From the NCBI RefSeq assembly GCF_025869515.1, contig NZ_JAOZVR010000041.1:1-64000 (forward strand): DNA of 64,000 nt, written 5' to 3'. Below the pieces are notes generated by a model, which saw only the letters and a program-made list of their open reading frames with translations, ran no database searches and was not told the origin of the DNA. The translations under genes and the position numbers were made by a program. Positions 1 to 64,000 of the stretch are shown here, in pieces (the stretch's first letter is position 1; each line of letters starts with the position of its first letter). Source of the stretch: Ferrovibrio sp. Lineage in GTDB: Bacteria > Pseudomonadota > Alphaproteobacteria > Ferrovibrionales > Ferrovibrionaceae.

Positions 1-1678
1 CCGTCTGCTCCAGCGCCGCCGCCTGGCTCTCCGTCCGCTGCGCCAGATCCTGGCTTCCCGTCGAGATCTCCGCAGACGCATCCCGCACCGTGCTGGCGCT
101 CTGTGCAATCTGCCGCATCGTGTCGGCCAGCGTCTCGCCGGCCAGATTCACATCGCGCTGCAGTTTGGCGAAGACACCGCTGTAATCGCCCGCCACGCGG
201 TGGGTGAGATCGCCGGCCGCAAGGCCCGCCAGCACGCCGCCGACCTCGCCGATGGCGCCGCCGATCGTATCGAGCAGACGATTGATGCCGCTGCCGAGCT
301 TGACCGCCACGCCGCTGAGCGGCGCCGTATCAATACGCTGGCCGAGATCGCCGGCCACTGCCGCAGCGACGATTTCGCCGACCGCCCGGTCGAGCAGCGC
401 TTCCTGTTCGCTGCGCGTCTGCTCGGCGCTGCGACGTTCCTGGTCCACGGCGGTACGCAGCTGTTCATTCTCGGTGCCATTCTGCTTGAAAACGGCAACG
501 GCCGAGGCCATGCGGCCGATCTCGTCGCCGCGCTGCAGCCCCGGCACGGCGGCGGAGAAATCGCCTTTCGCCAGTATGCCCATCGCCTCGGTGAGCGCGG
601 CGATCGGATTGGCAATATTGCGGCCGATCAGCCAGGCGAAGACGATGCCAACCGCCAGGGCGGCCAGCGAAACCGCCAGCACGGTGATGAAAGTGGTGGC
701 GAAGGCCCGGATCGCCTCCTCGCGCTGTTGCGCCAGCGTGGCGGCCTGGCTGGTTTTCACCTGATCCAGCTTCTCCACGATCTGGGCGATGTCCTGCTCC
801 ATCTCCTGATAGACCAGACGGTTGATATCGCCGGCGGCCGCAGCGGCGGCGAGAATGCCGGCCTCATACTGCTTGGCGAAGTTTTCCGATTCCGCGGCCA
901 GTTTGCGCAGGTCTTCTTCCTCCAGCATGATCTTGAGGTCTTCGATCATGTCGACGAAGGTGCCGACCTTGCCGCGCGCCTCGTTGGCCATGGCCATGTC
1001 GCCCATGCCGATGAAGCGGGTGGCCGCGACGCGGATTTCCGAGAAGGCGTCGAGCACCAGGCCGGCTTCGGTGGCGGCGATGAAATTCTGCCGCCTGTTG
1101 GCTGCCTTGATCAGCTGGATCAGGCTGTCGCGGGCGCGCGGGCCATAGACATCGAGCTGGTTGCCGTTAACGGCCTTCAGGGCATTGCGGGCGGCAATCG
1201 CCTGCGCCAGCTTGCCGAAGGTGCTTTTCAGCAGCGGTGCGGCTTCGGCCAGCATGGCCTGGCGCTGCGGATCCCGCACATTCCGGATCAGGCTGTCGAG
1301 AGTTTCCGTCATCTGCGGCTCCAGCCGGCGCGTCGCCAGCAGGCCGCGCGGATCGTCGCGTTCGATGAACAGCAGCAGATTGCGGCGCAGATCGACCATG
1401 TCGCGTTCGAACTGCTGCAGCTGCTGATTGTTGCCGGCGATGCGGTCGTAGGTGCCGAAGGCAGCCTGGCCGCTCTGGATGCCGTAAACCGCCGCTGAGG
1501 CAACAACCACCAGCAGCAGCAATGCGACGCCGAAGCCGAAGGCGATGCGTGCGCGGATGCCGCGCCGGCCGAACCAGGCGATCAGGGGCGGCACGCGACG
1601 CGGACTTTGCTGCTGCAGGACCCGATCCTCGATGCCGGGCTCAAACGCGGGATCGGATACAGCTTCGGAAACGGCCAT
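1..1678 (-). CDS. Methyl-accepting chemotaxis protein, 3' end cut by the window edge
   Basis: Not in the ORF track because its stop lies outside the window; read by translating the reverse strand. About 559 residues are visible. A first membrane helix lies near residues 45-67, followed by a long helical periplasmic sensor region, a second helix near 325-352 (ITVLAVSLAALAVGIVFAW), a HAMP domain and a second HAMP-like segment (about 440-510). The last visible residues (STGSQDLAQRTESQAAALEQT) are the typical start of the methyl-accepting signalling domain; the kinase-contact tip is missing. The ATG at 1678 has GGAG eight bases upstream. By family it would signal to CheA/CheW from the inner membrane. 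The ligand cannot be inferred, and no che genes are nearby. The overlapping plus-strand ORFs are shadows. Confidence 0.93.
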   Translation of the reverse strand, partial: MAVSEAVSDPAFEPGIEDRVLQQQSPRRVPPLIAWFGRRGIRARIAFGFGVALLLLVVVASAAVYGIQSGQAAFGTYDRIAGNNQQLQQFERDMVDLRRNLLLFIERDDPRGLLATRRLEPQMTETLDSLIRNVRDPQRQAMLAEAAPLLKSTFGKLAQAIAARNALKAVNGNQLDVYGPRARDSLIQLIKAANRRQNFIAATEAGLVLDAFSEIRVAATRFIGMGDMAMANEARGKVGTFVDMIEDLKIMLEEEDLRKLAAESENFAKQYEAGILAAAAAAGDINRLVYQEMEQDIAQIVEKLDQVKTSQAATLAQQREEAIRAFATTFITVLAVSLAALAVGIVFAWLIGRNIANPIAALTEAMGILAKGDFSAAVPGLQRGDEIGRMASAVAVFKQNGTENEQLRTAVDQERRSAEQTRSEQEALLDRAVGEIVAAAVAGDLGQRIDTAPLSGVAVKLGSGINRLLDTIGGAIGEVGGVLAGLAAGDLTHRVAGDYSGVFAKLQRDVNLAGETLADTMRQIAQSASTVRDASAEISTGSQDLAQRTESQAAALEQT

Positions 1679-2224
1679 CGACGGACTCCATGAAACGCAA
1701 ACCGGCGCGGCCGGCACTGACGGGCAGGAATTAAGGACGGGTGGCGGGGATCAGGCGGCGGGTGAATCGCTGCGACGCTTCCTGTGACCGCTGGGCTTAC
1801 GGCCCTCTGGCGGCGAGAAAATGCATCTGGGGTAGCGCATACCGGGAAACTCCTTCACTCCGCTGCATGGCGACAACCTGTCTTGGCAGGCCTTGATGCC
1901 CTGTCCGGCGTTTCCCGTGCCACCACCCTCGTGACTGCCGATGCAGCGGTCAAGCTGCATCGCCGGAGCAAAGGTTATCAAAATTTTAGAATTCGCCGAG
2001 GCCCTGAAAGATGCAGGATTCATGACGTGACGTAATGGTTGTCCTGCGCCATAAGCCATTCTCGCACAAGGCGGATTTGGCCGGCATCGGAAAGCTGTAA
2101 GTCGAGGAAATGGGCGGAGATTAGTCCGGAATACCAGTCTGCAACCAGGTAGCAGCGGCCGGCAACTAATGGTAAAAACACTACATCAATTCCTTGTAGG
2201 ACGATACCTGTGATGGAGAAGTCG
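1679..2224. other. 546-bp intergenic region between divergent MCP and XRE genes
   Basis: No convincing gene is seen. The 102-codon minus-strand ORF at 1751-2059 has no recognisable domain and runs through an inverted repeat, so I treat it as chance. The stretch must contain the promoters of the divergent chemotaxis receptor and XRE regulator. It includes the structured element at 1840-1920 and an AT-richer block around 1975-2000. Confidence 0.6.
1838..1920 (-). promoter_or_regulatory. Candidate structured 5' leader of the chemotaxis receptor
   Basis: On the minus strand GCACGGGAAAC is complementary to GTTTCCCG(GTA)TGC about 60 bases later, giving an 11-bp helix with a three-base bulge. Shorter internal complementarities lie inside it. 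It sits about 160 bases upstream of the MCP start on the transcribed strand. I could not match it to the cores of c-di-GMP-I, cobalamin, FMN, TPP or SAM riboswitches. It may be an unclassified RNA structure or a chance inverted repeat. Confidence 0.25.
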
Positions 2225-2683
2225 ATGCGTAAACCGAACCCATACGACGCCCATGTGGGAGCCCGGCTGCGCGCGTGCCGCACCCTGGCCGGTTTCAGCC
2301 AGGAGCGCCTCGGCGCCTCGGTCAGCCTGAGCTTTCAGCAAATCCAGAAATACGAGAAGGGCCTGAACCGCATCGGCGCCAGCCGCCTGCAGCAGTTCGC
2401 CCAGATCCTGAACGTGCCGCCCTCCTACTTCTTCGAGGACATGCCCGGCATCGAGCAGCAGCCGACGGCACGGCCCGAGCACGCCGTGGTCTCGGAGATC
2501 GAGCAGGACAAGAGCCCGGTCTCGCGGCGCCAGGCGCTCGAACTGGTGCGCAATTTCGGCAAGATCACCGATCCGATGGTGCGCGACCGCATCTTCCAGC
2601 TGATCAAGGCCGCCGCCGCCTCCTATAGCGGCAAGCCCGAAGAAGAAGAGAGTGCAGTCGCGACGCCCGCCGTCGAGGCATAG
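2225..2683 (+). CDS. XRE-family transcriptional regulator
   Basis: A 152-residue DNA-binding protein. The Cro/C1-type helix-turn-helix covers about residues 6-62 (VGARLRACRTLAGFSQERLG, then QQIQKYEKGLNRI), followed by a C-terminal extension with the helix SRRQALELVRNFGKI and an acidic tail. This layout is common in alphaproteobacterial single-domain regulators. The ORF track starts at GTG 2210. I prefer ATG 2225 because GGAG lies six bases upstream and MRKPNPYDAHVG resembles the family N-terminus; GTG 2210 also has an upstream AGGA, so the start is not settled. A strong intrinsic terminator follows. The target genes are unknown; it is divergent from the chemotaxis receptor. Confidence 0.9.
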   Translation: MRKPNPYDAHVGARLRACRTLAGFSQERLGASVSLSFQQIQKYEKGLNRIGASRLQQFAQILNVPPSYFFEDMPGIEQQPTARPEHAVVSEIEQDKSPVSRRQALELVRNFGKITDPMVRDRIFQLIKAAAASYSGKPEEEESAVATPAVEA

Positions 2684-2709
2684 CAACTCATCTTTCGCAG
2701 AACTGCAGG

Positions 2710-2743
2710 AAGCCGGACCCATCACAGGGTCCGGCTTTTTTTT
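2710..2743 (+). terminator. Rho-independent terminator after the XRE gene
   Basis: A perfect nine-base stem, GCCGGACCC and GGGTCCGGC, closes a six-base loop (ATCACA) and is followed by eight T residues. Flanking AA/TT pairs lengthen the stem. It lies 26 bases after the stop codon. Confidence 0.95.
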
Positions 2744-2876
2744 GCCTGCGCCACAGCAGTCGCAGCGCTACGGGTATCGCGCCGCCACAGCTACAACCAC
2801 AGAGTAGTGTCCCGTCGGCTTCTTTAACCTGCGGTGTATAGTCTGCCTCCGTTAACCATGAGCCACGGAGGCAACA

Positions 2877-3695
2877 ATGACCTATCATGCGCGTATCGCT
2901 GCGACTTCCACCCGGCGCCTGCCGGATCAGATCACCCTGCAGCACGGCCCGCGACCCGAACTGGGCCAGTTCTTCCTCACCGCCGACAAAGCTGCACGGG
3001 ATCGCGGCGTCACGCTCAGCCTGAATGCCGATTTCGATTATCTGCGGATCGTCAACAATGCCAACAAAGACAGCTGGGACAGTCTCGCGCCCAGCTTCAA
3101 CAACGCGTTCAACGCGATCGACGAGCGCAACGGCTTCTGCATCATCGGACGCAATGAAGCCGGCGATGTGGTTTCGACCCAGGCGGCGCGCGTCTACGAT
3201 CTGACCGGCAGTTCGCTGGCGGACTGCGTGTCGAGTTTCCGCTTCTTCTATGCCGATCCGGACAAGATGTGCGAAGCCGGCGAGACCTGCAGTTTCACGT
3301 CGCCGAGTGCGGCAAAGCTGAGCGGTCGCATCGTCTTCTCCGGATCGACCTGGATCCATCCCGACTATCGCAAGCGCGGATTGCCGGCCATCCTGCCGCG
3401 CATCTCGCGCGCGCTCGCACTGACGAAATGGAACACCGATTACACGATCAGCTTCGTGAAGTTCATCCTGGTCGAGAAAGGCGTCGCCAAGGCCTATGGC
3501 TACAGCAATGTCGAACCGGCGCTGGAATGGCGCGCGCCCGATGGCAGGATGCGCTATCAGGGTGCCCTGATCTGGATGAACCGCGGCGAACTGCTGGCCG
3601 ACATGCAGCGCTTCCCGGCGCTGATCGCACCGAGCGACGCCGATGCACCGAGCCTACCGCGCGAGCAGGGCGAAAACCGTCCTTCGCTGAACTGA
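2877..3695 (+). CDS. GNAT-like hypothetical protein
   Basis: A 272-residue soluble protein with no signal peptide. The middle (about 155-200, FSGSTWIHPDYRKRGLPAIL) resembles the core of GNAT N-acyltransferases, where the strand-loop-helix holds the pyrophosphate of acyl-CoA. The usual R/Q-x-x-G-x-G/A motif appears as RKRGLPA, with proline where G/A is expected, so catalytic competence is uncertain. The start is secure: GGAGG lies five bases before the ATG. It is a single gene with a terminator hairpin shared with the convergent gene downstream. The substrate is unknown. Confidence 0.75.
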   Translation: MTYHARIAATSTRRLPDQITLQHGPRPELGQFFLTADKAARDRGVTLSLNADFDYLRIVNNANKDSWDSLAPSFNNAFNAIDERNGFCIIGRNEAGDVVSTQAARVYDLTGSSLADCVSSFRFFYADPDKMCEAGETCSFTSPSAAKLSGRIVFSGSTWIHPDYRKRGLPAILPRISRALALTKWNTDYTISFVKFILVEKGVAKAYGYSNVEPALEWRAPDGRMRYQGALIWMNRGELLADMQRFPALIAPSDADAPSLPREQGENRPSLN

Positions 3696-3712
3696 CGGCG
3701 TGAAAGTCTGAA

Positions 3713-3733
3713 GCCGGCCAAGAAGTGGCCGGC
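3713..3733. terminator. Possible bidirectional hairpin between convergent genes
   Basis: GCCGGCCA and TGGCCGGC form a perfect eight-base stem with loop AGAAG, midway between two convergent stop codons. No T-tract follows on either strand, so it is at best a weak or factor-assisted terminator. Confidence 0.4.
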
Positions 3734-3756
3734 CAGGACTGCGGCATCGTGTCGGC

Positions 3757-4632
3757 TTACTTGCTGCCCGGCGTGCTGGAATCGACAGACAGCGGAATGG
3801 CGAGCTGCGCGTTCAGCAGCGAACTGCCGGTCAGCATGCGGCTGCCATCGGCCTGCTGCCAGGGCAGGATCATCCGCTGATAGCGGCGACGCCGCGGATC
3901 GTGATCGGGCTCTTCGATAATGGCATCGACATCGTCCATCGCCGGCCGGCCGCTGTCGAAGCAGGTGCGATAGCTCGCCTCCACCCAACTGCCATAGGCG
4001 CGATCCGGCTGGTCGGAGATTCTGCGCCCGGCAACGCGGTTCATCTGAAAACTGTCGTAGATGGTGAAGCCGCTGCCGCTCGCCGTCACATACAGTTCGT
4101 TATCGCGCGGCGTGATGAAGACGGTACGCTCGATCAGGCCGCTGTTGTCCAGATAGCGCTGCACCGGCTTCGAAAAAACGCCGCCTTCGAAACGCCACAG
4201 CTCGAACAGGCTGCTGAGATGCTGATGCGCGTGATACAGCCATTCGCGCGGCTGATGCGACAGCGCGATGAACTGGTCGCGCATGCGCGGCTCAGCCAGC
4301 GGTGCCAGCTCGTCCAGCCGCGCCAGCAGCGGCGCGGCCTTGATAAAGGCTTCCTCGAGCCAGCCGCTGGCGTAAAACACCAGCGCCACCGGCTTGGCCG
4401 CCACCGCCTTGCGCAGATAGGGTTTGAGCGAACTGACCGCCGCCGGGCTGACCATGCCGGCGCGGAACTGCATGAGCGTGACCTGCTCCTCGACGATCAG
4501 CCAGACATAACCGAGGTTTCGCACGGCATAGCCGGCGAGATCGAAATCCGGATCGGCATGGCCAAGCCGCTCGGCCAAAGTCGCCGATGGCCAACGCCAC
4601 CAATGCCCTTGCGGGTCGATCAGATAATTCAT
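3757..4632 (-). CDS. Hypothetical protein with C-terminal PAS-like domain
   Basis: A 291-residue cytoplasmic protein. The N-terminal half (DLAGYAVRNLGYVWLIVEEQ) has no domain I recognise. The C-terminal part, about 165-285, contains GLIERTVFITPRDNELYVTA and ends YQRMILPWQQADGSRMLTG. That ending resembles the final strands of the small PAS-like proteins elsewhere in this window, whose last strand reads LxxPLSxDGxxxDM. I therefore read it as a distant, longer member of that group. No catalytic motif is visible. It is monocistronic and convergent with the GNAT-like gene. Confidence 0.7.
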   Translation of the reverse strand: MNYLIDPQGHWWRWPSATLAERLGHADPDFDLAGYAVRNLGYVWLIVEEQVTLMQFRAGMVSPAAVSSLKPYLRKAVAAKPVALVFYASGWLEEAFIKAAPLLARLDELAPLAEPRMRDQFIALSHQPREWLYHAHQHLSSLFELWRFEGGVFSKPVQRYLDNSGLIERTVFITPRDNELYVTASGSGFTIYDSFQMNRVAGRRISDQPDRAYGSWVEASYRTCFDSGRPAMDDVDAIIEEPDHDPRRRRYQRMILPWQQADGSRMLTGSSLLNAQLAIPLSVDSSTPGSK

Positions 4633-4890
4633 TCAATACCCCAGCCGGGCCTGCCATGGCCGGCTGGCAAATTTTAAGGTAGCCCCCGTCACGAGTCGAG
4701 GGGATAGTCCACAACCCTTCGTGCCCGGTCTTCGCCTTTGGCCGCAGGTTGCATAGACTGCCGGTTGTGGCGACCGTCACAGCACGCGCCGGTATCGCCA
4801 AACGTGTTGCCTTGCAGTGCAGCACCCGTGTTCCTACATGAAAGGCCATTCCGATGCCGAGGTTCTCTTCCCAAGAGCAATGACGACCGC

Positions 4891-5427
4891 GTGCCGACCT
4901 GGCACGGCACCACCATTCTGGCCGTCCGCAAGGGCACCGATATCGTGCTGGCCGGCGACGGCCAGGTCAGCCTGGGCCAGACCGTGATCAAGTCGAATGC
5001 GCGCAAGGTGCGCCGCATCGGCGACGGCTCGGTGCTGGCCGGTTTCGCCGGCGCCACCGCCGATGCCTTCACGCTGTTCGAGCGGCTGGAGGCCAAGCTT
5101 GAGCGTTATCCCGGGCAGCTGGCGCGTGCCTGTGTCGAGCTGGCCAAGGACTGGCGCACCGACCGTTACCTGCGCCGCCTGGAAGCGATGATGGCGGTGG
5201 CCGACAAATCCGTATCGCTGGTGCTGACCGGCACCGGCGATGTACTGGAGCCCGAAGACGGCCTGATCGGTATCGGCTCGGGCGGCAATTACGCGCTCGC
5301 CGCCGCGCGCGCGCTGGTCGACCGCAGCGACATGGATGCCGAGGCGATTGCACGCCGAAGCCTGGAGATCGCCGCCGATATCTGCGTCTACACCAACCGC
5401 AACATCATTGTCGAAAAACTGTCATGA
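4891..5427 (+). CDS. hslV: ATP-dependent protease proteolytic subunit HslV
   Basis: This is the peptidase of the HslVU (ClpQY) complex, which degrades cytoplasmic proteins. The sequence follows the family closely: [61 protein letters not shown] and [15 protein letters not shown]. The N-terminal nucleophile is the first Thr of HG-TTI after removal of a short propeptide. The ORF track begins at TTG 4738, which would add 51 unrelated residues. GTG 4891 (MPTWHGTTI) gives 178 residues, the usual size. No ATG is in frame; the nearest good ATG (4854) opens a nine-codon ORF in another frame. The stop overlaps the hslU start by four bases (ATGA), indicating translational coupling. Confidence 0.95.
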
Positions 5428-6740
5428 CCTCCTTCTCGCCCCGCGAAATCGTTTCCGAACTCGATCGCTATATCGTCGGCCAGCATGATGCCAAGAAGGC
5501 GGTGGCCGTTGCGCTGCGCAACCGCTGGCGCCGCCAGCAGCTGCCCGAAGCCCTGCGCGAGGAAGTGCTACCGAAGAATATCCTGATGATCGGGCCGACC
5601 GGCGTGGGCAAGACCGAGATTTCACGTCGTCTCGCCAAGCTGGCCAATGCGCCATTCCTGAAGGTGGAAGCCACCAAGTTCACCGAGGTGGGCTATGTCG
5701 GCCGCGATGTCGAGCAGATCGTGCGCGACCTGCTGGACGGTGCGCTGACCATGATCCGCGAGCGCAAACGCAAGGAAGTGTCCGCCCGCGCCGAACTGGC
5801 GGCGGAAGAGCGCCTGCTCGACGCCCTGGTGGGCGACAAGGCCAGCGTCGAGACGCGGCAGAAATTCCGCAAGATGCTGCGCGAGGGCGAGATCGACAAG
5901 CGCGAGATCGAGATCGAGCTGAAAGATGCCGGCAGCGGCGGCATGCCGATGTTCGAGATTCCCGGTATGCCCGGCGCGCAGATGGGCATGGCCAACCTGC
6001 AGGACATGCTGGGCAAGGCCTTCGGCGGCATGCGCGGCAAGCCGCGCAAGACCACCGTGGTCGACGCCATGAAGGCGCTGATCCAGGAGGAAAGCGACAA
6101 GCTGGTCGACCAGGACAATCTGGTGAAGGAAGCCATCGAGGCGGTGGAGCAGAACGGCATCGTCTTCATTGATGAGATCGACAAGATCTGCGCCCGCAGC
6201 GAATACCGCGGCGGCGGCGACGTGTCGCGCGAGGGCGTGCAGCGCGACCTGCTGCCGCTGATCGAGGGCACCGTGGTCAACACCAAGCATGGCGCGGTGA
6301 AGACCGACCATATCCTGTTCATCGCCTCGGGCGCCTTTTCGGTGGCCAAGCCGAGCGACTTGCTGCCGGAACTGCAGGGCCGCCTGCCGATCCGCGTCGA
6401 GCTGAAGGGCCTGACGCGCGAGGATTTCAGGCGCATCCTGACCGAACCGGAGGCCAGCCTGCTGAAGCAGTATACCGCGCTGATGGGCACCGAGCAGGTG
6501 ACGCTGAATTTCAGCGACGACGCCATCGATGCGCTGGCGCAGATCGCCGCCGATGTGAACGAGGGCGTGGAGAATATCGGCGCGCGCCGGCTGCACACGA
6601 TCCTGGAACGCGTGCTGGAAGAGATCAGCTATGCGGCGGCCGACCATTCCGGCCAGACCATCAGCATCGATGCGGCCTATGTGCAGCAGCGCGTCGGCGA
6701 TCTGGCGAAGAACAGCGACCTCAGCAAGTATATTCTGTAA
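5424..6740 (+). CDS. hslU: HslU ATPase subunit of the HslVU protease
   Basis: An AAA+ unfoldase that feeds substrates to HslV. The 438 residues match the family length. Walker A GPTGVGKT is at residues 57-64, the I-domain insertion follows [18 protein letters not shown], Walker [11 protein letters not shown] lies near 246-255, and sensor regions precede the C-terminal SNDLSKYIL-type tail (NSDLSKYIL), which in this family inserts into HslV to activate it. All core residues appear intact. It is translated from an ATGA overlap with hslV. Confidence 0.98.
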
Positions 6741-6743
6741 GCC

Positions 6744-7889
6744 TCACGCAGAGGCGTGCCTGCGTGCCCGCCGCCGCCGGGCGAGATCGCGCTGCTGGCG
6801 CAAGGCCCGCCAGTACATCCAGGCACCGCTGAAGACCAGTGCGGTCAGCCCGCCGCCGAAGAGAAACCAGACCAGCCGCGACCAGATTCCGGCGAAATCG
6901 CCGAAATGCAGCGGATTGACGGTCGCGCGCCACCGCGGCCAGAAGCCCTGGCCGGCGATGCGTTCGACGCCCAGCACGGCGCCGGTTTTCGGATCGAGAT
7001 ACACCTTGTTGGCGCGATCGCGCACCATCAGGTTGCCGGCCTGGCCGTCGAAACGCAGCGCATCGCCGTTGCGGCGCGGAAAATACACCGCAGCGATCCT
7101 CAGTTCCGGAAATGCCGCCTGCGTCAGCGCCGTCAGTTCGTCGAGCGGCAGCGCCGCTGCTGCCGACAGCGTGGCTTTCGGCGCCGGCGGCTCCAGCGAT
7201 GTGCCGAGATCGTAGAGCAGCCGTTCGGCGAAATACCACATGCCGGTCAGCGAAATCGCCAGCAGAAACCATAGCGACCATCCGGCCACCAGGCGATGCA
7301 GATCGTTGAGCAGCGGCCCGATGCCATGGCGCAGCCGCAAACGGAACAGGCCGCGCCAGAACTGCGGATAGATCACCAGGCCGCTCACCAGCATGAACAG
7401 AAGGATCAGTGCGAAGGGCGTGCTGAGATAGATGCCGACATTCACATCGCCGACATTGGGCAGGTGGAACTGCCGGTGCAGCTGGCGCAGCGTGGACTGG
7501 ATAGTGTCGCGACCGCCATCGCCTGTGACGATGGCGCGGTAAGGATCGATATAGACCAGCCGCGGCTGCCCCTGCGCCGCAATCATCCGCGCCTCGGCCG
7601 CAAACCGGCTGCCCTGCGGCAGGGTGATGCGCTGCAAGGTCCAGTCCGGATAGCGGTCGCGGATCGTCGCTTCCATGCGGCCCCAGCTGACATAGGTGCC
7701 GGGCACCACACCATCCGGCACCCCGACGCGCAGCGCCGGCCGGACAAGCCAGTCGAGCTCATGGCCGATGGTGGTCAGCGTGCCGAACAGGCAGAGCCAG
7801 CCCAGCACCAGGCAGAGCCAGAAGCCCAGCAGACCATGCAGGCGCCGCATCGCGCGCCGGTCGACCAGGGCTTTCAGGCGCGCTGCCAT
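6744..7889 (-). CDS. PepSY-associated transmembrane protein
   Basis: A 381-residue inner-membrane protein of the PepSY-TM family often paired with TonB-dependent siderophore receptors, some members of which are thought to reduce ferric siderophores. The first helix is LHGLLGFWLCLVLGWLCLFG (about 18-40); further helices lie near 150-175 (FALILLFMLVSGLVIYP), 195-220 and 340-365 (LVWFLFGGGLTALVFSGAW). PepSY-like segments sit in the periplasmic loops (TLPQGSRFAAEARMI; LDELTALTQAAFPELRI). The start is eight bases after the receptor stop, so the two genes form one operon. The iron-reductase role is inferred from context, not shown. Confidence 0.88.
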   Translation of the reverse strand: MAARLKALVDRRAMRRLHGLLGFWLCLVLGWLCLFGTLTTIGHELDWLVRPALRVGVPDGVVPGTYVSWGRMEATIRDRYPDWTLQRITLPQGSRFAAEARMIAAQGQPRLVYIDPYRAIVTGDGGRDTIQSTLRQLHRQFHLPNVGDVNVGIYLSTPFALILLFMLVSGLVIYPQFWRGLFRLRLRHGIGPLLNDLHRLVAGWSLWFLLAISLTGMWYFAERLLYDLGTSLEPPAPKATLSAAAALPLDELTALTQAAFPELRIAAVYFPRRNGDALRFDGQAGNLMVRDRANKVYLDPKTGAVLGVERIAGQGFWPRWRATVNPLHFGDFAGIWSRLVWFLFGGGLTALVFSGAWMYWRALRQQRDLARRRRARRHASA

Positions 7890-7897
7890 GGCCGCCG

Positions 7898-10021
7898 CTA
7901 GTATTTCGCGCTGATACGCGCCAGTACGGTGAGCGGCGCGCCGGCATAGATCTCGGTGCGGCCGACCGGCGTCTCGATATAATCGGCATCGAACAGGTTC
8001 TTCGCCGCGAGCGACAGGCGGATACGCTCGTTCAGGTCATAGAAAACCGTGGCATCGACCCGCGCATAGCCGGGTACCGCAAAGGTATTGCCGATCTCGC
8101 CGACCCGATCGTCGACCGCGATCAGGCCGCCGCCAAACCCGAAGCCGCGCAGCGGACCGCTGAGAAACTGGTAGGTCGACCACAGGCTGCCGCTCCAGCG
8201 CGGGGCGCCGGCCAGGCTGTTGCCCTGATACAGGCTGTCCTTCGTCACCTTGGTGTTGAGATAGGCACCGCCGAGCATGACCTGCCAGCCCGGCAGGATT
8301 GTGCCGGTGACGTCGAGTTCGACGCCGCGCGAGCGCTGTTCGCCGGTGGCAACCGAAAAATCGTCGTTGGCCGGATCCTCGGTCGCCACATTCTGGCGGG
8401 TCAGGTTGAACACAGCGAGCGTGGTCGACAGACGATCTGGAATGATATCGAGCTTGGCGCCAACCTCGTATTGCTGGCCGGTTTCGGCGGCCAGCGCCTG
8501 GCCGCTGGAATCGGTTGCCGTCTGCGGCTTGAAGGATTCGGTGTAGCTGGCATAGAGCGCCAGCGGCTGGACTGGCTGGTAGACGATACCGGCACGCGGA
8601 CTGAAGGCGCTGTCGGATTGCGCGGTGCGCGTATTCGTGGTGGCTGTGGTCTGCGTATCGACCTGGCTGAAACTGTCGAAACGGCCGCCGACGATCAGCT
8701 TGACCTGCTCGGTCAGGGCGATCTGGTCCTGCAGATAGGCAGCATACATATCCACGTCATGGGTCTGCGCCGTGGCGCTGATGAAGCTGCCCGGTGTCGC
8801 ACCGTAGACGGGATTGTAGATGTTGATGCTGCCGAGGTTATACAGCCGCCAGTCGAGATCGCGCACCGCCTTGCTGTATTCGCCGCCCATCAGCAGGGTG
8901 TGCGCGACCGGTCCGGTATCGAATCGTGCCGTGGCGTCCAGGATGATGTCGCCATAGCGCGTGTCGTCGTTCTGAATACGCGCGCGGCGGGTCAGCACAC
9001 CGGTGGTGGCATTCACTGCCTGCGGATCGGCGCTGTAACGGTAGGAATCGCCGCGGTCCAGTCGCGTGATCTGGCGCAGCGTGAGCCAGTCGTTGACGTC
9101 ATGCTCGAAACGGTATTGCAGCATCGTCTTTTCGGATTCGAAAACCGAAAAGCGCTCGCCGAGATAGCGGCTGGTGGGGAGTGGAGCAACGCGCGTGCCG
9201 ATGGCGACCAGGCCGCGGTCGAAAGGCTGGGTCTGGTCGGTATAATCGAGACCGAAGGTCAGGCGGCTGCGATCATTCGGAGTCCAGAGAAACACCGGCG
9301 ATACCGTCTTGCGTTCGGAATCGGTGAAGAAATCACGGAAGCTGTCGCTTTCCTGGTAGGCCGCGGTGATGCGCGCCGCCAGGGTCTTGCCATCATCCAG
9401 CGCCGAAGTGGCATCGGCTTCGGCGCGGCGAAAATCATAGGAGCCGATTTCCAGCGAACCGCCGACGGCCGGTGCCGACTGCGGTTTCCTGGTCACGATA
9501 TTGATCAGGCCGCCGGGATCGCCCTGGCCGAACAGCACCGAAGCCGGGCCTTTCAGCACTTCCACCCGCTCGACATTCGACAGATCAAGGAAGGTCTCGC
9601 TGGTGAAGAGCGGATTGTTGACCACGCCGTCGCGCGCATAGGTCTCGGAACGGAAACCGCGAATGGTGAAATTCTCGGCGCGATTGCCGATGGTGGAGCC
9701 GGGCTGCACATTCGGCACATTGAGCAGCACGTCCACCAGGCGGTTCGCCTGCTGGTCCTCGATCGCCTGGCGCGGGATCACGTTGACCGCCTGCGGCACC
9801 TCTTTCAGCGGCGTGTCGGTCTTGGTGCCGGTGGCCGAGCGCGTGGCGCGATAGCCCTCGACCGGCCCATCGGCCTGTTCGGCCGGACGCTGGCCTTCGA
9901 CCTGCAGCGCCGGCAATTGCGCCGGCGGCGGATTGTCCGTCGCGGTTTGCGCCAGAGCCGGGGCGGCCAGGAAGAAAAGGGCGAAACGGGCGGTGGACAG
10001 CAACAGGCGGCGCGCGGCCAT
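7898..10021 (-). CDS. TonB-dependent siderophore receptor
   Basis: An outer-membrane gated channel for ferric siderophore uptake. From the chosen ATG (10021) the protein has 707 residues: signal peptide MAARRLLLSTARFALFFLAA ending ALA-Q, a plug domain (PQAVNVIPRQAIEDQQ, NFTIRGFRSE, VERVEVLKGPASVLFGQGDP) and a C-terminal 22-strand barrel ending in the aromatic residue of ISAKY. The track start at 10120 adds 33 residues ahead of the signal peptide and is unlikely. GGAG lies eight bases before ATG 10021. A Fur-like site lies about 100 bases upstream, consistent with iron repression. The plug wording fits the FhuA/FpvA-like siderophore subfamily; the specific ligand is unknown. Confidence 0.95.
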   Translation of the reverse strand: MAARRLLLSTARFALFFLAAPALAQTATDNPPPAQLPALQVEGQRPAEQADGPVEGYRATRSATGTKTDTPLKEVPQAVNVIPRQAIEDQQANRLVDVLLNVPNVQPGSTIGNRAENFTIRGFRSETYARDGVVNNPLFTSETFLDLSNVERVEVLKGPASVLFGQGDPGGLINIVTRKPQSAPAVGGSLEIGSYDFRRAEADATSALDDGKTLAARITAAYQESDSFRDFFTDSERKTVSPVFLWTPNDRSRLTFGLDYTDQTQPFDRGLVAIGTRVAPLPTSRYLGERFSVFESEKTMLQYRFEHDVNDWLTLRQITRLDRGDSYRYSADPQAVNATTGVLTRRARIQNDDTRYGDIILDATARFDTGPVAHTLLMGGEYSKAVRDLDWRLYNLGSINIYNPVYGATPGSFISATAQTHDVDMYAAYLQDQIALTEQVKLIVGGRFDSFSQVDTQTTATTNTRTAQSDSAFSPRAGIVYQPVQPLALYASYTESFKPQTATDSSGQALAAETGQQYEVGAKLDIIPDRLSTTLAVFNLTRQNVATEDPANDDFSVATGEQRSRGVELDVTGTILPGWQVMLGGAYLNTKVTKDSLYQGNSLAGAPRWSGSLWSTYQFLSGPLRGFGFGGGLIAVDDRVGEIGNTFAVPGYARVDATVFYDLNERIRLSLAAKNLFDADYIETPVGRTEIYAGAPLTVLARISAKY

Positions 10022-10120
10022 AGGAGATGCTCCAGCAAGAAAGTCGGGGCCCTGGCTGGCGCTTTGCTGGCTAATCCCCACAGAAGGCGGCTGGGTAGCA
10101 TCGATTGGCTGGCGGGTCAA

Positions 10121-10135
10121 TGCGACTCATTCTTA
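10121..10135. promoter_or_regulatory. Fur-like operator upstream of the TonB receptor
   Basis: TGCGACTCATTCTTA matches the 7-1-7 Fur consensus TGAGAATNATTCTCA at 11 of 14 defined positions and is followed by AT-rich TAATAATAA. It sits about 100 bases upstream of the receptor start in the gap shared with the divergent SDR gene. Its location before an iron-uptake gene supports the call. Confidence 0.5.
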
Positions 10136-10237
10136 ATAATAATCCTAACGCATTGTTACAGTAGTATAAATTTTAGGCATTCTGGCGCTGCCCGGCGGCA
10201 TCGGCGCAGGCTAGCATGCCGTAAACGGAGGAAACCG

Positions 10238-11026
10238 ATGAGTGATCTAAAAGGCCGCGTGGCGCTGATTACCGGGGGCTCCAGCGGCATCGGCGCGGCC
10301 ACCGCGCGGCTGCTGGCCGGGCGCGGCTGTGCCGTGGCGATCAATTTTTCCAAGAGCCGGGCTGCCGCCGACAAGGTAGCGGCCGAATGCCAAAAGCTGG
10401 GCGGTGAAACGCTGCTGGTGCAGGGCAATGTGGCCGACGATGCCGACTGCCGCCGCGTAGTGGACGAGACCCTCGCCCGCTTCGGCCATCTCGACTATCT
10501 GGTCAACAATGCCGGCACCACGAAGTTCGTGAACCATCGCAATCTCGCCGGGCTTTCCGCCCAGGATTTCCACGACATCTTCGCGGTCAACACCATCGCG
10601 CCGTTCCAGATGGTGCGCGCCGCCGAATCCTATCTGCGTGCCACGCGCGGCGCGGTGGTGAATGTCTCCTCCATCGCCGGCGTCTACGGCACCGGATCGT
10701 CGATTGCCTATGTCGCCTCGAAGGCGGCGCTGAACGGCATGACGCTGAGCCTGGCCCGCGTGCTCGGCCCGGAAGTGCGCATCAATGCGGTCTGCCCCGG
10801 TTTCGTCGAGGGCGAATGGCTGCAGCAGGGCATGGGCGAGGCGGCCTACAAGGCGGCGCAGGAAACCTGGCAGGGTGCGGCGCCGCTCGGCACCACCAAC
10901 AAGCCGGACGACATCGCCCATAGCATCGCCTTCTTCCTCACCGCCGCGGTCAATGTCACCGGCGAAACCCTGCTCATCGACAGCGGCATGCACCTGGCGC
11001 AGCCCCGCGCGCCAAAGGCGCGGTAG
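10238..11026 (+). CDS. SDR-family NAD(P)-dependent oxidoreductase
   Basis: A 262-residue classical short-chain dehydrogenase/reductase. The cofactor glycine motif TGGSSGIG is near residues 13-20, NNAG near 90, the catalytic Ser in VVNVSSIAGVYG near 145 and the YxxxK pair in YVASKAALNG near 158-162. The C-terminus ends in the usual INAVCPGFVEG and GETLLIDSGMH stretch. The track ORF from 8471 reads antisense through the TonB receptor; the real start is ATG 10238, with GGAGG seven bases upstream. Its last codons are made of the first copy of a 29-bp tandem repeat (PRAPKAR), so the C-terminus may have been extended by repeat sequence. The substrate is unknown. Confidence 0.93.
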   Translation: MSDLKGRVALITGGSSGIGAATARLLAGRGCAVAINFSKSRAAADKVAAECQKLGGETLLVQGNVADDADCRRVVDETLARFGHLDYLVNNAGTTKFVNHRNLAGLSAQDFHDIFAVNTIAPFQMVRAAESYLRATRGAVVNVSSIAGVYGTGSSIAYVASKAALNGMTLSLARVLGPEVRINAVCPGFVEGEWLQQGMGEAAYKAAQETWQGAAPLGTTNKPDDIAHSIAFFLTAAVNVTGETLLIDSGMHLAQPRAPKAR

Positions 11027-11100
11027 AGTAGGCCCGCGCGCCAAAGGCGCGGTAGAGTAAGCCCGCGCGCCAAAGGCGCGGTAGAGTAAGCCCGCGCGCC
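11004..11100. repeat. 29-bp tandem repeat, 3.3 copies, each with a hairpin
   Basis: The unit CCCGCGCGCCAAAGGCGCGG plus TAGAGTAAG occurs at 11004-11032 (with final GG), 11033-11061 and 11062-11090, followed by a 10-base partial copy. Copies two and three are identical. Each contains CGCGCC-AAA-GGCGCG, a tight stem-loop. The first unit encodes the SDR C-terminus and its stop. The array lies between convergent genes, so it may act as a transcription block. Confidence 0.95.
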
Positions 11101-11122
11101 GTACATACCGACAGCCTGAACC

Positions 11123-11902
11123 CTAGGCCGGATCGCCGGCCGCGTCCTGCGCCATCGCCTCGGGCAGGCTGAAGGGCTGCGGTCCCGGCGGCGCCTGTTC
11201 GAGGCGGATATCGGCGATCACCGGCAGGTGGTCCGAGACGCGGCGGGCCAGCGGATCGGTCCAGCTGCGCAGCAGCGCATGGCGCGGCCGGCAGTAGATG
11301 CGGTCGAGCATGAAGAGCGGCCAGCGCGCCGGGAAACTGCGCTGTCTGGTGCGGCCGGGCAGGATGGTGGCCAATGCGCGCCGCACCGTGCCGTAGATGA
11401 ACCAGTCGTTGAAGTCGCCCAGCATCACCGTGGTTTGCCGCGCCGTGCCGGCGATGGCCGACAGCATCGCCGCCTGCTGGCGCCGTTCGCGCAGACTTAA
11501 ACCCAGATGCACCGAGGCCAGGTGCAGCGGCCCGCCCGGTGTCAGCACCGTGGTTTCGATGGCGCGGCGCGGCTCGCGCCGGCTGACCGAAAGATCGTGG
11601 ATGGCAACATCCGTCATCGGCCAGCGGCTGATCAGCGCATGACCGTAATCGCCGTCCGGCGTGACAATGGTTTTCGCCTCTGCCGCGTGGCTGCCGAGCG
11701 ACCTGGCGAGATAAGCGAAGGCGTTGTCGTTGCGGCCGCGGGAATCGATTTCCTGCAACGCGACGATGTCGGGTTCGTGACGCCGCACCAGGGCGGCGAT
11801 GCGCGGCAGATCGTAGCGTCCGTCCGGACCGATGCCGGCATGCACATTCCAGGTCAGGACGCGGATGACGGCCGGATCCGGTCTAGGCGGAGTCTGTCGC
11901 AC
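11123..11902 (-). CDS. Endonuclease/exonuclease/phosphatase (EEP) family protein
   Basis: A roughly 259-residue member of the DNase I-like metal-dependent phosphohydrolase fold. Visible motifs in order are LTWNVHAGIG, DIVALQEIDSRG (the metal-binding Glu), GDFNDW and SDHLPVIADI (catalytic Asp-His). The gene overlaps the 3' end of the phospholipase D gene. The track ORF start (11992) lies deep inside that gene; I chose GTG 11902, just before the fold begins, but the start is uncertain. Together with the PLD-VTT protein this pairing suggests a role in phospholipid or phosphodiester turnover at the membrane. It could equally act on sphingomyelin-like lipids or nucleic acid; the sequence does not decide. 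Confidence 0.85.
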   Translation of the reverse strand: MRQTPPRPDPAVIRVLTWNVHAGIGPDGRYDLPRIAALVRRHEPDIVALQEIDSRGRNDNAFAYLARSLGSHAAEAKTIVTPDGDYGHALISRWPMTDVAIHDLSVSRREPRRAIETTVLTPGGPLHLASVHLGLSLRERRQQAAMLSAIAGTARQTTVMLGDFNDWFIYGTVRRALATILPGRTRQRSFPARWPLFMLDRIYCRPRHALLRSWTDPLARRVSDHLPVIADIRLEQAPPGPQPFSLPEAMAQDAAGDPA

Positions 11903-14090
11903 CGAATTTATCCCGCAGGCGGGCCACGGCCAGTTGCAGCAGATAGGACATGCCGCCCCAGAGCAGCAGGAAGCCGATGACCAGCCCCACATCCAGCAGC
12001 GTCGGCTGCGTCATCATCTCCAGCAGCCGGCCGCCCAGCACCGACATGATGACGATGCCGGGCGCCAGGCCGAGGAAAGTGCCGATGGTGTAATCGAGCA
12101 GGCGGATGCGCGTGGCGCCAGCCACCAGGTTGACCAGCATGAAGGGTGCGGTCGGCATCACCCGCATCGTCGTCACCGCAAGGATGCCGTTGCTTTTCAC
12201 TTTGCGCGCCACGCGGTTGATGCGCGGACCCATCACCCGGCGCAGCAGGTCGGCGCCGAGCCAGCGGCCGGCGCCGTAGGTGGCCAGCGCGCTGGACATC
12301 GAGCCGGTCAGCGCCACCGACAGACCTTCCCAGGTGCCGAAGGTGATGGCGGTGGCGGCGATCAGCAGTGTGACCGGAAAGGCGATGAAGCCGGCGGCGA
12401 TAAAAATGCCGACCACCAGCGGGAAAGACAGCGGGCTGGCGGCAACGGTACGGAAGGCGGCGGCCAGCTTGTGCGGCGAGGCCCAGTCCGCCAGCGGCGT
12501 ATAGCGCCAGGCCAGCACCAGGGCGATCACCACGATCACGCCGAGCCCGATCACCAGCAGCGATGAAAAGCGGCGCTGGCTGGGCGGCTCGTTGCTCGGG
12601 TCGGGCAGGTAGCGGTCGGCTTCCAGCGGACGCACCGGATCGGCCATGGCGCCGATCAGGTCGAGGCCGACCGGCAGCGTATCCTCGATCGGGCAGAGCC
12701 GGTGCGCGCGGCCCTGCAGGGCATCCAGCGCGGCGAACAGCGAGCCGCCCTGCTCCAGCAGTCCGGCCACTTCCGCTTCGGTGGCGCCGCAATGTTCGGC
12801 GATCAGGCGGTTGCGCGCTTTGACAATGCCGGCCCGCTGGTCGGGCGTGTTCGCCTCGATCACCAGGTCGCATTCGGTATCGACGGCAATCGAGCGGTTG
12901 CACAGATTGGCGGAGCCGATGCGCAGCAGGCGATCGTCGACGATCATCACCTTGGAATGCACCATCACCTCGGCATCGCGGTCTTTCACGCTGCCATCAT
13001 GGCGCAGACAGGGATAGGCGAAGCGCACGCGTGCGGCCAGCCCGGCATCACCGATCACCGCCATGAAGCGGATGCGCCCGGCCAGCATGCTCTGCTGTTC
13101 CAGCCAGGTGTGGTGCGTTTTCGGCGCGACGACCAGGACTTCGAGATCCGGCTGCTGCTGCAGCCGCTCGACCAGCCGGCGCGCCAGCGCCATGCAGGTC
13201 AGGAACTGGTTCTCGACATAGAGAATGCGCTCGGCCGCATCGATCATGTCGTGGAACAGCGCCTCGACCTCGCGCACGTCCGGTTCGGGCCCGTAGCGCG
13301 GTTCGGTGCGGGCGATGCCGACGGCGATATCGCCGGTGAAGTCCGGCGTCACCGCGAGCGGCCAGGGATCGCAGCCGGCCTGCCCGTAGAACGGAGGAGC
13401 CGGCGCCAGCAATTCATGGGTGACGCGATACCAGCGGCCGCGCACCAGCTGGCCCAGCGCGGCCGCAGCCGCGCCATCCACCATCATCTGCACATCGTGG
13501 AACGGTGCATAGGGCTTGCCGGCCGGATCGACGCGCAGGGCGTTGTGCAGCTCATGCGATTCGGTATCCCAGCGGCGGATGGTGAGATCCAGCCCGCCGG
13601 AAAACGCCACGGCATCGTCCACCACCACGATCTTCTGGTGATGCGAGGCACCGATGGGAAGCACATCGTCGAGGCAGAGTTCGATCTGACGCGGCGTGTT
13701 CCATTGCAGCGACAGCGCCGGCATCAGCTCGCGCTCCAGCGAATAGACCGCTGAGTAATAATCCCACAGCAGGAGCTTTATGGAGAGTTGCGGCCGGCGC
13801 CGCACCAGTTCGGTGAGAAAGGCACCGAAGGTGATCGGCAGGTCGTCGCCGGGCTTGCCATCGGGGCCGACCAGCGGCGTGCGGCTGTCGATATCCCAGC
13901 CGGTGACGAGAATGGAATGGCGCGCATTGCGCAACGTCTGGCGCAGCGCGCCGAAATAGGCGGCGGCATCGACCAGCATGGCGGCACGACCGGCGGTTTC
14001 GCGACGCCAGACATTCTGTCCGGGGCGCAGAACGCCCGCGCGGGTCGCCTCCGGCGTGGCTATGGCATGTCTGATCCGCGCGGCCTGCAC
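11883..14090 (-). CDS. Phospholipase D-like protein fused to a VTT (SNARE-associated/DedA-type) membrane domain
   Basis: A 735-residue fusion. The N-terminal two-thirds is a two-copy phospholipase D fold with HKD motifs HHQKIVVVDD (about residue 150) and HSKVMIVDD (about 375), each followed by the expected downstream G/S and N residues (SGGLDLTIRRWD; GSANLCNRS). A linker leads to a first helix (LLVIGLGVIVVIALVLAW, about 510-530) and then a VTT domain with the re-entrant segment (FPVTLLIAATAITFGTWEG; GAGRWLGADLLRR), the domain of DedA/TVP38 lipid-handling proteins. The GTG start is secure, with AGGAGG seven bases upstream. Both catalytic sites look intact, so hydrolysis or transphosphatidylation (cardiolipin synthase-like) is possible. 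It overlaps the EEP gene. Confidence 0.93.
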   Translation of the reverse strand: MQAARIRHAIATPEATRAGVLRPGQNVWRRETAGRAAMLVDAAAYFGALRQTLRNARHSILVTGWDIDSRTPLVGPDGKPGDDLPITFGAFLTELVRRRPQLSIKLLLWDYYSAVYSLERELMPALSLQWNTPRQIELCLDDVLPIGASHHQKIVVVDDAVAFSGGLDLTIRRWDTESHELHNALRVDPAGKPYAPFHDVQMMVDGAAAAALGQLVRGRWYRVTHELLAPAPPFYGQAGCDPWPLAVTPDFTGDIAVGIARTEPRYGPEPDVREVEALFHDMIDAAERILYVENQFLTCMALARRLVERLQQQPDLEVLVVAPKTHHTWLEQQSMLAGRIRFMAVIGDAGLAARVRFAYPCLRHDGSVKDRDAEVMVHSKVMIVDDRLLRIGSANLCNRSIAVDTECDLVIEANTPDQRAGIVKARNRLIAEHCGATEAEVAGLLEQGGSLFAALDALQGRAHRLCPIEDTLPVGLDLIGAMADPVRPLEADRYLPDPSNEPPSQRRFSSLLVIGLGVIVVIALVLAWRYTPLADWASPHKLAAAFRTVAASPLSFPLVVGIFIAAGFIAFPVTLLIAATAITFGTWEGLSVALTGSMSSALATYGAGRWLGADLLRRVMGPRINRVARKVKSNGILAVTTMRVMPTAPFMLVNLVAGATRIRLLDYTIGTFLGLAPGIVIMSVLGGRLLEMMTQPTLLDVGLVIGFLLLWGGMSYLLQLAVARLRDKFGATDSA

Positions 14091-14225
14091 CCGCCACCCT
14101 CCTCATACTGATGAGGGAGTAACGCAGCAGGTGCAAGTTGGTGCCATGAAGAGGGCGGCAGGCCGCGCCGGAATGCGGCGGTTTTTTGCGCGATTTTGAT
14201 TGACCGCCGGATAGCGGGCAGGCAA

Positions 14226-14576
14226 TCAGCCGCGCAGCAGCCTGAGCATCTGCTCCAGTTTGGCCTCGTCCAGGCTGCCGATCCGGCGACCCAGTTCGTT
14301 GGCCAGCAGCGTTGCCTTCGGCGTCAGGCCCGCGGTGTCGATGGTGATACGCGGATGCGACAGCTTGGCCAGCTCGGCCAGTTCCTCGGCATCATCCCAG
14401 ATGATGTTGAGATAGCCGCAGATGCGTTGCAGCAGCAGCCAGGAGGGCCGGCCGCGATGGCCATGCTCCAGCGCCGAAAGATAGGCCGAGGAGACGCCGA
14501 GATCGGCGGCCATCTGCTTCAGCGCGATGCCGCGCGCCTGACGCAAGGCACGGATGCGGGCACCGAACGGCGTCAT
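14226..14576 (-). CDS. XRE-family helix-turn-helix regulator
   Basis: A 116-residue DNA-binding protein. The helix-turn-helix occupies residues 1-60 (RIRALRQARGIALKQMAADL, then VSSAYLSALEHGHRGRPS), and a helical C-terminus (LLANELGRRIGSLDEAKLEQ) probably dimerises. The track ORF starts 18 codons upstream at 14630, where the protein would carry an unrelated glycine/proline-rich leader; MTPFGARIRALRQ is the normal family N-terminus. It is an orphan gene with unknown targets, close to the divergent SBP gene. Confidence 0.87.
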   Translation of the reverse strand: MTPFGARIRALRQARGIALKQMAADLGVSSAYLSALEHGHRGRPSWLLLQRICGYLNIIWDDAEELAELAKLSHPRITIDTAGLTPKATLLANELGRRIGSLDEAKLEQMLRLLRG

Positions 14577-14664
14577 GGGTCTGCCCGTCCCGGCGTGCAA
14601 TCCGGGACCTGTGCTCGCGGGGAGGTGCATTGCCGATGCATGGCCGGCATCCTAGTATCCGGAC

Positions 14665-15480
14665 GTGCCGTCACGCCACCTCTTTGCCATCCGCCTTGGC
14701 CTCATCATGGCCTGCCTGCTGCTCGGCAGCGGCGCCGCGCTGGCGCAGGCCGCGCGGCCCTCGCTGGCGGTCGGCTTCCGCCCCCCCGCGCCCGATGTCA
14801 TGCAGCAGCCCGACGGCACGCTGACCGGCCTGGAATACGACCTGGTGATGCTGGCGGCCGGCGCCGCCGGCCAGCGCCTGCGGCCGCAACTCGCGCCCTA
14901 CGGCCGGCTGCCCGAGGATTTCCGCCGCCAGGCCATCGATGCCTTCGCGCCAGCCAATCCGGCCATGGCCCTGCCGGGCTGCATCAGCGACACCGTGCTG
15001 GTCTACCGCAACCTGGCCTTCAGCCTGCAGAGCCGCGGCCTGACGATTGCCGCGCCGGCCGATCTCGCCGGCCTGGACGTCACCGGTTTCCAGAATGCCC
15101 ATGTGATGCTGGGACCTGCCATCGCCGCGCTGCAGGGCAATCCGGGACGCTATCGCGAGGTGGCCAACCAGATGCTGCAGGTGCGGGCGCTGTTTGCCGG
15201 GCGCACCGACGTAGTGCTGGCCGAACGTCGCATCTTCCGTCACCTGATGCGCAGTGCCGAGGCCGGCATCGACACCAGCGCGGCGCTGACCGAACATGAA
15301 ATCTTTCCACCCACGCCCTATGGCGTCGCCTTCCAGCAGGCAGAAGACTGCATCGCCTTCAATCGCGGCCTGGCAACGATACGGCGCAATGGTGTCTATG
15401 ACGAAGTGCTGCGCCGCTGGGATACGGCGCCGCAGGCGAAAAGCGGCGCAGACACGCGCGCGCCACCGCCCTTCGGTTAA
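14665..15480 (+). CDS. Periplasmic solute-binding protein, family 3-like
   Basis: A 271-residue exported protein. The signal peptide is about residues 1-28 (LGLIMACLLLGSGAALAQA). The mature part follows the bilobed amino-acid-binding fold: PSLAVGFRPPAPDVMQQPDG, LTGLEYDLVMLAAGAAG, a second lobe from ADLAGLDVTGFQNAHVMLG, and the C-terminal FNRGLATIRRNGVYDEVLRRW helix typical of family 3. No ABC permease or ATPase gene is adjacent, so it may be an orphan sensor or work with a distant transporter. The start codon is GTG. Confidence 0.8.
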   Translation: MPSRHLFAIRLGLIMACLLLGSGAALAQAARPSLAVGFRPPAPDVMQQPDGTLTGLEYDLVMLAAGAAGQRLRPQLAPYGRLPEDFRRQAIDAFAPANPAMALPGCISDTVLVYRNLAFSLQSRGLTIAAPADLAGLDVTGFQNAHVMLGPAIAALQGNPGRYREVANQMLQVRALFAGRTDVVLAERRIFRHLMRSAEAGIDTSAALTEHEIFPPTPYGVAFQQAEDCIAFNRGLATIRRNGVYDEVLRRWDTAPQAKSGADTRAPPPFG

Positions 15481-15492
15481 GCCCTCGCCAGC

Positions 15493-16581
15493 TTAGGAAG
15501 ACGCCAGCCCGGCCAGCGCCTGCTGCTGGATCTGCACGGCGCGCGGATAGCACAGGCCGCGCCATTCATCGTTGTCGGCATAGAAGGCGGCGCGGATTTG
15601 CGCCTTGATCTGGCGACCGAGCGGCGAGAACACATCGCCGCGCAGATGCAGCCAGTTATCGGCGATCACCGAGAGCCGCACTTCCTCCGAACTCAGCGTG
15701 CCGACCTCGATGGCGCTCGCCACCACGGTGGCCTGCGCGCAGAAGCGCGCGATGCCCATGCGCAGGTTGCCTTCGATCACCGGCGAATCCGACTGGCCCA
15801 TGGCCGGCGAGGTGACGGCATCGCCGAACCAGGCGCGTGCCAGTTTCAGCGACTCAGACTCCACCGGATGGCGGCAGATCATTTCCGAATAGCCGAAGGG
15901 GCCGAGGCCGGTGTGATAATCCAGCACGCAGATGCGTTTTGCGGTTCCGAGATATTTTTCGGCGATGCCCTTGATCGTTTTGTGCGACCAGCAGGCCTCG
16001 GTGCCGCCGTAGAAGATACCGTCGGCATGGCTGTGCTGGCCGCCGACGATGGCCGCCGTCGCAGCCTTCGCGCCGACGCGGGCATAGTAGTCGGCAATCT
16101 TCGTCTGGATGTTAGCTGCGATCTCGTCGCTCCAGCCCTGCGGCACCAGCCAGTCATGCACCTCGGCATAGGCTGGATTGGCCGGCGGCGCCTTGACGGC
16201 GAAATCGATGAAGTTGCGGTTGATGTCCATGTTGTCTTCGTTGACCCGGCGGCCCCAGGAAAAGCCGTAGGGGTTGCTGGCATGGATCGACAGCATGGCG
16301 GTACCGGCCGGCAGCTTCGCCGCATGGCCTTCGCTGAGCCAGCCGACCTGGCAGCCCGAGCCGTAATAGCCTTCGATGCCATGGGTGCCCGACACGGTGA
16401 CCAGCACGGCCTTCGCATCGCGCGGTCCGAGCCAGGCGATATCGGTGTACAGGTCCTCCCCGGCGATGCCGGTCAGCGGATGCCGGATATGCTCCAGCGC
16501 AGCGCCGGCATTTTTTGCGGCGGCGAGGAATGTCTGGCGCGCGGTGGCGTAATCGGGCGAGAAATACTGGTGGATCGACAT
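15493..16581 (-). CDS. DUF2817 (M14-like) family protein
   Basis: A 362-residue cytoplasmic protein of the DUF2817 family, related to zinc carboxypeptidases of the M14/AstE group. Motifs: VSGTHGIEGYYGSGCQVGWL (H and E likely bind zinc), NPYGFSWGRRVNEDNMDINR, NRNF, the third zinc ligand in DYHTGLGPFGYSE, and a late Glu in ASAIEVGTLSSEEV that could be the catalytic base. The residues expected for zinc hydrolysis appear present. The substrate is unknown; amide or peptide hydrolysis is a family-level inference. It is a single gene ending 13 bases from the convergent SBP gene. Confidence 0.88.
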   Translation of the reverse strand: MSIHQYFSPDYATARQTFLAAAKNAGAALEHIRHPLTGIAGEDLYTDIAWLGPRDAKAVLVTVSGTHGIEGYYGSGCQVGWLSEGHAAKLPAGTAMLSIHASNPYGFSWGRRVNEDNMDINRNFIDFAVKAPPANPAYAEVHDWLVPQGWSDEIAANIQTKIADYYARVGAKAATAAIVGGQHSHADGIFYGGTEACWSHKTIKGIAEKYLGTAKRICVLDYHTGLGPFGYSEMICRHPVESESLKLARAWFGDAVTSPAMGQSDSPVIEGNLRMGIARFCAQATVVASAIEVGTLSSEEVRLSVIADNWLHLRGDVFSPLGRQIKAQIRAAFYADNDEWRGLCYPRAVQIQQQALAGLASS

Positions 16582-16669
16582 GACGGAGACCTGTGGGGCG
16601 ATGAAATCGCCGCCACTTTCCGCCTGTCACCTGCGCTTGGCAAGCGTGACGGAATTGGTCCGGATTGGC

Positions 16670-17272
16670 TCAGCGTTTCAGTGGCGTCTCTTCCCGCTGG
16701 CGACGCAGCAGCACGTAGAAAGCGCCGGCGCCGCCCATTTCCTGCCGCGCCGGCGTCACACCGAGAATCTGGTCGCGCCACGGCCCACGCCGCAGATATT
16801 CCGGCAGCCAGGCACGCAGCACGCCACGGCCCTGGAAGGGTCCGGTTTCGATATCCCGTGACGTGCCCTTGCCGGTGATCACCAGCAGGCAGCGCTTCTG
16901 CTGCGCCACGCAGTCGCGGATCAGCTTGCTGATCGCGCGTTCGGCATTGGCCAGGGTGAGACCATGCAGGTCGAGGCGGGCATCGATCGGCAGGTCGCCG
17001 CGCTGGAAGCGCTGCTTGAGCCGCTTGTCCATCTGCGGCGCCGGCTTTTCCGAATGCCGTCCATGCGGCAGCGGCGCCTTCTGCCTGGCCTCGGCCTTTG
17101 CGTAAGCGGCGGCGCCGGCACCTTCGGGCTTATAGACCCTGGGCAGCGGCGCCAGCGGCTGCGGCACCACATTGGCCGGCTTTTTCAGCGGGCGCGCGGC
17201 CTGCGCCACCTGTTGCCAGGCGTCGGAGTCCGGAACCAGCGGGGCTGGCTTTATCGTGGTCTTACGCACCAT
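16670..17272 (-). CDS. Smr domain protein
   Basis: A 200-residue protein whose C-terminal half is an Smr (small MutS-related) domain: LDLHGLTLANAERAISKLIR carries the DLHG motif and LLVITGKGTSRD the GxG loop. Smr domains bind or nick nucleic acids. The N-terminal half is basic and proline-rich (PQPLAPLPRVYKPEG), probably unstructured. I start at ATG 17272, giving an 11-base overlap with lutC; the track start at 17308 lies further inside lutC. In many alphaproteobacteria this gene neighbours mltA and timA; here it is attached to the 3' end of the lut operon about 6 kb away. Confidence 0.88.
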   Translation of the reverse strand: MVRKTTIKPAPLVPDSDAWQQVAQAARPLKKPANVVPQPLAPLPRVYKPEGAGAAAYAKAEARQKAPLPHGRHSEKPAPQMDKRLKQRFQRGDLPIDARLDLHGLTLANAERAISKLIRDCVAQQKRCLLVITGKGTSRDIETGPFQGRGVLRAWLPEYLRRGPWRDQILGVTPARQEMGGAGAFYVLLRRQREETPLKR

Positions 17273-17963
17273 CGGCGATGAGTACGATATGCAGGCGCCG
17301 CGGTCCATGGGCCCCGAGCACCGGCACGCCCTCGATATCGGCGGTGCGCGACGGCCCGGTGACGAAATTGACCGTGCGGGGCCAGTTCTCCACCCAGTCT
17401 TTATCTGACTTGGCCAACTTGTCGCGCAGGCGCTGGAACGCCTCTTCCAGCGTGCCGGTGACCTGGCTCTCCTTCAGCACCACGATATGGTGGTCGGGCA
17501 CGAAATGCAGCGTGGTCGGCGTGGTGGACGACGACTGCAGCATCAGCGTTCCCGTTTCGGCGATGGCGGCGAAGGCCGGCGTCACGCTGACCAGATCCTG
17601 GCTGCGGCCGCCGCCGTAATCGATCTGCAGCATCGGCCGCTCCGACCACGGCAGGCTCTGCAGCAGCGGATCGGGCGCGACGCGCAGCCGGGACGGCAGG
17701 TTATGCCGCGCCAGATAATCGGCGATCCTGCCCGGCACATCGGCCACCCCCGCCACACTGTCGACCGTGACGGTGAGCGCTTCCACCTTGGCGGTGAACA
17801 GCGCCACCTGTTCGGCATGCGGCAGCTGGGCGCGCTGGGGCAGCAGGTTGCGCGGATGGCTGGCGATGCGTTCGGCCACGGCGGCCGGCCGTGCCGGATC
17901 ATCCACCGTGTGTTTCAGGCCGGCGCGCAATGTGGCGAAGATGCGGTCGCGGGAGCTGCTCAT
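17262..17963 (-). CDS. lutC: LutC/YkgG family lactate utilisation protein
   Basis: A 233-residue LUD-domain protein, third subunit of the LutABC L-lactate oxidation system. Recognisable stretches are VSVTPAFAAIAETGTLMLQ, TTPTTLHFVPDHHIVVL and NFVTGPSRTADIEG near the end, typical of the family. It has no cofactor-binding cysteines of its own. It begins one base after lutB stops, so it is co-translated. The substrate could be another 2-hydroxy acid, but the gene set is that of lactate. Confidence 0.93.
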   Translation of the reverse strand: MSSSRDRIFATLRAGLKHTVDDPARPAAVAERIASHPRNLLPQRAQLPHAEQVALFTAKVEALTVTVDSVAGVADVPGRIADYLARHNLPSRLRVAPDPLLQSLPWSERPMLQIDYGGGRSQDLVSVTPAFAAIAETGTLMLQSSSTTPTTLHFVPDHHIVVLKESQVTGTLEEAFQRLRDKLAKSDKDWVENWPRTVNFVTGPSRTADIEGVPVLGAHGPRRLHIVLIADGA

Positions 17964-17964
17964 C

Positions 17965-19404
17965 TCAGTGGCTCCGTTTCTTGTACTGGCTCATGAAGGT
18001 GTCCGCCGATTGCGGCGCCGGGAAGTCGCGCCCGTCGGTCCAGCCCGAGGCCAGCGGCAGGCTGGCAATGCGGCCCTTGTCCTTGCCCAGCAGCTTCAGC
18101 GCGGCGATGGCCACGCGCGCGCCGAGCCGGTAGAGCCAGGGATGTTTCGCCGCAAAGGCCCAGGCCTCGATGCCCCAGCGCTGCAGCGGCGGCGTGATCT
18201 GCTGCTCATGTGCCAGTTCGCGCCAGTGCCGCATGATATCGGGCAGCGGAATGCGCATCGGGCAGACTTCCTCGCATTTGCCGCAGAAGGTGGAGGCATT
18301 GGGCAGATGCCGCGCCGTCTCCAGCCCGATCATATGCGGATCGAGGGCCGCGCCGATCGGGCCGGGATAGACCCAGCCATAGGCATGGCCGCCGACCGAA
18401 TGATAGACCGGGCAGTTGTTCATGCAGGCACCGCAGCGGATGCAACGCAGCAAAGGTTGAAGCGCCGTACCGAGCATTTCGCTGCGCCCATTATCGACCA
18501 GCACGACATGGAATTCTTCCGGGCCGTCGATATCCTCGGCCCGTTTCGGGCCGCAGCTGAGCGTGGTGTAGCAGCTCATCTCCTGGCCGGTGGCCGAGCG
18601 CGCCAGCACGCGCAGGATGGTGGACAGGTCTTCCAGAGTGGGAATCACCTTCTCGATGCTGGAGACCGCGATATGCATTTTCGGCAGCGATTGCGTCAGG
18701 TCGCCGTTGCCCTCGTTGGTGACGATCACGGTGGCGCCGGTTTCGGCGATCAGGAAATTGGCGCCGGTGATGCCGACATCGGCCCTGAAATAGGTGTCGC
18801 GCAACACACTGCGCGCTTCGGTGACCAGCACCTGCGGCTCGGTCGAGCGCGTGCCGGCTTTTTTGCCGTTCAGCTCATAGTCCGGATGATGTTCCTCGAA
18901 CAGGTCGGCGATCTGCTCGCGCGTCTTGTGCAGGGCCGGGCCGATGATGTGGCTGGGCGGTTCATGCGCCAGCTGGATGATGTATTCGCCGAGATCGGTT
19001 TCCACCGGCGTGATGCCGTGTTCGAGCAGGAAATCGTTCAGGCCGATTTCCTCGGTCACCATCGACTTGCCCTTGGTGACGATCTTGGCATCGCGCGAGC
19101 GGCACAGCGCCAGCACGGTTTCGCGCGCCTCGCGCGGCGTGCGGCACCAGTGCAGCTTGCCGCCACGCGCGGTCAGCTGCTGCTCGAATTTCTCCAGATA
19201 GAGATCGATATGCTGCAGCACGTGATTCTTGATCTTCACGCCTTCGTCGCGCAAAGCCTCGAATTCGGGCAGCTCGCGGGCGGTTTCGACGCGGCGGCTC
19301 GCCATCGGCCCGCTGATGATGCCCATCGCCTTGCGCAGGTTGGGGTCACGCAAGGCCTTGGCGGCATTGGCTTCGAAATTCTGGGCCGTGACTTCCATGC
19401 TCAT
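17965..19404 (-). CDS. lutB: LutB/YkgF iron-sulfur lactate utilisation protein
   Basis: A 479-residue fusion of an N-terminal LUD domain (KGKSMVTEEIGLNDFLLEHG, ITGANFLIAETGATVIVTNE) and a ferredoxin-like domain with two 4Fe-4S motifs, CIRCGACMNNCP (about 321-333) and CGKCEEVCP (about 375-383). It is the electron-transfer subunit of LutABC. The C-terminal region (GIEAWAFAAKHPWLYRLGAR) is the family's DUF3390-like tail. All cluster cysteines are present. It sits between lutA (10-base gap) and lutC (one-base gap). Confidence 0.96.
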   Translation of the reverse strand: MSMEVTAQNFEANAAKALRDPNLRKAMGIISGPMASRRVETARELPEFEALRDEGVKIKNHVLQHIDLYLEKFEQQLTARGGKLHWCRTPREARETVLALCRSRDAKIVTKGKSMVTEEIGLNDFLLEHGITPVETDLGEYIIQLAHEPPSHIIGPALHKTREQIADLFEEHHPDYELNGKKAGTRSTEPQVLVTEARSVLRDTYFRADVGITGANFLIAETGATVIVTNEGNGDLTQSLPKMHIAVSSIEKVIPTLEDLSTILRVLARSATGQEMSCYTTLSCGPKRAEDIDGPEEFHVVLVDNGRSEMLGTALQPLLRCIRCGACMNNCPVYHSVGGHAYGWVYPGPIGAALDPHMIGLETARHLPNASTFCGKCEEVCPMRIPLPDIMRHWRELAHEQQITPPLQRWGIEAWAFAAKHPWLYRLGARVAIAALKLLGKDKGRIASLPLASGWTDGRDFPAPQSADTFMSQYKKRSH

Positions 19405-19414
19405 GGTGCGGCCC

Positions 19415-20185
19415 TCACTTGCTTTCGCCGATGGCGGGCATGTCGGTCATGCCAGCCAGCACTTCGGCGACATGGCGCACCTGAATGCTGCTGCCCTCGC
19501 GTTTCAGCCTGCCGGCCATGTTGAGCAGGCAGCCCATGTCGCCGGCCAAGAGCATATCGGCCCCGGTACCTGCAATATCTGCGGTCTTGCGGGTGACGAT
19601 GTCGGTGGAGACTTCGCCGTATTTGACGCAGAAGGTGCCGCCGAAGCCGCAGCAGGTTTCCGGCGTCTGCATTTCCACCAGCTCGACACCCTCCACGCTG
19701 CCGAGCAGGGCGCGCGGCTGCGCCTTCACGCCGAGTTCGCGCAGGCCGGAGCAGGAATCGTGATAGGTAACCTTCGCCTCCAGTTTCGCCGCCACCGGAT
19801 CGGCTTTCAGCACATCGACCAGGAAACTGGTGAGTTCGAACATGCGCGCTGACAGGTCCTCGGCGCGGCGCTGCCAGTCGGGTTCGGCGGCGAACAGCGC
19901 CGGATAGTGATCCTTGATCATGCCGCCGCAGGACCCGCTCGGCGCCACCACGTAATCGTAATCCTCAAACGCCTCGATCACCTGCCTGGCAATCGCCACC
20001 GTATCCTTGCGATCGCCAGAATTATAGGCCGGCTGGCCGCAGCAGACCTGCGCCTCGGGCACGCTGACGACGCAGCCGGCGTCTTCCAGCAGCTTGAGGG
20101 TGGCGAAGCCGACACTGGGCCGGAACAGGTCGACCAGACAGGTGACGAAGAGGGCGACGCGAGGTTTGGAATCAATGGACGACAT
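19415..20185 (-). CDS. lutA: LutA/YkgE (Fe-S)-binding lactate utilisation protein
   Basis: A 256-residue protein with two CCG domains as in glycolate oxidase GlcF and heterodisulfide reductase HdrB. CCG motifs are VCCGQPAYNSGD (about residue 46) and ETCCGFGGTFCVKYGE (about 178), with SGSCGGMIKDHYP between. These cysteines bind a 4Fe-4S cluster. It is the first structural gene of the gntR-lutABC-smr operon. Confidence 0.95.
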   Translation of the reverse strand: MSSIDSKPRVALFVTCLVDLFRPSVGFATLKLLEDAGCVVSVPEAQVCCGQPAYNSGDRKDTVAIARQVIEAFEDYDYVVAPSGSCGGMIKDHYPALFAAEPDWQRRAEDLSARMFELTSFLVDVLKADPVAAKLEAKVTYHDSCSGLRELGVKAQPRALLGSVEGVELVEMQTPETCCGFGGTFCVKYGEVSTDIVTRKTADIAGTGADMLLAGDMGCLLNMAGRLKREGSSIQVRHVAEVLAGMTDMPAIGESK

Positions 20186-20205
20186 GCTGGTCTCCGGGGC
20201 GATAA

Positions 20206-20892
20206 CTACAGGCCATGGCGGCGCAGGCCGCTGGCAATATGGTTCTGCACGGCCGTGCGGGCGGCGGCGGGATCACGCGACGCAACAGCCGCGATGATGG
20301 CGCCATGCTCGGCCTCGATTTCGGCCAGACGGTTCTGTTCGCGCAACTGCGACAGCCGGGCGAGCTGCATCGCCTCGCGCGCATGGCGGCCGACGAAAGC
20401 GGCAAAGCGGCGCAAGGCCGGATTATGTGCGGCCTCGGCCAGCACATCATGGAAGCGGATGTCTTCGGCCAGGCCCAGGCCGCCGGCCGCCACCGCATCG
20501 CGCATTGCCGCCTGGGCCGCACGCAGATTGTGCAGGTCGCGCTCGGTATGGCGTTCAGCGGCGAGCGCTGCGCAGTCCGCCTCGATCAGCATGCGCAGCT
20601 CCAGCAGATGGTCGTCATCGGCCGCCATATCGAGACGGAAGGCATTGCCGCCGGGCGCGGCGGCGACGAAGGCACCCTTGCCCTGGCGCGTCTCGACATA
20701 GCCGTCGGATTTCAGCCGGGCGATGGCTTCGCGCACCACGGCGCGGCTGACGCCATGAGTTTCGGCCAGTGCGTGTTCCGAGGGCAGCCGGTCATGCGGC
20801 CGCCAGGCGCCGGCCAGGATCGGCTGCAGCAGGGCGTCGGCGACAGTCTCGGCGCGCGAGGCAGGCAGGCGGATGTCAGATAAGACGGTCAT
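20206..20892 (-). CDS. FadR/GntR-family regulator of the lut operon
   Basis: A 228-residue regulator. The winged helix lies at about 12-75 (LPSEHALAETHGVSRAVVRE, LKSDGYVETRQGKGAFV), followed by an FCD ligand domain (LLELRMLIEADCAALAA; IRFHDVLAEAAHNPALR) holding the metal and organic-acid site residues. It lies 20 bases upstream of lutA on the same strand, so it probably responds to lactate or a similar acid and controls its own operon, like LldR/LutR. The promoter upstream carries a palindrome that better fits Fur than a typical FCD site. Confidence 0.93.
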   Translation of the reverse strand: MTVLSDIRLPASRAETVADALLQPILAGAWRPHDRLPSEHALAETHGVSRAVVREAIARLKSDGYVETRQGKGAFVAAAPGGNAFRLDMAADDDHLLELRMLIEADCAALAAERHTERDLHNLRAAQAAMRDAVAAGGLGLAEDIRFHDVLAEAAHNPALRRFAAFVGRHAREAMQLARLSQLREQNRLAEIEAEHGAIIAAVASRDPAAARTAVQNHIASGLRRHGL

Positions 20893-20930
20893 ATCGGGCC
20901 GGGGCTAAACCTGCCTGACAAGCTAGACAA

Positions 20931-20965
20931 ATTATACAGTAATTTCAATGTGAGAACTATTCTCA
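20931..20965 (-). promoter_or_regulatory. Promoter with Fur-like palindrome for the gntR-lutABC operon
   Basis: On the minus strand a perfect TATAAT (20931-20936) lies about 40 bases before the gntR start. The -35 position is covered by TGAGAACTATTCTCA (20951-20965), a perfect 6-3-6 palindrome agreeing with the Fur consensus TGAGAATNATTCTCA at 13 of 14 defined bases. A TTGTC-TAGC-TTGTC direct repeat lies downstream of the -10. The palindrome is placed to block RNA polymerase. Confidence 0.65.
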
Positions 20966-20966
20966 A

Positions 20967-21863
20967 TCAGGCCGGCGCCGCCTCCTGCGCCCCCTGTTCC
21001 AGCAGCCATGCGACGAACTGCATCACGCTGCCCTTGCTGCGGTTGGCCGGATAGAGCACGTGATAACCGTCTGACAGGGCAATCGGCCCTGCGAGCGGCG
21101 CCACCAGCCGGCCGGCCTTCAGGTCATCGTCGATCAGCGGCAGCGCGCCGACGGCAAAGCCCAGGCCGCGCGCCGCCGCTTCCAGCGTGAAATAGTAATT
21201 CTCGAAGCGCGGGCCGGCCGTAGGCACCTGGCTGCGCCTGATGCCGGCAGCACTGAACCATTCGTTCCAGGCGAAGGGTTTGGAATCGCAGTGCAGCAGC
21301 GGCGCGGTGAGCAGATCGCGCGGCGCGGTGATCGGATGCTTCTGCAGCAGGGCCGGCGCCGCCACCGGCAGGTTGCGTTCGATCAGGAACTGCTGGCAGG
21401 CAAAGCCCGGCCGGTGCATCTGGTGCCGGCGGATCACCACGTCGAATTCACCATCGACCTGCTCGGATGGATTGGCCGAGGTCATCAACCGCACCTCCAC
21501 CTGCGGATGCGCCAGCTGGAACGCCGACAGCCGCGGGATCAGCCAGCGCATGGCAAAGGTGGCCAGGGTGGAGACGCGCAGCACCCGCATCGCCGCCGGT
21601 TCGCGCATGCGCTCGGTGGCGCCGGCGAGGCGATCGAGCGAGGCATGCACATCGGCGAAATAGGTGGCGGCACGCGGCGTCGGTACCCGGCCGCGACCCG
21701 AGGGCTGGAACAGCTTGATGCCGAGAAAACCCTCCAGCGTCTGGATATGCCGGCTGATCGCACCATGGGTGACGCCAAGCTCCTCGGCCGCCCTGGTCAG
21801 GCTGCCGAGGCGGACGGTGGCCTCGAAGGCGCGCAGAGCATTGAGTGGAGGGAGCGGGCGCAT
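20967..21863 (-). CDS. LysR-family transcriptional regulator, GcvA type
   Basis: A 298-residue regulator. The N-terminal winged helix is PLPPLNALRAFEATVRLGSL and AAEELGVTHGAISRHIQTLE; the effector domain runs from about 90 to 290 (VLRVSTLATFAMRWLIPRLS, VDGEFDVVIRRH, GLGFAVGALPLIDDDL). This wording is typical of the GcvA subgroup. The track start at 21929 adds 22 residues; ATG 21863 (MRPLPPLNALRAFE) is the family start, with AGGA about ten bases upstream. The neighbouring divergent gene is a DUF1127 protein; no obvious metabolic target gene is adjacent. Confidence 0.92.
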   Translation of the reverse strand: MRPLPPLNALRAFEATVRLGSLTRAAEELGVTHGAISRHIQTLEGFLGIKLFQPSGRGRVPTPRAATYFADVHASLDRLAGATERMREPAAMRVLRVSTLATFAMRWLIPRLSAFQLAHPQVEVRLMTSANPSEQVDGEFDVVIRRHQMHRPGFACQQFLIERNLPVAAPALLQKHPITAPRDLLTAPLLHCDSKPFAWNEWFSAAGIRRSQVPTAGPRFENYYFTLEAAARGLGFAVGALPLIDDDLKAGRLVAPLAGPIALSDGYHVLYPANRSKGSVMQFVAWLLEQGAQEAAPA

Positions 21864-21965
21864 CTGTGAGTTTTCCTGACAGACAGGTGAGCAGAAAGCG
21901 GCTGGTCCGGCAAGCTCATATCCGTACAATCCGCCCGAAAGCAGCTCTGTTTAGCGAGGTTTCTC

Positions 21966-22172
21966 GTGGTGGACCGTTTATCCCTGCCGGCGCGGATGGC
22001 GCTCGGCAGCGCGCATTTTCTTTGCCGTTTGATCACCGGTCTGTGGCAGGCCCATAAAGTCCGGGCAGCCTATGCACGCAGCCTGGCCGACCTGCGCGAC
22101 CTGGATGAAGCGCTGTTGCGCGATGTCGGCCTGACCCGGGCCGACCAGCGCCGCGGCTATCCGGAATACTGA
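21966..22172 (+). CDS. Small DUF1127 protein
   Basis: A 68-residue basic protein with the DUF1127 signature at its C-terminus (LADLRDLDEALLRDVGLTRA, then DQRRGYPEY). In other alphaproteobacteria such proteins are arginine-rich and linked to RNA turnover and phosphate or stress responses; that role is not shown here. It opens with two consecutive GTG codons (21966 and 21969); GAGG lies six bases before the first. It is divergent from the LysR gene across about 100 bases. Confidence 0.85.
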   Translation: MVDRLSLPARMALGSAHFLCRLITGLWQAHKVRAAYARSLADLRDLDEALLRDVGLTRADQRRGYPEY

Positions 22173-22178
22173 GCCGGA

Positions 22179-22745
22179 CTATTTGTCCGGCCGGCTCTGC
22201 TGGTTCGGCAGGCTGCTGTCGCCCGGACCGAGCGGGCGCTGCATGAACACGCTGTCGACCCAGCGGCCATGCTTGAAGCCGATGGACGGCAGCGTGCCGA
22301 CGACGCGGAAGCCAAGCGCGGCATGCAGACCGATCGAGCCGAGATTCTGCGTATCGCCGATCACCGCCACCATCTGGCGATAGCCCTGGCCGCTGCAATG
22401 CGCGATCAGGCTTTCGAGCAGCGCGCGCCCGATGCCGCGGCGCGGCGCATCGGGCGACACATAAATGGAATCCTCGACCGAGAAGCGGTAGGCGACACGC
22501 GGCCGGTAGGCGCTGGCATAGGCATAGCCCATCACGCGGCCATCCAGCTCGGCCACCAGATAGGGAAAGCCTTTGGTCAGGATTTCGCCGCGCCGGCGGC
22601 CGATCTCGGTCGCATCGGGCGGCACCTCCTCGAAACTGCCGAAGCCATGTTTCACATGATGGCCGTAGATGGCGACGAGGGCGGCAATGTCGCGCTCTTC
22701 CGAGGCGCGGATGATGACGGGATTGGCAGGCGGGGCAGCAGACAT
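22179..22745 (-). CDS. GNAT-family N-acetyltransferase, phosphinothricin-acetyltransferase type
   Basis: A 188-residue GNAT enzyme. IRASEERDIAALVAIYGHHV opens the fold; DSIYVSPDAPRRGIGRALLE contains the acyl-CoA site RRGIGRA; SIGLHAALGFRVVGTLPSIG and FKHGRWVDSVFMQRPL are hallmarks of the Pat/Bar/MnaT subgroup, which acetylates phosphinothricin or methionine derivatives. I start at ATG 22745 (MSAAPPANPVIIRASEE) rather than 22799. The actual substrate is unknown. Confidence 0.9.
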   Translation of the reverse strand: MSAAPPANPVIIRASEERDIAALVAIYGHHVKHGFGSFEEVPPDATEIGRRRGEILTKGFPYLVAELDGRVMGYAYASAYRPRVAYRFSVEDSIYVSPDAPRRGIGRALLESLIAHCSGQGYRQMVAVIGDTQNLGSIGLHAALGFRVVGTLPSIGFKHGRWVDSVFMQRPLGPGDSSLPNQQSRPDK

Positions 22746-22819
22746 GGCAGATCCGGCAAAAAGATGATGCGGTCTATTATGGCATGCCAGGCGCGGCAAC
22801 GGAATCCGCAGCAGCGCCT

Positions 22820-22841
22820 AAACCATTGAGAAACCATTGAT
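22820..22841. repeat. 11-bp direct repeat upstream of a PAS gene
   Basis: AAACCATTGAG is followed directly by AAACCATTGAT, so the same ten bases recur one helical turn apart, about 60-80 bases before the PAS protein start. The spacing is that of a tandem operator such as a PhoB-type box, though the sequence is not the Pho consensus. Confidence 0.5.
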
Positions 22842-22901
22842 TACAGTGACATATCCGGAAAATCACTTGTTCCCCCGCGGGGCCGGACCCAGATTGGGGC
22901 G

Positions 22902-23426
22902 ATGATCGAGCACGCCACGCCGCTGGATGCGGCAACCTTGCGATTCAATGGCACCGGCGCAGCCGACGCACCGATGCCGCAGGCTCCGGTGCTGCAGGAC
23001 CTGCTACGCTACTGGCAGTCCAAGCTTGGCGGCGACGGAAGCCTGCCCGGACGGGCCGCTCTCGATCCGCTCGAACTGCGCGGCCTGCTGCCGCATATCT
23101 ACCTGATTGACGTCCTTCCCGGCACCGTACCTGACCGGCTGCGCTTCCGCGTCCGCCTGCTGGGCGACCGGCATGTCGAGGTCTATGGCCTGGGCCTGGT
23201 CGGCAGGGTGATCGATGACGTGTTTCCGCCCACCGTCGCCGCCGAATTCAACCGGCTTTACGGCGCCGTGGTGCGGCGGCGCATGCCGATCGTCAACCGC
23301 GGCCAGGTCAGCTGGATCCGCAACAAGGAATGGCTGCATTACGAGGGCCTGCATGCGCCGCTGGCGGCCGATGGCAAAACCATCGACACGATTTTCGGCG
23401 CCGGCGCCTTTATCGGCCTGGACTGA
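22902..23426 (+). CDS. Small single-domain PAS-like protein (copy 1)
   Basis: A 174-residue soluble protein. The N-terminal helix LQDLLRYWQSKLGGDGSLPG leads to LDPLELRGLLPHIYLIDVLP and LRFRVRLLGDRHVEVYG, then a long central helix and a final strand HAPLAADGKTIDTIFGAGAF. The same order (W-helix, P-gr, LLP-xxxLxDV, RFRxRLxG, PLxxDGxxID) recurs in three other genes of this window. It fits the small PAS domain family of alphaproteobacteria (PAS_5-like). No kinase, cyclase or HTH follows, so output is unknown. Preceded by an 11-bp direct repeat. Confidence 0.8.
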   Translation: MIEHATPLDAATLRFNGTGAADAPMPQAPVLQDLLRYWQSKLGGDGSLPGRAALDPLELRGLLPHIYLIDVLPGTVPDRLRFRVRLLGDRHVEVYGLGLVGRVIDDVFPPTVAAEFNRLYGAVVRRRMPIVNRGQVSWIRNKEWLHYEGLHAPLAADGKTIDTIFGAGAFIGLD

Positions 23427-23432
23427 GTGCGA

Positions 23433-24638
23433 TTACGAAACAGCGGCGAGCTTCGCCGCCACAGTTTTCGGCAGCAGCAGCCAGAAACGGCCCGGATGCT
23501 TCATGCGGCCGGCCACGCTTTCGGCCTGCACCCCGGCACCCCAGAACACATCACCGCGCACCGCGCCGCGAATGGCGCCGCCGGTATCCTGCGCCACCAT
23601 CAGTCGCTGCAGCGGCTTATCGCCCGTGGGCAGCGCCGGCTGCTGGGCATCGAGCCAGACCGGCAGGCCCAGCGCGAAATGGCTGCGGTCCACCGCCAGG
23701 CTGCGGCCGGGCACCAGGGCCACGCCCTGGGCGCCGGGCGGACCATCGAGATCGTCTTTCGGCGCCGGCAGTTCGCGGAAAAACACGTAGGACGGATTCT
23801 GCCGCAGCAGATCGGGCGCCGCATCCGGGTTGGCGCGCAGCCAGGCGCGGATCGCCTGCATCGAGACGTCCTCGCGGCTCAGCGTGCCGCGATCGATCAT
23901 CACCCGGCCGATCGCCACATAGGGATGGCCGTTCTGCGCCGCAAAGCCGACCCGGGTTTTCGCGCCGCTGTCGAGCTGCACCAGGCCAGAGCCCTGCACC
24001 TGCAGGAAAAAGGCATCGGACGCATCGTCGAGCCAGACCAGCTCCAGATTCCTGTTGGCGAGCGCTCCGGCCTCGATGGCGCCGCGATCCTCGTAGGGCC
24101 GCAGGCGGCCGTCGCGCACCCGGCCGGCAATGCGCTGGCCTTTCAGACTGTCGCGGAATTCGCCGAGATCGACCTGCACCAGATCTGGCGGCTGGCGATA
24201 CAGCGGCACGGTGTAGCGGCCCTGTTTCTGGCGGCTGCCGCGCACCAGCGGTTCGTAATAGCCCGTGAAAAGCCCTTCGGCTTTGCCGTCGCCAATCACC
24301 GCGACCGGCTGCAATTCGCTTTCGACCAGGCGGCGCAGGGCGCTGTCATCGCCCGGCGGCAAGGCCGCCAGTGCCGTGCAGAACGGCTTCCAGTCATTCC
24401 CGGTGCCGTAGCGGTCGTGACTGTCGAGGCCGCGGTCGTTGCGCGGCATCATGCGCGCGCAGCTGCGGTTCAACGCCGGCAGTGCTTCTGTCACGCGGTC
24501 GGCGCTGTAACCGGGCAGGTCGGCAAAGCGGGCGGGCTGGAAGGCGATGGCCGGCGGCGCGGGCGGCGGCTTGGGAGCGCAGGCGGCGGCGGCCAACAGA
24601 ACGAGGAGTGCGAGACTGCGCCGCCCCAGACGAACCAC
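23433..24638 (-). CDS. mltA: MltA membrane-bound lytic murein transglycosylase
   Basis: A 401-residue exported lipoprotein-like enzyme that cleaves peptidoglycan with 1,6-anhydro product. The signal segment LALLVLLAAAACAPKP ends at a plausible lipidation Cys. The MltA barrel domain shows GLFTGYYEPLVRGSRQKQGR and VQGSGLVQLDSGAKTRVGFA; the C-terminal 3D domain has LMVAQDTGGAIRGAVRGDVF with the conserved aspartates (D-TGGAI and GD-FWG). The start is GTG, 11 bases after the timA stop. The timA-mltA order is conserved in alphaproteobacteria. Confidence 0.95.
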   Translation of the reverse strand: MVRLGRRSLALLVLLAAAACAPKPPPAPPAIAFQPARFADLPGYSADRVTEALPALNRSCARMMPRNDRGLDSHDRYGTGNDWKPFCTALAALPPGDDSALRRLVESELQPVAVIGDGKAEGLFTGYYEPLVRGSRQKQGRYTVPLYRQPPDLVQVDLGEFRDSLKGQRIAGRVRDGRLRPYEDRGAIEAGALANRNLELVWLDDASDAFFLQVQGSGLVQLDSGAKTRVGFAAQNGHPYVAIGRVMIDRGTLSREDVSMQAIRAWLRANPDAAPDLLRQNPSYVFFRELPAPKDDLDGPPGAQGVALVPGRSLAVDRSHFALGLPVWLDAQQPALPTGDKPLQRLMVAQDTGGAIRGAVRGDVFWGAGVQAESVAGRMKHPGRFWLLLPKTVAAKLAAVS

Positions 24639-24649
24639 CGGTCCGCGCC

Positions 24650-25318
24650 TCAGTTCGGCGCAGAGGTGGCGATCAGCGTCCAGTTCGGATCGCGCGAGCG
24701 GGTGTCACGGGCGAAGGTCCAGATATCGGTGACCTGCTCGACGCTGTTGGCATGGCCGCTGATCACATGGCCCTGGGCATCCTTGGTGACGCTGATCAGC
24801 TCGGACTCGAACTTCACCGTCACTTCGGCAATGCGGTTGTTCACCTGGGTCTCGATGATCGTGGCGCCACGCAGACCCACGAAGGTGGTCTCCATGGTTT
24901 CATTGCGCTTGGCGCGCTCGTCGATGGCACCGGCGAAATCGCTGAAGACATCGCGCGACAACAGCGGTCGCAGGGCCTCCTTGTCGCCGGCGGCAAAGGC
25001 GGTCACCACCATTTCATAGGCGGCCTTGGCGCCGCCAAGGAATTCGGCGGCGTCGAAATTGGGTTCGACCGCGCGCAGCGGCGCCAGGACGGCCTCCTGC
25101 GCTGCATCAACCGGCGCGGGGCGCGGCGGCAGGGCGACCACATTATCGTCGGCGGCATCGTCAGGGCCTGCCGCGTCCTCTTTCTCGGCATAGGGCGGCC
25201 GGCGGCGTTTCTGCTCATGGCCGGTGCGCTGGCCCAGCACGGCACGCAGGCGCAGCGCTATGAAGCCGGCGATGGCGCCGAGCAGAAGAATGTCTAGAAA
25301 CTGGAAACCATCGCCCAT
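24650..25318 (-). CDS. timA: Tim44/TimA-family membrane-anchored adaptor
   Basis: A 222-residue protein with an N-terminal anchor helix (LDILLLGAIAGFIALRLRAV), a charged linker (EQKRRRPPYAEKED) and a Tim44-like C-terminal domain (FLGGAKAAYEMVVTAFAAGD, EALRPLLSRDVFSDFAGAID, DIWTFARDTRSRDPNWTLIA). It is the bacterial relative of mitochondrial Tim44, which recruits Hsp70 to the import channel; the bacterial role is thought to involve membrane-protein interaction but is less settled. It is divergent from secB, the standard alphaproteobacterial arrangement. Confidence 0.93.
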   Translation of the reverse strand: MGDGFQFLDILLLGAIAGFIALRLRAVLGQRTGHEQKRRRPPYAEKEDAAGPDDAADDNVVALPPRPAPVDAAQEAVLAPLRAVEPNFDAAEFLGGAKAAYEMVVTAFAAGDKEALRPLLSRDVFSDFAGAIDERAKRNETMETTFVGLRGATIIETQVNNRIAEVTVKFESELISVTKDAQGHVISGHANSVEQVTDIWTFARDTRSRDPNWTLIATSAPN

Positions 25319-25576
25319 CGGATGCCTGATACCTTCTTTTCGCGAATTTTACCCCTACCGCAGAGGGCGGTCCAGCCATGCCGCCCCGGAAGCCGCCCTA
25401 TGCCGGGGAAATAAGAGTAAATCATGGCAAGACAAGCGCAACCGGGGTGTATTCTGCGCCGTAAACTGCAGGGGTGCCCGGGTCACCGTCTTGTCGATAT
25501 CCGCCAAAGCATGCTAGGGACAGCCCGCCCTCACGCGACAGACAGTCTGGAATAAGACGGAAAGACAGAGCCGGCC

Positions 25577-26053
25577 ATGACCGATACCGCCAATCCGCCG
25601 CCGGGTTTCGACCCCAACAGTGCGCCGCATTTCGGCCTGAATGCGCAATATACCAAGGATCTGTCTTTCGAGCATCCGATGGCGCCGCGCACCTTCAGCA
25701 TCCAGGCTGCGCCGCAGATTTCGGTCAATGTCGGCACCGCCGCCGAGCGCGTCAACGACAGCCTGTTCGAGGTGACACTGCGCATCCTGTGCGAAGCCAA
25801 GCATGGCGAGGAAGTCGCCTTCGTGGTCGACCTGCATTATGCCGGTCTGTTCACGCTGTCGAACATTCCGGCCGAGCATGTCGAGCCGCTGCTGCTGGTC
25901 GAGGCCCCGCGCCTGCTGTTTCCGTTTGCCCGCCGCATCGTCGCCGATGCAACCCGCGACGGCGGCATGCCGCCGCTGATGCTGGATCCGATCGATTTCG
26001 TGCAGCAGTATCAGCGCAGCAAGCAGACCGAAGCGCAGGCCGGCACCGCGTAA
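25577..26053 (+). CDS. secB: Protein-export chaperone SecB
   Basis: A 158-residue cytosolic chaperone that holds preproteins unfolded for SecA. Family features are AQYTKDLSFEHPMAPRTF, FEVTLRILCEAKHGEEVAFV, VDLHYAGLFTLSNIP and LFPFARRIVADATRDGGMPP followed by PIDFVQQYQ. The C-terminal tail is short and lacks the zinc-binding region that tunes SecA contact in some SecBs. It is divergent from timA over a 258-base gap in which I see no other gene. Confidence 0.97.
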   Translation: MTDTANPPPGFDPNSAPHFGLNAQYTKDLSFEHPMAPRTFSIQAAPQISVNVGTAAERVNDSLFEVTLRILCEAKHGEEVAFVVDLHYAGLFTLSNIPAEHVEPLLLVEAPRLLFPFARRIVADATRDGGMPPLMLDPIDFVQQYQRSKQTEAQAGTA

Positions 26054-26161
26054 TACAGCCGGGTAACACAGCCGGTTTTCCTTGCCATCCCCGGTGGCTG
26101 CCACCAAGCTGATCATCGCCTGGGGCGACGGCAAAAAAAACAGGGGGAAGGTCGGGTAATC

Positions 26162-26695
26162 ATGTCGCTGGACGACGAGATCCGCAATTCGGCGTATCCG
26201 CGCCTGATCGGCACTGCGTTTCTCGATCGCTGCTCGCCCAAAATCCGGCGCTTCTGGGAATACTGGGACAGCCGGCGCGGCGGCAAGCCGATGCCCGGCC
26301 GGCACGACATCGATCCGCTGGATATTCCCAGCGATCTGCTGCCCGGCATCCTGCTCACCGAGGTTCTGCGCCAGCCGCCCTGGCTGCGTTATCGCCTGGT
26401 CGGTACCGCCCAGGTGGCGCTGCGCGGTCGCGACCCGACCGGCCAGCCGGTGCAGGGCAATTACATGGGCTCCCATCTGGGTGTCGCCGGCGACGATGTG
26501 ATGCTGAACTACCGCATTGTCATCGAGAAGCGGACGCCGGTTTACACCTACAATCCCGTGGTCGGTGCCCTGCCGGATGGCAGCTCGCTGCGGGCGTCCT
26601 CACTGCGGGCGAACAGCTCGCTGCTGATGCCGCTGTCGCCCGATGGCGAGACCGTCGACATGGTCTTCTGTTTCAGCGATCTGGAGGACCCTTAA
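26162..26695 (+). CDS. Small single-domain PAS-like protein (copy 2)
   Basis: A 177-residue protein with the same layout as the copy at 22902: helix CSPKIRRFWEYWDSRRGGKP, IDPLDIPSDLLPGILLTEVL, LRYRLVGTAQVALRGRDPTG and terminal strand LLMPLSPDGETVDMVFCFSD. A GGGGAAGG-type ribosome site precedes ATG 26162. The stop codon overlaps the 3' end of the convergent histidine kinase by four bases. No output domain is present; the adjacent kinase is convergent, so direct coupling is not implied. Confidence 0.8.
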   Translation: MSLDDEIRNSAYPRLIGTAFLDRCSPKIRRFWEYWDSRRGGKPMPGRHDIDPLDIPSDLLPGILLTEVLRQPPWLRYRLVGTAQVALRGRDPTGQPVQGNYMGSHLGVAGDDVMLNYRIVIEKRTPVYTYNPVVGALPDGSSLRASSLRANSSLLMPLSPDGETVDMVFCFSDLEDP

Positions 26696-28806
26696 GCGAC
26701 CGCCGCTGGCTGCACGCCGATGGCGCGCAGCAGTTTCTCCAATTCGACCGGTTTGGCAACGATGGCGTCGAAACCGGCGATTTCATAGCGCGCCACGGCT
26801 TCCGGCACGACATCGGCGGTGAGCGCAATGATACGCTGCTTGCGGCCATGCGGCAGACTGCGCAGCCGGTGATGCGTTTCGATACCGTCCATTTCCGGCA
26901 TGTGGATATCGAGCAGCACGATATCGAAAACCTGTGTCTCGGCCGCCCGTATCGCCGCCATACCGCTATCGACCAGCACCAGGGCTTTACAGAACGGCGT
27001 CAGCAGGGTTTCCACGATACGGCGATTGACGTGATTGTCGTCGACGCAGAGCACGCGCGGCGGTCCGGCCGAGCCAGGATACGGCATTGCCGCCGATAGG
27101 GTCTCGTCGTCGTCGTCCGGCAGCTCGGCCGGAATCTCGATCCAGAACAGCGCACCGCGGCCCAGCTGGCTCTGGCAGCCGATCTCGCCGCCGAGCAGGT
27201 GAGACAGCCGGCGGCAGATCGCCAGGCCGAGGCCGGTGCCGCCGAAACGCCGCGAGGTGGAGGCATCCGCCTGGGCAAAGCGTTCGAAAATGGTGGCCTG
27301 GACCGCCGGCGAAATGCCGGAACCGGTATCCTCGACCTCGAAACGAATGCCTGCAACATCGCCGGGCAGTCGCACCGGCCGGGCACGCAGAATGATCTGG
27401 CCGGCAGACGTGAACTTCACCGCATTGCCGATCAGGTTGACCAGGATCTGCCGCAGGCGCATCGGATCGCTTTCGATGCTTGCCGGGGCGGCCGGATCGA
27501 TCTCGATGCGGAAAGCCAGTTTCTTCTGGGCGCAGGCGGATGAGAACAGCGAGGACATGGTATCCATCAGCACCGGCAGGCGGATCGCACTCGGCGCGAC
27601 TTTCAGCTTGCCCGCTTCAAGCCGGGAATAATCGAGAATGTCGTTGATGATCGTGAGCAGGCTTTCCGCCGATTCACGGATCACGCCGACATAGTCGCGC
27701 GCCGTGGCTTCCAGCGGCAGCCCTTCCAGCGCCTGGGCCATGCCCAGCACGCCGTTCATCGGCGTGCGGATTTCATGGCTCATGGTGGCAAGGAATTCGC
27801 TTTTCACTGTGGCCAGCCGTTCGGCGCGCGCGGTCTGATCCTGCAGATCGCTGTTGAGCGCGGCCAGCGTGCGCGCCTTGCCCTCGCGGTCCGCCAGCAT
27901 GTGCAGGCCGAGGACAAGCGCGATAAGACCGCCGATCATGACCAGCAGCGAGATCACGCTGATGATGGTCGCGAGCGATTGCCAGTTGGCGATGCCGGTC
28001 GCCAGCGAACGCGATGTCGACAGCACCAGTTGATCGTTGAACAGCCGCCGCACCGCGACAATGCGCTGCTCGCCGGTAAAAGGATTGGTATAAACGCCGC
28101 TATGGGCGTTTTGTCCGCTGGCAGCAAACCCTTGATAAGCGATCACGAGTGCCTGCGATTTGCCGATCTCGTTTTCGCGCCAGGGCGAGCGCGCGATCAT
28201 CACGAAATCCCGATTCAGCAAAGTGACGTAATCGCCTTCCGCAACCGCAGTCTCAAACGCACGCGCATAGGCATGAGGGTCGATAATGGCGCCGATGACG
28301 CCCTTGAAGTTTCCCTCATTGTCGCGCACCGCCATGCTGAGATTCAGCTGCCAGTCTCCGTCGACGCTGTTTTTGCTCGGGCCGGTGAACAGGAATCCGC
28401 CCGCCGTGCTGCCGCGCAGTCTGGCGAAGGATTCGGTGGCGGCGGCGTTGTAGGGCCGGATCGGATGCGACCGCGAGGAAAACAGGCCTTCGCCCCTGGC
28501 ATCGACCACACCGAGCGCGCGCGCATAGGCAAGCTGTTTTTCGAGCTGCGCAAGATGGTTGTGCATCATGGCCGGATCATGGCCATCGAACTGCCACAGC
28601 AGCTCGATCTTCTCGAGCACGAAGCCCGCGCTTTGCAGGGCATTCTCGATTTCCTGGGCGCGGATTTCGCCCTGCCGCTCCAGGTCGCCGGTCTCTTCCA
28701 TGATCGCGGCGTCGCGCAGCGACGTATGGACATAGTGGTTCAGTCCGGCCAGCGGCATAAAAATCGCGCCGAGATAGACGATGCAAAGGATGATGACGCG
28801 ACGCAT
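26692..28806 (-). CDS. Hybrid sensor histidine kinase with C-terminal receiver
   Basis: A 704-residue inner-membrane kinase. The first helix is residues 3-22; a periplasmic dCache-like sensor (AYARALGVVDARGEGLFSSR; LSMAVRDNEGNFKGVIGAII) runs to a second helix near 285-310 (IISVISLLVMIGGLIALVLG). HisKA has the phospho-His in FLATMSHEIRTPMNGVLGMA (about 344); the ATPase domain has LVNLIGNAVKFTSAG, EDTGSGIS and GGTGLGLAICRRLS. The receiver ends with the acceptor Asp in DIVLLDIHMPEMDG (about 628) and Lys in VAKPVE. No HPt or partner regulator lies nearby. Confidence 0.95.
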   Translation of the reverse strand: MRRVIILCIVYLGAIFMPLAGLNHYVHTSLRDAAIMEETGDLERQGEIRAQEIENALQSAGFVLEKIELLWQFDGHDPAMMHNHLAQLEKQLAYARALGVVDARGEGLFSSRSHPIRPYNAAATESFARLRGSTAGGFLFTGPSKNSVDGDWQLNLSMAVRDNEGNFKGVIGAIIDPHAYARAFETAVAEGDYVTLLNRDFVMIARSPWRENEIGKSQALVIAYQGFAASGQNAHSGVYTNPFTGEQRIVAVRRLFNDQLVLSTSRSLATGIANWQSLATIISVISLLVMIGGLIALVLGLHMLADREGKARTLAALNSDLQDQTARAERLATVKSEFLATMSHEIRTPMNGVLGMAQALEGLPLEATARDYVGVIRESAESLLTIINDILDYSRLEAGKLKVAPSAIRLPVLMDTMSSLFSSACAQKKLAFRIEIDPAAPASIESDPMRLRQILVNLIGNAVKFTSAGQIILRARPVRLPGDVAGIRFEVEDTGSGISPAVQATIFERFAQADASTSRRFGGTGLGLAICRRLSHLLGGEIGCQSQLGRGALFWIEIPAELPDDDDETLSAAMPYPGSAGPPRVLCVDDNHVNRRIVETLLTPFCKALVLVDSGMAAIRAAETQVFDIVLLDIHMPEMDGIETHHRLRSLPHGRKQRIIALTADVVPEAVARYEIAGFDAIVAKPVELEKLLRAIGVQPAAVA

Positions 28807-28933
28807 CGCTGGGCGGCTCGGGCTGGCTTTTGACCGGGTTGTCTGGACTTGCAGATTAGTTTGGCCGGCCGCCGCGGCGATATTGGGTTGTGATAAGGTT
28901 ACCGGAAAATTACCTGTCCCGGTGTCGCCGGCT

Positions 28934-29620
28934 TCACTCCACTTTGAGCCAGATCGCGTCCTTCAGTTTGCCGACAAACGCGGCATGGGCCGCCAGCTCC
29001 TCGGCGCTGGCGGCGTGCGGCCGCGGCGGCCGGGCCGGGCCGCGCTGCTGCAGTGTCGCCATCAAACTCTCGCCCGCCTCGCTGCCGGCAAGGCCGAGGC
29101 CCTGCTGCCGGCCGCCGATCAGTTCCAGATAGACCTCGGCGAGCAGTTCGGCATCGAGCAGGGCGCCGTGCTTGATGCGCGCCGAATTGTCGATGCTGAA
29201 GCGTTTGCACAGTGCATCGAGGCTGACCTGGGCGCCGGGGAATTTCTGGCGTGCCAGCCGCACCGTATCGATGGCGCGTTCCATGGCGATATGCGGGAAG
29301 CCGTTGAGCCGCGCCAGTTCGGCATTCAGGAAGCTGAGGTCGAAGGCCGCGTTATGGATCACCAGCGGATCCTCGCCGATGAAGGCGCAGAATTCCGCGG
29401 CGACAGCGGAGAAGAGCGGCTTGTCCTTGAGGAATTCATCGGACAGGCCGTGCACCTTGAAGGCGTCTTCCGGCATCGACCGCTCGGGATTGATGTAGAC
29501 GTGGTAATGCTGGCCGGTCGGGATGTGGTTGACCAGTTCGATACAGCCGATTTCGACCAGCCGGTCGCCCTCATTGGCCTTGAAGCCGGTGGTTTCGGTA
29601 TCGAGCACGATCTCGCGCAT
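28934..29620 (-). CDS. dnaQ: DNA polymerase III epsilon subunit (3'-5' proofreading exonuclease)
   Basis: A 228-residue DEDDh exonuclease. ExoI is REIVLDTETTGFKANEGDRL, ExoII VIHNAAFDLSFLNAEL and ExoIII HGALLDAELLAEVYLEL with the preceding His. The C-terminal tail (AFVGKLKDAIWLK) is expected to bind the polymerase subunit. Its ATG overlaps the coaE stop by one base (TGATG). Co-clustering with coaE, aroE and maf next to ppsR is the conserved alphaproteobacterial origin-flanking block. Confidence 0.97.
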   Translation of the reverse strand: MREIVLDTETTGFKANEGDRLVEIGCIELVNHIPTGQHYHVYINPERSMPEDAFKVHGLSDEFLKDKPLFSAVAAEFCAFIGEDPLVIHNAAFDLSFLNAELARLNGFPHIAMERAIDTVRLARQKFPGAQVSLDALCKRFSIDNSARIKHGALLDAELLAEVYLELIGGRQQGLGLAGSEAGESLMATLQQRGPARPPRPHAASAEELAAHAAFVGKLKDAIWLKVE

Positions 29621-30222
29621 CAGCTGTTTCCTGCCTTGTGCCGCAATGTGGCGATCAGTGCCTCGACCTGTTTTTCGGTCTCGGCCAGACTGACGCCGGT
29701 ATCGATGACATAATCCGCCCGCGCGCGTTTTTCAGCATCGGGCATCTGGTTGGACAATATGCCGGCAAGTTTTTCCGCCGACATGCCGGGCCGCGCCAGC
29801 GCGCGGTCGCGCTGCATCGCCTCCGGCGCGCTCACCACCACGATGACATCCAGGTTCCTGGCGCTGCTGCCTTCCAGCAGCATCTGGATTTCCAGCACCA
29901 CCATCGGCTCGCCGCGCTGTTCGGCCGCGCGCAGGAAGGCTTCGCGCAGGCCGGCCACCAGCGGATGCACGATGGCCTCCAGCCGTTTGATCTCGGCCGG
30001 CTTGCCGACCACCAGCCGCGACAGCGCGGCGCGGTCGACCGCACCATCATGCAGGCTGCCTGGGAAGGCCTCCCCGACCGGGTCGACGGCCGCGCCGCCG
30101 CGTTCATAAAGCGTGTGGACGGCGGCATCGGCATCGAAGACCGGGATACCGCGGGCCGCGAACATCTTCGCCACCGTGGTCTTGCCCATGCCGATGGAGC
30201 CGGTGAGGCCGATTTTCAGCAT
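29620..30222 (-). CDS. coaE: Dephospho-CoA kinase
   Basis: A 200-residue P-loop kinase that performs the last step of coenzyme A synthesis. GLTGSIGMGKTTVAKMFAAR holds the Walker A (GSIGMGKT, residues 8-15); GIPVFDADAAVHTLYERGG and HPLVAGLREAFLRAAE are family stretches. Usual length. It lies seven bases after aroE and overlaps dnaQ by one base. Confidence 0.97.
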   Translation of the reverse strand: MLKIGLTGSIGMGKTTVAKMFAARGIPVFDADAAVHTLYERGGAAVDPVGEAFPGSLHDGAVDRAALSRLVVGKPAEIKRLEAIVHPLVAGLREAFLRAAEQRGEPMVVLEIQMLLEGSSARNLDVIVVVSAPEAMQRDRALARPGMSAEKLAGILSNQMPDAEKRARADYVIDTGVSLAETEKQVEALIATLRHKAGNS

Positions 30223-30229
30223 GCGCGCC

Positions 30230-31099
30230 TCATGCCAGCACTGCGGCCCGCAGTTGCGGCGTCACCGCCGGCGCCACGCCGAACCAGGCCTGAAAGCCCG
30301 GCCGGCCCTGGTGCAGCAGCATGCCCAGGCCATCCACCGCCGGGTTGCCGCGCGCCCGGGCCCGGGCCAGCAGGTCGGTTTCCAGCGGGGTATAGACGAT
30401 GTCGCTGACCAGCGCGGCGCGCGGCAGGTCGTCGAGCGGCAGGTCCAGCGCCGGCTGGCCGGTCATCCCGAGGCTGGTGGTATTGACCAGCAGGCCGGCG
30501 CCGCCAAGCGCGGCAGCCCGTTCTTCCCAGTCGAGCGCGGTAATGGCCGGGCCGAATTCCGCCGCCAGCGATTCAGCCTTGTCGAAACTGCGATTGACCA
30601 GACGCAGCTCGGAGACGCCGGCATCGAGCAGGGCAACGATAATGGCCCGGGCAGCCCCGCCGGCGCCCAGCACGACGGCCGGTGCGGCCGCGACCTGCCA
30701 GCCTGCCATGTTTTCGTTTTCACCGGCAGCGGCCCTCAGGCTTTCGAAAAAACCGAAGGCATCGGTATTGCTGCCGAACAGGCTGCCATCGGGCTGCACA
30801 ACAATCGTGTTCACCGCGCCGATGCGCCGGGCCACCGGATCGATCTGCGCCAGATACGGCAGTACCGCGACCTTGTGCGGAATCGTGACGTTCACGCCGC
30901 GGAAGCCCGGCTCCCTGGGCAGGGCGGCCATAAAGGCCGCCAGATTCTCGGGTGGCACCGGCAGTCTGTCGTAGCGGCCGGTCAGGCCGTGCTGCTGCAG
31001 CCAGAAGCCGTGCAGCTTCGGCGAGCGCGAATGATCGACCGGCCAGCCGATCACGCCGGCGCGCGGAATGATGTCGTCTCCGGTATCGAAGGCCGTCAT
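30230..31099 (-). CDS. aroE: Shikimate dehydrogenase (NADP+)
   Basis: A 289-residue enzyme reducing 3-dehydroshikimate to shikimate. GVIGWPVDHSRSPKLHGFWL holds the substrate serines, VNVTIPHKVAVLPYL the catalytic Lys, GAVNTIVVQPDG and GSNTDAFGFFESL the substrate loop, and VVLGAGGAARAIIVALLDAG the nucleotide site. The track ORF begins at 31297 inside maf; ATG 31099 is the family start, ten bases after the maf stop. Middle gene of the ppsR-maf-aroE-coaE-dnaQ run. Confidence 0.96.
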   Translation of the reverse strand: MTAFDTGDDIIPRAGVIGWPVDHSRSPKLHGFWLQQHGLTGRYDRLPVPPENLAAFMAALPREPGFRGVNVTIPHKVAVLPYLAQIDPVARRIGAVNTIVVQPDGSLFGSNTDAFGFFESLRAAAGENENMAGWQVAAAPAVVLGAGGAARAIIVALLDAGVSELRLVNRSFDKAESLAAEFGPAITALDWEERAAALGGAGLLVNTTSLGMTGQPALDLPLDDLPRAALVSDIVYTPLETDLLARARARGNPAVDGLGMLLHQGRPGFQAWFGVAPAVTPQLRAAVLA

Positions 31100-31109
31100 G
31101 CGCCCATAC

Positions 31110-31703
31110 TCATGAACGGAGCACCTTGTTCTCGCGCAGGATGGCGAGCAGTGGCAGCAGCGGCAGGCCGAGAATGGAGAAGAAGTCACCCTGGATGCGG
31201 CTGAACAGCTGCACGCCGAGGCCTTCGAGCTGGTAACAGCCGACACTGTGCAGCACGGCGTCGCCGGCCTGGGCCAGGTAGGCATCGAGGAAGCCATCGG
31301 AGAAATCGCGCATGGTCAGCTTCGCACTTTCGACATGACGCCAGATCACGCTGCCACCGCGCGCCAGCACCACGGCGCTGACCAGATCATGCGTCTTGCC
31401 GCGCAGGGACTGCAGCTGTTGGCGCGCCGCCTCCATGTCGGCGGGCTTGTCATACCAGCGGCCGCCGCAGTCGAGCATGGAATCGGCGGCGATGACGAAA
31501 TCCTGCGTGGCACCATGGCTGACGCGATGCGCCTTCAGCTCGGCCAGCGCCGTGGCGGCATCGCGCACGCCGGCGCCGTCCGCCTTCAGCGCCAGCTTGA
31601 TTTCCTCTTCATCGACCCGCACCGGCACGATATCGAAATCGAGACCGGCGGCGCGCAGCATGGCCGCACGCGACGCACTGGCAGACGCAAGAATCAGACT
31701 CAC
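31110..31703 (-). CDS. maf: Maf family nucleotide pyrophosphatase
   Basis: A 197-residue Maf-like protein. LILASASASRAAMLRAAGLD is the family N-terminus; FVIAADSMLDCGGRWYDKP holds the catalytic Asp region; SVGCYQLEGLGVQLFSRIQG and FFSILGLPLLPLLAIL follow. Maf proteins hydrolyse non-canonical or modified nucleoside triphosphates. It is 25 bases after ppsR. Confidence 0.95.
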   Translation of the reverse strand: MSLILASASASRAAMLRAAGLDFDIVPVRVDEEEIKLALKADGAGVRDAATALAELKAHRVSHGATQDFVIAADSMLDCGGRWYDKPADMEAARQQLQSLRGKTHDLVSAVVLARGGSVIWRHVESAKLTMRDFSDGFLDAYLAQAGDAVLHSVGCYQLEGLGVQLFSRIQGDFFSILGLPLLPLLAILRENKVLRS

Positions 31704-31728
31704 GATATCGATCTCACGGTATCAATCT

Positions 31729-32595
31729 TCACTGGGCGGATCCTTCAAGATCGAGATCCTGCTGCCGGCGCTGTTCCTCGCGACGCGTATGCAGGTTGAG
31801 GATCGCCGCGGCGGTTTCCTCGATCGAGCGGCGGGTGACGTCGATCACCGGCCAGTTATGCTTGGTGCAGAGCTTGCGCGCGATGCTGAGTTCCTCGCGC
31901 ACGCGTTCGTCGTCCACATAGGCCGTCTCGGTTGTCTGGTTCATCGAGATCAGCCGGCTGCGGCGGATCGAGACCAGGCGGTCGGGCGAGGTGGTCAGGC
32001 CGACCACCAGGGGATTTTTCAGCAGCTCGACCTCATTCGGAATGACCAGGCCAGGCACGATCGGCACATTGGCGGTCTTGAAGCCGCGGTTTGCCAGATA
32101 GATCGAGGTCGGGGTCTTGGAGGTACGCGACACGCCGACCAGCACGATATCGGCCTTGTCGATATCCTCCAGATGCTGGCCGTCGTCATGGGCGATGGTG
32201 AAATGCATCGCATCGATGCGATGGAAATATTCCGCATCCATTTCATGCTGGCGGCCCGGCAGGTTGACCGCCTTTTCGCCGAGATACTTGCCAAAGGCCA
32301 TGATCACCGGATCGAGCACCGGCACGATCGGCAGTTTCGCCTTGGCGCAACCCTTGATCAGGATTTCGCGCAGCTCCTGGTCGACGATGGTGAACAGCAC
32401 CAGTCCGCCCATGGCGGCGATGGCTTCCACCACGCGTTCCATCTGCAGCGGCTTGCGCACCAGTGCCCAGGTGTGGGTTTCGACCTCTTCCTGGGACTTC
32501 TGGAACTGCACCAACGCCGCCTTCGCCACCGATTTGAGCGTTTCGCCGGTGGCGTCGGAAACCAGGTGAATATGCGGCCGGGCGGTTTTCGGCAT
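31729..32595 (-). CDS. ppsR: Pyruvate, phosphate dikinase regulatory protein (DUF299; RP001 type)
   Basis: A 288-residue bifunctional kinase/pyrophosphorylase family protein that in characterised members switches PPDK or PEP synthase on and off. IHLVSDATGETLKSVAKAAL opens it, VLVGVSRTSKTPTSIYLANR is the P-loop-like motif, and YLANRGFKTANVPIVPG and NPLVVGLTTSPDRLVSIR are conserved. It is the first gene left of the putative origin, equivalent to the RP001 gene of Rickettsia and its Caulobacter counterpart. Its promoter must lie in the origin gap. Confidence 0.96.
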   Translation of the reverse strand: MPKTARPHIHLVSDATGETLKSVAKAALVQFQKSQEEVETHTWALVRKPLQMERVVEAIAAMGGLVLFTIVDQELREILIKGCAKAKLPIVPVLDPVIMAFGKYLGEKAVNLPGRQHEMDAEYFHRIDAMHFTIAHDDGQHLEDIDKADIVLVGVSRTSKTPTSIYLANRGFKTANVPIVPGLVIPNEVELLKNPLVVGLTTSPDRLVSIRRSRLISMNQTTETAYVDDERVREELSIARKLCTKHNWPVIDVTRRSIEETAAAILNLHTRREEQRRQQDLDLEGSAQ

Positions 32596-32989
32596 CAGTC
32601 TTTCGCAGGTCGAATCATGGGGATAAAGGGCATAAGGCAGGGGTTTTCCCCAATCGGTTCAATTTCATGCCCGGAAGCAGGATTCCATGCAACCGGCCTG
32701 TCACCGCTGGATCGATTTTGTGACGCCCCTGTGGAAAGTGGGGAGGAACTGCAATTCCGTCACAATGCTTACCCATCCCCGTTATCCCCATAATTCCATA
32801 TTGGGATCCGGCGCCATTCTGTGCGGGTTTTGACGCGCTTATCCCCGGACAGGCGGAATCCGCTGCTCGATCCGGGAATTTGGATAGAATCCGGGATTGC
32901 CGCCGGATGACCGATTATCCCCGACTCTCACCGCACTACTGCCTCCACTATCTCTTTTAATTTAAATTAAAATAGAAGAGGAATAAGGC
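32596..32989. other. oriC: Candidate chromosomal replication origin (oriC) between ppsR and hemE
   Basis: No gene is present in this 394-bp gap. DnaA-box-like 9-mers: TGGGGATAA 32618-32626 (complement TTATCCCCA), TTTTCCCCA 32644-32652, TGTGGAAAG 32730-32738 (complement CTTTCCACA), TTATCCCCA 32782-32790, TTATCCCCG 32839-32847 and 32915-32923. Five GANTC methylation sites lie at 32612, 32681, 32856, 32887 and 32923. An 18-bp AT-only palindrome at 32955-32972 (TTTTAATTTAAATTAAAA) beside hemE is a candidate unwinding element. Flanking genes match the Caulobacter and Rickettsia origin, and genes diverge from it on both sides. The boxes carry C rather than A at position 7 of the E. coli consensus. 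Confidence 0.82.
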
Positions 32990-34075
32990 ATGAGCCCTGT
33001 TCCTGCGGCCCCGAGCATGGGGCAAAAAGCCATCCAGCCGACCAAACCCCTGTTGCGTACGCTGGCTGGCCTGCCGAGCCATCGCCCGCCGCTGTGGCTG
33101 ATGCGCCAGGCCGGCCGTTACCTGCCGGAATATCGCCAGACCCGCGCCCAGGCCGGCAGTTTCCTCGAGCTTTGCTACAATCCGGAACTGGCCGCCGAAG
33201 TCACCCTGCAGCCGATCCGGCGGTTTGGCTTCGATGCCGCCATCCTGTTCGCCGACATCTTGCTGATCCCGCAGGCGCTGGGCCAGCATCTGGCCTTCAG
33301 GGAAAACGAAGGGCCGGTGCTGGATGCAATCCGCACCTCGGGTGAACTGGCTCGCCTGAACCCCGGTGGCATCCACAAGACGCTGGGACCGGTCTACGAG
33401 GCGGTCGGGCGCATCAAGGCGGCGCTGCCCCCTGACTGCACCCTGATCGGCTTTGCCGGGGCGCCCTGGACGGTTGCGACCTATATGCTGGAAGGCAAGG
33501 GATCGAAGGAGTTTGCCGCCGCCAAGACCTGGGCCTTCGGCAATCCGCTCGGCCTGCAGACGCTGATGGAAATCCTGATCGAGGCCACGGTGGCCTATCT
33601 GGACCGCCAGGTGCAGGCCGGCGCCGAGGTGGTGCAGCTGTTCGATACCTGGGCCGGTGTGCTGCCGGAACAGGAATTCCGCAAATTCTGCATCGAACCG
33701 GTGCGTCGGATCATTGCTGCGCTGAAGGAGAAATATCCCGCGCTGCCGGTGATCGCCTTCCCGCGCGGCGCCGGTGCCCTGTACGAAGGCTATGCCCAGG
33801 CCACCGGGGCCGATGCGCTGGGGCTGGATTACACCATGCCGCTGGGCTGGACACGCGATCATCTCTGGAACAAGACCGTGGTGCAGGGCAATCTCGATCC
33901 GCGCCTCCTGGTGGTCGGCGGTTCGGCCATGGCCGAAGCCGTGCATCGCCTGCTCGCCACCTTCCAGGGCCGCAACCACATCTTCAACCTCGGCCATGGC
34001 ATCGTGCCGGAAACGCCGGTCGGCCATGTCGAGGAACTGGTCAGACTGGTGAAGGGTACGGCAACGGAAGCCTAA
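32990..34075 (+). CDS. hemE: Uroporphyrinogen decarboxylase
   Basis: A 361-residue cytoplasmic enzyme converting uroporphyrinogen III to coproporphyrinogen III. The signature PPLWLMRQAGRYLPEYR is at about residues 33-49, with the catalytic Asp in AAILFADILLIPQALG; GFAGAPWTVATYMLEGKGSK and FNLGHGIVPETPVGHVEELV are conserved. The N-terminus is about ten residues longer than usual, but ATG 32990 has a GAGGAATAAG-type site upstream. It is the first gene right of the putative origin, and its promoter overlaps the AT-rich element. hemH and hemJ follow after two unrelated genes. Confidence 0.97.
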   Translation: MSPVPAAPSMGQKAIQPTKPLLRTLAGLPSHRPPLWLMRQAGRYLPEYRQTRAQAGSFLELCYNPELAAEVTLQPIRRFGFDAAILFADILLIPQALGQHLAFRENEGPVLDAIRTSGELARLNPGGIHKTLGPVYEAVGRIKAALPPDCTLIGFAGAPWTVATYMLEGKGSKEFAAAKTWAFGNPLGLQTLMEILIEATVAYLDRQVQAGAEVVQLFDTWAGVLPEQEFRKFCIEPVRRIIAALKEKYPALPVIAFPRGAGALYEGYAQATGADALGLDYTMPLGWTRDHLWNKTVVQGNLDPRLLVVGGSAMAEAVHRLLATFQGRNHIFNLGHGIVPETPVGHVEELVRLVKGTATEA

Positions 34076-34099
34076 GGGGGCAGATTGCGGGGGGAAGTC

Positions 34100-34942
34100 A
34101 TGCGACGCTGGTCAGTGTGGATTGTTCTTGCGATTCTATGTCTGGCATCTGGCGCGATGACGCCATGGGCTGCGGCCCAGGTGCTGCCGGCCCATTACGG
34201 CCAGAGCGAATTGCCGCCGCTGGACAATCCGGGCAAAACCATTCTTCTGCTGTTCAGTCATGGCTCCGGGCAGGAGTTCGTCAACGACCCCTGCGAAATG
34301 CAGAAATACAACGCCGCCTACGGCGTGCCGGCCATCGTGCATGACCTCTATGGGCAGGCGGTTGGCGATCTGAAGATCGTCGTTGATGGATATTGCACAC
34401 CGACCCGGCGCGGCTATTACAATATGAACGACCACAGTGGCGATCCGAAGGTGATGCTGCGTGCCAATGATATCGAGGCACGGGCCAGAAGCTTCATTGC
34501 GGCCGGCGTGCCGGCGAAACAGATTTTCCTGGTCGGTCATTCAGCCGGCGGCTGGGCATCGCTGATGCTGAAGGCGCGCAATCCCGAGCTTGCCAACAGC
34601 GTGATTGCCTTTGCGCCGGCCTTTGCCGGTCAGCGCAAAGGCCGCAAGCCAGGGTGGGAGTGGCTGCACGAAAAATATGCCGGTGAAATTCAGAAGGCGA
34701 CGCGGCTCGATGCCATGGTCTTCGCCATCGAGAACGATGCCTTTGAAACGCCGGAACACCTGAAGTTTCTCAGTGCCATCCCCGGCGTGACGCAGGTTGT
34801 GGTGCCGGACAACAAGATCGAACAGGTGGCGTGCGACAGTTCGACCTCAAGTCATGCACTGGTGCGCAATCCCTGTTTCCGCCACACTCAGTTTGACCGG
34901 CTGAAACAATACATCGAACAGCGTCTGCAGGACGCGCAGTGA
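34100..34942 (+). CDS. Exported alpha/beta hydrolase-like protein
   Basis: A 280-residue protein with signal peptide (WSVWIVLAILCLASGAMTPW, ending AAA-Q). The fold shows ILLLFSHGSGQEFVNDPCEM (oxyanion region), the nucleophile elbow in FLVGHSAGGWASLMLKARNP (G-H-S-A-G), then VIAFAPAFAGQ and a late candidate Asp/His pair. Cysteines in DPCEMQ, DGYCTPT, VACDSS and NPCFRH may form disulfides, consistent with the periplasm. ATG 34100 has a strong GGGGGGAAG site; the track's TTG 34085 is unlikely. It follows hemE by 24 bases but no heme role is suggested. Confidence 0.8.
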   Translation: MRRWSVWIVLAILCLASGAMTPWAAAQVLPAHYGQSELPPLDNPGKTILLLFSHGSGQEFVNDPCEMQKYNAAYGVPAIVHDLYGQAVGDLKIVVDGYCTPTRRGYYNMNDHSGDPKVMLRANDIEARARSFIAAGVPAKQIFLVGHSAGGWASLMLKARNPELANSVIAFAPAFAGQRKGRKPGWEWLHEKYAGEIQKATRLDAMVFAIENDAFETPEHLKFLSAIPGVTQVVVPDNKIEQVACDSSTSSHALVRNPCFRHTQFDRLKQYIEQRLQDAQ

Positions 34943-34949
34943 TGCGGGA

Positions 34950-35444
34950 TCACATCCGCGCGAGATCCTCGATGGCGGCAGCGACCATGCCGGTGCCGGC
35001 CGCGATCATCAGGATATCGCCGGCCACGCGCACGTATTTGTGGCCGGCTGGTGGTGTGCTCATGCGGATCATCAGTTCGGGCGGCAGGCTGTAAAAGATC
35101 ACGTCGTGCGGCAGTGGCCGGCCCATCATCCATTTCTTCGCCTGACCCGGCGGCAGGCAGCCGTTGTTCTTCTTGGCCAGGCCGGGCGGGCAGCGACCGC
35201 CCGGGGGCGGGCCACCGAAATACTCGCGCACCGCCATACGGTCATTGTCGTTGAAGCTGATATTGATCGAGACGCCGCCGCCGGAGCCGCCGGGGCCCCT
35301 GTCGGGCTTGCCGCGACCCGGACCTGCCTCCTTCTTGCCGCCAGGCGGATCGGCATAGGCCGTCAGCGGCGCGGCCAGGCCAGTGGCCGCGATTGCCAGC
35401 GCCAGGACAGTTGCGGTGACGCGGAAAGGAGAGGTGGTGGGCAT
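34950..35444 (-). CDS. CigR/RcnB-like small exported protein
   Basis: A 164-residue protein with signal peptide (VLALAIAATGLAAPLTAYA), then a glycine/proline-rich stretch (GPGRGKPDRGPGGSGGG), a PPGLAKKNNGCLPPGQAKKW segment and a hydrophobic C-terminus PPAGHKYVRVAGDILMIAAG followed by TGMVAAAIEDL. The PPGxAK repeats and the last segment resemble CigR-type anti-virulence regulators and the RcnB family. The function here is unknown. It is convergent with the hydrolase, seven bases apart. Confidence 0.7.
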   Translation of the reverse strand: MPTTSPFRVTATVLALAIAATGLAAPLTAYADPPGGKKEAGPGRGKPDRGPGGSGGGVSINISFNDNDRMAVREYFGGPPPGGRCPPGLAKKNNGCLPPGQAKKWMMGRPLPHDVIFYSLPPELMIRMSTPPAGHKYVRVAGDILMIAAGTGMVAAAIEDLARM

Positions 35445-35594
35445 GGGGATATCATCCTGAAATTGGCCCGGGTTTGGGCGCTATGATCCTTTCCAACGAT
35501 TGCGGCGTATCTTTGTTACAAAAACCACCGGATTCAGGCCGGGTTCCCCTGCCGGACTTTGCTCTGTGCCCATCCCTCCTTTAAGTCTAGGACC

Positions 35595-36635
35595 ATGTCC
35601 CAGCCTGCCTCATCGTCCAAAACCGCAGTTGTCCTGTTCAATCTCGGCGGCCCCGACAGCCCGCAGGCGGTGCAGCCTTTCCTGTTCAACCTGTTCAACG
35701 ATCCGGCGATCATCCGGCTGCCCAATCCGTTCCGCTGGCTGGTGGCGAAACTGATCTCCACGCGGCGCGCGCCGGTGGCGGCCGAAATCTATGGCAAGAT
35801 GGGCGGGCGCTCGCCGATCCTGCCGCAGACCGAGGCGCAGGCCGCCGCATTGCAGACGGCACTTGGCGATCATCACCGCGTCTTCATCGCCATGCGCTAC
35901 TGGCATCCCTTCGCGCAGGAGACGGCACGCGCGGTGAAGGCCTGGGGCGCCGAGCGCGTCGTGCTGCTGCCGCTCTATCCGCAATTTTCCACCACCACGA
36001 CGGCGTCTTCCTTCACCGACTGGCAGCGCGCCGCACAGGCGGCGGGCCTGGCCGTGCCGACAGCGGCGATCGGCTGCTATGCCGATGAACCGGGGTTCGT
36101 CGCCGCGCAGGCCGCCCTGCTGCGCGACCGCCTGCCGGAAGCGGAAACCAAAGGCCCGGTGCGAATCCTGTTCTCAGCGCATGGCCTACCGAAAAAGATC
36201 GTCACCGATGGCGATCCCTATCAGATGCAGGTCGAACGCAGTGTCGCCGCGATTCTGCAGCAGCTGAACCGCCCCGATCTCGACAGCCGCATCTGTTTCC
36301 AGAGCCGGGTCGGTCCGCTGGAATGGATCGGGCCGGCCACCGATGCCGAGATCACCCAGGCAGCAAAGGATGGCTGCTCCATCGTCGTCGTACCGGTGGC
36401 TTTCGTGTCGGAGCATTCCGAAACGCTGGTCGAACTGGATATCGAATATGCCGAACTGGCGCACCACAACGGTGCCAGAGGCTACAGCCGTGTGCCGACC
36501 GTCGGCGCGCAGCCCGCATTCATTGCCGGGCTGGCACAGATGATCCATGCCGCGCGGTTCGATGCGATCCCGCATTGCGGCTTCGGCCCGCGGCCCTGCG
36601 GCACGGCCTGGCGCCGTTGCGCCTGTACCGAGTAA
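35595..36635 (+). CDS. hemH: Ferrochelatase
   Basis: A 346-residue enzyme inserting Fe2+ into protoporphyrin IX, the last step of heme synthesis. VVLFNLGGPDSPQAVQPFLF opens it; GRSPILPQTEAQAAAL, AMRYWHPFAQETARAV, LPLYPQFSTTTTASSF, ILFSAHGLPKKIVTDGDPY (the metal His) and VGPLEWIGPATDAEI are family motifs, with the conserved late Glu in FVSEHSETLVELDIEY. ATG 35595 has AGGA four bases upstream; the track start 35559 is upstream of it. hemJ starts 15 bases later. Confidence 0.97.
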   Translation: MSQPASSSKTAVVLFNLGGPDSPQAVQPFLFNLFNDPAIIRLPNPFRWLVAKLISTRRAPVAAEIYGKMGGRSPILPQTEAQAAALQTALGDHHRVFIAMRYWHPFAQETARAVKAWGAERVVLLPLYPQFSTTTTASSFTDWQRAAQAAGLAVPTAAIGCYADEPGFVAAQAALLRDRLPEAETKGPVRILFSAHGLPKKIVTDGDPYQMQVERSVAAILQQLNRPDLDSRICFQSRVGPLEWIGPATDAEITQAAKDGCSIVVVPVAFVSEHSETLVELDIEYAELAHHNGARGYSRVPTVGAQPAFIAGLAQMIHAARFDAIPHCGFGPRPCGTAWRRCACTE

Positions 36636-36650
36636 CGTGGAAGAAGCGAC

Positions 36651-37076
36651 ATGCTTTACGAATGGCTGAAAGCTCTGCACATCATTTCGATCATCGCCTG
36701 GATGGCGGGGATGCTGTATCTGCCGCGCCTGTTCGTTTACCACGCTGCCGCCGAACCCGGCTCGAAGGAATCCGAAACCTTCAAGCTGATGGAACGCCGG
36801 CTGCTCAAAGCCATCATCAATCCGGCGATGGGCGCGGCCTGGATCTTCGGCGGCACCATGGTCTGGCTCGGCCACCACTGGGACCAGCCCTGGTTCTGGG
36901 CCAAGTTCGCCCTGGTGCTGGGCATGCAGGCGGTCCACGGCAATATGGTGGGCTGGCAGCGGGCCTTTGAAGAGGATCGCAATACACGCAGCCAGCGCTT
37001 CTACCGCATGGTCAATGAAATCCCGACCGTGCTGATGATCGGCATCGTGCTGCTGGTGATCCTGAAGCCTTTCTGA
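36651..37076 (+). CDS. hemJ: Protoporphyrinogen oxidase HemJ
   Basis: A 141-residue, four-helix inner-membrane protein. The first helix LKALHIISIIAWMAGMLYLP carries the conserved His; FVYHAAAEPGS, NPAMGAAWIFGGTMVWLG, WAKFALVLGMQAVHGNMVGW and the terminal LMIGIVLLVILKPF helix match the family. HemJ oxidises protoporphyrinogen IX just before ferrochelatase acts, and it is cotranscribed with hemH. A perfect hairpin CTGACAG-CGG-CTGTCAG follows within four bases of the stop but lacks a T-tract. Confidence 0.95.
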   Translation: MLYEWLKALHIISIIAWMAGMLYLPRLFVYHAAAEPGSKESETFKLMERRLLKAIINPAMGAAWIFGGTMVWLGHHWDQPWFWAKFALVLGMQAVHGNMVGWQRAFEEDRNTRSQRFYRMVNEIPTVLMIGIVLLVILKPF

Positions 37077-37310
37077 TCCTGACAGCGGCTGTCAGCAGTG
37101 ACATTGTCAGCCGACAACGTTCCCTTTGTGTACTAATTAACCTGATGGTATTAGACGCCCAAACCATCCGATGATGTCCACACACCGGCGACATCGCTAA
37201 GGTGCCGCTACGTCAGTCTTTCGTGTCATATGTCACACAGGATTGGCTTGTCGGCTGTGCGATAGCCGCATACTTCTTCGCGCATGCAAAAAATAAGTGG
37301 GGGTCTCCCA

Positions 37311-38531
37311 ATGTCTTTCGGTAAGTTCCGCAACGGCGCTCTGGCGATTGCCGTTTTGACTGGTATCGGCTCGCTGGCACAGGCCCTTCTGGCACCGGCC
37401 GCCCTGGCCCAGGGCGGCCCGCCGCCGGTGACGGTGGCCAAGCCGGTGGTCCGCGCCGTCGTCGAAATGGATGAATATACCGGCCGCTTCGATGCCATCG
37501 GTGCGGTGGAAATCCGCGCCCGCGTGAACGGTTATCTCGACACCGTGCATTTCCAGGACGGCGCCATGGTGAACCAGGGCGACCTGCTGTTCACCATCGA
37601 CCGCCGCACCTACCAGGCCGCTTTCAACCAAGCCCAGGCCACGCTGAACAGCCGCCAGACCGAGTTCGATCTCGCCAAGCTGGAATTCGAACGCTACCAG
37701 AAACTGACGCAGACCGGCGCGGCGGCGGCGGCGACACTCGACCAGCGCCGCCAGACTTTCCTGGCCGCGCAGGCCAATATCGCCGGTGCGCGGGCCGCCG
37801 CCGAGACCACTCGCCTGCAGCTCAGCTTTACCGAAGTGCGCGCACCGATCGCCGGCCGCATCTCGCGCAAGCTGGTGACCGAAGGCAACCTGGTGCGTGA
37901 GAACGAGACGCTGCTGACCACCGTCGTGCAGGTCGATCCGGTGCATTTCTATTTCGACATCGACGAGCGGTCGTATCTGTCCTACCAGCGTATCGCCAAG
38001 CAGGGCGGCCAGAGCAGCAGCGGCGGCAGCAACGGCCGCGGCCTGCAGGTTTCGGTGATGCTGACCGACGAGAAGACCTTTGTGCATCAGGGCGTGCTCG
38101 ACTTCACCGACAATCGTTTGGATTCCGCCACAGGAACCATGCGTCTGCGCGCCGTCTTCCAGAACAAGGACCAGTTCCTGACGCCGGGCCTGTTCGGCCG
38201 CATCGCCGTGCCGGGCAGCCCGGAATACCAGGCGGTGATGCTGCCCGACGAAGCGATCCTGACCGATCTGGACCGGCGCTATGTCTATGTCGTCGGCGAC
38301 GGCGGCGCGGTGCAGCAGCGGCCGGTGCGGGTGGGATCGCGCACCGACAACTACCGCATCATCCGCGAAGGCCTGAAGGGCGACGAGACCGTGGTGATCA
38401 ACGGCCTGCAGCGCGTGCGTCTGGGCGGCGGCAAGGTGACGCCGCAGCCGGTGGAACTGCCCAAGGTCTGGGCCGGCCTGATGGCGCTGCCGCAGCCCCA
38501 GGCCGCCCAGCAGCCGGCGCCGGCCAAGTAA
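37311..38531 (+). CDS. RND efflux pump periplasmic adaptor subunit
   Basis: A 406-residue membrane-fusion protein. The signal segment (LAIAVLTGIGSLAQALLAPA, ending ALAQ) is followed by EIRARVNGYLDTVHFQDGAM (lipoyl half), a coiled-coil hairpin rich in Q/A/E (about 100-165), LSFTEVRAPIAGRISRKLVT (second lipoyl half) and beta-barrel segments. It resembles MexE/AcrA-type adaptors. ATG 37311 (MSFGKFRNG) has GGGGG upstream; ATG 37284 in the track has no good site. The permease gene follows 43 bases later. Confidence 0.94.
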   Translation: MSFGKFRNGALAIAVLTGIGSLAQALLAPAALAQGGPPPVTVAKPVVRAVVEMDEYTGRFDAIGAVEIRARVNGYLDTVHFQDGAMVNQGDLLFTIDRRTYQAAFNQAQATLNSRQTEFDLAKLEFERYQKLTQTGAAAAATLDQRRQTFLAAQANIAGARAAAETTRLQLSFTEVRAPIAGRISRKLVTEGNLVRENETLLTTVVQVDPVHFYFDIDERSYLSYQRIAKQGGQSSSGGSNGRGLQVSVMLTDEKTFVHQGVLDFTDNRLDSATGTMRLRAVFQNKDQFLTPGLFGRIAVPGSPEYQAVMLPDEAILTDLDRRYVYVVGDGGAVQQRPVRVGSRTDNYRIIREGLKGDETVVINGLQRVRLGGGKVTPQPVELPKVWAGLMALPQPQAAQQPAPAK

Positions 38532-38574
38532 TTCCACAGATTATAGCCAGAGTCTTTTTCGCCGCGAGGGCGTC

Positions 38575-41500
38575 ATGAAATTCGGACATTTCTTTGTCGA
38601 CCGGCCGATCTTTGCCGCCGTGATCTCCATCGTGACGGTGATCATCGGGGCGATCGCCTTCCTCAATCTGCCGGTTTCGGAATATCCCGAAATCGCGCCG
38701 CCGCAGATCAACGTGACCGCCAGCTATCCCGGCGCCGATGCCGAGACGCTGGCGCGCACGGTGGCGACGCCGATCGAGCAGGAAATCACCGGTATCGAAA
38801 ACCTGCTCTACATGTCGTCCTATTCCACCGCCGACGGCCTGATGCAGCTGACCGTCACCTTCAAGCCGGGCACCGATCTCGATATCGCCCAGGTGCAGGT
38901 GCAGAACCGCGTCACCATCGCCGAGCCGCGCCTGCCCGAAGAAGTGCGCCGCCAGGGCATCACCACGCGCAAGCAGGCGGGCGACTTCCTCATGGTCGTG
39001 CATCTGCTGTCGCCCGATAAGCGCTACGACCAGCTCTACATCGCCAACTACATGCAGCTGCGCATCCGCGACCAGCTGCTGCGCCTGGAAGGCGTGGGCA
39101 ACGTCACCATCTTTGGCGGCAGCGAATATGCCATCCGCATCTGGCTGGATCCCAACCGCATGTCGTCTTTCGGCCTGTCCGGCTCGGATGTGGTCGCCGC
39201 GCTGCAGGCGCAGAACGTGCAGGTCTCCGGCGGCGCGCTCGGCCAGCAGCCGTCGCCAGACAGCAACGCGCTGCAGGCGATCGTCACCACGCAGGGCCGC
39301 TTCGAGGATATTCGCCAGTTCCGCAACGTGATCGTCAAGGCGAGCGCCGACGGCCGCCTGGTGCGGCTGGAGGATGTCGCCCGCGTCGAGCTGGGCGCCA
39401 AGGACTATAACAGCCGCAGCTATCTCGACAGCCAGACTGCGATTGCCATGGGCGTGTTCCAGCGCCCGGGCACCAACGCGCTGGAAACCTCGGAAGCCGT
39501 CATCAAGCGGATGGACGAGCTGAAGAAGGATTTCCCGGAAGGGCTGGAATACACCATCATCTACAACCCGACCGAATTCATCGCCGAGTCGGTGAACGAG
39601 GTGTACAAGACGCTGATCGAGGCGATCATCCTGGTCGCCCTGGTGGTGCTGATCTTCCTGCAGAACTGGCGCGCCGCGCTGATCCCGATTCTGGCCATCC
39701 CGGTTTCGCTGGTCGGCACCTTCGCCGTCATGCTGGCCTTCGGCTTCACGCTGAATGTGCTCAGCCTGTTCGGCCTTGTGCTGGCCATCGGCATCGTGGT
39801 CGACGACGCCATCGTGGTGGTCGAGAATATCGAACGCAACATCGCGCTCGGCATGAGTCCCCGGGATGCCGCGCATGAAACCATGGACGAGGTGGGCACG
39901 GCGGTGATCGCCATCGCCGTGGTGCTGTCGGCGGTGTTCATCCCGACCGCCTTCATCCCCGGCATCACCGGCCAGTTCTACAAGCAGTTCGCACTGACCA
40001 TTTCGGTGGCGACGATCCTGTCGGCCTTCAACTCGCTGACGCTGTCGCCGGCCCTGGGCGCCGTGCTGCTGCGCAGGCACGAGCATGGCCATGAGTCGAA
40101 ATTCCCGCCGCTGCGCTGGCTGCAGTTTGCTGCCGGCAAGTTCAATTCCGGCTTCGACAGCATGAGCAACGGCTATGCCAAAAGCGTGAGCAGGATCGTC
40201 ACCCGCCGGGTGCTGATGCTGGGCGTCTACGGCCTGCTGGTGGCGGCGACCTTCTTCATGTTCCGCACCGTGCCGCCGGGCTTCATCCCGCCGCTCGACC
40301 GCGGCTATGCCATCGTCGTGATCCAGCTGCCCGACGGCGCATCGCTCAGCCGTACCGATGAGGTGACGCAGAAAGCCACCAAGATGGTCGAGAGCGTGCC
40401 CGGTGTGGCCCATGTCGTCGCCATTCCCGGCTTCAACGGCGCCACCTTCACCAACGCCACCAACGCCTCGGTGATGTTCACCCCCTTCACGCCTTTCCAC
40501 GAGCGCCTGCCGAACGGCCTGACCGCCGACAAGATCATCGGCCAGATGATCGGCAAGCTGCAGGGCATCGAGGAAGCCTTCGTGATCGCGGTGCCGCCGC
40601 CGGCGGTGCCCGGCATCGGTTCGGGCGGCGGCTTCAAGATGCAGCTGCAGAACCGCACCGGCGACGATGTGCGACCGCTGCTCGCGGCCGCCTATCAGAT
40701 GATGGGCATGGCGGCGCAGACGCCGGGCGTGACCGGCGTGTTCACCACTTTCTCGGCCGCCTCGCCGCAGGTGTTCCTCAACATCGACCGCACCAAGGCG
40801 CAGATGCTGAACGTGCCGCTGTCCAACGTGTTCGAGGCGCTGCAGGTCAATCTCGGTTCGGCCTATGTGAACGACTTCAACGCCTTCGGCCGCATCTTCC
40901 AGGTGCGCGCCCAGGCCGATGCGCAGTTCCGCCTCAACAAGGAGGATATCTCGCGTCTGAAGGTGCGTTCGGCCACCGGCGACCTCGTTCCGCTCGGCAC
41001 CCTGGTCGAGATCAAGGAAACCTCGGGTCCGGATCTGCTGCAGCGCTACAACACCTATGTCTCGGTGCCGCTGCAGGGCAACACGCCGCCCGGCGTCTCG
41101 ACCGGCCAGGCCCTCAGCATCATGGAAGGCCTCGCCGCCCAGGTGCTGCAGCCGGGCCAGAGTTTCGAATGGACCGAGATCGCGCTGCAGGAACGCTCGA
41201 CCGGCAACACCGCCACCTACGTGTTCATCCTGGCGGTGGTGTTCGTCTTCCTGGCGCTGGCGGCCCAGTATGAAAGCTGGGTGCTGCCGCTGGCGATCAT
41301 GCTGATCGTGCCGATGAGCGTGCTGTTCGCGCTGTTCGGCGTCTGGGTCGCCGGCATCGACAACAACGTGCTGGTGCAGATCGGCCTGGTGGTGCTGATC
41401 GGCCTGGCGGCGAAGAACGCGATCCTGATCGTGGAATTCGCCCGCCAGCTGGAAGCGGAAGGCAAATCGGCCGCCGATGCGGTGATCGAGGCCTGCCGCC

Positions 41501-41754
41501 TGCGCCTGCGCCCGATCCTGATGACGGCATTCGCCTTCATCCTCGGCGTGCTGCCGCTGGTCACCTCGATCGGCGCCGGCGCGGAGATGCGCCGCGCGCT
41601 GGGCACGGCGGTGTTCTCCGGCATGATCGGCGTCACGCTGGTCGGCCTGTTCCTCACCCCGGTCTTCTACGTGGTGCTGCGCGCCTTCGTGAAGGGCCGT
41701 GTCGCCAAGCGGCAGGTGCCGCACCAGGAGCAGCCCAATCCGGCGGGCGAATAA
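38575..41754 (+). CDS. RND multidrug efflux permease, HAE1 family
   Basis: A 1059-residue inner-membrane drug/proton antiporter of the AcrB/MexF type. The N-terminal MKFGHFFVDRPIFAAVISIV helix, two large periplasmic loops, and membrane segments including LNVLSLFGLVLAIGIVVDDA (proton-relay Asp pair) and NVLVQIGLVVLIGLAAKNAI (relay Lys) are all present. The C-terminus is normal length. The operon has only adaptor and permease; an outer-membrane channel (TolC/OprM type) is not encoded here, so the pump must borrow one. A strong terminator follows. The long minus-strand ORF of 1137 codons is a shadow of high-GC codon use. Confidence 0.97.
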   Translation: MKFGHFFVDRPIFAAVISIVTVIIGAIAFLNLPVSEYPEIAPPQINVTASYPGADAETLARTVATPIEQEITGIENLLYMSSYSTADGLMQLTVTFKPGTDLDIAQVQVQNRVTIAEPRLPEEVRRQGITTRKQAGDFLMVVHLLSPDKRYDQLYIANYMQLRIRDQLLRLEGVGNVTIFGGSEYAIRIWLDPNRMSSFGLSGSDVVAALQAQNVQVSGGALGQQPSPDSNALQAIVTTQGRFEDIRQFRNVIVKASADGRLVRLEDVARVELGAKDYNSRSYLDSQTAIAMGVFQRPGTNALETSEAVIKRMDELKKDFPEGLEYTIIYNPTEFIAESVNEVYKTLIEAIILVALVVLIFLQNWRAALIPILAIPVSLVGTFAVMLAFGFTLNVLSLFGLVLAIGIVVDDAIVVVENIERNIALGMSPRDAAHETMDEVGTAVIAIAVVLSAVFIPTAFIPGITGQFYKQFALTISVATILSAFNSLTLSPALGAVLLRRHEHGHESKFPPLRWLQFAAGKFNSGFDSMSNGYAKSVSRIVTRRVLMLGVYGLLVAATFFMFRTVPPGFIPPLDRGYAIVVIQLPDGASLSRTDEVTQKATKMVESVPGVAHVVAIPGFNGATFTNATNASVMFTPFTPFHERLPNGLTADKIIGQMIGKLQGIEEAFVIAVPPPAVPGIGSGGGFKMQLQNRTGDDVRPLLAAAYQMMGMAAQTPGVTGVFTTFSAASPQVFLNIDRTKAQMLNVPLSNVFEALQVNLGSAYVNDFNAFGRIFQVRAQADAQFRLNKEDISRLKVRSATGDLVPLGTLVEIKETSGPDLLQRYNTYVSVPLQGNTPPGVSTGQALSIMEGLAAQVLQPGQSFEWTEIALQERSTGNTATYVFILAVVFVFLALAAQYESWVLPLAIMLIVPMSVLFALFGVWVAGIDNNVLVQIGLVVLIGLAAKNAILIVEFARQLEAEGKSAADAVIEACRLRLRPILMTAFAFILGVLPLVTSIGAGAEMRRALGTAVFSGMIGVTLVGLFLTPVFYVVLRAFVKGRVAKRQVPHQEQPNPAGE

Positions 41755-41778
41755 ATCGCCAGCACAGGCTGAAACAGG

Positions 41779-41808
41779 AAAGGGCCCGGTCGCAAACCGG
41801 GCCCTTTT
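41779..41808. terminator. Bidirectional intrinsic terminator between RND permease and cyclase gene
   Basis: AAAGGGCCCGGT and ACCGGGCCCTTT form a perfect 12-bp stem with loop CGCAA, with a T run on the plus strand (TTTT) and A's on the other side. It lies 24 bases after the permease stop and 24 bases before the convergent cyclase stop, so it serves both strands. Confidence 0.92.
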
Positions 41809-41832
41809 CATTGCAGGCGAAACGCCGGGGTC

Positions 41833-43050
41833 TCAGCGCAAGAGCGCCGGGTCGAGCGTGAAGAGTTCGGAGGGATTCTCGACGCCGCGCAATGCAAAGC
41901 GGCCGAGCGAGATGGCATGGTCCTTGAGCCCGCCGGCGGCCGACTTGAAAGCAGCGGAATAGATCGCGCGCTGGTCGACCGAGCGGGCGAGGCCGGAAAT
42001 GCGCGACAGTTCGTTCACCGCGGGGCCGACCACGGTGAAATCCAGCCGGTCCTCGCCGCCGAAATTGCCATACAGCACCTCGCCGACATGCAGCGCGACG
42101 GACATGTCGGTCACCGGCAGACCCGCATTGGCGCGGCGGTTGCGCACCTCGCGCAGCTCTTTCATGCAGGCTTTGAGCGCGCGCAGCGACTGCATGCAGG
42201 CATTTTCCAGATTGCCGTCGTCGCGGAAGATGGCGAGCACGCCGTCGCCGACGAATTTCAGCACCTCGCCGCCATGGGCATGCACGGCCGAGACGGCGGC
42301 GCCGGCATAATCGTTCAGCAGCGGCATGATCAGTTCGGGCGAAACGGTATCGACCAGGCGGGTGAAGCCGCGCAGGTCGCTGAACCACAGCGCCGCGGTG
42401 ATGCGCTCGGCCTCGCCGCGGCCGATGGTGCCGCTGAGCACGCGCTGCGCGGCGTTGCGGCCGAGATAGGTTTCCGCCAGCGTCTCGGCGATCCGGCGCA
42501 CGCTGGCCGAGCGCACGGCGGCGGCGGCAAACGGGATCAGCGCATTCAGCGTCTCAAGCTGCTTTTCGCTAAAGCCCTCGTCATGCGCCGTGGTCCAGGA
42601 GGCATAGATCGAGTCGAGCTGGCCGATGATGGCGCGCTCGCCGAAGCGGGTCATGGTGACGAGGTAGTCGGTATAACCCTGCTCGGCCAGTTCGGTCAGC
42701 ACCGGGAAGGGGTAGTCGCCGTTATGGCCGACCATGCGGAAGCGCAGATGCGGCTCGCCGTTTTCCTCCAGGTGGTAGAACGGGCTTTCGCGCCATTTGC
42801 GTTCGCCCTCCGCTGTCTTGGAGCGGCCGAATTCATGCAGCGCCACCTGCTCCTGGTCGGCATGCCAGGCGAAGATGCGGCCGGCCAGCACCGGATGCAG
42901 CGTGTCGGCGCCGAGCAGGGCGCGCTTCACCGGAATGCCGGCCTTGTTCAGGTTGGCGCAGAAGTCGCCGAGAATTTCGCCTTCGGAATGGCCGTTCAGC
43001 GAGGCATCGGCGATGGCGCGGGCAATATTGGTAAATACCTGGGGATCCAT
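41833..43050 (-). CDS. Class III adenylate/guanylate cyclase domain protein
   Basis: A 405-residue cytoplasmic protein. The N-terminal 215 residues form a regulatory region seen in alphaproteobacterial cyclases (LRFRMVGHNGDYPFPVLTEL; EGFSEKQLETLNALIPFAAA). The catalytic domain (about 220-395) has metal-binding Asp in ALWFSDLRGFTRLVD and FVGDGVLAIFRD, and the transition-state Asn in FTVVGPAVNELSRIS, so it looks active. The substrate-specifying residue cannot be assigned confidently. I start at ATG 43050; the track's 43059 is a TTG. No cAMP receptor is nearby. Confidence 0.92.
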   Translation of the reverse strand: MDPQVFTNIARAIADASLNGHSEGEILGDFCANLNKAGIPVKRALLGADTLHPVLAGRIFAWHADQEQVALHEFGRSKTAEGERKWRESPFYHLEENGEPHLRFRMVGHNGDYPFPVLTELAEQGYTDYLVTMTRFGERAIIGQLDSIYASWTTAHDEGFSEKQLETLNALIPFAAAAVRSASVRRIAETLAETYLGRNAAQRVLSGTIGRGEAERITAALWFSDLRGFTRLVDTVSPELIMPLLNDYAGAAVSAVHAHGGEVLKFVGDGVLAIFRDDGNLENACMQSLRALKACMKELREVRNRRANAGLPVTDMSVALHVGEVLYGNFGGEDRLDFTVVGPAVNELSRISGLARSVDQRAIYSAAFKSAAGGLKDHAISLGRFALRGVENPSELFTLDPALLR

Positions 43051-43138
43051 GGCCGCCAAGATAGGGTCGGGGGGCGCAAAAATCGATGGGGAGGCCGGCT
43101 GATTCCGGACGGTTGCTGACGGATCTGTGCAGCCGCAA

Positions 43139-44197
43139 TCAATTCCGTTCCCAGCGCATCCAGCGGCCGTGATAATCGCCGGTGCCGAGCCGTTCGGTCG
43201 CGCCGCCGGGCATCTCGCCTGTCCATAGCGTCAGGGTCAGGTCGGCACCGTCTTTCGCCAGTCCCGGTTCGAAACGCAGCCAGGCCAGCGGCGCCGTGGC
43301 GGTAACCTGCTTACCGGCCTGCTGCATCAGGGCGGCGATGCGCTGCTGTTCGGCCGCTGCCACATACTGCCAGACGATGGAATGGTAGAGCACGAAGACG
43401 GCATCGCGCCGGCGGTTTTCCAGCTGCCGTGCCACGAAATCGGCGGCATGGGCCTGCGTCACCCGGATGCCGGCGGTTTCGGCATGGTCGAGCGCCCGCA
43501 GCACGCGCTGCAGCCGTTCGGGCTGATCGGCCCAGATATACGACAGCAGCCGCTGGCGGTCGGCGGCTTTGGCCGCATCGAGCGGCGCCACATCGCAGCC
43601 GGCGCGCGCGATCACCTGCGGTCTGCTGTCCGCAGGCCGATTGCCGCCCCAGCGGCTGTGCAGCATGAGCGGCGCGGTTGCCGTATCGCCATGCTGCCAG
43701 CTGCCATAATCGTAGGCGTAAGCATCCCAAGACAGGTTGAGCCCGGCACTGGCGCCGATCTCGCAGGTCTGCAGCGCCAGGCCGGGACAGTGCTGCGCAA
43801 TGCTGAGGAAGCCGCCGAGCAGCACGGCGGAGCGCTGCGGATCGTTGGTCTGCGGCGGGCTTTGCAGATACTGCGTCAGCAGCGCGCCATGCCGCAGCAG
43901 CGCGGCATCGAGCGCGGGCGCATCGATCTGCCGCGCCGCATAAGCGGCGGCCAGCGCGTCATCGCCATCCAGCACGGCGCGATGCAGCGCGCCGGCCACG
44001 CGCAACGCCAAGGCACCTTCCCGGGCATCGGCCTTGGCATCGCCGGGCCAGGCGAGGACCGGCGCCGTCCAGGTCGCGCGGTCCGCCAGCCGTTCGGCCG
44101 CAAGATCGAGCAGGGTGCCGGTGAAGGGCGACCCAAGCTGGCGGCAGTAATTCGCCTGGTCGCGGAAGGCGGCGATGATGCTGGCGGGATCGGACAT
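43139..44197 (-). CDS. DUF2332 family protein
   Basis: A 352-residue protein of the uncharacterised DUF2332 family. N-terminal IIAAFRDQANYCRQLGSPFT, LQTCEIGASAGLNLSWDAYA, RAGCDVAPLDAAKAADRQRL, YIWADQPERLQRV and VFVLYHSIVWQYVAAAEQQ are typical stretches. The GASAG segment and overall fold suggest a relative of class I methyltransferases, but a reaction has not been established as far as I know. The track ORF (44413) runs antisense across the tRNA; ATG 44197 is the family start. Confidence 0.88.
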   Translation of the reverse strand: MSDPASIIAAFRDQANYCRQLGSPFTGTLLDLAAERLADRATWTAPVLAWPGDAKADAREGALALRVAGALHRAVLDGDDALAAAYAARQIDAPALDAALLRHGALLTQYLQSPPQTNDPQRSAVLLGGFLSIAQHCPGLALQTCEIGASAGLNLSWDAYAYDYGSWQHGDTATAPLMLHSRWGGNRPADSRPQVIARAGCDVAPLDAAKAADRQRLLSYIWADQPERLQRVLRALDHAETAGIRVTQAHAADFVARQLENRRRDAVFVLYHSIVWQYVAAAEQQRIAALMQQAGKQVTATAPLAWLRFEPGLAKDGADLTLTLWTGEMPGGATERLGTGDYHGRWMRWERN

Positions 44198-44321
44198 GGT
44201 CCATCTTGTCGGCTGCAGTTCGCCAGCGTCCAGCACGGGATTGCAGCGGGACAATCCTCCGGCGCCGGCGCGCCGGGGCAATTGACCCGACGCCGGCCCG
44301 CCGCGTAGAGAGAAGGCGCCT

Positions 44322-44408
44322 GCCCGCTTGGCGGAATTGGTAGACGCACGGGACTTAAAATCCCGAGGCCGCAAGGCCGTGCCGGTTCGAGTCCGGCAGC
44401 GGGCACCA
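44322..44408 (+). tRNA. tRNA-Leu (anticodon UAA)
   Basis: A complete 87-base cloverleaf including an encoded CCA. The acceptor stem is GCCCGCT paired with AGCGGGC, the D region GGCGGAATTGGTAGACGC, the anticodon stem-loop GGGACTTAAAATCCC (anticodon TAA), a long variable arm GAGGCCGCAAGGCCGT typical of class II tRNA, and T-arm CCGGTTCGAGTCCGG. Confidence 0.98.
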
Positions 44409-44467
44409 GCCATCAGTCCTGGAAAACCGCGAGAATCCCTGCCGGCGACGGCTGTGGAAAATTCTGC

Positions 44468-44503
44468 TTGACCTGCGATATCGCAAACTATATCTTACGA
44501 TAT
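44468..44503 (+). promoter_or_regulatory. Promoter and inverted-repeat operator of the PadR gene
   Basis: TTGACC (44468-44473) and TATCTT (44491-44496) are separated by 17 bases, giving a good sigma-70-type promoter. ATATCG (44478-44483) and CGATAT (44498-44503) form an inverted repeat spanning the spacer and the -10. A repressor bound there would block the promoter. The PadR start is 19 bases downstream of the repeat. Confidence 0.6.
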
Positions 44504-44521
44504 GTCAAACGAGGTTATCTT

Positions 44522-45208
44522 ATGAGCGAGTATCTCATGCATCCCAATATTATCAATGCCTTCCGCGAACATCGCTGCATGCACAAGGGCGGCGGTCGCC
44601 GGCATTTCCGCGGCCGGCTGGCCGCGGCCCTGTTCAGCTCCGGCGACGACAGCCTGGGCGGCCACGGCTTCCGCGCCAGCCGCGTGGTGTCGGCCGCCGA
44701 TCTGCAGCTGCTGATCCTGGTCCTGCTGGAAGACCGGCCGCGCCATGGCTACGAGATCATCAAGGCGCTGGAGGAACACACCTCCGGCTTTTATGCGCCG
44801 AGCCCCGGCGTGATCTATCCGGCGCTGACCTATCTGGAAGAGATCGGCCATACCAGCGTGGCGGCCGAAGGCGCCAAGAAGCTCTACAGCCTGACCCAGG
44901 CCGGCCGCGACTATCTGGCAGAGCATCGCGTCAATGCCGACACCATGATGGCGCAGCTCGCCAAGATCGGCGAACGCATTGCCCGGGCCAAGCAGTTCTT
45001 CCGTGGCGGCAGTGCGGCCGAGGATGACGACGACATGCGCCATGGTCGTCATGGCCGGCATGGCGACAACGATCCGTCCTCCTCGATGCGGGCCGCGCGC
45101 CACAACCTGAAGGCCGCGCTCTACGAGAAGGAGGAGGCCTCGCCCGAGGAGCAGCGCCGCATCATCGACATCCTGGTGCGTGCCGCCAAAGACATCCGCG
45201 GCCAGTAA
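44522..45208 (+). CDS. PadR-family regulator resembling nickel-responsive NfeR (YqjI)
   Basis: A 228-residue regulator. An N-terminal His/Arg/Gly-rich extension (HRCMHKGGGRRHFRGR) precedes the PadR winged helix (LQLLILVLLEDRPRHGYEII, EEHTSGFYAPSPGVIYPALT, EGAKKLYSLTQAGRDYLAEH). A second His cluster, DMRHGRHGRHGDND, lies near residue 180. E. coli YqjI has a similar His-rich metal-binding N-terminus and the same PadR core, so metal sensing is plausible but unproven. The start is ATG 44522; the track's 44468 begins inside the promoter. It is probably self-repressing through the adjacent inverted repeat and cotranscribed with the DUF3861 gene. Confidence 0.9.
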   Translation: MSEYLMHPNIINAFREHRCMHKGGGRRHFRGRLAAALFSSGDDSLGGHGFRASRVVSAADLQLLILVLLEDRPRHGYEIIKALEEHTSGFYAPSPGVIYPALTYLEEIGHTSVAAEGAKKLYSLTQAGRDYLAEHRVNADTMMAQLAKIGERIARAKQFFRGGSAAEDDDDMRHGRHGRHGDNDPSSSMRAARHNLKAALYEKEEASPEEQRRIIDILVRAAKDIRGQ

Positions 45209-45284
45209 TTCACCGCACCATTCCAATACGGGGGCGCCGATGGGCACCGTTGCAGCCGGCGATATTGCCTGGAAAGGACATGTC

Positions 45285-45596
45285 ATGAAGGGTCATCGTT
45301 ACCGTGTCACCATCGAGCATGTCGGCACGCCGCGCGAGGGCGTTGAAACCCGGCCGGCACTGACATTCGAAACGGTGAATCACGACGAGATCATTGCCAT
45401 CGTCGAGCGCATCCGCGCCAGCGGGCAGTATGCCGAGGACGAGGCGGCCTCGCTCGGCATCGGGCTGAAGCTGTTTTCCGAAGTGATGCTGAAGCGGCGC
45501 GACGACCCGCTGTTCGCCGCCCTGCAGCCGGCAATCCGCGCCTTCATCGGCGGGCTGAAGGCGCGCAGCCGCGCCGTCAGCGGTGCCCAGGCATGA
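45285..45596 (+). CDS. DUF3861 domain protein
   Basis: A 103-residue protein of the DUF3861 family: KGHRYRVTIEHVGTPREGVE, LTFETVNHDEIIAIVERIRA and SLGIGLKLFSEVMLKRRDDP. Its function is unknown to me. The track's start at 45180 overlaps the PadR gene; ATG 45285 with AAAGGA upstream matches the family N-terminus. It lies 76 bases after the PadR stop, probably in the same transcript. Confidence 0.87.
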   Translation: MKGHRYRVTIEHVGTPREGVETRPALTFETVNHDEIIAIVERIRASGQYAEDEAASLGIGLKLFSEVMLKRRDDPLFAALQPAIRAFIGGLKARSRAVSGAQA

Positions 45597-45713
45597 TACA
45601 GCTGGCATGATACAGCCGACGTGAAATTACGCTGCGAATAAAGCGGCGTCCGGGGCGGCGCCGCACCGCTGCCTCAGCATTGCGGCGCCAGCACCCGGTG
45701 CCCCCCTCGGCAA

Positions 45714-46283
45714 CTATTGCGCAGCCTGCGGCGCGGCCGTGCGCCAGGCCTGATCGGGTTTGTACGGCACGGTGATGCCCAGCAGGGAATCGACCGTGAC
45801 GCCGTCGCAGGCCAGCGGCAGAATCAGATTTTCCACATCGCATTCACCGCAAGATGCAGGAACATCGGCTTCCAACGGCAGCGGACCGCGACTCCAGGTC
45901 GGCAGGCCGTTGCGGGCCGTGGTGATCAGGCGTCTGCGGTTGGCGATCCAGGCCAGTGGGCGCAGCTCGTCATACCAGCCGGTGCCGACCTCGCGGCCGA
46001 TCGCGGCGGTGAATTCGGCACCGGCCATCCGGTAGCGGAAGCGCCAGGGAGTCCGCTCGACATCCAGCATCCACAGCGAAGGCAGCAGATTGTCGAGCCC
46101 GGGGTGATTGATGGTGGTGCGGCCCGGCAACTGGCCGTCGCTGCCGCAGGCCCGCATCCAGTGGAACAGAAGTTGCCGTGCCTGCGGATGCCAGTCCTCG
46201 CCGCTTTCGGCGGCGCGGACGATATGCCAATGCTCGCCGGAGGCGGCGGGAAAGATGGCAGAGTATGATGGAGGCTGGATCAT
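45714..46283 (-). CDS. Small single-domain PAS-like protein (copy 3)
   Basis: A 189-residue relative of the PAS-like proteins: LLFHWMRACGSDGQLPGRTT, DNLLPSLWMLDVERTPWRFR, YRMAGAEFTAAIGREVGTGW and final strand LILPLACDGVTVDSLLGITV. It differs by a PASCGECDVEN insertion with two cysteines just before the last strand, which could bind a metal or form a disulfide. No output domain is present. It is divergent from the HlyD-ABC exporter operon across about 170 bases. Confidence 0.8.
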   Translation of the reverse strand: MIQPPSYSAIFPAASGEHWHIVRAAESGEDWHPQARQLLFHWMRACGSDGQLPGRTTINHPGLDNLLPSLWMLDVERTPWRFRYRMAGAEFTAAIGREVGTGWYDELRPLAWIANRRRLITTARNGLPTWSRGPLPLEADVPASCGECDVENLILPLACDGVTVDSLLGITVPYKPDQAWRTAAPQAAQ

Positions 46284-46332
46284 GGGCAGGCGCGGACCCT
46301 ACAGGCGCGAACCACGCGCGCCCCATTACTTT

Positions 46333-46360
46333 CCGGTTACATCATTACACGATGTGCCGG
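46333..46360. promoter_or_regulatory. Imperfect palindrome between PAS gene and exporter operon
   Basis: CCGG-TT-ACATC-N7-GATGT-G-CCGG forms a broken inverted repeat in the divergent intergenic space, about 100 bases upstream of the HlyD gene. It is placed like an operator, but I cannot assign a regulator. Confidence 0.3.
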
Positions 46361-46454
46361 CCGGACCGCTTGATTTATCGCAATGCCGGTTTCAGTGCAC
46401 CGCACCATGCTGCGGCACGGCTGGCGGGATGCCGGCCTGCGATGAGGACGGGCG

Positions 46455-47441
46455 ATGCGTCGAGTGAGTCTGGCCATTCTTGTGATCGCGGCAATGGCCG
46501 CCGGCACCTGGTGGTATCTGCAGCGCAACCGTGCGGTTTTGCCGCCCGGCTTTGCCGCCGGCAACGGCCGCATCGAGGCCAACGAGATCGATATCGCCAC
46601 CAAATATGCCGCACGTATCCTGGAAATCCGCGTCGATGAGGGCGACCTGGTGCGGGCCGGGCAGATTGTGGCGCTGCTCGATACGCGCGATCTCGCGGCC
46701 CAGCTTCGCTCGGCCGAAGCGCAGGTCGTGCAGGCCCAGCAGCAGCGCAACCAGGTGCTGGCGGAAATCCGTCAGCGCCAGAGCGAACTCAGCCTGGCCG
46801 ACAAGGAGCTGCAGCGGACCCTTGTTCTCTCGGGCAAGAACTTCGTCTCCGAGCAGAAGGTCGACCAGCAGCGCAATATCCGGCGAACCGCAGAGGCGGT
46901 ACTGGCCGCGGCCGAGAGCCGGCGCGGCAGCGCCGATGCGGCGATCCAGGTGGCCCAGGCCGAGGCCGAGCGCATCCGCGATCTGCTGCAGGACGGCACG
47001 CTGACCGCCCCGAAAGCCGGCCGCATCCTGTTTCGCCTGGCCGAGACCGGCGAAGTGCTCGGTGCCGGCGGCAAGGTGGCGACACTGCTCGATCTCTCCG
47101 ATGTCTACATGACCTTCTTCCTGCCGGCCTCTGCGGCCGGCCGGGTCGCGCTCGGCGCCGAGGCGCGGCTGCTGCTGGATGCCGCACCGGCCCGGGCGGT
47201 GCCGGCACAGGTCTCCTTCGTTTCGGCCCAGGCGCAGTTCACGCCGAAGCAGGTGGAGACGCGCAGCGAACGCGAACGCATGATGTTCCGCGTCAAGGCG
47301 CGCGTGCCGCCGGCCCTGGTGCAGCAGCATCTCGAACAGGTGAAAACCGGTCTGACCGGCATGGCCTATGTCCGCCTCGACCCGCAGGCGGTCTGGCCTG
47401 ACTGGCTGGAGTCGGACCTGATCCGACAGCCGGCCCAATGA
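46455..47441 (+). CDS. HlyD-family membrane fusion protein (YhiI-like)
   Basis: A 328-residue periplasmic adaptor anchored by one N-terminal helix (VSLAILVIAAMAAGTWWYL). GRIEANEIDIATKYAARILE and VDEGDLVRAGQIVALLDTRD form the first lipoyl half, followed by an alpha-hairpin with heptads (about 85-170), DGTLTAPKAGRILFRLAETG and the barrel domain with VKTGLTGMAYVRLD near the end. It resembles E. coli YhiI, partner of RbbA/YhhJ. The stop overlaps the ABC gene by four bases (ATGA). Confidence 0.94.
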   Translation: MRRVSLAILVIAAMAAGTWWYLQRNRAVLPPGFAAGNGRIEANEIDIATKYAARILEIRVDEGDLVRAGQIVALLDTRDLAAQLRSAEAQVVQAQQQRNQVLAEIRQRQSELSLADKELQRTLVLSGKNFVSEQKVDQQRNIRRTAEAVLAAAESRRGSADAAIQVAQAEAERIRDLLQDGTLTAPKAGRILFRLAETGEVLGAGGKVATLLDLSDVYMTFFLPASAAGRVALGAEARLLLDAAPARAVPAQVSFVSAQAQFTPKQVETRSERERMMFRVKARVPPALVQQHLEQVKTGLTGMAYVRLDPQAVWPDWLESDLIRQPAQ

Positions 47442-50197
47442 ATGCCGAAGCGGCGGCTGGGGCGTTGTATGGCGGGCTGCGGATCGATCATGTCAGCCAT
47501 CGTTACGGCAAGACCGTTGCGCTGGAGGATGTAAGCCTCGCGCTGGCGCCGGGTGCCGCCCTGGCGCTGGTCGGCCCCGATGGCGTCGGCAAATCCACCC
47601 TGCTGGCACTGGCCGCCGGTGCCAAGACGCTGCAGCAGGGCGGCATCGCCGCACTGGGGGCGGCGTTCGCCGATCGCCGTGCCCGCGAATCCGTGCAACC
47701 GCGCATCGCCTATATGCCGCAGGGCCTTGGCCGCAATCTCTATGCCAGCCTCACGGTGCGCGAGAATATCGCTTTCTTCGCCCGGCTGTTCGGCCATGAC
47801 CGGGCCGAGGAGGCGCGGCGCATTCCGGCGCTGCTGGAGGCCACCGGCCTGATGCCTTTCGCCGACCGGCCGATGCAGAAACTGTCCGGCGGCATGAAGC
47901 AGAAACTCGGACTGTGCTGCGCGCTGGTGCACGATCCCGACCTGCTGATCCTGGATGAGCCGACCACCGGCGTCGATCCGCTGTCGCGCCGCCAGTTCTG
48001 GGACCTGGTCGACTCGATCCGGCAGAGCCGGCCGCAGCTTGCCCTGCTGGTGGCGACCTCGACGATGGACGAAGCCGAACGCTTCGGCCAGGTCGTGATG
48101 CTGGATCAGGGCCGCATCCTGGCCGCCGGCAGCCCGGCCGACCTGAAGCGGCAGAGCGGCACGACGACGCTGGAGCAGGCTTTCATCGCCCTGCTGCCGC
48201 CCGAACGGCGCGGCGGCCTGGACGGCGAACCGCCGGCGCCATCGCCGTATCTCGATGACACCGCCGAACCGGTAATCGCGGCGCGCGGGCTGACCCGGCG
48301 GTTCGGCGATTTCACCGCCGTCGATCATGTCGATCTGGCGATCCGGCGCGGCGAGATTTTCGGCTTCCTCGGCTCCAATGGCTGCGGCAAGACCACGACG
48401 ATGAAAATGCTGACCGGCCTGCTGCCGGCATCCGAAGGTGAAGGTTTCCTGTTCGGGCAGCCGGTTTCAGCCGGCGATTTCGCCATCCGCCGCCGCATCG
48501 GCTACATGGCGCAGAGTTTCTCGCTCTATGGCGAGCTGACGGTGCGGCAGAATCTGGTGCTGCATGCCGCGCTCTACGGCCTGAGCGAAGCCGATGCCGT
48601 CACCCGCAGCAAGGCGATGGTGCAGCATTTCGATCTCAAACCCTATCTGGATGCCGTGGCCGACACCCTGCCGATGGGGGTGCGGCAGCGCCTGTCGCTG
48701 GCGGTGGCGATCATCCACGAGCCGGAAATCCTGATTCTGGACGAACCGACCTCGGGCGTCGATCCGGTGGCGCGCGAGGCCTTCTGGCGCGAGCTGGTGC
48801 GGCTGGCGCGCGCGCAGGGCGTCACCATTTTTATTTCCACGCATTACATGGCCGAGGCGACGCGCTGCGACCGCGTCGCCTTCATGCATGCAGGGCGCGT
48901 GATCGCCACCGGCACTCCCGCCGAGCTGCAGGCGGCGCAGGGTGCGGCGACGCTGGAAGAAGCCTTTATCGCCTATATGGAACTGGGCGGTCGCAGCACC
49001 GAGCCGGCACCGGCGATGGCGGTTGCGACAACCGTCGCGCCGGTCTCCCAGGGCTCTATCGGTGTGCCGCGCGGCCTGTTTTCCGGTCGCCGCTTCCGCG
49101 CCTATGCCTGGCGCGAAAGCATCGAATTGCTGCGCGATCCGATCCGGCTGGCTTTCGCCCTGTTCGGAACGGTCATGCTGATGCTGATCTTTGGCTACGG
49201 CATCACCTTCGATGTCGACAATATCAGTTTCACCGCACTGGATGGTGACGGCACGCCGGAAAGCCGCGCCTATATCGAAGCCTATGCCGGCTCGTCGTAT
49301 TTCAAACGCGAGGCCGATGTGGTGGATGGTGCTGCCTTGCTGCAGCAGCTGCGCGGCAACCGGGTGGCTCTTGCCATCGAGATTCCACCCGGTTTCGGCG
49401 CCGATCTGCGTCGCGGCCGCAACACCGAGGTTTCCGTCTGGATCGATGGCGGCATGCCGTTCCGGGCCGAGACCATCGAGGGCTATGTCAGGGGTGCCCA
49501 TAGCAGTTTTCTCGCCGAAGTGGTGCGCCAGCAGGGTCGGGAGGTTATCGCTTCTGCCAACCTGGTCATGCGGTATCGCTACAATCAGGCCTTCCGCAGT
49601 ATCGACGCCATGGTGCCGGCGCTGTTTGCCATGATGCTGATGCTGATCCCGGCCATCCTCACGGCACTCGGCGTTGTCTCCGAGCGTGAACGCGGTTCGA
49701 TCACCAATCTTTATGTCACACCGGTACGCAAGCTGGAATTCCTGCTCGGCAAGCAGATGCCCTATGTGGCGCTGGCCTATGTCAATGTGCTGTTGCTGAT
49801 CGTTATGACGGTCTTCGTGTTTGGCGTGCCGCTGAAGGGCAGCCTGATCGGCCTGTTGCTTGGCGGCCTGTTCTATGTCCTGGCCAGTACCGGCATTGGC
49901 CTGCTGACCTCCTGCTTCACCCGCAGCCAGGTCGCTGCCCTGTTCGGTACCGCGGTATTGACCATCATGCCGACCGTGCACTTCTCCGGCCTTATGCAGC
50001 CGGTCTCTACCCTGCAGGGCGGGGCACGGCTGATCGGTGCATTCTTCCCCGCCACCTATTTCCTGCGCACCAGTGTAGGCGCCTTTACCAAGGGGCTGTC
50101 ATTGGCCGACCTGATGCCCTTCATCCTGACCACCGCAGCCTTCTGGCCGGCCTTTCTGGCGCTGGCCTGGCTGTTCCTGCGCAAACAGGAGGCCTGA
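47438..50197 (+). CDS. Fused ABC ATPase-ATPase-permease (RbbA/YhiH-like)
   Basis: A 919-residue protein. NBD1 (about 12-255) has Walker A GPDGVGKST, signature LSGGMKQKL and Walker B LLILDEPTTGVDP. NBD2 (about 280-520) has GSNGCGKTT and ILILDEPTSGVDP, but its signature reads LPMGVRQRL, lacking the LSGG serine. From about 555 an ABC-2 type permease follows, with a first helix (LAFALFGTVMLMLIFGYGIT), a long extracytoplasmic loop and five further helices near the end. E. coli RbbA has the same order. The family exports drugs or unknown substrates. It overlaps the HlyD gene and is three bases from the next permease. Confidence 0.96.
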   Translation: MNAEAAAGALYGGLRIDHVSHRYGKTVALEDVSLALAPGAALALVGPDGVGKSTLLALAAGAKTLQQGGIAALGAAFADRRARESVQPRIAYMPQGLGRNLYASLTVRENIAFFARLFGHDRAEEARRIPALLEATGLMPFADRPMQKLSGGMKQKLGLCCALVHDPDLLILDEPTTGVDPLSRRQFWDLVDSIRQSRPQLALLVATSTMDEAERFGQVVMLDQGRILAAGSPADLKRQSGTTTLEQAFIALLPPERRGGLDGEPPAPSPYLDDTAEPVIAARGLTRRFGDFTAVDHVDLAIRRGEIFGFLGSNGCGKTTTMKMLTGLLPASEGEGFLFGQPVSAGDFAIRRRIGYMAQSFSLYGELTVRQNLVLHAALYGLSEADAVTRSKAMVQHFDLKPYLDAVADTLPMGVRQRLSLAVAIIHEPEILILDEPTSGVDPVAREAFWRELVRLARAQGVTIFISTHYMAEATRCDRVAFMHAGRVIATGTPAELQAAQGAATLEEAFIAYMELGGRSTEPAPAMAVATTVAPVSQGSIGVPRGLFSGRRFRAYAWRESIELLRDPIRLAFALFGTVMLMLIFGYGITFDVDNISFTALDGDGTPESRAYIEAYAGSSYFKREADVVDGAALLQQLRGNRVALAIEIPPGFGADLRRGRNTEVSVWIDGGMPFRAETIEGYVRGAHSSFLAEVVRQQGREVIASANLVMRYRYNQAFRSIDAMVPALFAMMLMLIPAILTALGVVSERERGSITNLYVTPVRKLEFLLGKQMPYVALAYVNVLLLIVMTVFVFGVPLKGSLIGLLLGGLFYVLASTGIGLLTSCFTRSQVAALFGTAVLTIMPTVHFSGLMQPVSTLQGGARLIGAFFPATYFLRTSVGAFTKGLSLADLMPFILTTAAFWPAFLALAWLFLRKQEA

Positions 50198-50199
50198 GC

Positions 50200-51324
50200 A
50201 TGCCGTCCCTGCGCAATGTTCTGCGGCTTTGCGGCAAGGAACTGACCAGCCTGCTGCGTGACCGGGTGCTGTTCGTTTTCATGCTCTATGCCTTCAGCCT
50301 GATGGTCTATGCCCAGGCCACCGGGACCTCGCATGATCTGGTCCGCGCCTCGCTCGGCGTCGTGGACGAGGACCGCTCGGCCTTGTCGCAGCGCATCATC
50401 GATGGCTTTCTGCCGCCGCGGTTCCAGAAACCGGCGATGGTGTCGCCCGATGCGGTGGATCATGCCATGGACCAGGCGCGCTACACCTTTGTGCTGAATA
50501 TCCCGCCGGATTTCCAGGCCGATGTGCTGGCTGGCCGGCATCCGGACGTGCAGCTGCTGATCGATGCCACTGCTGTCATGCAGGCCGGCATCGGTGCCAA
50601 TTACATCCAGTCCATCGTCAGCGACGAGATCGGCCGTTTCCTGCGCCGCGATGCCGCGGCGACGCCGGACAGTGTCGAGCTCAGACTACGCATTGCCTTC
50701 AACCAGACACTGGAGTCGACCTGGTTCACCGGTGCCATGGCGCTGCTGCAGGTGATCAACATGCTGGCCATCCTGCTGACCGGGGCGGCGGTGATGCGCG
50801 AACGCGAGCATGGCACACTGGAACATCTGCTGGTCATGCCGGTGCGGGCCAGCGAGATCATGCTGGCCAAGATCATCGCCAATGGCGGCGTGATCCTGTG
50901 TCTGTCGCTGATCTCGCTGTATGTCGTCCTGGAAGCCGTGCTTGGCATGCAGATCGCCGGCTCGCTGTCGCTGTTCTTTGCCGCGACGGCGATCTACCTG
51001 TTCTTTGCCGCCGCACTGGGCATCGTGCTCGCCACCTTCGCCGGTTCGATGGCGCAATTCGCCCTGCTGTTCATTCTGGTACAGATGCCGATGTACATGC
51101 TGTCCGGCGCGCTGACGCCGCTGGAGGCGATGCCGGGCTGGCTGCAGACCGCCGTGCAGCTGCTGCCGACCAAGCATTACGTGGCGGTGACACAGGCGAT
51201 CCTGTCGCGCGGTGCCGGACTGGAAACCGTCTGGCCGGAATTCCTCACCGTCTTCGCGATGGGCGCCGCGGCCTTCGCGGTCAGCCTGCTGCGCTTTCGC
51301 CGATTCCTCAGCCTGCAGCAGTGA
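50200..51324 (+). CDS. ABC-2 type transporter permease (YhhJ-like)
   Basis: A 374-residue membrane protein. The first helix (LLFVFMLYAFSLMVYAQATG region) is followed by a large outer domain (residues about 50-175) and five helices: MALLQVINMLAILLTGAAVM, ILCLSLISLYVVLEAVLGMQ, LFFAATAIYLFFAAALGIVL, MAQFALLFILVQMPMYMLSG and the last near 350. EREHGTLEHLLVMPVRASEI is the coupling stretch typical of YhhJ. It is the second half of the transmembrane channel with the RbbA-like protein. Its TGA abuts the egtD stop on the other strand with no gap. Confidence 0.95.
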   Translation: MPSLRNVLRLCGKELTSLLRDRVLFVFMLYAFSLMVYAQATGTSHDLVRASLGVVDEDRSALSQRIIDGFLPPRFQKPAMVSPDAVDHAMDQARYTFVLNIPPDFQADVLAGRHPDVQLLIDATAVMQAGIGANYIQSIVSDEIGRFLRRDAAATPDSVELRLRIAFNQTLESTWFTGAMALLQVINMLAILLTGAAVMREREHGTLEHLLVMPVRASEIMLAKIIANGGVILCLSLISLYVVLEAVLGMQIAGSLSLFFAATAIYLFFAAALGIVLATFAGSMAQFALLFILVQMPMYMLSGALTPLEAMPGWLQTAVQLLPTKHYVAVTQAILSRGAGLETVWPEFLTVFAMGAAAFAVSLLRFRRFLSLQQ

Positions 51325-52314
51325 TCAGGCGTCGGGCAGCGTCAGCCAGTGCAGGCTGAACAGGCTGGCCTCGTCGGTCCACATCGCGGCGGGGCGGAAG
51401 CCGGCCTTTTCCGCCAGCGCGCGGAAGCCGGCAGGCGTGTATTTGTAGGAATTCTCGGTATGGATCGACTCGCCGGCGGCAAAAGCATAGCGCCGGTCGC
51501 AGATCGAAACGCTTTGCGCGCGCCGGCTGACCAGATGCATCTCGATGCGATGGGCGGCCGGCTGGTAGAAGGCGTAATGATTGAAGGCATCGAGATCGAA
51601 ATCGCCGTTCAGTTCGCGATTGATCCGCTGCAGCAGGTTGAGATTGAAAGCGGCGGTGACGCCGGCGCTGTCGTTATAGGCGGCATGCAGCACGGCGGGA
51701 TCTTTCACCATGTCGACACCGATCAGCAGACCGGCACCGCTTGAACCGCCGGTGCGCAGCACGGACGCGGCATTGCGCAGGAAACCGAGCGCTTCTTCGG
51801 GCGTGAAATTGCCGATGGTGGAACCGGGGAAGAAGCCGACACGGCAGCGCGCCTGCGGCAGCGGGGCCGGCAGCGCCAGCGCCTGGGTGAAATCGCCGGC
51901 CACCACGCGCACCGTCACGCCGGGATAGGCCTGGGCCAGCGGCGCCACGGCCGCCGAGAGATGCGGCCCGGAAATATCGATCGGCAGATAGCCGGCCGGA
52001 CGCGGCAGCGCATCGAGCAGCAGCCGCACCTTTTCGGCGGCGCCGGCGCCGAATTCCACCACCTCGGCATCGGAGCCGATGATGGCGGCGATCTCGGCGG
52101 CGTTGTCGCGCAGGATTTTCCGTTCCGTGCGGGTCGGGTAATATTCCGGCAGGCGACAGATCTGCTCGAACAGTTCCGAGCCGCGCCGGTCATAGAAATA
52201 CTTGGCCGGAATCGCCTTGGCATTCTGGCTCAGGCCGTGATGCACGTCCTGGCCGAAGGGGGTCGGACGGTGAAGCGGGCGCTGCTGGCGCTCGAGAATG
52301 GCAAGGTTATTCAT
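51325..52314 (-). CDS. egtD: L-histidine N-alpha-methyltransferase EgtD (ergothioneine synthesis)
   Basis: A 329-residue SAM-dependent enzyme that trimethylates histidine to hercynine. LSQNAKAIPAKYFYDRRGSE and LFEQICRLPEYYPTRTERKI are signature stretches; VEFGAGAAEKVRLLLDAL is the SAM-binding motif, with GFFPGSTIGNFTPEEALGFL, DMVKDPAVLHAAYNDSAGVT and ENSYKYTPAGF in the substrate domain. The ATG overlaps the egtB stop (ATGA), so the two are coupled. The track start 52650 lies inside egtB. Confidence 0.97.
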   Translation of the reverse strand: MNNLAILERQQRPLHRPTPFGQDVHHGLSQNAKAIPAKYFYDRRGSELFEQICRLPEYYPTRTERKILRDNAAEIAAIIGSDAEVVEFGAGAAEKVRLLLDALPRPAGYLPIDISGPHLSAAVAPLAQAYPGVTVRVVAGDFTQALALPAPLPQARCRVGFFPGSTIGNFTPEEALGFLRNAASVLRTGGSSGAGLLIGVDMVKDPAVLHAAYNDSAGVTAAFNLNLLQRINRELNGDFDLDAFNHYAFYQPAAHRIEMHLVSRRAQSVSICDRRYAFAAGESIHTENSYKYTPAGFRALAEKAGFRPAAMWTDEASLFSLHWLTLPDA

Positions 52315-53711
52315 GCGTCCTCCGCGAGACGGATGCCGGAAAATTGCCAGCGCGCGGCCGGCGGAAAGAAATTGCGATAGCTGGCGCGCACATGGCCCGG
52401 TGGCGTGACGCAGGAGCCGCCGCGCAGCACGATCTGGCTGACCATGAATTTGCCGTTGTATTCGCCCACCGCGCCGGCGGCGGGCTTGAAGCCCGGATAG
52501 GGTTCGTAGCCTGAGCGGGTCCATTCCCAGACCTCGCCGAACATCTGCAGGCGACCGGCCGGCGTGACCGAGGCGCGCGGATGCGGATGCGCGCGGTCGA
52601 GGAAGCTGCCGCGGAATTCGCAGCGGCCGGAATTGGCCGCATGCTCCCATTCGGCCTCGGTGGGCAGGCGCTTGCCGGCCCAGGTGGCGAAAGCCGCCGC
52701 CTCGTAGAAAGAGACATGGCAGACCGGTTCGGCCGGATCGATGGCGCGTTTGCCGTTCAGCGTGAAGATCTGCCAGCCGCCGTCACGTCTTGTATCCTGC
52801 GACCAGTAGAGCGGCGCCTGCCAGCCCTCGCGCTGCACCGTGGCCCAGCCATCCGACAGCCAGAGCTCGGCCTGGCTGTAGCCGCCGTCTTCCATGAACA
52901 TCAGGTATTCGCCGCAGCTGATCGGCCGCGTGGCGATGCGATAGGGATTGAGCAGCACGCGATGGCGCGGCCCCTCGTTGTCGAAGGCGAAGCCGTGGCC
53001 GTCATGGCCGATCTCGACGATGCCGCCGGCAAAGGAGATGAAATCGAGCGGCGCCGCCGGCTCGCGCGTGAAGGCCTGCGGCGGCTGGTAGGCGAGCGAC
53101 ACCGGATTGCGCCAGAAGGCATGCTTGATATCAGTGAGCAGCAGTTCCTGGTGCTGCTGTTCATGTGCCAGGCCAAGCGCCAGCAGCGGTGCAATCGCGG
53201 TGAGTTCGGCATTGTCGATGCGGGCGATCAGCTCGGCCATCGCCGCATCGACATAGCGACGATACTGCGTGACGGTATCGGCGGTCGGGCGGCTCAGGAT
53301 GCCGCGTTCGGGGCGCGGATGGCGCTCGCCGACGGCCTCGTAATAGGAATTGAACAGGTAGTTGTAATGCTCGTCGAAGACGCAGTAGCCGGGCTGGTGC
53401 GGCTGCAGCAGAAACGTCTCGAAGAACCAGGTGGTATGGGCGCGATGCCACTTCGCCGGACTGGCGTCGTCCATCGACTGCAGATTCTGGTCTTCAGGCG
53501 TCAGCGGTTCGGCCAGCCGCTCGGTCAGCGCGCGCACGGTGCGATAGCCATCCAGCAGCGCGTCGCGCGCGGCCTGGCTCTGCGCCGTAGAGAACACGCT
53601 TTTTACGGTCGTATCGTCGGCGGTATCGTAAATCGCGGCGGCGGCATCCGTGGTTCCGGAGTCTGTCGCGATACCGAAGGTGGTTTCTTCAAATGCGACG
53701 CTGCCGCTCAT
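52311..53711 (-). CDS. egtB: Ergothioneine biosynthesis protein EgtB (iron-dependent sulfoxide synthase)
   Basis: A 466-residue enzyme joining hercynine to a thiol. The N-terminal DinB-like domain has QSMDDASPAKWHRAHTTWFF and the iron motif HEQQHQE (about residue 185); with the earlier His these form the metal triad. The C-terminal FGE-sulfatase domain shows FDNEGPRHRVLLNPYRIATR, KRLPTEAEWEHAANSG, GEVWEWTRSGYEPYPGF and GGSCVTPPGHVRASYRNFF. The start at ATG 53711 removes about 170 unrelated residues from the track ORF. No egtA, egtC or egtE is present, so lyase and thiol supply come from elsewhere or the enzyme uses cysteine. Confidence 0.96.
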   Translation of the reverse strand: MSGSVAFEETTFGIATDSGTTDAAAAIYDTADDTTVKSVFSTAQSQAARDALLDGYRTVRALTERLAEPLTPEDQNLQSMDDASPAKWHRAHTTWFFETFLLQPHQPGYCVFDEHYNYLFNSYYEAVGERHPRPERGILSRPTADTVTQYRRYVDAAMAELIARIDNAELTAIAPLLALGLAHEQQHQELLLTDIKHAFWRNPVSLAYQPPQAFTREPAAPLDFISFAGGIVEIGHDGHGFAFDNEGPRHRVLLNPYRIATRPISCGEYLMFMEDGGYSQAELWLSDGWATVQREGWQAPLYWSQDTRRDGGWQIFTLNGKRAIDPAEPVCHVSFYEAAAFATWAGKRLPTEAEWEHAANSGRCEFRGSFLDRAHPHPRASVTPAGRLQMFGEVWEWTRSGYEPYPGFKPAAGAVGEYNGKFMVSQIVLRGGSCVTPPGHVRASYRNFFPPAARWQFSGIRLAEDA

Positions 53712-54048
53712 CTCTGGGCTCTCCCCTGCACGCGACCTGACAAACGCCCCCGGCAACGAGGCTGGACAACGAGGTATGCCATCATGACTGAAAGTCACGA
53801 TGCCGGCGGCCTGATAAAACGCTTCCCCGGTCCCGTGGTTCCGACCCTGCGGTTCCGGTTTGCTCCCGGTTTGACCCGGTCGGTTCCCGTATTGCCACGT
53901 CACAACAGATTGGGCACTTTTGCCGCGCGATCCAGTGTCTGGCGATGACGTGCCCGTGACTGCTGACAGAATCTGGCAGGCCTGGCCCTGCGGCGCCGTT
54001 TCGGCACCGCACGCCGCCGTTCTATCCTGCCGCAGGGAGGCATGACAC
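53712..54048. other. 337-bp gap between divergent egtB and cupin genes
   Basis: I see no gene here; ORFs across it have no recognisable domain. It must contain divergent promoters. The cupin gene has a GGGAGG ribosome site just inside the right edge. No clear palindrome stands out. Confidence 0.6.
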
Positions 54049-54495
54049 ATGAATGAGGCGAAGGATTGGCGCTCAGGGGTCATCGTGCGGCGCGCGGCGG
54101 CGGTGACTGCCGGCAGAGCGGCCGGCGGCGGGCGGGCCACCGTTTTCGATTTCGCCGGCCCTGATGCCCGGACGGGGACTGGCGGCACCCGAACCTGGAT
54201 CGGCAGCGTCAGCGTGTCGCCGCAGTCCAATACCGGACCGCATCATCACGGCCGCCACGAGGTGACGATCTATGTCGTGGCGGGCCGCAGCGAAATCCGC
54301 TGGGGCGAGCGGCTGGAATATGCCGCCGAGATCGGCCCGGGCGATGCGGTCTATTTCGCGCCCTTTGTGCCGCATCAGGAACGCAGCCTGGAAAGCGATG
54401 CACCGGTGGAATATCTGGTGGTGCGCAGCGACAACGAGAAAATCGCGATCAGGCGCGACGACATCACGCCGGTCGAACGCCCGGACCTGATGTAA
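54049..54495 (+). CDS. Cupin-domain protein
   Basis: A 148-residue single-cupin protein. SVSPQSNTGPHHHGRHEVTI holds the first cupin motif with metal-ligand histidines (PHHHGRHE), and PGDAVYFAPFVPHQERSLES the second (GDxxxxxPxxxPH). It should adopt a metal-binding double-stranded beta-helix. Substrate or reaction cannot be inferred; isomerase, dioxygenase or sensor roles are all possible. GGGAGG lies upstream. It is convergent with the TetR gene, separated by six bases. Confidence 0.88.
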   Translation: MNEAKDWRSGVIVRRAAAVTAGRAAGGGRATVFDFAGPDARTGTGGTRTWIGSVSVSPQSNTGPHHHGRHEVTIYVVAGRSEIRWGERLEYAAEIGPGDAVYFAPFVPHQERSLESDAPVEYLVVRSDNEKIAIRRDDITPVERPDLM

Positions 54496-54501
54496 CGCGC
54501 G

Positions 54502-55143
54502 TTATTTTCCGAGATGGCTGTCGATCAGCCGCTCGGCCGCCGCGACCAGCATGCGGGCCGGCCCGCCGCCGGCATGGAAAATCTGGCCGGTGACGAAGGC
54601 GCCCTCGATCAGCAGCATCAGCCCGTCGCCGAGCTGTTTCGGATCGTCAGCACCCATATCGGCGGCGAGCTCGGCCAGCCGCAGCCGCAGCGCCTGCTTA
54701 TGCTGCTCCGACACCTTGCGGGCCGGATGGTGGTCGTCGGGATATTCCACGGCGGTGTTCGACAGGCCGCAGCCGCGATAGTTCGGCCCGCCGGCGCGTT
54801 CGCCGAGATCGCGCAGGTAGCTGAGCAGGCCCTCGCGCGGATTGTCCTGGCCGGCCGTCTCCAGCCTGGCCTCGAAGCGCTGCCAGAATTCGGCGTCGTA
54901 GTCGCGCAGATAGGCCGCCGCCAGTTCGTCCTTGGACGGGAAGCTGCGATACAGGCTCGGCTTGGTGACGCCGGCCCGGGTGACGATCTCGTCCACCCCG
55001 ACCGCGCGGATGCCCTCGCGATAGAACAGCTCGCGCGCGCTGCGCCGGATCTTGTCGGCGGCGCGCGGCGGATGGGTCTGCGGCGGGGCAGCCGTTTCAG
55101 GCGTCTCGGCGGCCGGGTCTCCGCTCACGATTTTGCGCGTCAT
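54502..55143 (-). CDS. TetR-family transcriptional repressor
   Basis: A 213-residue regulator. A 28-residue disordered N-terminus precedes the HTH (IRRSARELFYREGIRAVGVD, EIVTRAGVTKPSLYRSFPSK). The ligand domain carries GGPNYRGCGLSNTAVEYPDD, a stretch found in TetR proteins of the AcrR-like efflux group. It is divergent from an MFS transporter, and an inverted repeat lies across the shared promoter, so it very probably represses that exporter and itself. Confidence 0.93.
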   Translation of the reverse strand: MTRKIVSGDPAAETPETAAPPQTHPPRAADKIRRSARELFYREGIRAVGVDEIVTRAGVTKPSLYRSFPSKDELAAAYLRDYDAEFWQRFEARLETAGQDNPREGLLSYLRDLGERAGGPNYRGCGLSNTAVEYPDDHHPARKVSEQHKQALRLRLAELAADMGADDPKQLGDGLMLLIEGAFVTGQIFHAGGGPARMLVAAAERLIDSHLGK

Positions 55144-55155
55144 GGAGATTGGTCC

Positions 55156-55208
55156 TTGACAATGTTACCGACCGGTACGCATATAAGCGCACCATAACAC
55201 GTACCGGT
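55156..55208. promoter_or_regulatory. Divergent tetR/MFS control region with inverted repeat
   Basis: TTGACA (55156-55161) is a good -35, with an AT-rich GCATATAAG around the -10 position. ACCGGTAC (55171-55178) and GTACCGGT (55201-55208) are exact inverted copies 22 bases apart; each has the palindromic core ACCGGT, and the outer bases (TTACCG and CGGTAA) also match. The two half-sites flank the -10 and the ribosome-binding region of the MFS gene, typical of a TetR operator. Confidence 0.6.
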
Positions 55209-55215
55209 AAGTCAC

Positions 55216-56505
55216 ATGAGCTTAGCACGCCCCGCCTTCCCAGGCAAAAAGATCTTGGGCCAGAAATATGCGTTCGTCGTCGTCGGCGTCATTTTCCTCT
55301 GCCTGCTGGTCGCCGCCGGCCTGCGCTCCACGCCCAGCGTGCTGCTGGTGCCATGGGAAAAGTCGTTCGGCTGGAGCCGCGACACCACCTCGCTGGCCGC
55401 CGCCATCGGCATCTTCCTCTACGGCCTGGTCGGACCCTTTGCCGCAGCATTGATGCAGAGTTTCGGCATCCGCCGCACGCTGCTGACCGCGCTGGCGCTG
55501 ATGGCGGGCTCCACCGCGCTGTCCACCCTGATGACCGACTCCTGGCACCTGATCGCCAGCTGGGGCGTGATGTCCGGCCTGGGCTCGGGCGCCGTGGCGC
55601 TGGTGATGGGCGCCACGGTCACCAACCGCTGGTTCGTCCGCAACCGCGGCCTGGTCATGGGTCTGCTCACCGCCAGCACCGCCACCGGCACGCTGATCTT
55701 CATCCCGCTGCTGTCGGCGATTGCCGAGGCCGGCGGCTGGGCCACGGTGGCCTGGACCGTGGCGATCGCCTGCGCCGCGTTGATCCCGCTGGTCTTCTGG
55801 CTGCTGCCGGAACGCCCCGCCGATATGGGGCTGATGCCCTATGGCGCCACCGAGATGGCACCGCCGGCACCGCCGGCGCAGAACCCGCTGGTGTTTGCCG
55901 TCAGCGCGCTCGGCCGCGCCTCGAGGAAGCCCGACTTCTGGTTCCTGTTCGCCACCTTCTGGATCTGCGGCTTCACCACCAACGGCCTGGTCGGCACGCA
56001 TATGCTGTCGTTCTGCGGCGACATGGGCATCGCGGTGACCACGGCGGCCGGCGTGCTGGCGCTGATGGGCTTTTTCGACCTGTTCGGCACCACCGCCTCG
56101 GGCTGGCTCACCGACCGCTACGATCCGCGCAAGCTGCTGTTCATGTATTACGGCCTGCGCGGCCTGTCGCTGGTCTACCTGCCCTATACCGATTTCTCGC
56201 TGGTCAGCCTGTCGGTCTTCGCCGTCTTTTACGGGCTGGACTGGATCGCCACCGTGCCGCCGACCGTGCGGCTCGCCACCGAGGCCTTCGGCGAGCGCGA
56301 TGGCCCGGTGGTGTTCGGCTGGATCGCTGCCGGCCATCAGCTCGGCGCCGCATCGGCCGCCTTCTTCGCCGGCTGGATGCGCGTGCAGCAGGGCAATTAC
56401 TTCGAGGCTTTCGTGATCGCCGGCGTCACCGGCGTGATCGCCGCCGGGCTGTCGCTGCTGATCCGCGGCCGCAAGGGCCAGCAGCCGCTGGCGGCGGCGG
56501 TATAA
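55216..56505 (+). CDS. MFS transporter
   Basis: A 429-residue, 12-helix major facilitator. TM1 YAFVVVGVIFLCLLVAAGLR, the loop-2 motif region FGIRRTLLTALALMAG, TM4-6, a central loop near 205-225, and second-half helices (FWFLFATFWICGFTTNGLVG; FGTTASGWLTDRYDPRKLLF, motif A-like) are visible. Sequence wording resembles the oxalate/monocarboxylate-type MFS proteins common in proteobacteria. Control by the divergent TetR suggests efflux or inducible uptake of a small organic compound. The longer frame-shifted track ORF 55149-56606 is a shadow. Confidence 0.94.
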   Translation: MSLARPAFPGKKILGQKYAFVVVGVIFLCLLVAAGLRSTPSVLLVPWEKSFGWSRDTTSLAAAIGIFLYGLVGPFAAALMQSFGIRRTLLTALALMAGSTALSTLMTDSWHLIASWGVMSGLGSGAVALVMGATVTNRWFVRNRGLVMGLLTASTATGTLIFIPLLSAIAEAGGWATVAWTVAIACAALIPLVFWLLPERPADMGLMPYGATEMAPPAPPAQNPLVFAVSALGRASRKPDFWFLFATFWICGFTTNGLVGTHMLSFCGDMGIAVTTAAGVLALMGFFDLFGTTASGWLTDRYDPRKLLFMYYGLRGLSLVYLPYTDFSLVSLSVFAVFYGLDWIATVPPTVRLATEAFGERDGPVVFGWIAAGHQLGAASAAFFAGWMRVQQGNYFEAFVIAGVTGVIAAGLSLLIRGRKGQQPLAAAV

Positions 56506-56668
56506 ATGCCGCCGCGACATACAGGAGTATATGGCGTGGAGTACAAGAGCATGTAAATCGCATCGGGCCGGATCGTTCGATGCGATTCACAAAGACGACA
56601 TGCTGAAAATGTGATGGCATTGCCCCGGGGAAAGCGGGGGCAGTGCAGCGATCCTGCGCTGGGCAGCA

Positions 56669-57913
56669 ATGCAAAAGCTAAGCAGCGAAATACGCAGGTG
56701 CGCCAGCATTGCGCTTGTTGTCATTGTCGGACTGGTGGTGTTCGTTGGCGGCATATGGGTGCTGGAATTTCTGTTCTTGAAGCTGTTCCGGGATACTCTT
56801 GATATTAAGTCCGCCATTACCTTGGTCGCCACAACCGGTGTGGGCCTGGCGCTTGCTTTACTGTTGGCGCCGATCACCCGGTATGTTGCGGTGACGCAGC
56901 CGGCGCGGCGCGAATCGGTCGAGAGCTACTACAAGGCCAAGACCATCGCCGAATACCTGCAGCAGTTCCGGTCCTCCGGTGACCTGTGCAGTATGCTGCA
57001 GAACTGGCAGCCGGGTACCGATCCGGGCAAGGCTGAGAGCGAAGCAGTGAAAGAGAAGTTCACGCTTATCCTGGATGAATGTTTCGGCGCCAAGCGCTTC
57101 TACTATGCGCTGGTGCTGCTGGTGCTGATCAGTGCGCCGATCCTGTTCGGCGCCATCGAGAGCGGGCTGATCCTGGTCAGGAACGGCTACAAGACATCCG
57201 GGGCTGAGGCCATGCACGTCCTCGGCTTGCGCGCCGACAAGATCAGCATTGCCGCCATCGCCGGTGCCTACACCTGGATCGTCGGCGATGCGATCACCCG
57301 CAATTACCAGGGCACGCTGAACGTTTCGCATCTCTACTGGTATGCCCTGCGCATGCTGATCGCGGTGCCGCTGGGTTACGCCATCGCCAAATTCACCACC
57401 GATGCGTCCTTCGGCACTGCCATCGCCTTCCTGATCAACCTGTTCTCTTATGATCGCATCAGCTCGATTTCTGCCAGCCTGGTCAATCGCGCCCTGAATA
57501 TGCCGGCATCGGCGGCGGACGAGAACAAGGACATTCTGATCAAGCTGCCGGGCATCGATACCCGCACGGCCGAAATCATGGCGGCCGAAGGCATCACCAC
57601 AATTGCCGGGCTGGCTGCCGCTGATCCGATCCTTGTCGCTGCGCGGACGGGACTGCCCTTCGATCTGGTCGTGCGCCGGATCGATGCGGCGCTGCTCTGG
57701 CAGTATGCGGGCACCGATCTGCTGGTCATGCAGCATTTCGGCTGGGCGGGTGCCAGCGACGTGATCGACTACCAGATGGCGCCGGTGCCAGCGCTGCTGA
57801 CCGATATGGCACTGCTGACGGCCGGAAAAAACGTCGCTAGCCTGGAGAACATCGTCAGGCAGGTGAATGCCAATGATTACGCCCAGTTCATCCGGCGCCT
57901 GATCCGCAGCTGA
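56669..57913 (+). CDS. Unrecognised membrane protein with C-terminal helix-hairpin-helix-like segment
   Basis: A 414-residue protein. Helices: IALVVIVGLVVFVGGIWVLE (about 13-32), ITLVATTGVGLALALLLAPI (about 49-68), FYYALVLLVLISAPILFGAI (about 145-165), then ISIAAIAGAYTWIVGDAITR and ALRMLIAVPLGYAIAKFTTD. From about 288 the sequence turns soluble: ILIKLPGIDTRTAEIMAAEG then ITTIAGLAAADPILVAARTG, which has the L-P-G-I-x2-x2-A pattern of helix-hairpin-helix motifs (compare LPGIGPKTAxxL). I do not know the family. HhH motifs usually bind DNA or serve as protein contacts, so the combination with a membrane domain is unusual. It is monocistronic. Confidence 0.75.
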   Translation: MQKLSSEIRRCASIALVVIVGLVVFVGGIWVLEFLFLKLFRDTLDIKSAITLVATTGVGLALALLLAPITRYVAVTQPARRESVESYYKAKTIAEYLQQFRSSGDLCSMLQNWQPGTDPGKAESEAVKEKFTLILDECFGAKRFYYALVLLVLISAPILFGAIESGLILVRNGYKTSGAEAMHVLGLRADKISIAAIAGAYTWIVGDAITRNYQGTLNVSHLYWYALRMLIAVPLGYAIAKFTTDASFGTAIAFLINLFSYDRISSISASLVNRALNMPASAADENKDILIKLPGIDTRTAEIMAAEGITTIAGLAAADPILVAARTGLPFDLVVRRIDAALLWQYAGTDLLVMQHFGWAGASDVIDYQMAPVPALLTDMALLTAGKNVASLENIVRQVNANDYAQFIRRLIRS

Positions 57914-57935
57914 CGATGCCTCACACCGCCCGGGC

Positions 57936-60038
<2,103 letters not shown>

Positions 60039-60098
60039 GCTAGGTATTTGTCCTGCTTCTCAATTCGGGCATTTCCCTCAAAGCAGTATGGTGCAGCG

Positions 60099-60356
60099 AT
60101 GAAGGTCACTGTCAATGTCGATTGCACGCCGGAGGAGGCCCGCACCTTCCTCGGCCTGCCGGATGTGCAACCCCTGCAGGAGGCCGTGATGGCCCAGATG
60201 CAGGAGAGCATGCTGAGTTCGCTCAAATCCATGGAGCCGGAGGCGCTGCTGAAGACCTGGGGGCCGATGGGAATGAACAACCTGGAGCAGATTCAGAAAT
60301 TCTTTTTCAGCCAGTTTCCCGGCGGGGCGGCGGGCGGCGGCGGCACGAAGAAGTAG
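60099..60356 (+). CDS. DUF6489 family small protein
   Basis: An 85-residue protein: MKVTVNVDCTPEEARTFLGL, VQPLQEAVMAQMQESMLSSL and a Gly-rich C-terminus FPGGAAGGGGTKK. This small alphaproteobacterial family has no known function. The track start at 60048 adds 17 residues; MKVTVNVDCTPEEAR is the conserved N-terminus. It sits three bases before the ferredoxin gene, so the two are cotranslated. Confidence 0.85.
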   Translation: MKVTVNVDCTPEEARTFLGLPDVQPLQEAVMAQMQESMLSSLKSMEPEALLKTWGPMGMNNLEQIQKFFFSQFPGGAAGGGGTKK

Positions 60357-60359
60357 ATC

Positions 60360-60761
60360 ATGGCGATCCGTTATCAGGTGCGCCCCCCGGCCAAGGCCGG
60401 CGACCCGGCCGATTTCTACCGCGCCCATATCTTCGTCTGCACCAACGAGCGGCCGGAAAACCATCCGCGCGGCTCCTGCGCGCGCAAGGGCGCCGAGAAG
60501 CTGCGCAACTACATGAAAACCCGCGCCAAGGAACTCGGCATGGGGCTGGAAGATGGCGTGCGGGTCAACAATGCCGGCTGCCTGGAACGCTGCGAACTCG
60601 GGCCGACCATCGTGATCTATCCCGAGGGCGTGTGGTACCGCGCGGACACGTTCGCCGATATCGACGAGATTCTGGATGTGCATGTGAAGCAGGGCGGCCG
60701 GGTCGCGCGCCTGTTGCTGAAGCCGGAAGACGGCCCGGATCACAGCGAAAAGAAGAAGTGA
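60360..60761 (+). CDS. Thioredoxin-like 2Fe-2S ferredoxin
   Basis: A 133-residue protein of the (2Fe-2S) thioredoxin-like ferredoxin family. Cluster cysteines are visible as IFVCTNERPENHPRGSCARK and NNAGCLERCELGPTIVIYPE, the C-x10-C and C-x3-C pattern. GVWYRADTFADIDEILDVHV follows as in the family. It is likely a small electron carrier. It overlaps nothing and is directly downstream of the DUF6489 gene. Confidence 0.93.
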   Translation: MAIRYQVRPPAKAGDPADFYRAHIFVCTNERPENHPRGSCARKGAEKLRNYMKTRAKELGMGLEDGVRVNNAGCLERCELGPTIVIYPEGVWYRADTFADIDEILDVHVKQGGRVARLLLKPEDGPDHSEKKK

Positions 60762-60786
60762 GGCGAGCGGCGACCAACCCTCTGTT

Positions 60787-60907
60787 CGTCATGGCCGGGC
60801 TTGACCCGGCCATCCACGTGCGAGGGTTCGCCCCAGTCTCTGCAAGTCCTGTGAAGCGGCTGGACATGGATGGCCGGCCAAGAAGCTCTCTTGGGCCCGG
60901 CCATGAC
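60787..60907. repeat. Palindromic repeat element, about 120 bp, just upstream of mnmE
   Basis: The element opens CGTCATGGCCGGGCTTG and closes CCCGGCCATGACACG, which are near inverse complements. Inside, CCCGGCCATCCA and TGGATGGCCGG form a second pair and GACCCGGCC a third, so the RNA or single strand could form nested hairpins. It resembles the mobile palindromic intergenic elements of alphaproteobacteria. Only one copy is seen in the window. Confidence 0.75.
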
Positions 60908-60930
60908 ACGGTTGGGGCATGGGCGCGGCG

Positions 60931-62274
60931 ATGACCCCGCAGACCATCTACGCGCTGTCGTCCGCGCCGGGCCGCGCCGGCGTGGCGGTGATCCGGCTCA
61001 GCGGGCCGGATGCCGCCGATGCGCTGGAGGCGCTAACGGGCGGCAACCTGCCGCGCCCGCGCAGCGCCGGTCTGCGCAAGCTGAAGGACGACAGTGGCGC
61101 GCTGCTCGACGAGGGCATGGTGCTGTGGTTTCCCGCGCCGCACAGTTTCACCGGCGAGGATGTGGCCGAGCTGCAGGTGCATGGCGGCCGCGCCGTGCTG
61201 GCGGCGATCTTTGCAGCCCTGGCGAAACTGCCCGGCCTGCGCCTGGCCGAGCCGGGCGAGTTCAGCCGCCGGGCGTTTGAGAACGGCAAGCTCGACCTGA
61301 CTTCCGCCGAGGGCCTTGGCGACCTGATCAATGCCGAAACCGAGGCCCAGCGGCGCCAGGCTTTGCGGCAGATGCAGGGCGCGCTCGGTCAGCTCTACGA
61401 GGGCTGGCGCAACCAGCTCACGCGCGCGCTGGCCCATCTCGAAGCCGATATCGATTTCCCCGACGAGGACCTGCCCGAGGGCGTGGCGGCCGAAGTGCGA
61501 CCGCAGCTCGCCCGCCTGCGCGAGGAGATCGCCGCGCATCTGGCCGATAACCGTCGCGGCGAACGCCTCCGCGACGGGTTGATGGTGGCGATTGTCGGCG
61601 CGCCGAATGTCGGCAAGTCGTCGCTGCTCAATGCGCTGGCGCAACGCGAGGCGGCGATCGTCTCCGATATTCCCGGCACCACGCGCGACGTGATCGAGGT
61701 GCATCTCGATCTCGGCGGCTATCCGGTCGTGCTGGCCGATACCGCCGGGCTGCGCGAGAGCGCCGATAGTATCGAGAGCGAAGGCGTGGCGCGCGCCCTG
61801 AAGCGGGCGGAGTCCGCCGATCTCAAGCTGGTGGTGCTCGACGCCACACAGAAAACCGTGCCGCCGGAAACCGCTTCGCTGATCGACGCCGATGCCATCG
61901 TGATCGCCAACAAGGTGGATGGCGGCAACGCATTGCCTGTCGGGGATATCAACGGCCGGCCGGTGCTGCCGGTCTCGGTGCGCGCCAATACCGGCATGAC
62001 GGCTTTGCTTGATGTGCTGGAGCAGGAGGTCATCGCGCGGATTGGTCTGACAGGCAGCGCGACCCTGACCCGCGCGCGCCACCGCGAGGCGCTGACCGAC
62101 TGCATCGCGGCGCTGGACCGCTTCGTGCGCGGCGCCGAACGCCACAACACCAGCGCGGAGCTTGCCGCCGAGGATGTGCGGCTGGCGGCCCGCGCGCTCG
62201 GCCGCATCACCGGCCGCATCGATGTGGAAGATTTACTGGACGTGATCTTCCGCGATTTCTGCATCGGGAAGTAG
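60931..62274 (+). CDS. mnmE: tRNA uridine-5-carboxymethylaminomethyl modification GTPase
   Basis: A 447-residue GTPase that, with MnmG, modifies wobble U34. The N-terminal folate domain begins TIYALSSAPGRAGVAVIRLS and includes FTGEDVAELQVHGGRAVL; the central G domain has GAPNVGKSS (about 223-231), DTAGLRES and NKVDG; the C-terminus ends FCIGK, the conserved C-x-G-K with the catalytic Cys. The track start at 60919 adds four residues; ATG 60931 is preferred from the family N-terminus. In many alphaproteobacteria it lies near the origin with mnmG, rsmG and parAB, which would be beyond the right edge here. Confidence 0.96.
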   Translation: MTPQTIYALSSAPGRAGVAVIRLSGPDAADALEALTGGNLPRPRSAGLRKLKDDSGALLDEGMVLWFPAPHSFTGEDVAELQVHGGRAVLAAIFAALAKLPGLRLAEPGEFSRRAFENGKLDLTSAEGLGDLINAETEAQRRQALRQMQGALGQLYEGWRNQLTRALAHLEADIDFPDEDLPEGVAAEVRPQLARLREEIAAHLADNRRGERLRDGLMVAIVGAPNVGKSSLLNALAQREAAIVSDIPGTTRDVIEVHLDLGGYPVVLADTAGLRESADSIESEGVARALKRAESADLKLVVLDATQKTVPPETASLIDADAIVIANKVDGGNALPVGDINGRPVLPVSVRANTGMTALLDVLEQEVIARIGLTGSATLTRARHREALTDCIAALDRFVRGAERHNTSAELAAEDVRLAARALGRITGRIDVEDLLDVIFRDFCIGK

Positions 62275-62330
62275 CCGGCATTCGGTAGCAAACGCACCTG
62301 CAGCGGTGAGCCGTGAGGTGGGCGGTTGCC

Positions 62331-63218
62331 CTATGTTGCATCGTTGCCATCTGCACTTACGGCGAAGCGGCGCTTGCCTTTTATTGGGCCAGGCCCGTCG
62401 TCGAATATGCAGAATTTGGTCGTGCGCTCCCGGTCGAAAGCATCAAAATACTTAACTTCGCCCCAAATGTGGTACCGCCCCGCCGTGGTTTTTTCATCGA
62501 AGGTATTGCGGTCAAAATCGGGGAGAAATACCGGGGTTGTGTGGAATTGGTTGGGGCCGATATTTGTCATAGAAATGGGGTGTCGCTTCTCTCCCGCCAT
62601 CCCAGGGCCCCTACTAATCCAGCCGTGCAGTTTGTACGCGGGCGTTTGTCCAGCATTTCGCAAGTTGATCAAGACATGCTCTGGCAATTCATCACTACCA
62701 ATAACGAATTGAGCCGAATCATACCCGACATAGGCCCGCAACTGTCGTTCGGCCGTCCGCTCACTCTGCAGCAACATAAATTCAGATGCTTGGGCGGCCT
62801 TAATGGCTGCTTCAGTGGCGGTTCGATTTTGCTGGAGGGTGCTGCGAATATACCAAATGCCCACGCCTCCTACGCCAGCCTGCAAAAAAGCGGCGAGCAT
62901 CATCCACCAAGCCCAGCGCGCCATTTCTTGCTGGGCGTCGAGATCATCTTTCTCGCGTTGAGTTTTATCGGCGGAATCGTCCTTAGCGGCCTCGGCTTCA
63001 AGCGCTCCAGTGATGCGGCGGAGGAAATGGAGCAAGAGGGCCGGCGAGATTCGGTCCCAGCTTTCCTCTGGTTCTGCTGCTACCCCGGCGGCGCTCTCGT
63101 GGCCGCTATCTCGCTGGCCTACGGTTTGCGCCTGTACTACGGCTATTGGTGACGAGCACAGAGATGCGATGAGGCAGCCTCTAACTGCAGCGCAGTGCAA
63201 CCAATTGCTTTTAGACAT
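62331..63218 (-). CDS. Orphan membrane-anchored hypothetical protein of lower GC
   Basis: A 295-residue protein with a possible signal peptide (IASLCSSPIAVVQAQ), a charged coiled-coil stretch (AAKDDSADKTQREKDDLDAQ), one helix (ARWAWWMMLAAFLQAGVGGV) and an alanine-rich helix (QNRTATEAAIKAAQASEFML) followed by a soluble beta-rich part (LRAYVGYDSAQFVIGSDELP). This W-helix, then N-x-x-x-A-A helix, then domain pattern occurs in poorly characterised proteins often found near phage or transferred genes. Base composition is visibly lower in GC than the neighbours. The opposing plus-strand ORF (62313-63152) also stays open, but the minus-strand protein has the more natural composition. Confidence 0.72.
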   Translation of the reverse strand: MSKSNWLHCAAVRGCLIASLCSSPIAVVQAQTVGQRDSGHESAAGVAAEPEESWDRISPALLLHFLRRITGALEAEAAKDDSADKTQREKDDLDAQQEMARWAWWMMLAAFLQAGVGGVGIWYIRSTLQQNRTATEAAIKAAQASEFMLLQSERTAERQLRAYVGYDSAQFVIGSDELPEHVLINLRNAGQTPAYKLHGWISRGPGMAGEKRHPISMTNIGPNQFHTTPVFLPDFDRNTFDEKTTAGRYHIWGEVKYFDAFDRERTTKFCIFDDGPGPIKGKRRFAVSADGNDAT

Positions 63219-63355
63219 TGGATCAGAATGCCCCCCCTGAATCCCCCGCCTCCGATCTTATGGGCGAGGGCCCGCCCTGTCCCGGGGATTTTCGCACCGC
63301 CGGCCGGCCGCCCCGGCACCTAGCCCGGTATGCCGGAACCGGCTAGCCTGCGGTT

Positions 63356-63862
63356 ATGAGCGTGCCGCTGTTCGACGACATCACCAGCAGCTGGGACATG
63401 ACCGGCCTCGACGTGCCGCTGCTGCTCGAGGCCTACCGCTACTGGCTGTCCAAGACGGGCGACCGGCCCTGGCCGCTGCGCAGCAGTATCGAGCCGACCG
63501 AGATTCCGCGCCTGCTGCCCTACCTGTTCCTGATCGAGGTACCGCAGATCGGCCCGCCGATGCGCTATCGCGTCCGCCTGGTCGGCACGGCCTTCCGGCC
63601 CTTCTTCGGCACGGATATCACCGGCCACGAAGTGCGCGAGGAGGAGGTGAGCCCGGACCGTGCGCAGTTCTGCATCGACTGGCGCGAGATCCTGCAGCGC
63701 GGCACGCCGCGCTGGGCCCGCATCCGCCAGCGGGTCAGGGGCGAACAGGCGGAGCGCGACGGCATCGCGGCGGCGCGCTTCACCGGGCTGGTGATGCCGC
63801 TGTCGCGCGATGGCACGGCCGCCGACATGCTGCTGGGCGCCACCGTCTACGATCCGGTATAG
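63356..63862 (+). CDS. Small single-domain PAS-like protein (copy 4)
   Basis: A 168-residue protein of the same family as the copies at 22902, 26162 and 45714: LLLEAYRYWLSKTGDRPWPL, IEPTEIPRLLPYLFLIEVPQ, MRYRVRLVGTAFRPFFGTDI, TGHEV and LVMPLSRDGTAADMLLGATV. No output domain is attached. It lies in a short run with a GNAT gene starting eight bases after its stop, which could be cotranscribed. Confidence 0.82.
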   Translation: MSVPLFDDITSSWDMTGLDVPLLLEAYRYWLSKTGDRPWPLRSSIEPTEIPRLLPYLFLIEVPQIGPPMRYRVRLVGTAFRPFFGTDITGHEVREEEVSPDRAQFCIDWREILQRGTPRWARIRQRVRGEQAERDGIAAARFTGLVMPLSRDGTAADMLLGATVYDPV

Positions 63863-63870
63863 TCCTGACC

Positions 63871-64000
63871 ATGGCCGACGCCTTTCCCAGTCTGAAAACC
63901 CAGCGCCTGCTGCTGCGCGCCTTCACGCCCGCCGATGAAGCGGCCTTTGCCGTGTTCGCGGTGAAGGAGGAGTTCTGGAAATTCCTGCCCGGGCCGGCGC
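63871..64000 (+). CDS. GNAT acetyltransferase, truncated by the window end
   Basis: The first 43 residues read MADAFPSLKTQRLLLRAFTP then ADEAAFAVFAVKEEFWKFLP, the usual N-terminus (T-x-R-L-x-L-R) of RimJ/RimL-type GNAT enzymes that acetylate protein N-termini or small amines. The acyl-CoA motif lies beyond the edge. It starts eight bases after the PAS gene stop. Confidence 0.8.
   Translation, partial: MADAFPSLKTQRLLLRAFTPADEAAFAVFAVKEEFWKFLPGPA

Follow-up and report, generated by a model that had tools for sequence, protein, structure and literature searches.

The 394 bp intergenic region between ppsR and hemE, at positions 32596-32989 of the analysed stretch of Ferrovibrio sp. DNA (64,000 nucleotides, hereafter called the window), is very probably the chromosomal replication origin (oriC), of the alphaproteobacterial hemE type and orthologous in position to Cori of Caulobacter. 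This identification, proposed in the original prediction and based here on sequence comparison, is well supported because of the synteny, the conservation of putative DnaA boxes, the switch of GC skew and of the polarity of a KOPS-like octamer in a congener (G005), the linked parS sites and parAB genes, and the presence of genes for CtrA and CcrM. The gap has a GC content of 52 %, compared with approximately 65 % in its neighbourhood, and is bounded exactly as predicted by the outward-facing ATG codons of ppsR (31729-32595, minus strand, ATG at 32595; Kinase-PPPase, PF03618, COG1806/RP001 type) and hemE (32990-34075, plus strand, ATG at 32990; uroporphyrinogen decarboxylase). The hemE/RP001 interval is the known origin site in Caulobacter, where it is proven, and in Rickettsia (PMC1914354). 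The pair is divergent, and the gap kept, in each of the eight congeners that gave a ppsR match; a ninth congener, 72 % complete, gave none. Of 80 named alphaproteobacterial hemE loci, 46 also have the divergent arrangement. The closest named HemE among the records searched is 59 % identical.

Six putative DnaA boxes were located in the gap from motif matches and the alignment of congener gaps. Four of them contain the 8-mer TTATCCCC, all four copies of which in the window lie inside the gap (32619-32626 on the minus strand, and from 32782, 32839 and 32915 on the plus strand), in agreement with the three plus-strand and one minus-strand TTATCCCC(A/G) 9-mers originally described. These are box 1 (TTATCCCCA, 32618-32626, minus strand), which ends in the W-box hexamer TCCCCA, box 4 (TTATCCCCA, 32782-32790, plus strand), box 5 (TTATCCCCG, 32839-32847, plus strand) and box 6 (TTATCCCCG, 32915-32923, plus strand), which is the closest to the AT-rich element and is followed by a degenerate second 9-mer. 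Two looser boxes that had been noted are also present, namely box 2 (TTTTCCCCA, 32644-32652, plus strand) and box 3 (CTTTCCACA, 32731-32739, minus strand), the latter within the conserved island CCCCTGTGGA. The hexamer TCCCCA occurs four times in the gap. Classified by the base at position 7, TTATCCACA is an A7 form, TTATCCCCA and TTATCCCCG are C7 forms and TTATCCGCA is a G7 form; the A7-type 8-mer TTATCCAC does not occur in the 64-kb window. Genome-wide, TTATCCCC is present in 38 copies in 4.89 Mb, and the 34 outside the gap are all more than 2 kb apart. In G005, searched over its whole genome, 4 of 21 copies are in the ppsR-hemE gap and form the sole cluster, which makes the cluster unique in both genomes searched. 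No open-access paper pairing TTATCCCCA with the term 'DnaA box' was found in the literature.

Alignment of the orthologous gaps, which had been suggested as a check, revealed boxes in the gap of each congener, with two to eight matches to NTWTCCMCN per gap, none being without, and fewer in the more divergent congeners. Conservation was 0.82 in the box columns and 0.87 in the AT-rich element, compared with 0.68 in the remainder of the gap. At box 2, five genomes have TTTTCCCCA in the aligned columns and three have TTATCCACG. In the tandem 9-mers near the AT-rich element the good match is either the first (TTATCCCCG) or the second (TTATCCACC), the position aligned with the degenerate 9-mer after box 6 being TTATCCACC in three congeners. 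The interchange at box 2 and in the tandem pair indicates that A7 and C7 boxes coexist and replace one another within a single genus.

Conserved islands other than the boxes were also observed. The island ATTTCATGCCCGG (32662-32674, plus strand) has the highest conservation in the gap within the genus, above that of the boxes, and CCCCTGTGG(A) at 32724-32736 is near-invariant and overlaps box 3. The complement of the latter, TCCACAGG, belongs to the 8-mers with the strongest enrichment in the class-wide gaps (28 copies, compared with 3 in the flanks). The sequence CATGCCCG was found in 11 of 23 gaps from the genus, family and class, but in only 1 of the 46 named gaps.

By nearest-neighbour calculation, duplex stability in the entire 64-kb window is lowest over the 30 bp that start at 32948, beside the boxes, and the region 32948-32978 is a putative DNA unwinding element. 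It contains the 18-bp AT-only palindrome TTTTAATTTAAATTAAAA (32955-32972), which had been reported at the hemE edge of the gap. The perfect palindrome was rejected as a conserved element because its symmetry is broken in G001 and G005, which are among the closest congeners (the others differ more), and AT-richness is what is kept. All five predicted GANTC (CcrM) sites were confirmed (32612, 32681, 32856, 32887 and 32923, spanning 32612-32927). The surplus is real against the rate in the window, which predicts 0.64 sites, but modest against random sequence, since at 50 % GC, near the composition of the gap, approximately 1.5 sites are already expected.

The position of the gap in the chromosome was assessed in G005 (a single contig of 4,264,634 bp), from which 60 stretches of 20 kb each were sampled, because the Ferrovibrio sp. 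genome itself consists of 126 contigs. The ppsR-hemE gap of G005 is at 1.307 Mb, with its antipode at 3.439 Mb, and the GC skew of the two arms, counted from 1.307 Mb, is +0.019 on the right and -0.016 on the left. In free fits to the 20-kb stretches, the optimum lay at 1.22-1.24 Mb for the switch and at 3.38-3.44 Mb for the terminus (1.22-1.23 and 3.38-3.43 Mb, respectively, in the fits with R2 0.73). With 5-kb bins the terminus was at 3.44 Mb, but the origin side was flat, positions from 0.96 to 1.32 Mb being nearly equal (R2 0.41-0.42). The skew near the G005 origin is weak, and skew alone therefore gives only a rough placement. The KOPS-like octamer GGGCAGGG has a polarity of 35:6 in the right arm and 6:44 in the left arm, which is best fitted by an origin at 1.24-1.32 Mb. 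In G005 both the sampled, coarse skew profile and the polarity of the octamer thus switch near the gap and at its antipode. Within the 64-kb window the skew does not clearly change sign at 32.6 kb.

The dnaA locus of G005, at 2.52 Mb and thus 1.2 Mb away from the gap, was ruled out as the origin of that chromosome (R2 0.013). There is one TTATCCCCC several hundred bases upstream of dnaA in G005, and the upstream region of dnaA in the Ferrovibrio sp. genome lacks a TTATCC-type box; since dnaA promoter boxes are not conserved between the two, they were not used as evidence. Sites for parS are found on the same contig as the gap (C41:68938 and 69478), approximately 36 kb from it, and are adjoined by gidA, gidB, parA and parB, as judged by inspection of the translations. 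The corresponding distance is 18 kb in G003, 21-24 kb in G006 and 29 kb in both G002 and G005; for G026 and G029, which are class genomes, it is 6-16 kb. The total number of parS sites in G005 is two, while in G006 and G003 12 of 18 and 5 of 9 perfect sites, respectively, lie away from the origin-linked cluster, some of them in close pairs or triples. A short run of N and low-complexity G/C-rich sequence at approximately 73.1-73.25 kb of contig C41 looks like an assembly artefact.

As in Caulobacter crescentus, both CtrA (75 % identical to a Caulobacter query sequence) and CcrM (E 3.7e-160 to 6pbd) are encoded in the genome. No strict CtrA site (TTAA-N7-TTAA) is present in the gap, which has three loose matches (TTWW-N7-TTWW), two of them over the AT-rich element, and control by CtrA is therefore rated as possible only. 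Strict CtrA sites are usual, though not universal, in origins of this type. Their absence was not treated as defining, because between 0 and 7 CtrA sites have been reported per alphaproteobacterial ori region (PMC1914354). For IHF, one loose match to WATCAN5WTR at 32613 overlaps box 1, and there is no match to WATCAANNNNTTR in the gap. A basal unwinding system of DnaA-trios was considered and rejected: under the published rule (PMC8287927) of a box, a spacer of up to 16 bp and at least three trios, with the box widened to TTATCCCCG, no conforming trio was found in this gap, and trio-like runs in four congeners occur only at 19-23 bp. Short additional proteins with a Bac_DnaA_C-like domain (open frames of approximately 130-330 aa) were seen besides dnaA in G001, G002, G011, G020, G021 and G026, and none in the Ferrovibrio sp. 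genome.

The original prediction had suggested that the C at position 7, where E. coli has A, may be a lineage-specific DnaA dialect. In such a case the DnaA of this lineage would have changed its specificity and the C7 boxes would have co-evolved with it. The four strong boxes in the window all have C7 and TTATCCAC is missing there, which would fit such a change. However, 31 copies of TTATCCCC and 24 of TTATCCAC were counted in the 46 divergent ppsR-hemE gaps (from the 80 named hemE loci, with 287 kb of flanks as control), compared with 3 and 5, respectively, in the flanks; the gaps are related to one another, and these copies therefore do not represent independent events. Both rank first among their anagrams in these gaps (TTATCCCC 1/280, with an anagram mean of 0.84, and TTATCCAC 1/560). 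By box type, 14 of the gaps have only C7, 7 only A7, 6 both and 19 neither. The contact region of DnaA domain IV (RPRQ...SLPEIG...RDHTTVMH) is the same in the C7-type genomes G000, G001, G002, G005 and G008 and in the A7-containing G003, G004, G006 and G007. Its contact residues, taken from a published list (PMC5043019), equal those of E. coli (1j1v) at R399, P423 and R432-T436, while M stands in place of L438, which is also the case in the DnaA of M. tuberculosis. The same C is found in the Caulobacter W-box, TCCCCA, to which DnaA binding is very weak (PMC4285127). The class-wide counts, the identical contact region and the C of the W-box together make a private dialect improbable, and the C7 boxes are best interpreted as variants of ordinary boxes that resemble the W-box, probably have a lower affinity and are recognised by an ordinary DnaA. 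By analogy with the W-box, we infer that the C7 boxes in this gap would be of low affinity.

The same comparisons bear on whether the sites belong to an origin. They could be transcription-factor operators for divergent ppsR and hemE promoters, with the true origin elsewhere nearby, since regulatory sites are usual in divergent intergenic regions and the skew places the origin only roughly. Yet one aligned site swaps to the classical TTATCCAC type in congeners, the tolerance is specific for A and C, because TTATCCGC (2 copies) and TTATCCTC (1 copy) are not enriched in the 46 gaps, the sites adjoin the DNA of lowest stability in the window, and the proven origin of Caulobacter has the same position (PMC1914354), leaving operators a very slim prospect. 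That short motifs clustered by chance in a spacer of low GC content has a negligible likelihood: 0.0027 copies of TTATCCCC are expected in 394 bp at the genome rate (probability of four or more approximately 2e-12), composition-matched anagrams fall far short of the 31 copies in the class-wide gaps, and conservation in relatives refutes it.

An hemE-type origin in this gap would operate as follows. DnaA is predicted to bind the six boxes, four TTATCCCC(A/G) and two looser, over approximately 300 bp and to oligomerise towards the hemE side, where the AT-rich element would melt. Replication would then proceed in both directions from the gap, the sister origins would be segregated by the nearby ParAB-parS system, and CcrM and CtrA may regulate the origin. 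With Cori of C. crescentus the gap shares the hemE/COG1806-RP001 interval, an AT-rich element and multiple DnaA boxes including TCCCCA W-type hexamers, but it has near-perfect TTATCCCC 9-mers instead of the TGATCCACA G-box and, unlike Cori, no strict CtrA site. The origin of Rickettsia prowazekii has the same interval and logic (PMC1914354), in a genome that differs in being AT-rich. The R-type boxes of E. coli oriC (TTATCCACA) agree at 8 of 9 positions, with the main DnaA contact residues equal, but have A at position 7 and a different gene context.

A well-supported oriC has thus been placed for this genus, belonging to the already known hemE-type origins. In ppsR-hemE origins TTATCCCC is no less common than TTATCCAC, and origin finders with a consensus such as TTATNCACA, which was used in PMC1914354 and leaves out C7 boxes, would miss most boxes in this gap. 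The near-perfect 9-mers found elsewhere in the class provide a testable link to the weak W-boxes of Caulobacter. It is conceivable, though less likely than not, that C7 boxes (TTATCCCC) constitute a functional class of DnaA sites typical of alphaproteobacterial origins, as frequent there as A7 boxes, for which the affinity of an unchanged DnaA would be lower or would depend on the bound nucleotide; if so, such origins would be built mainly of tuned weak sites rather than of a few strong ones.
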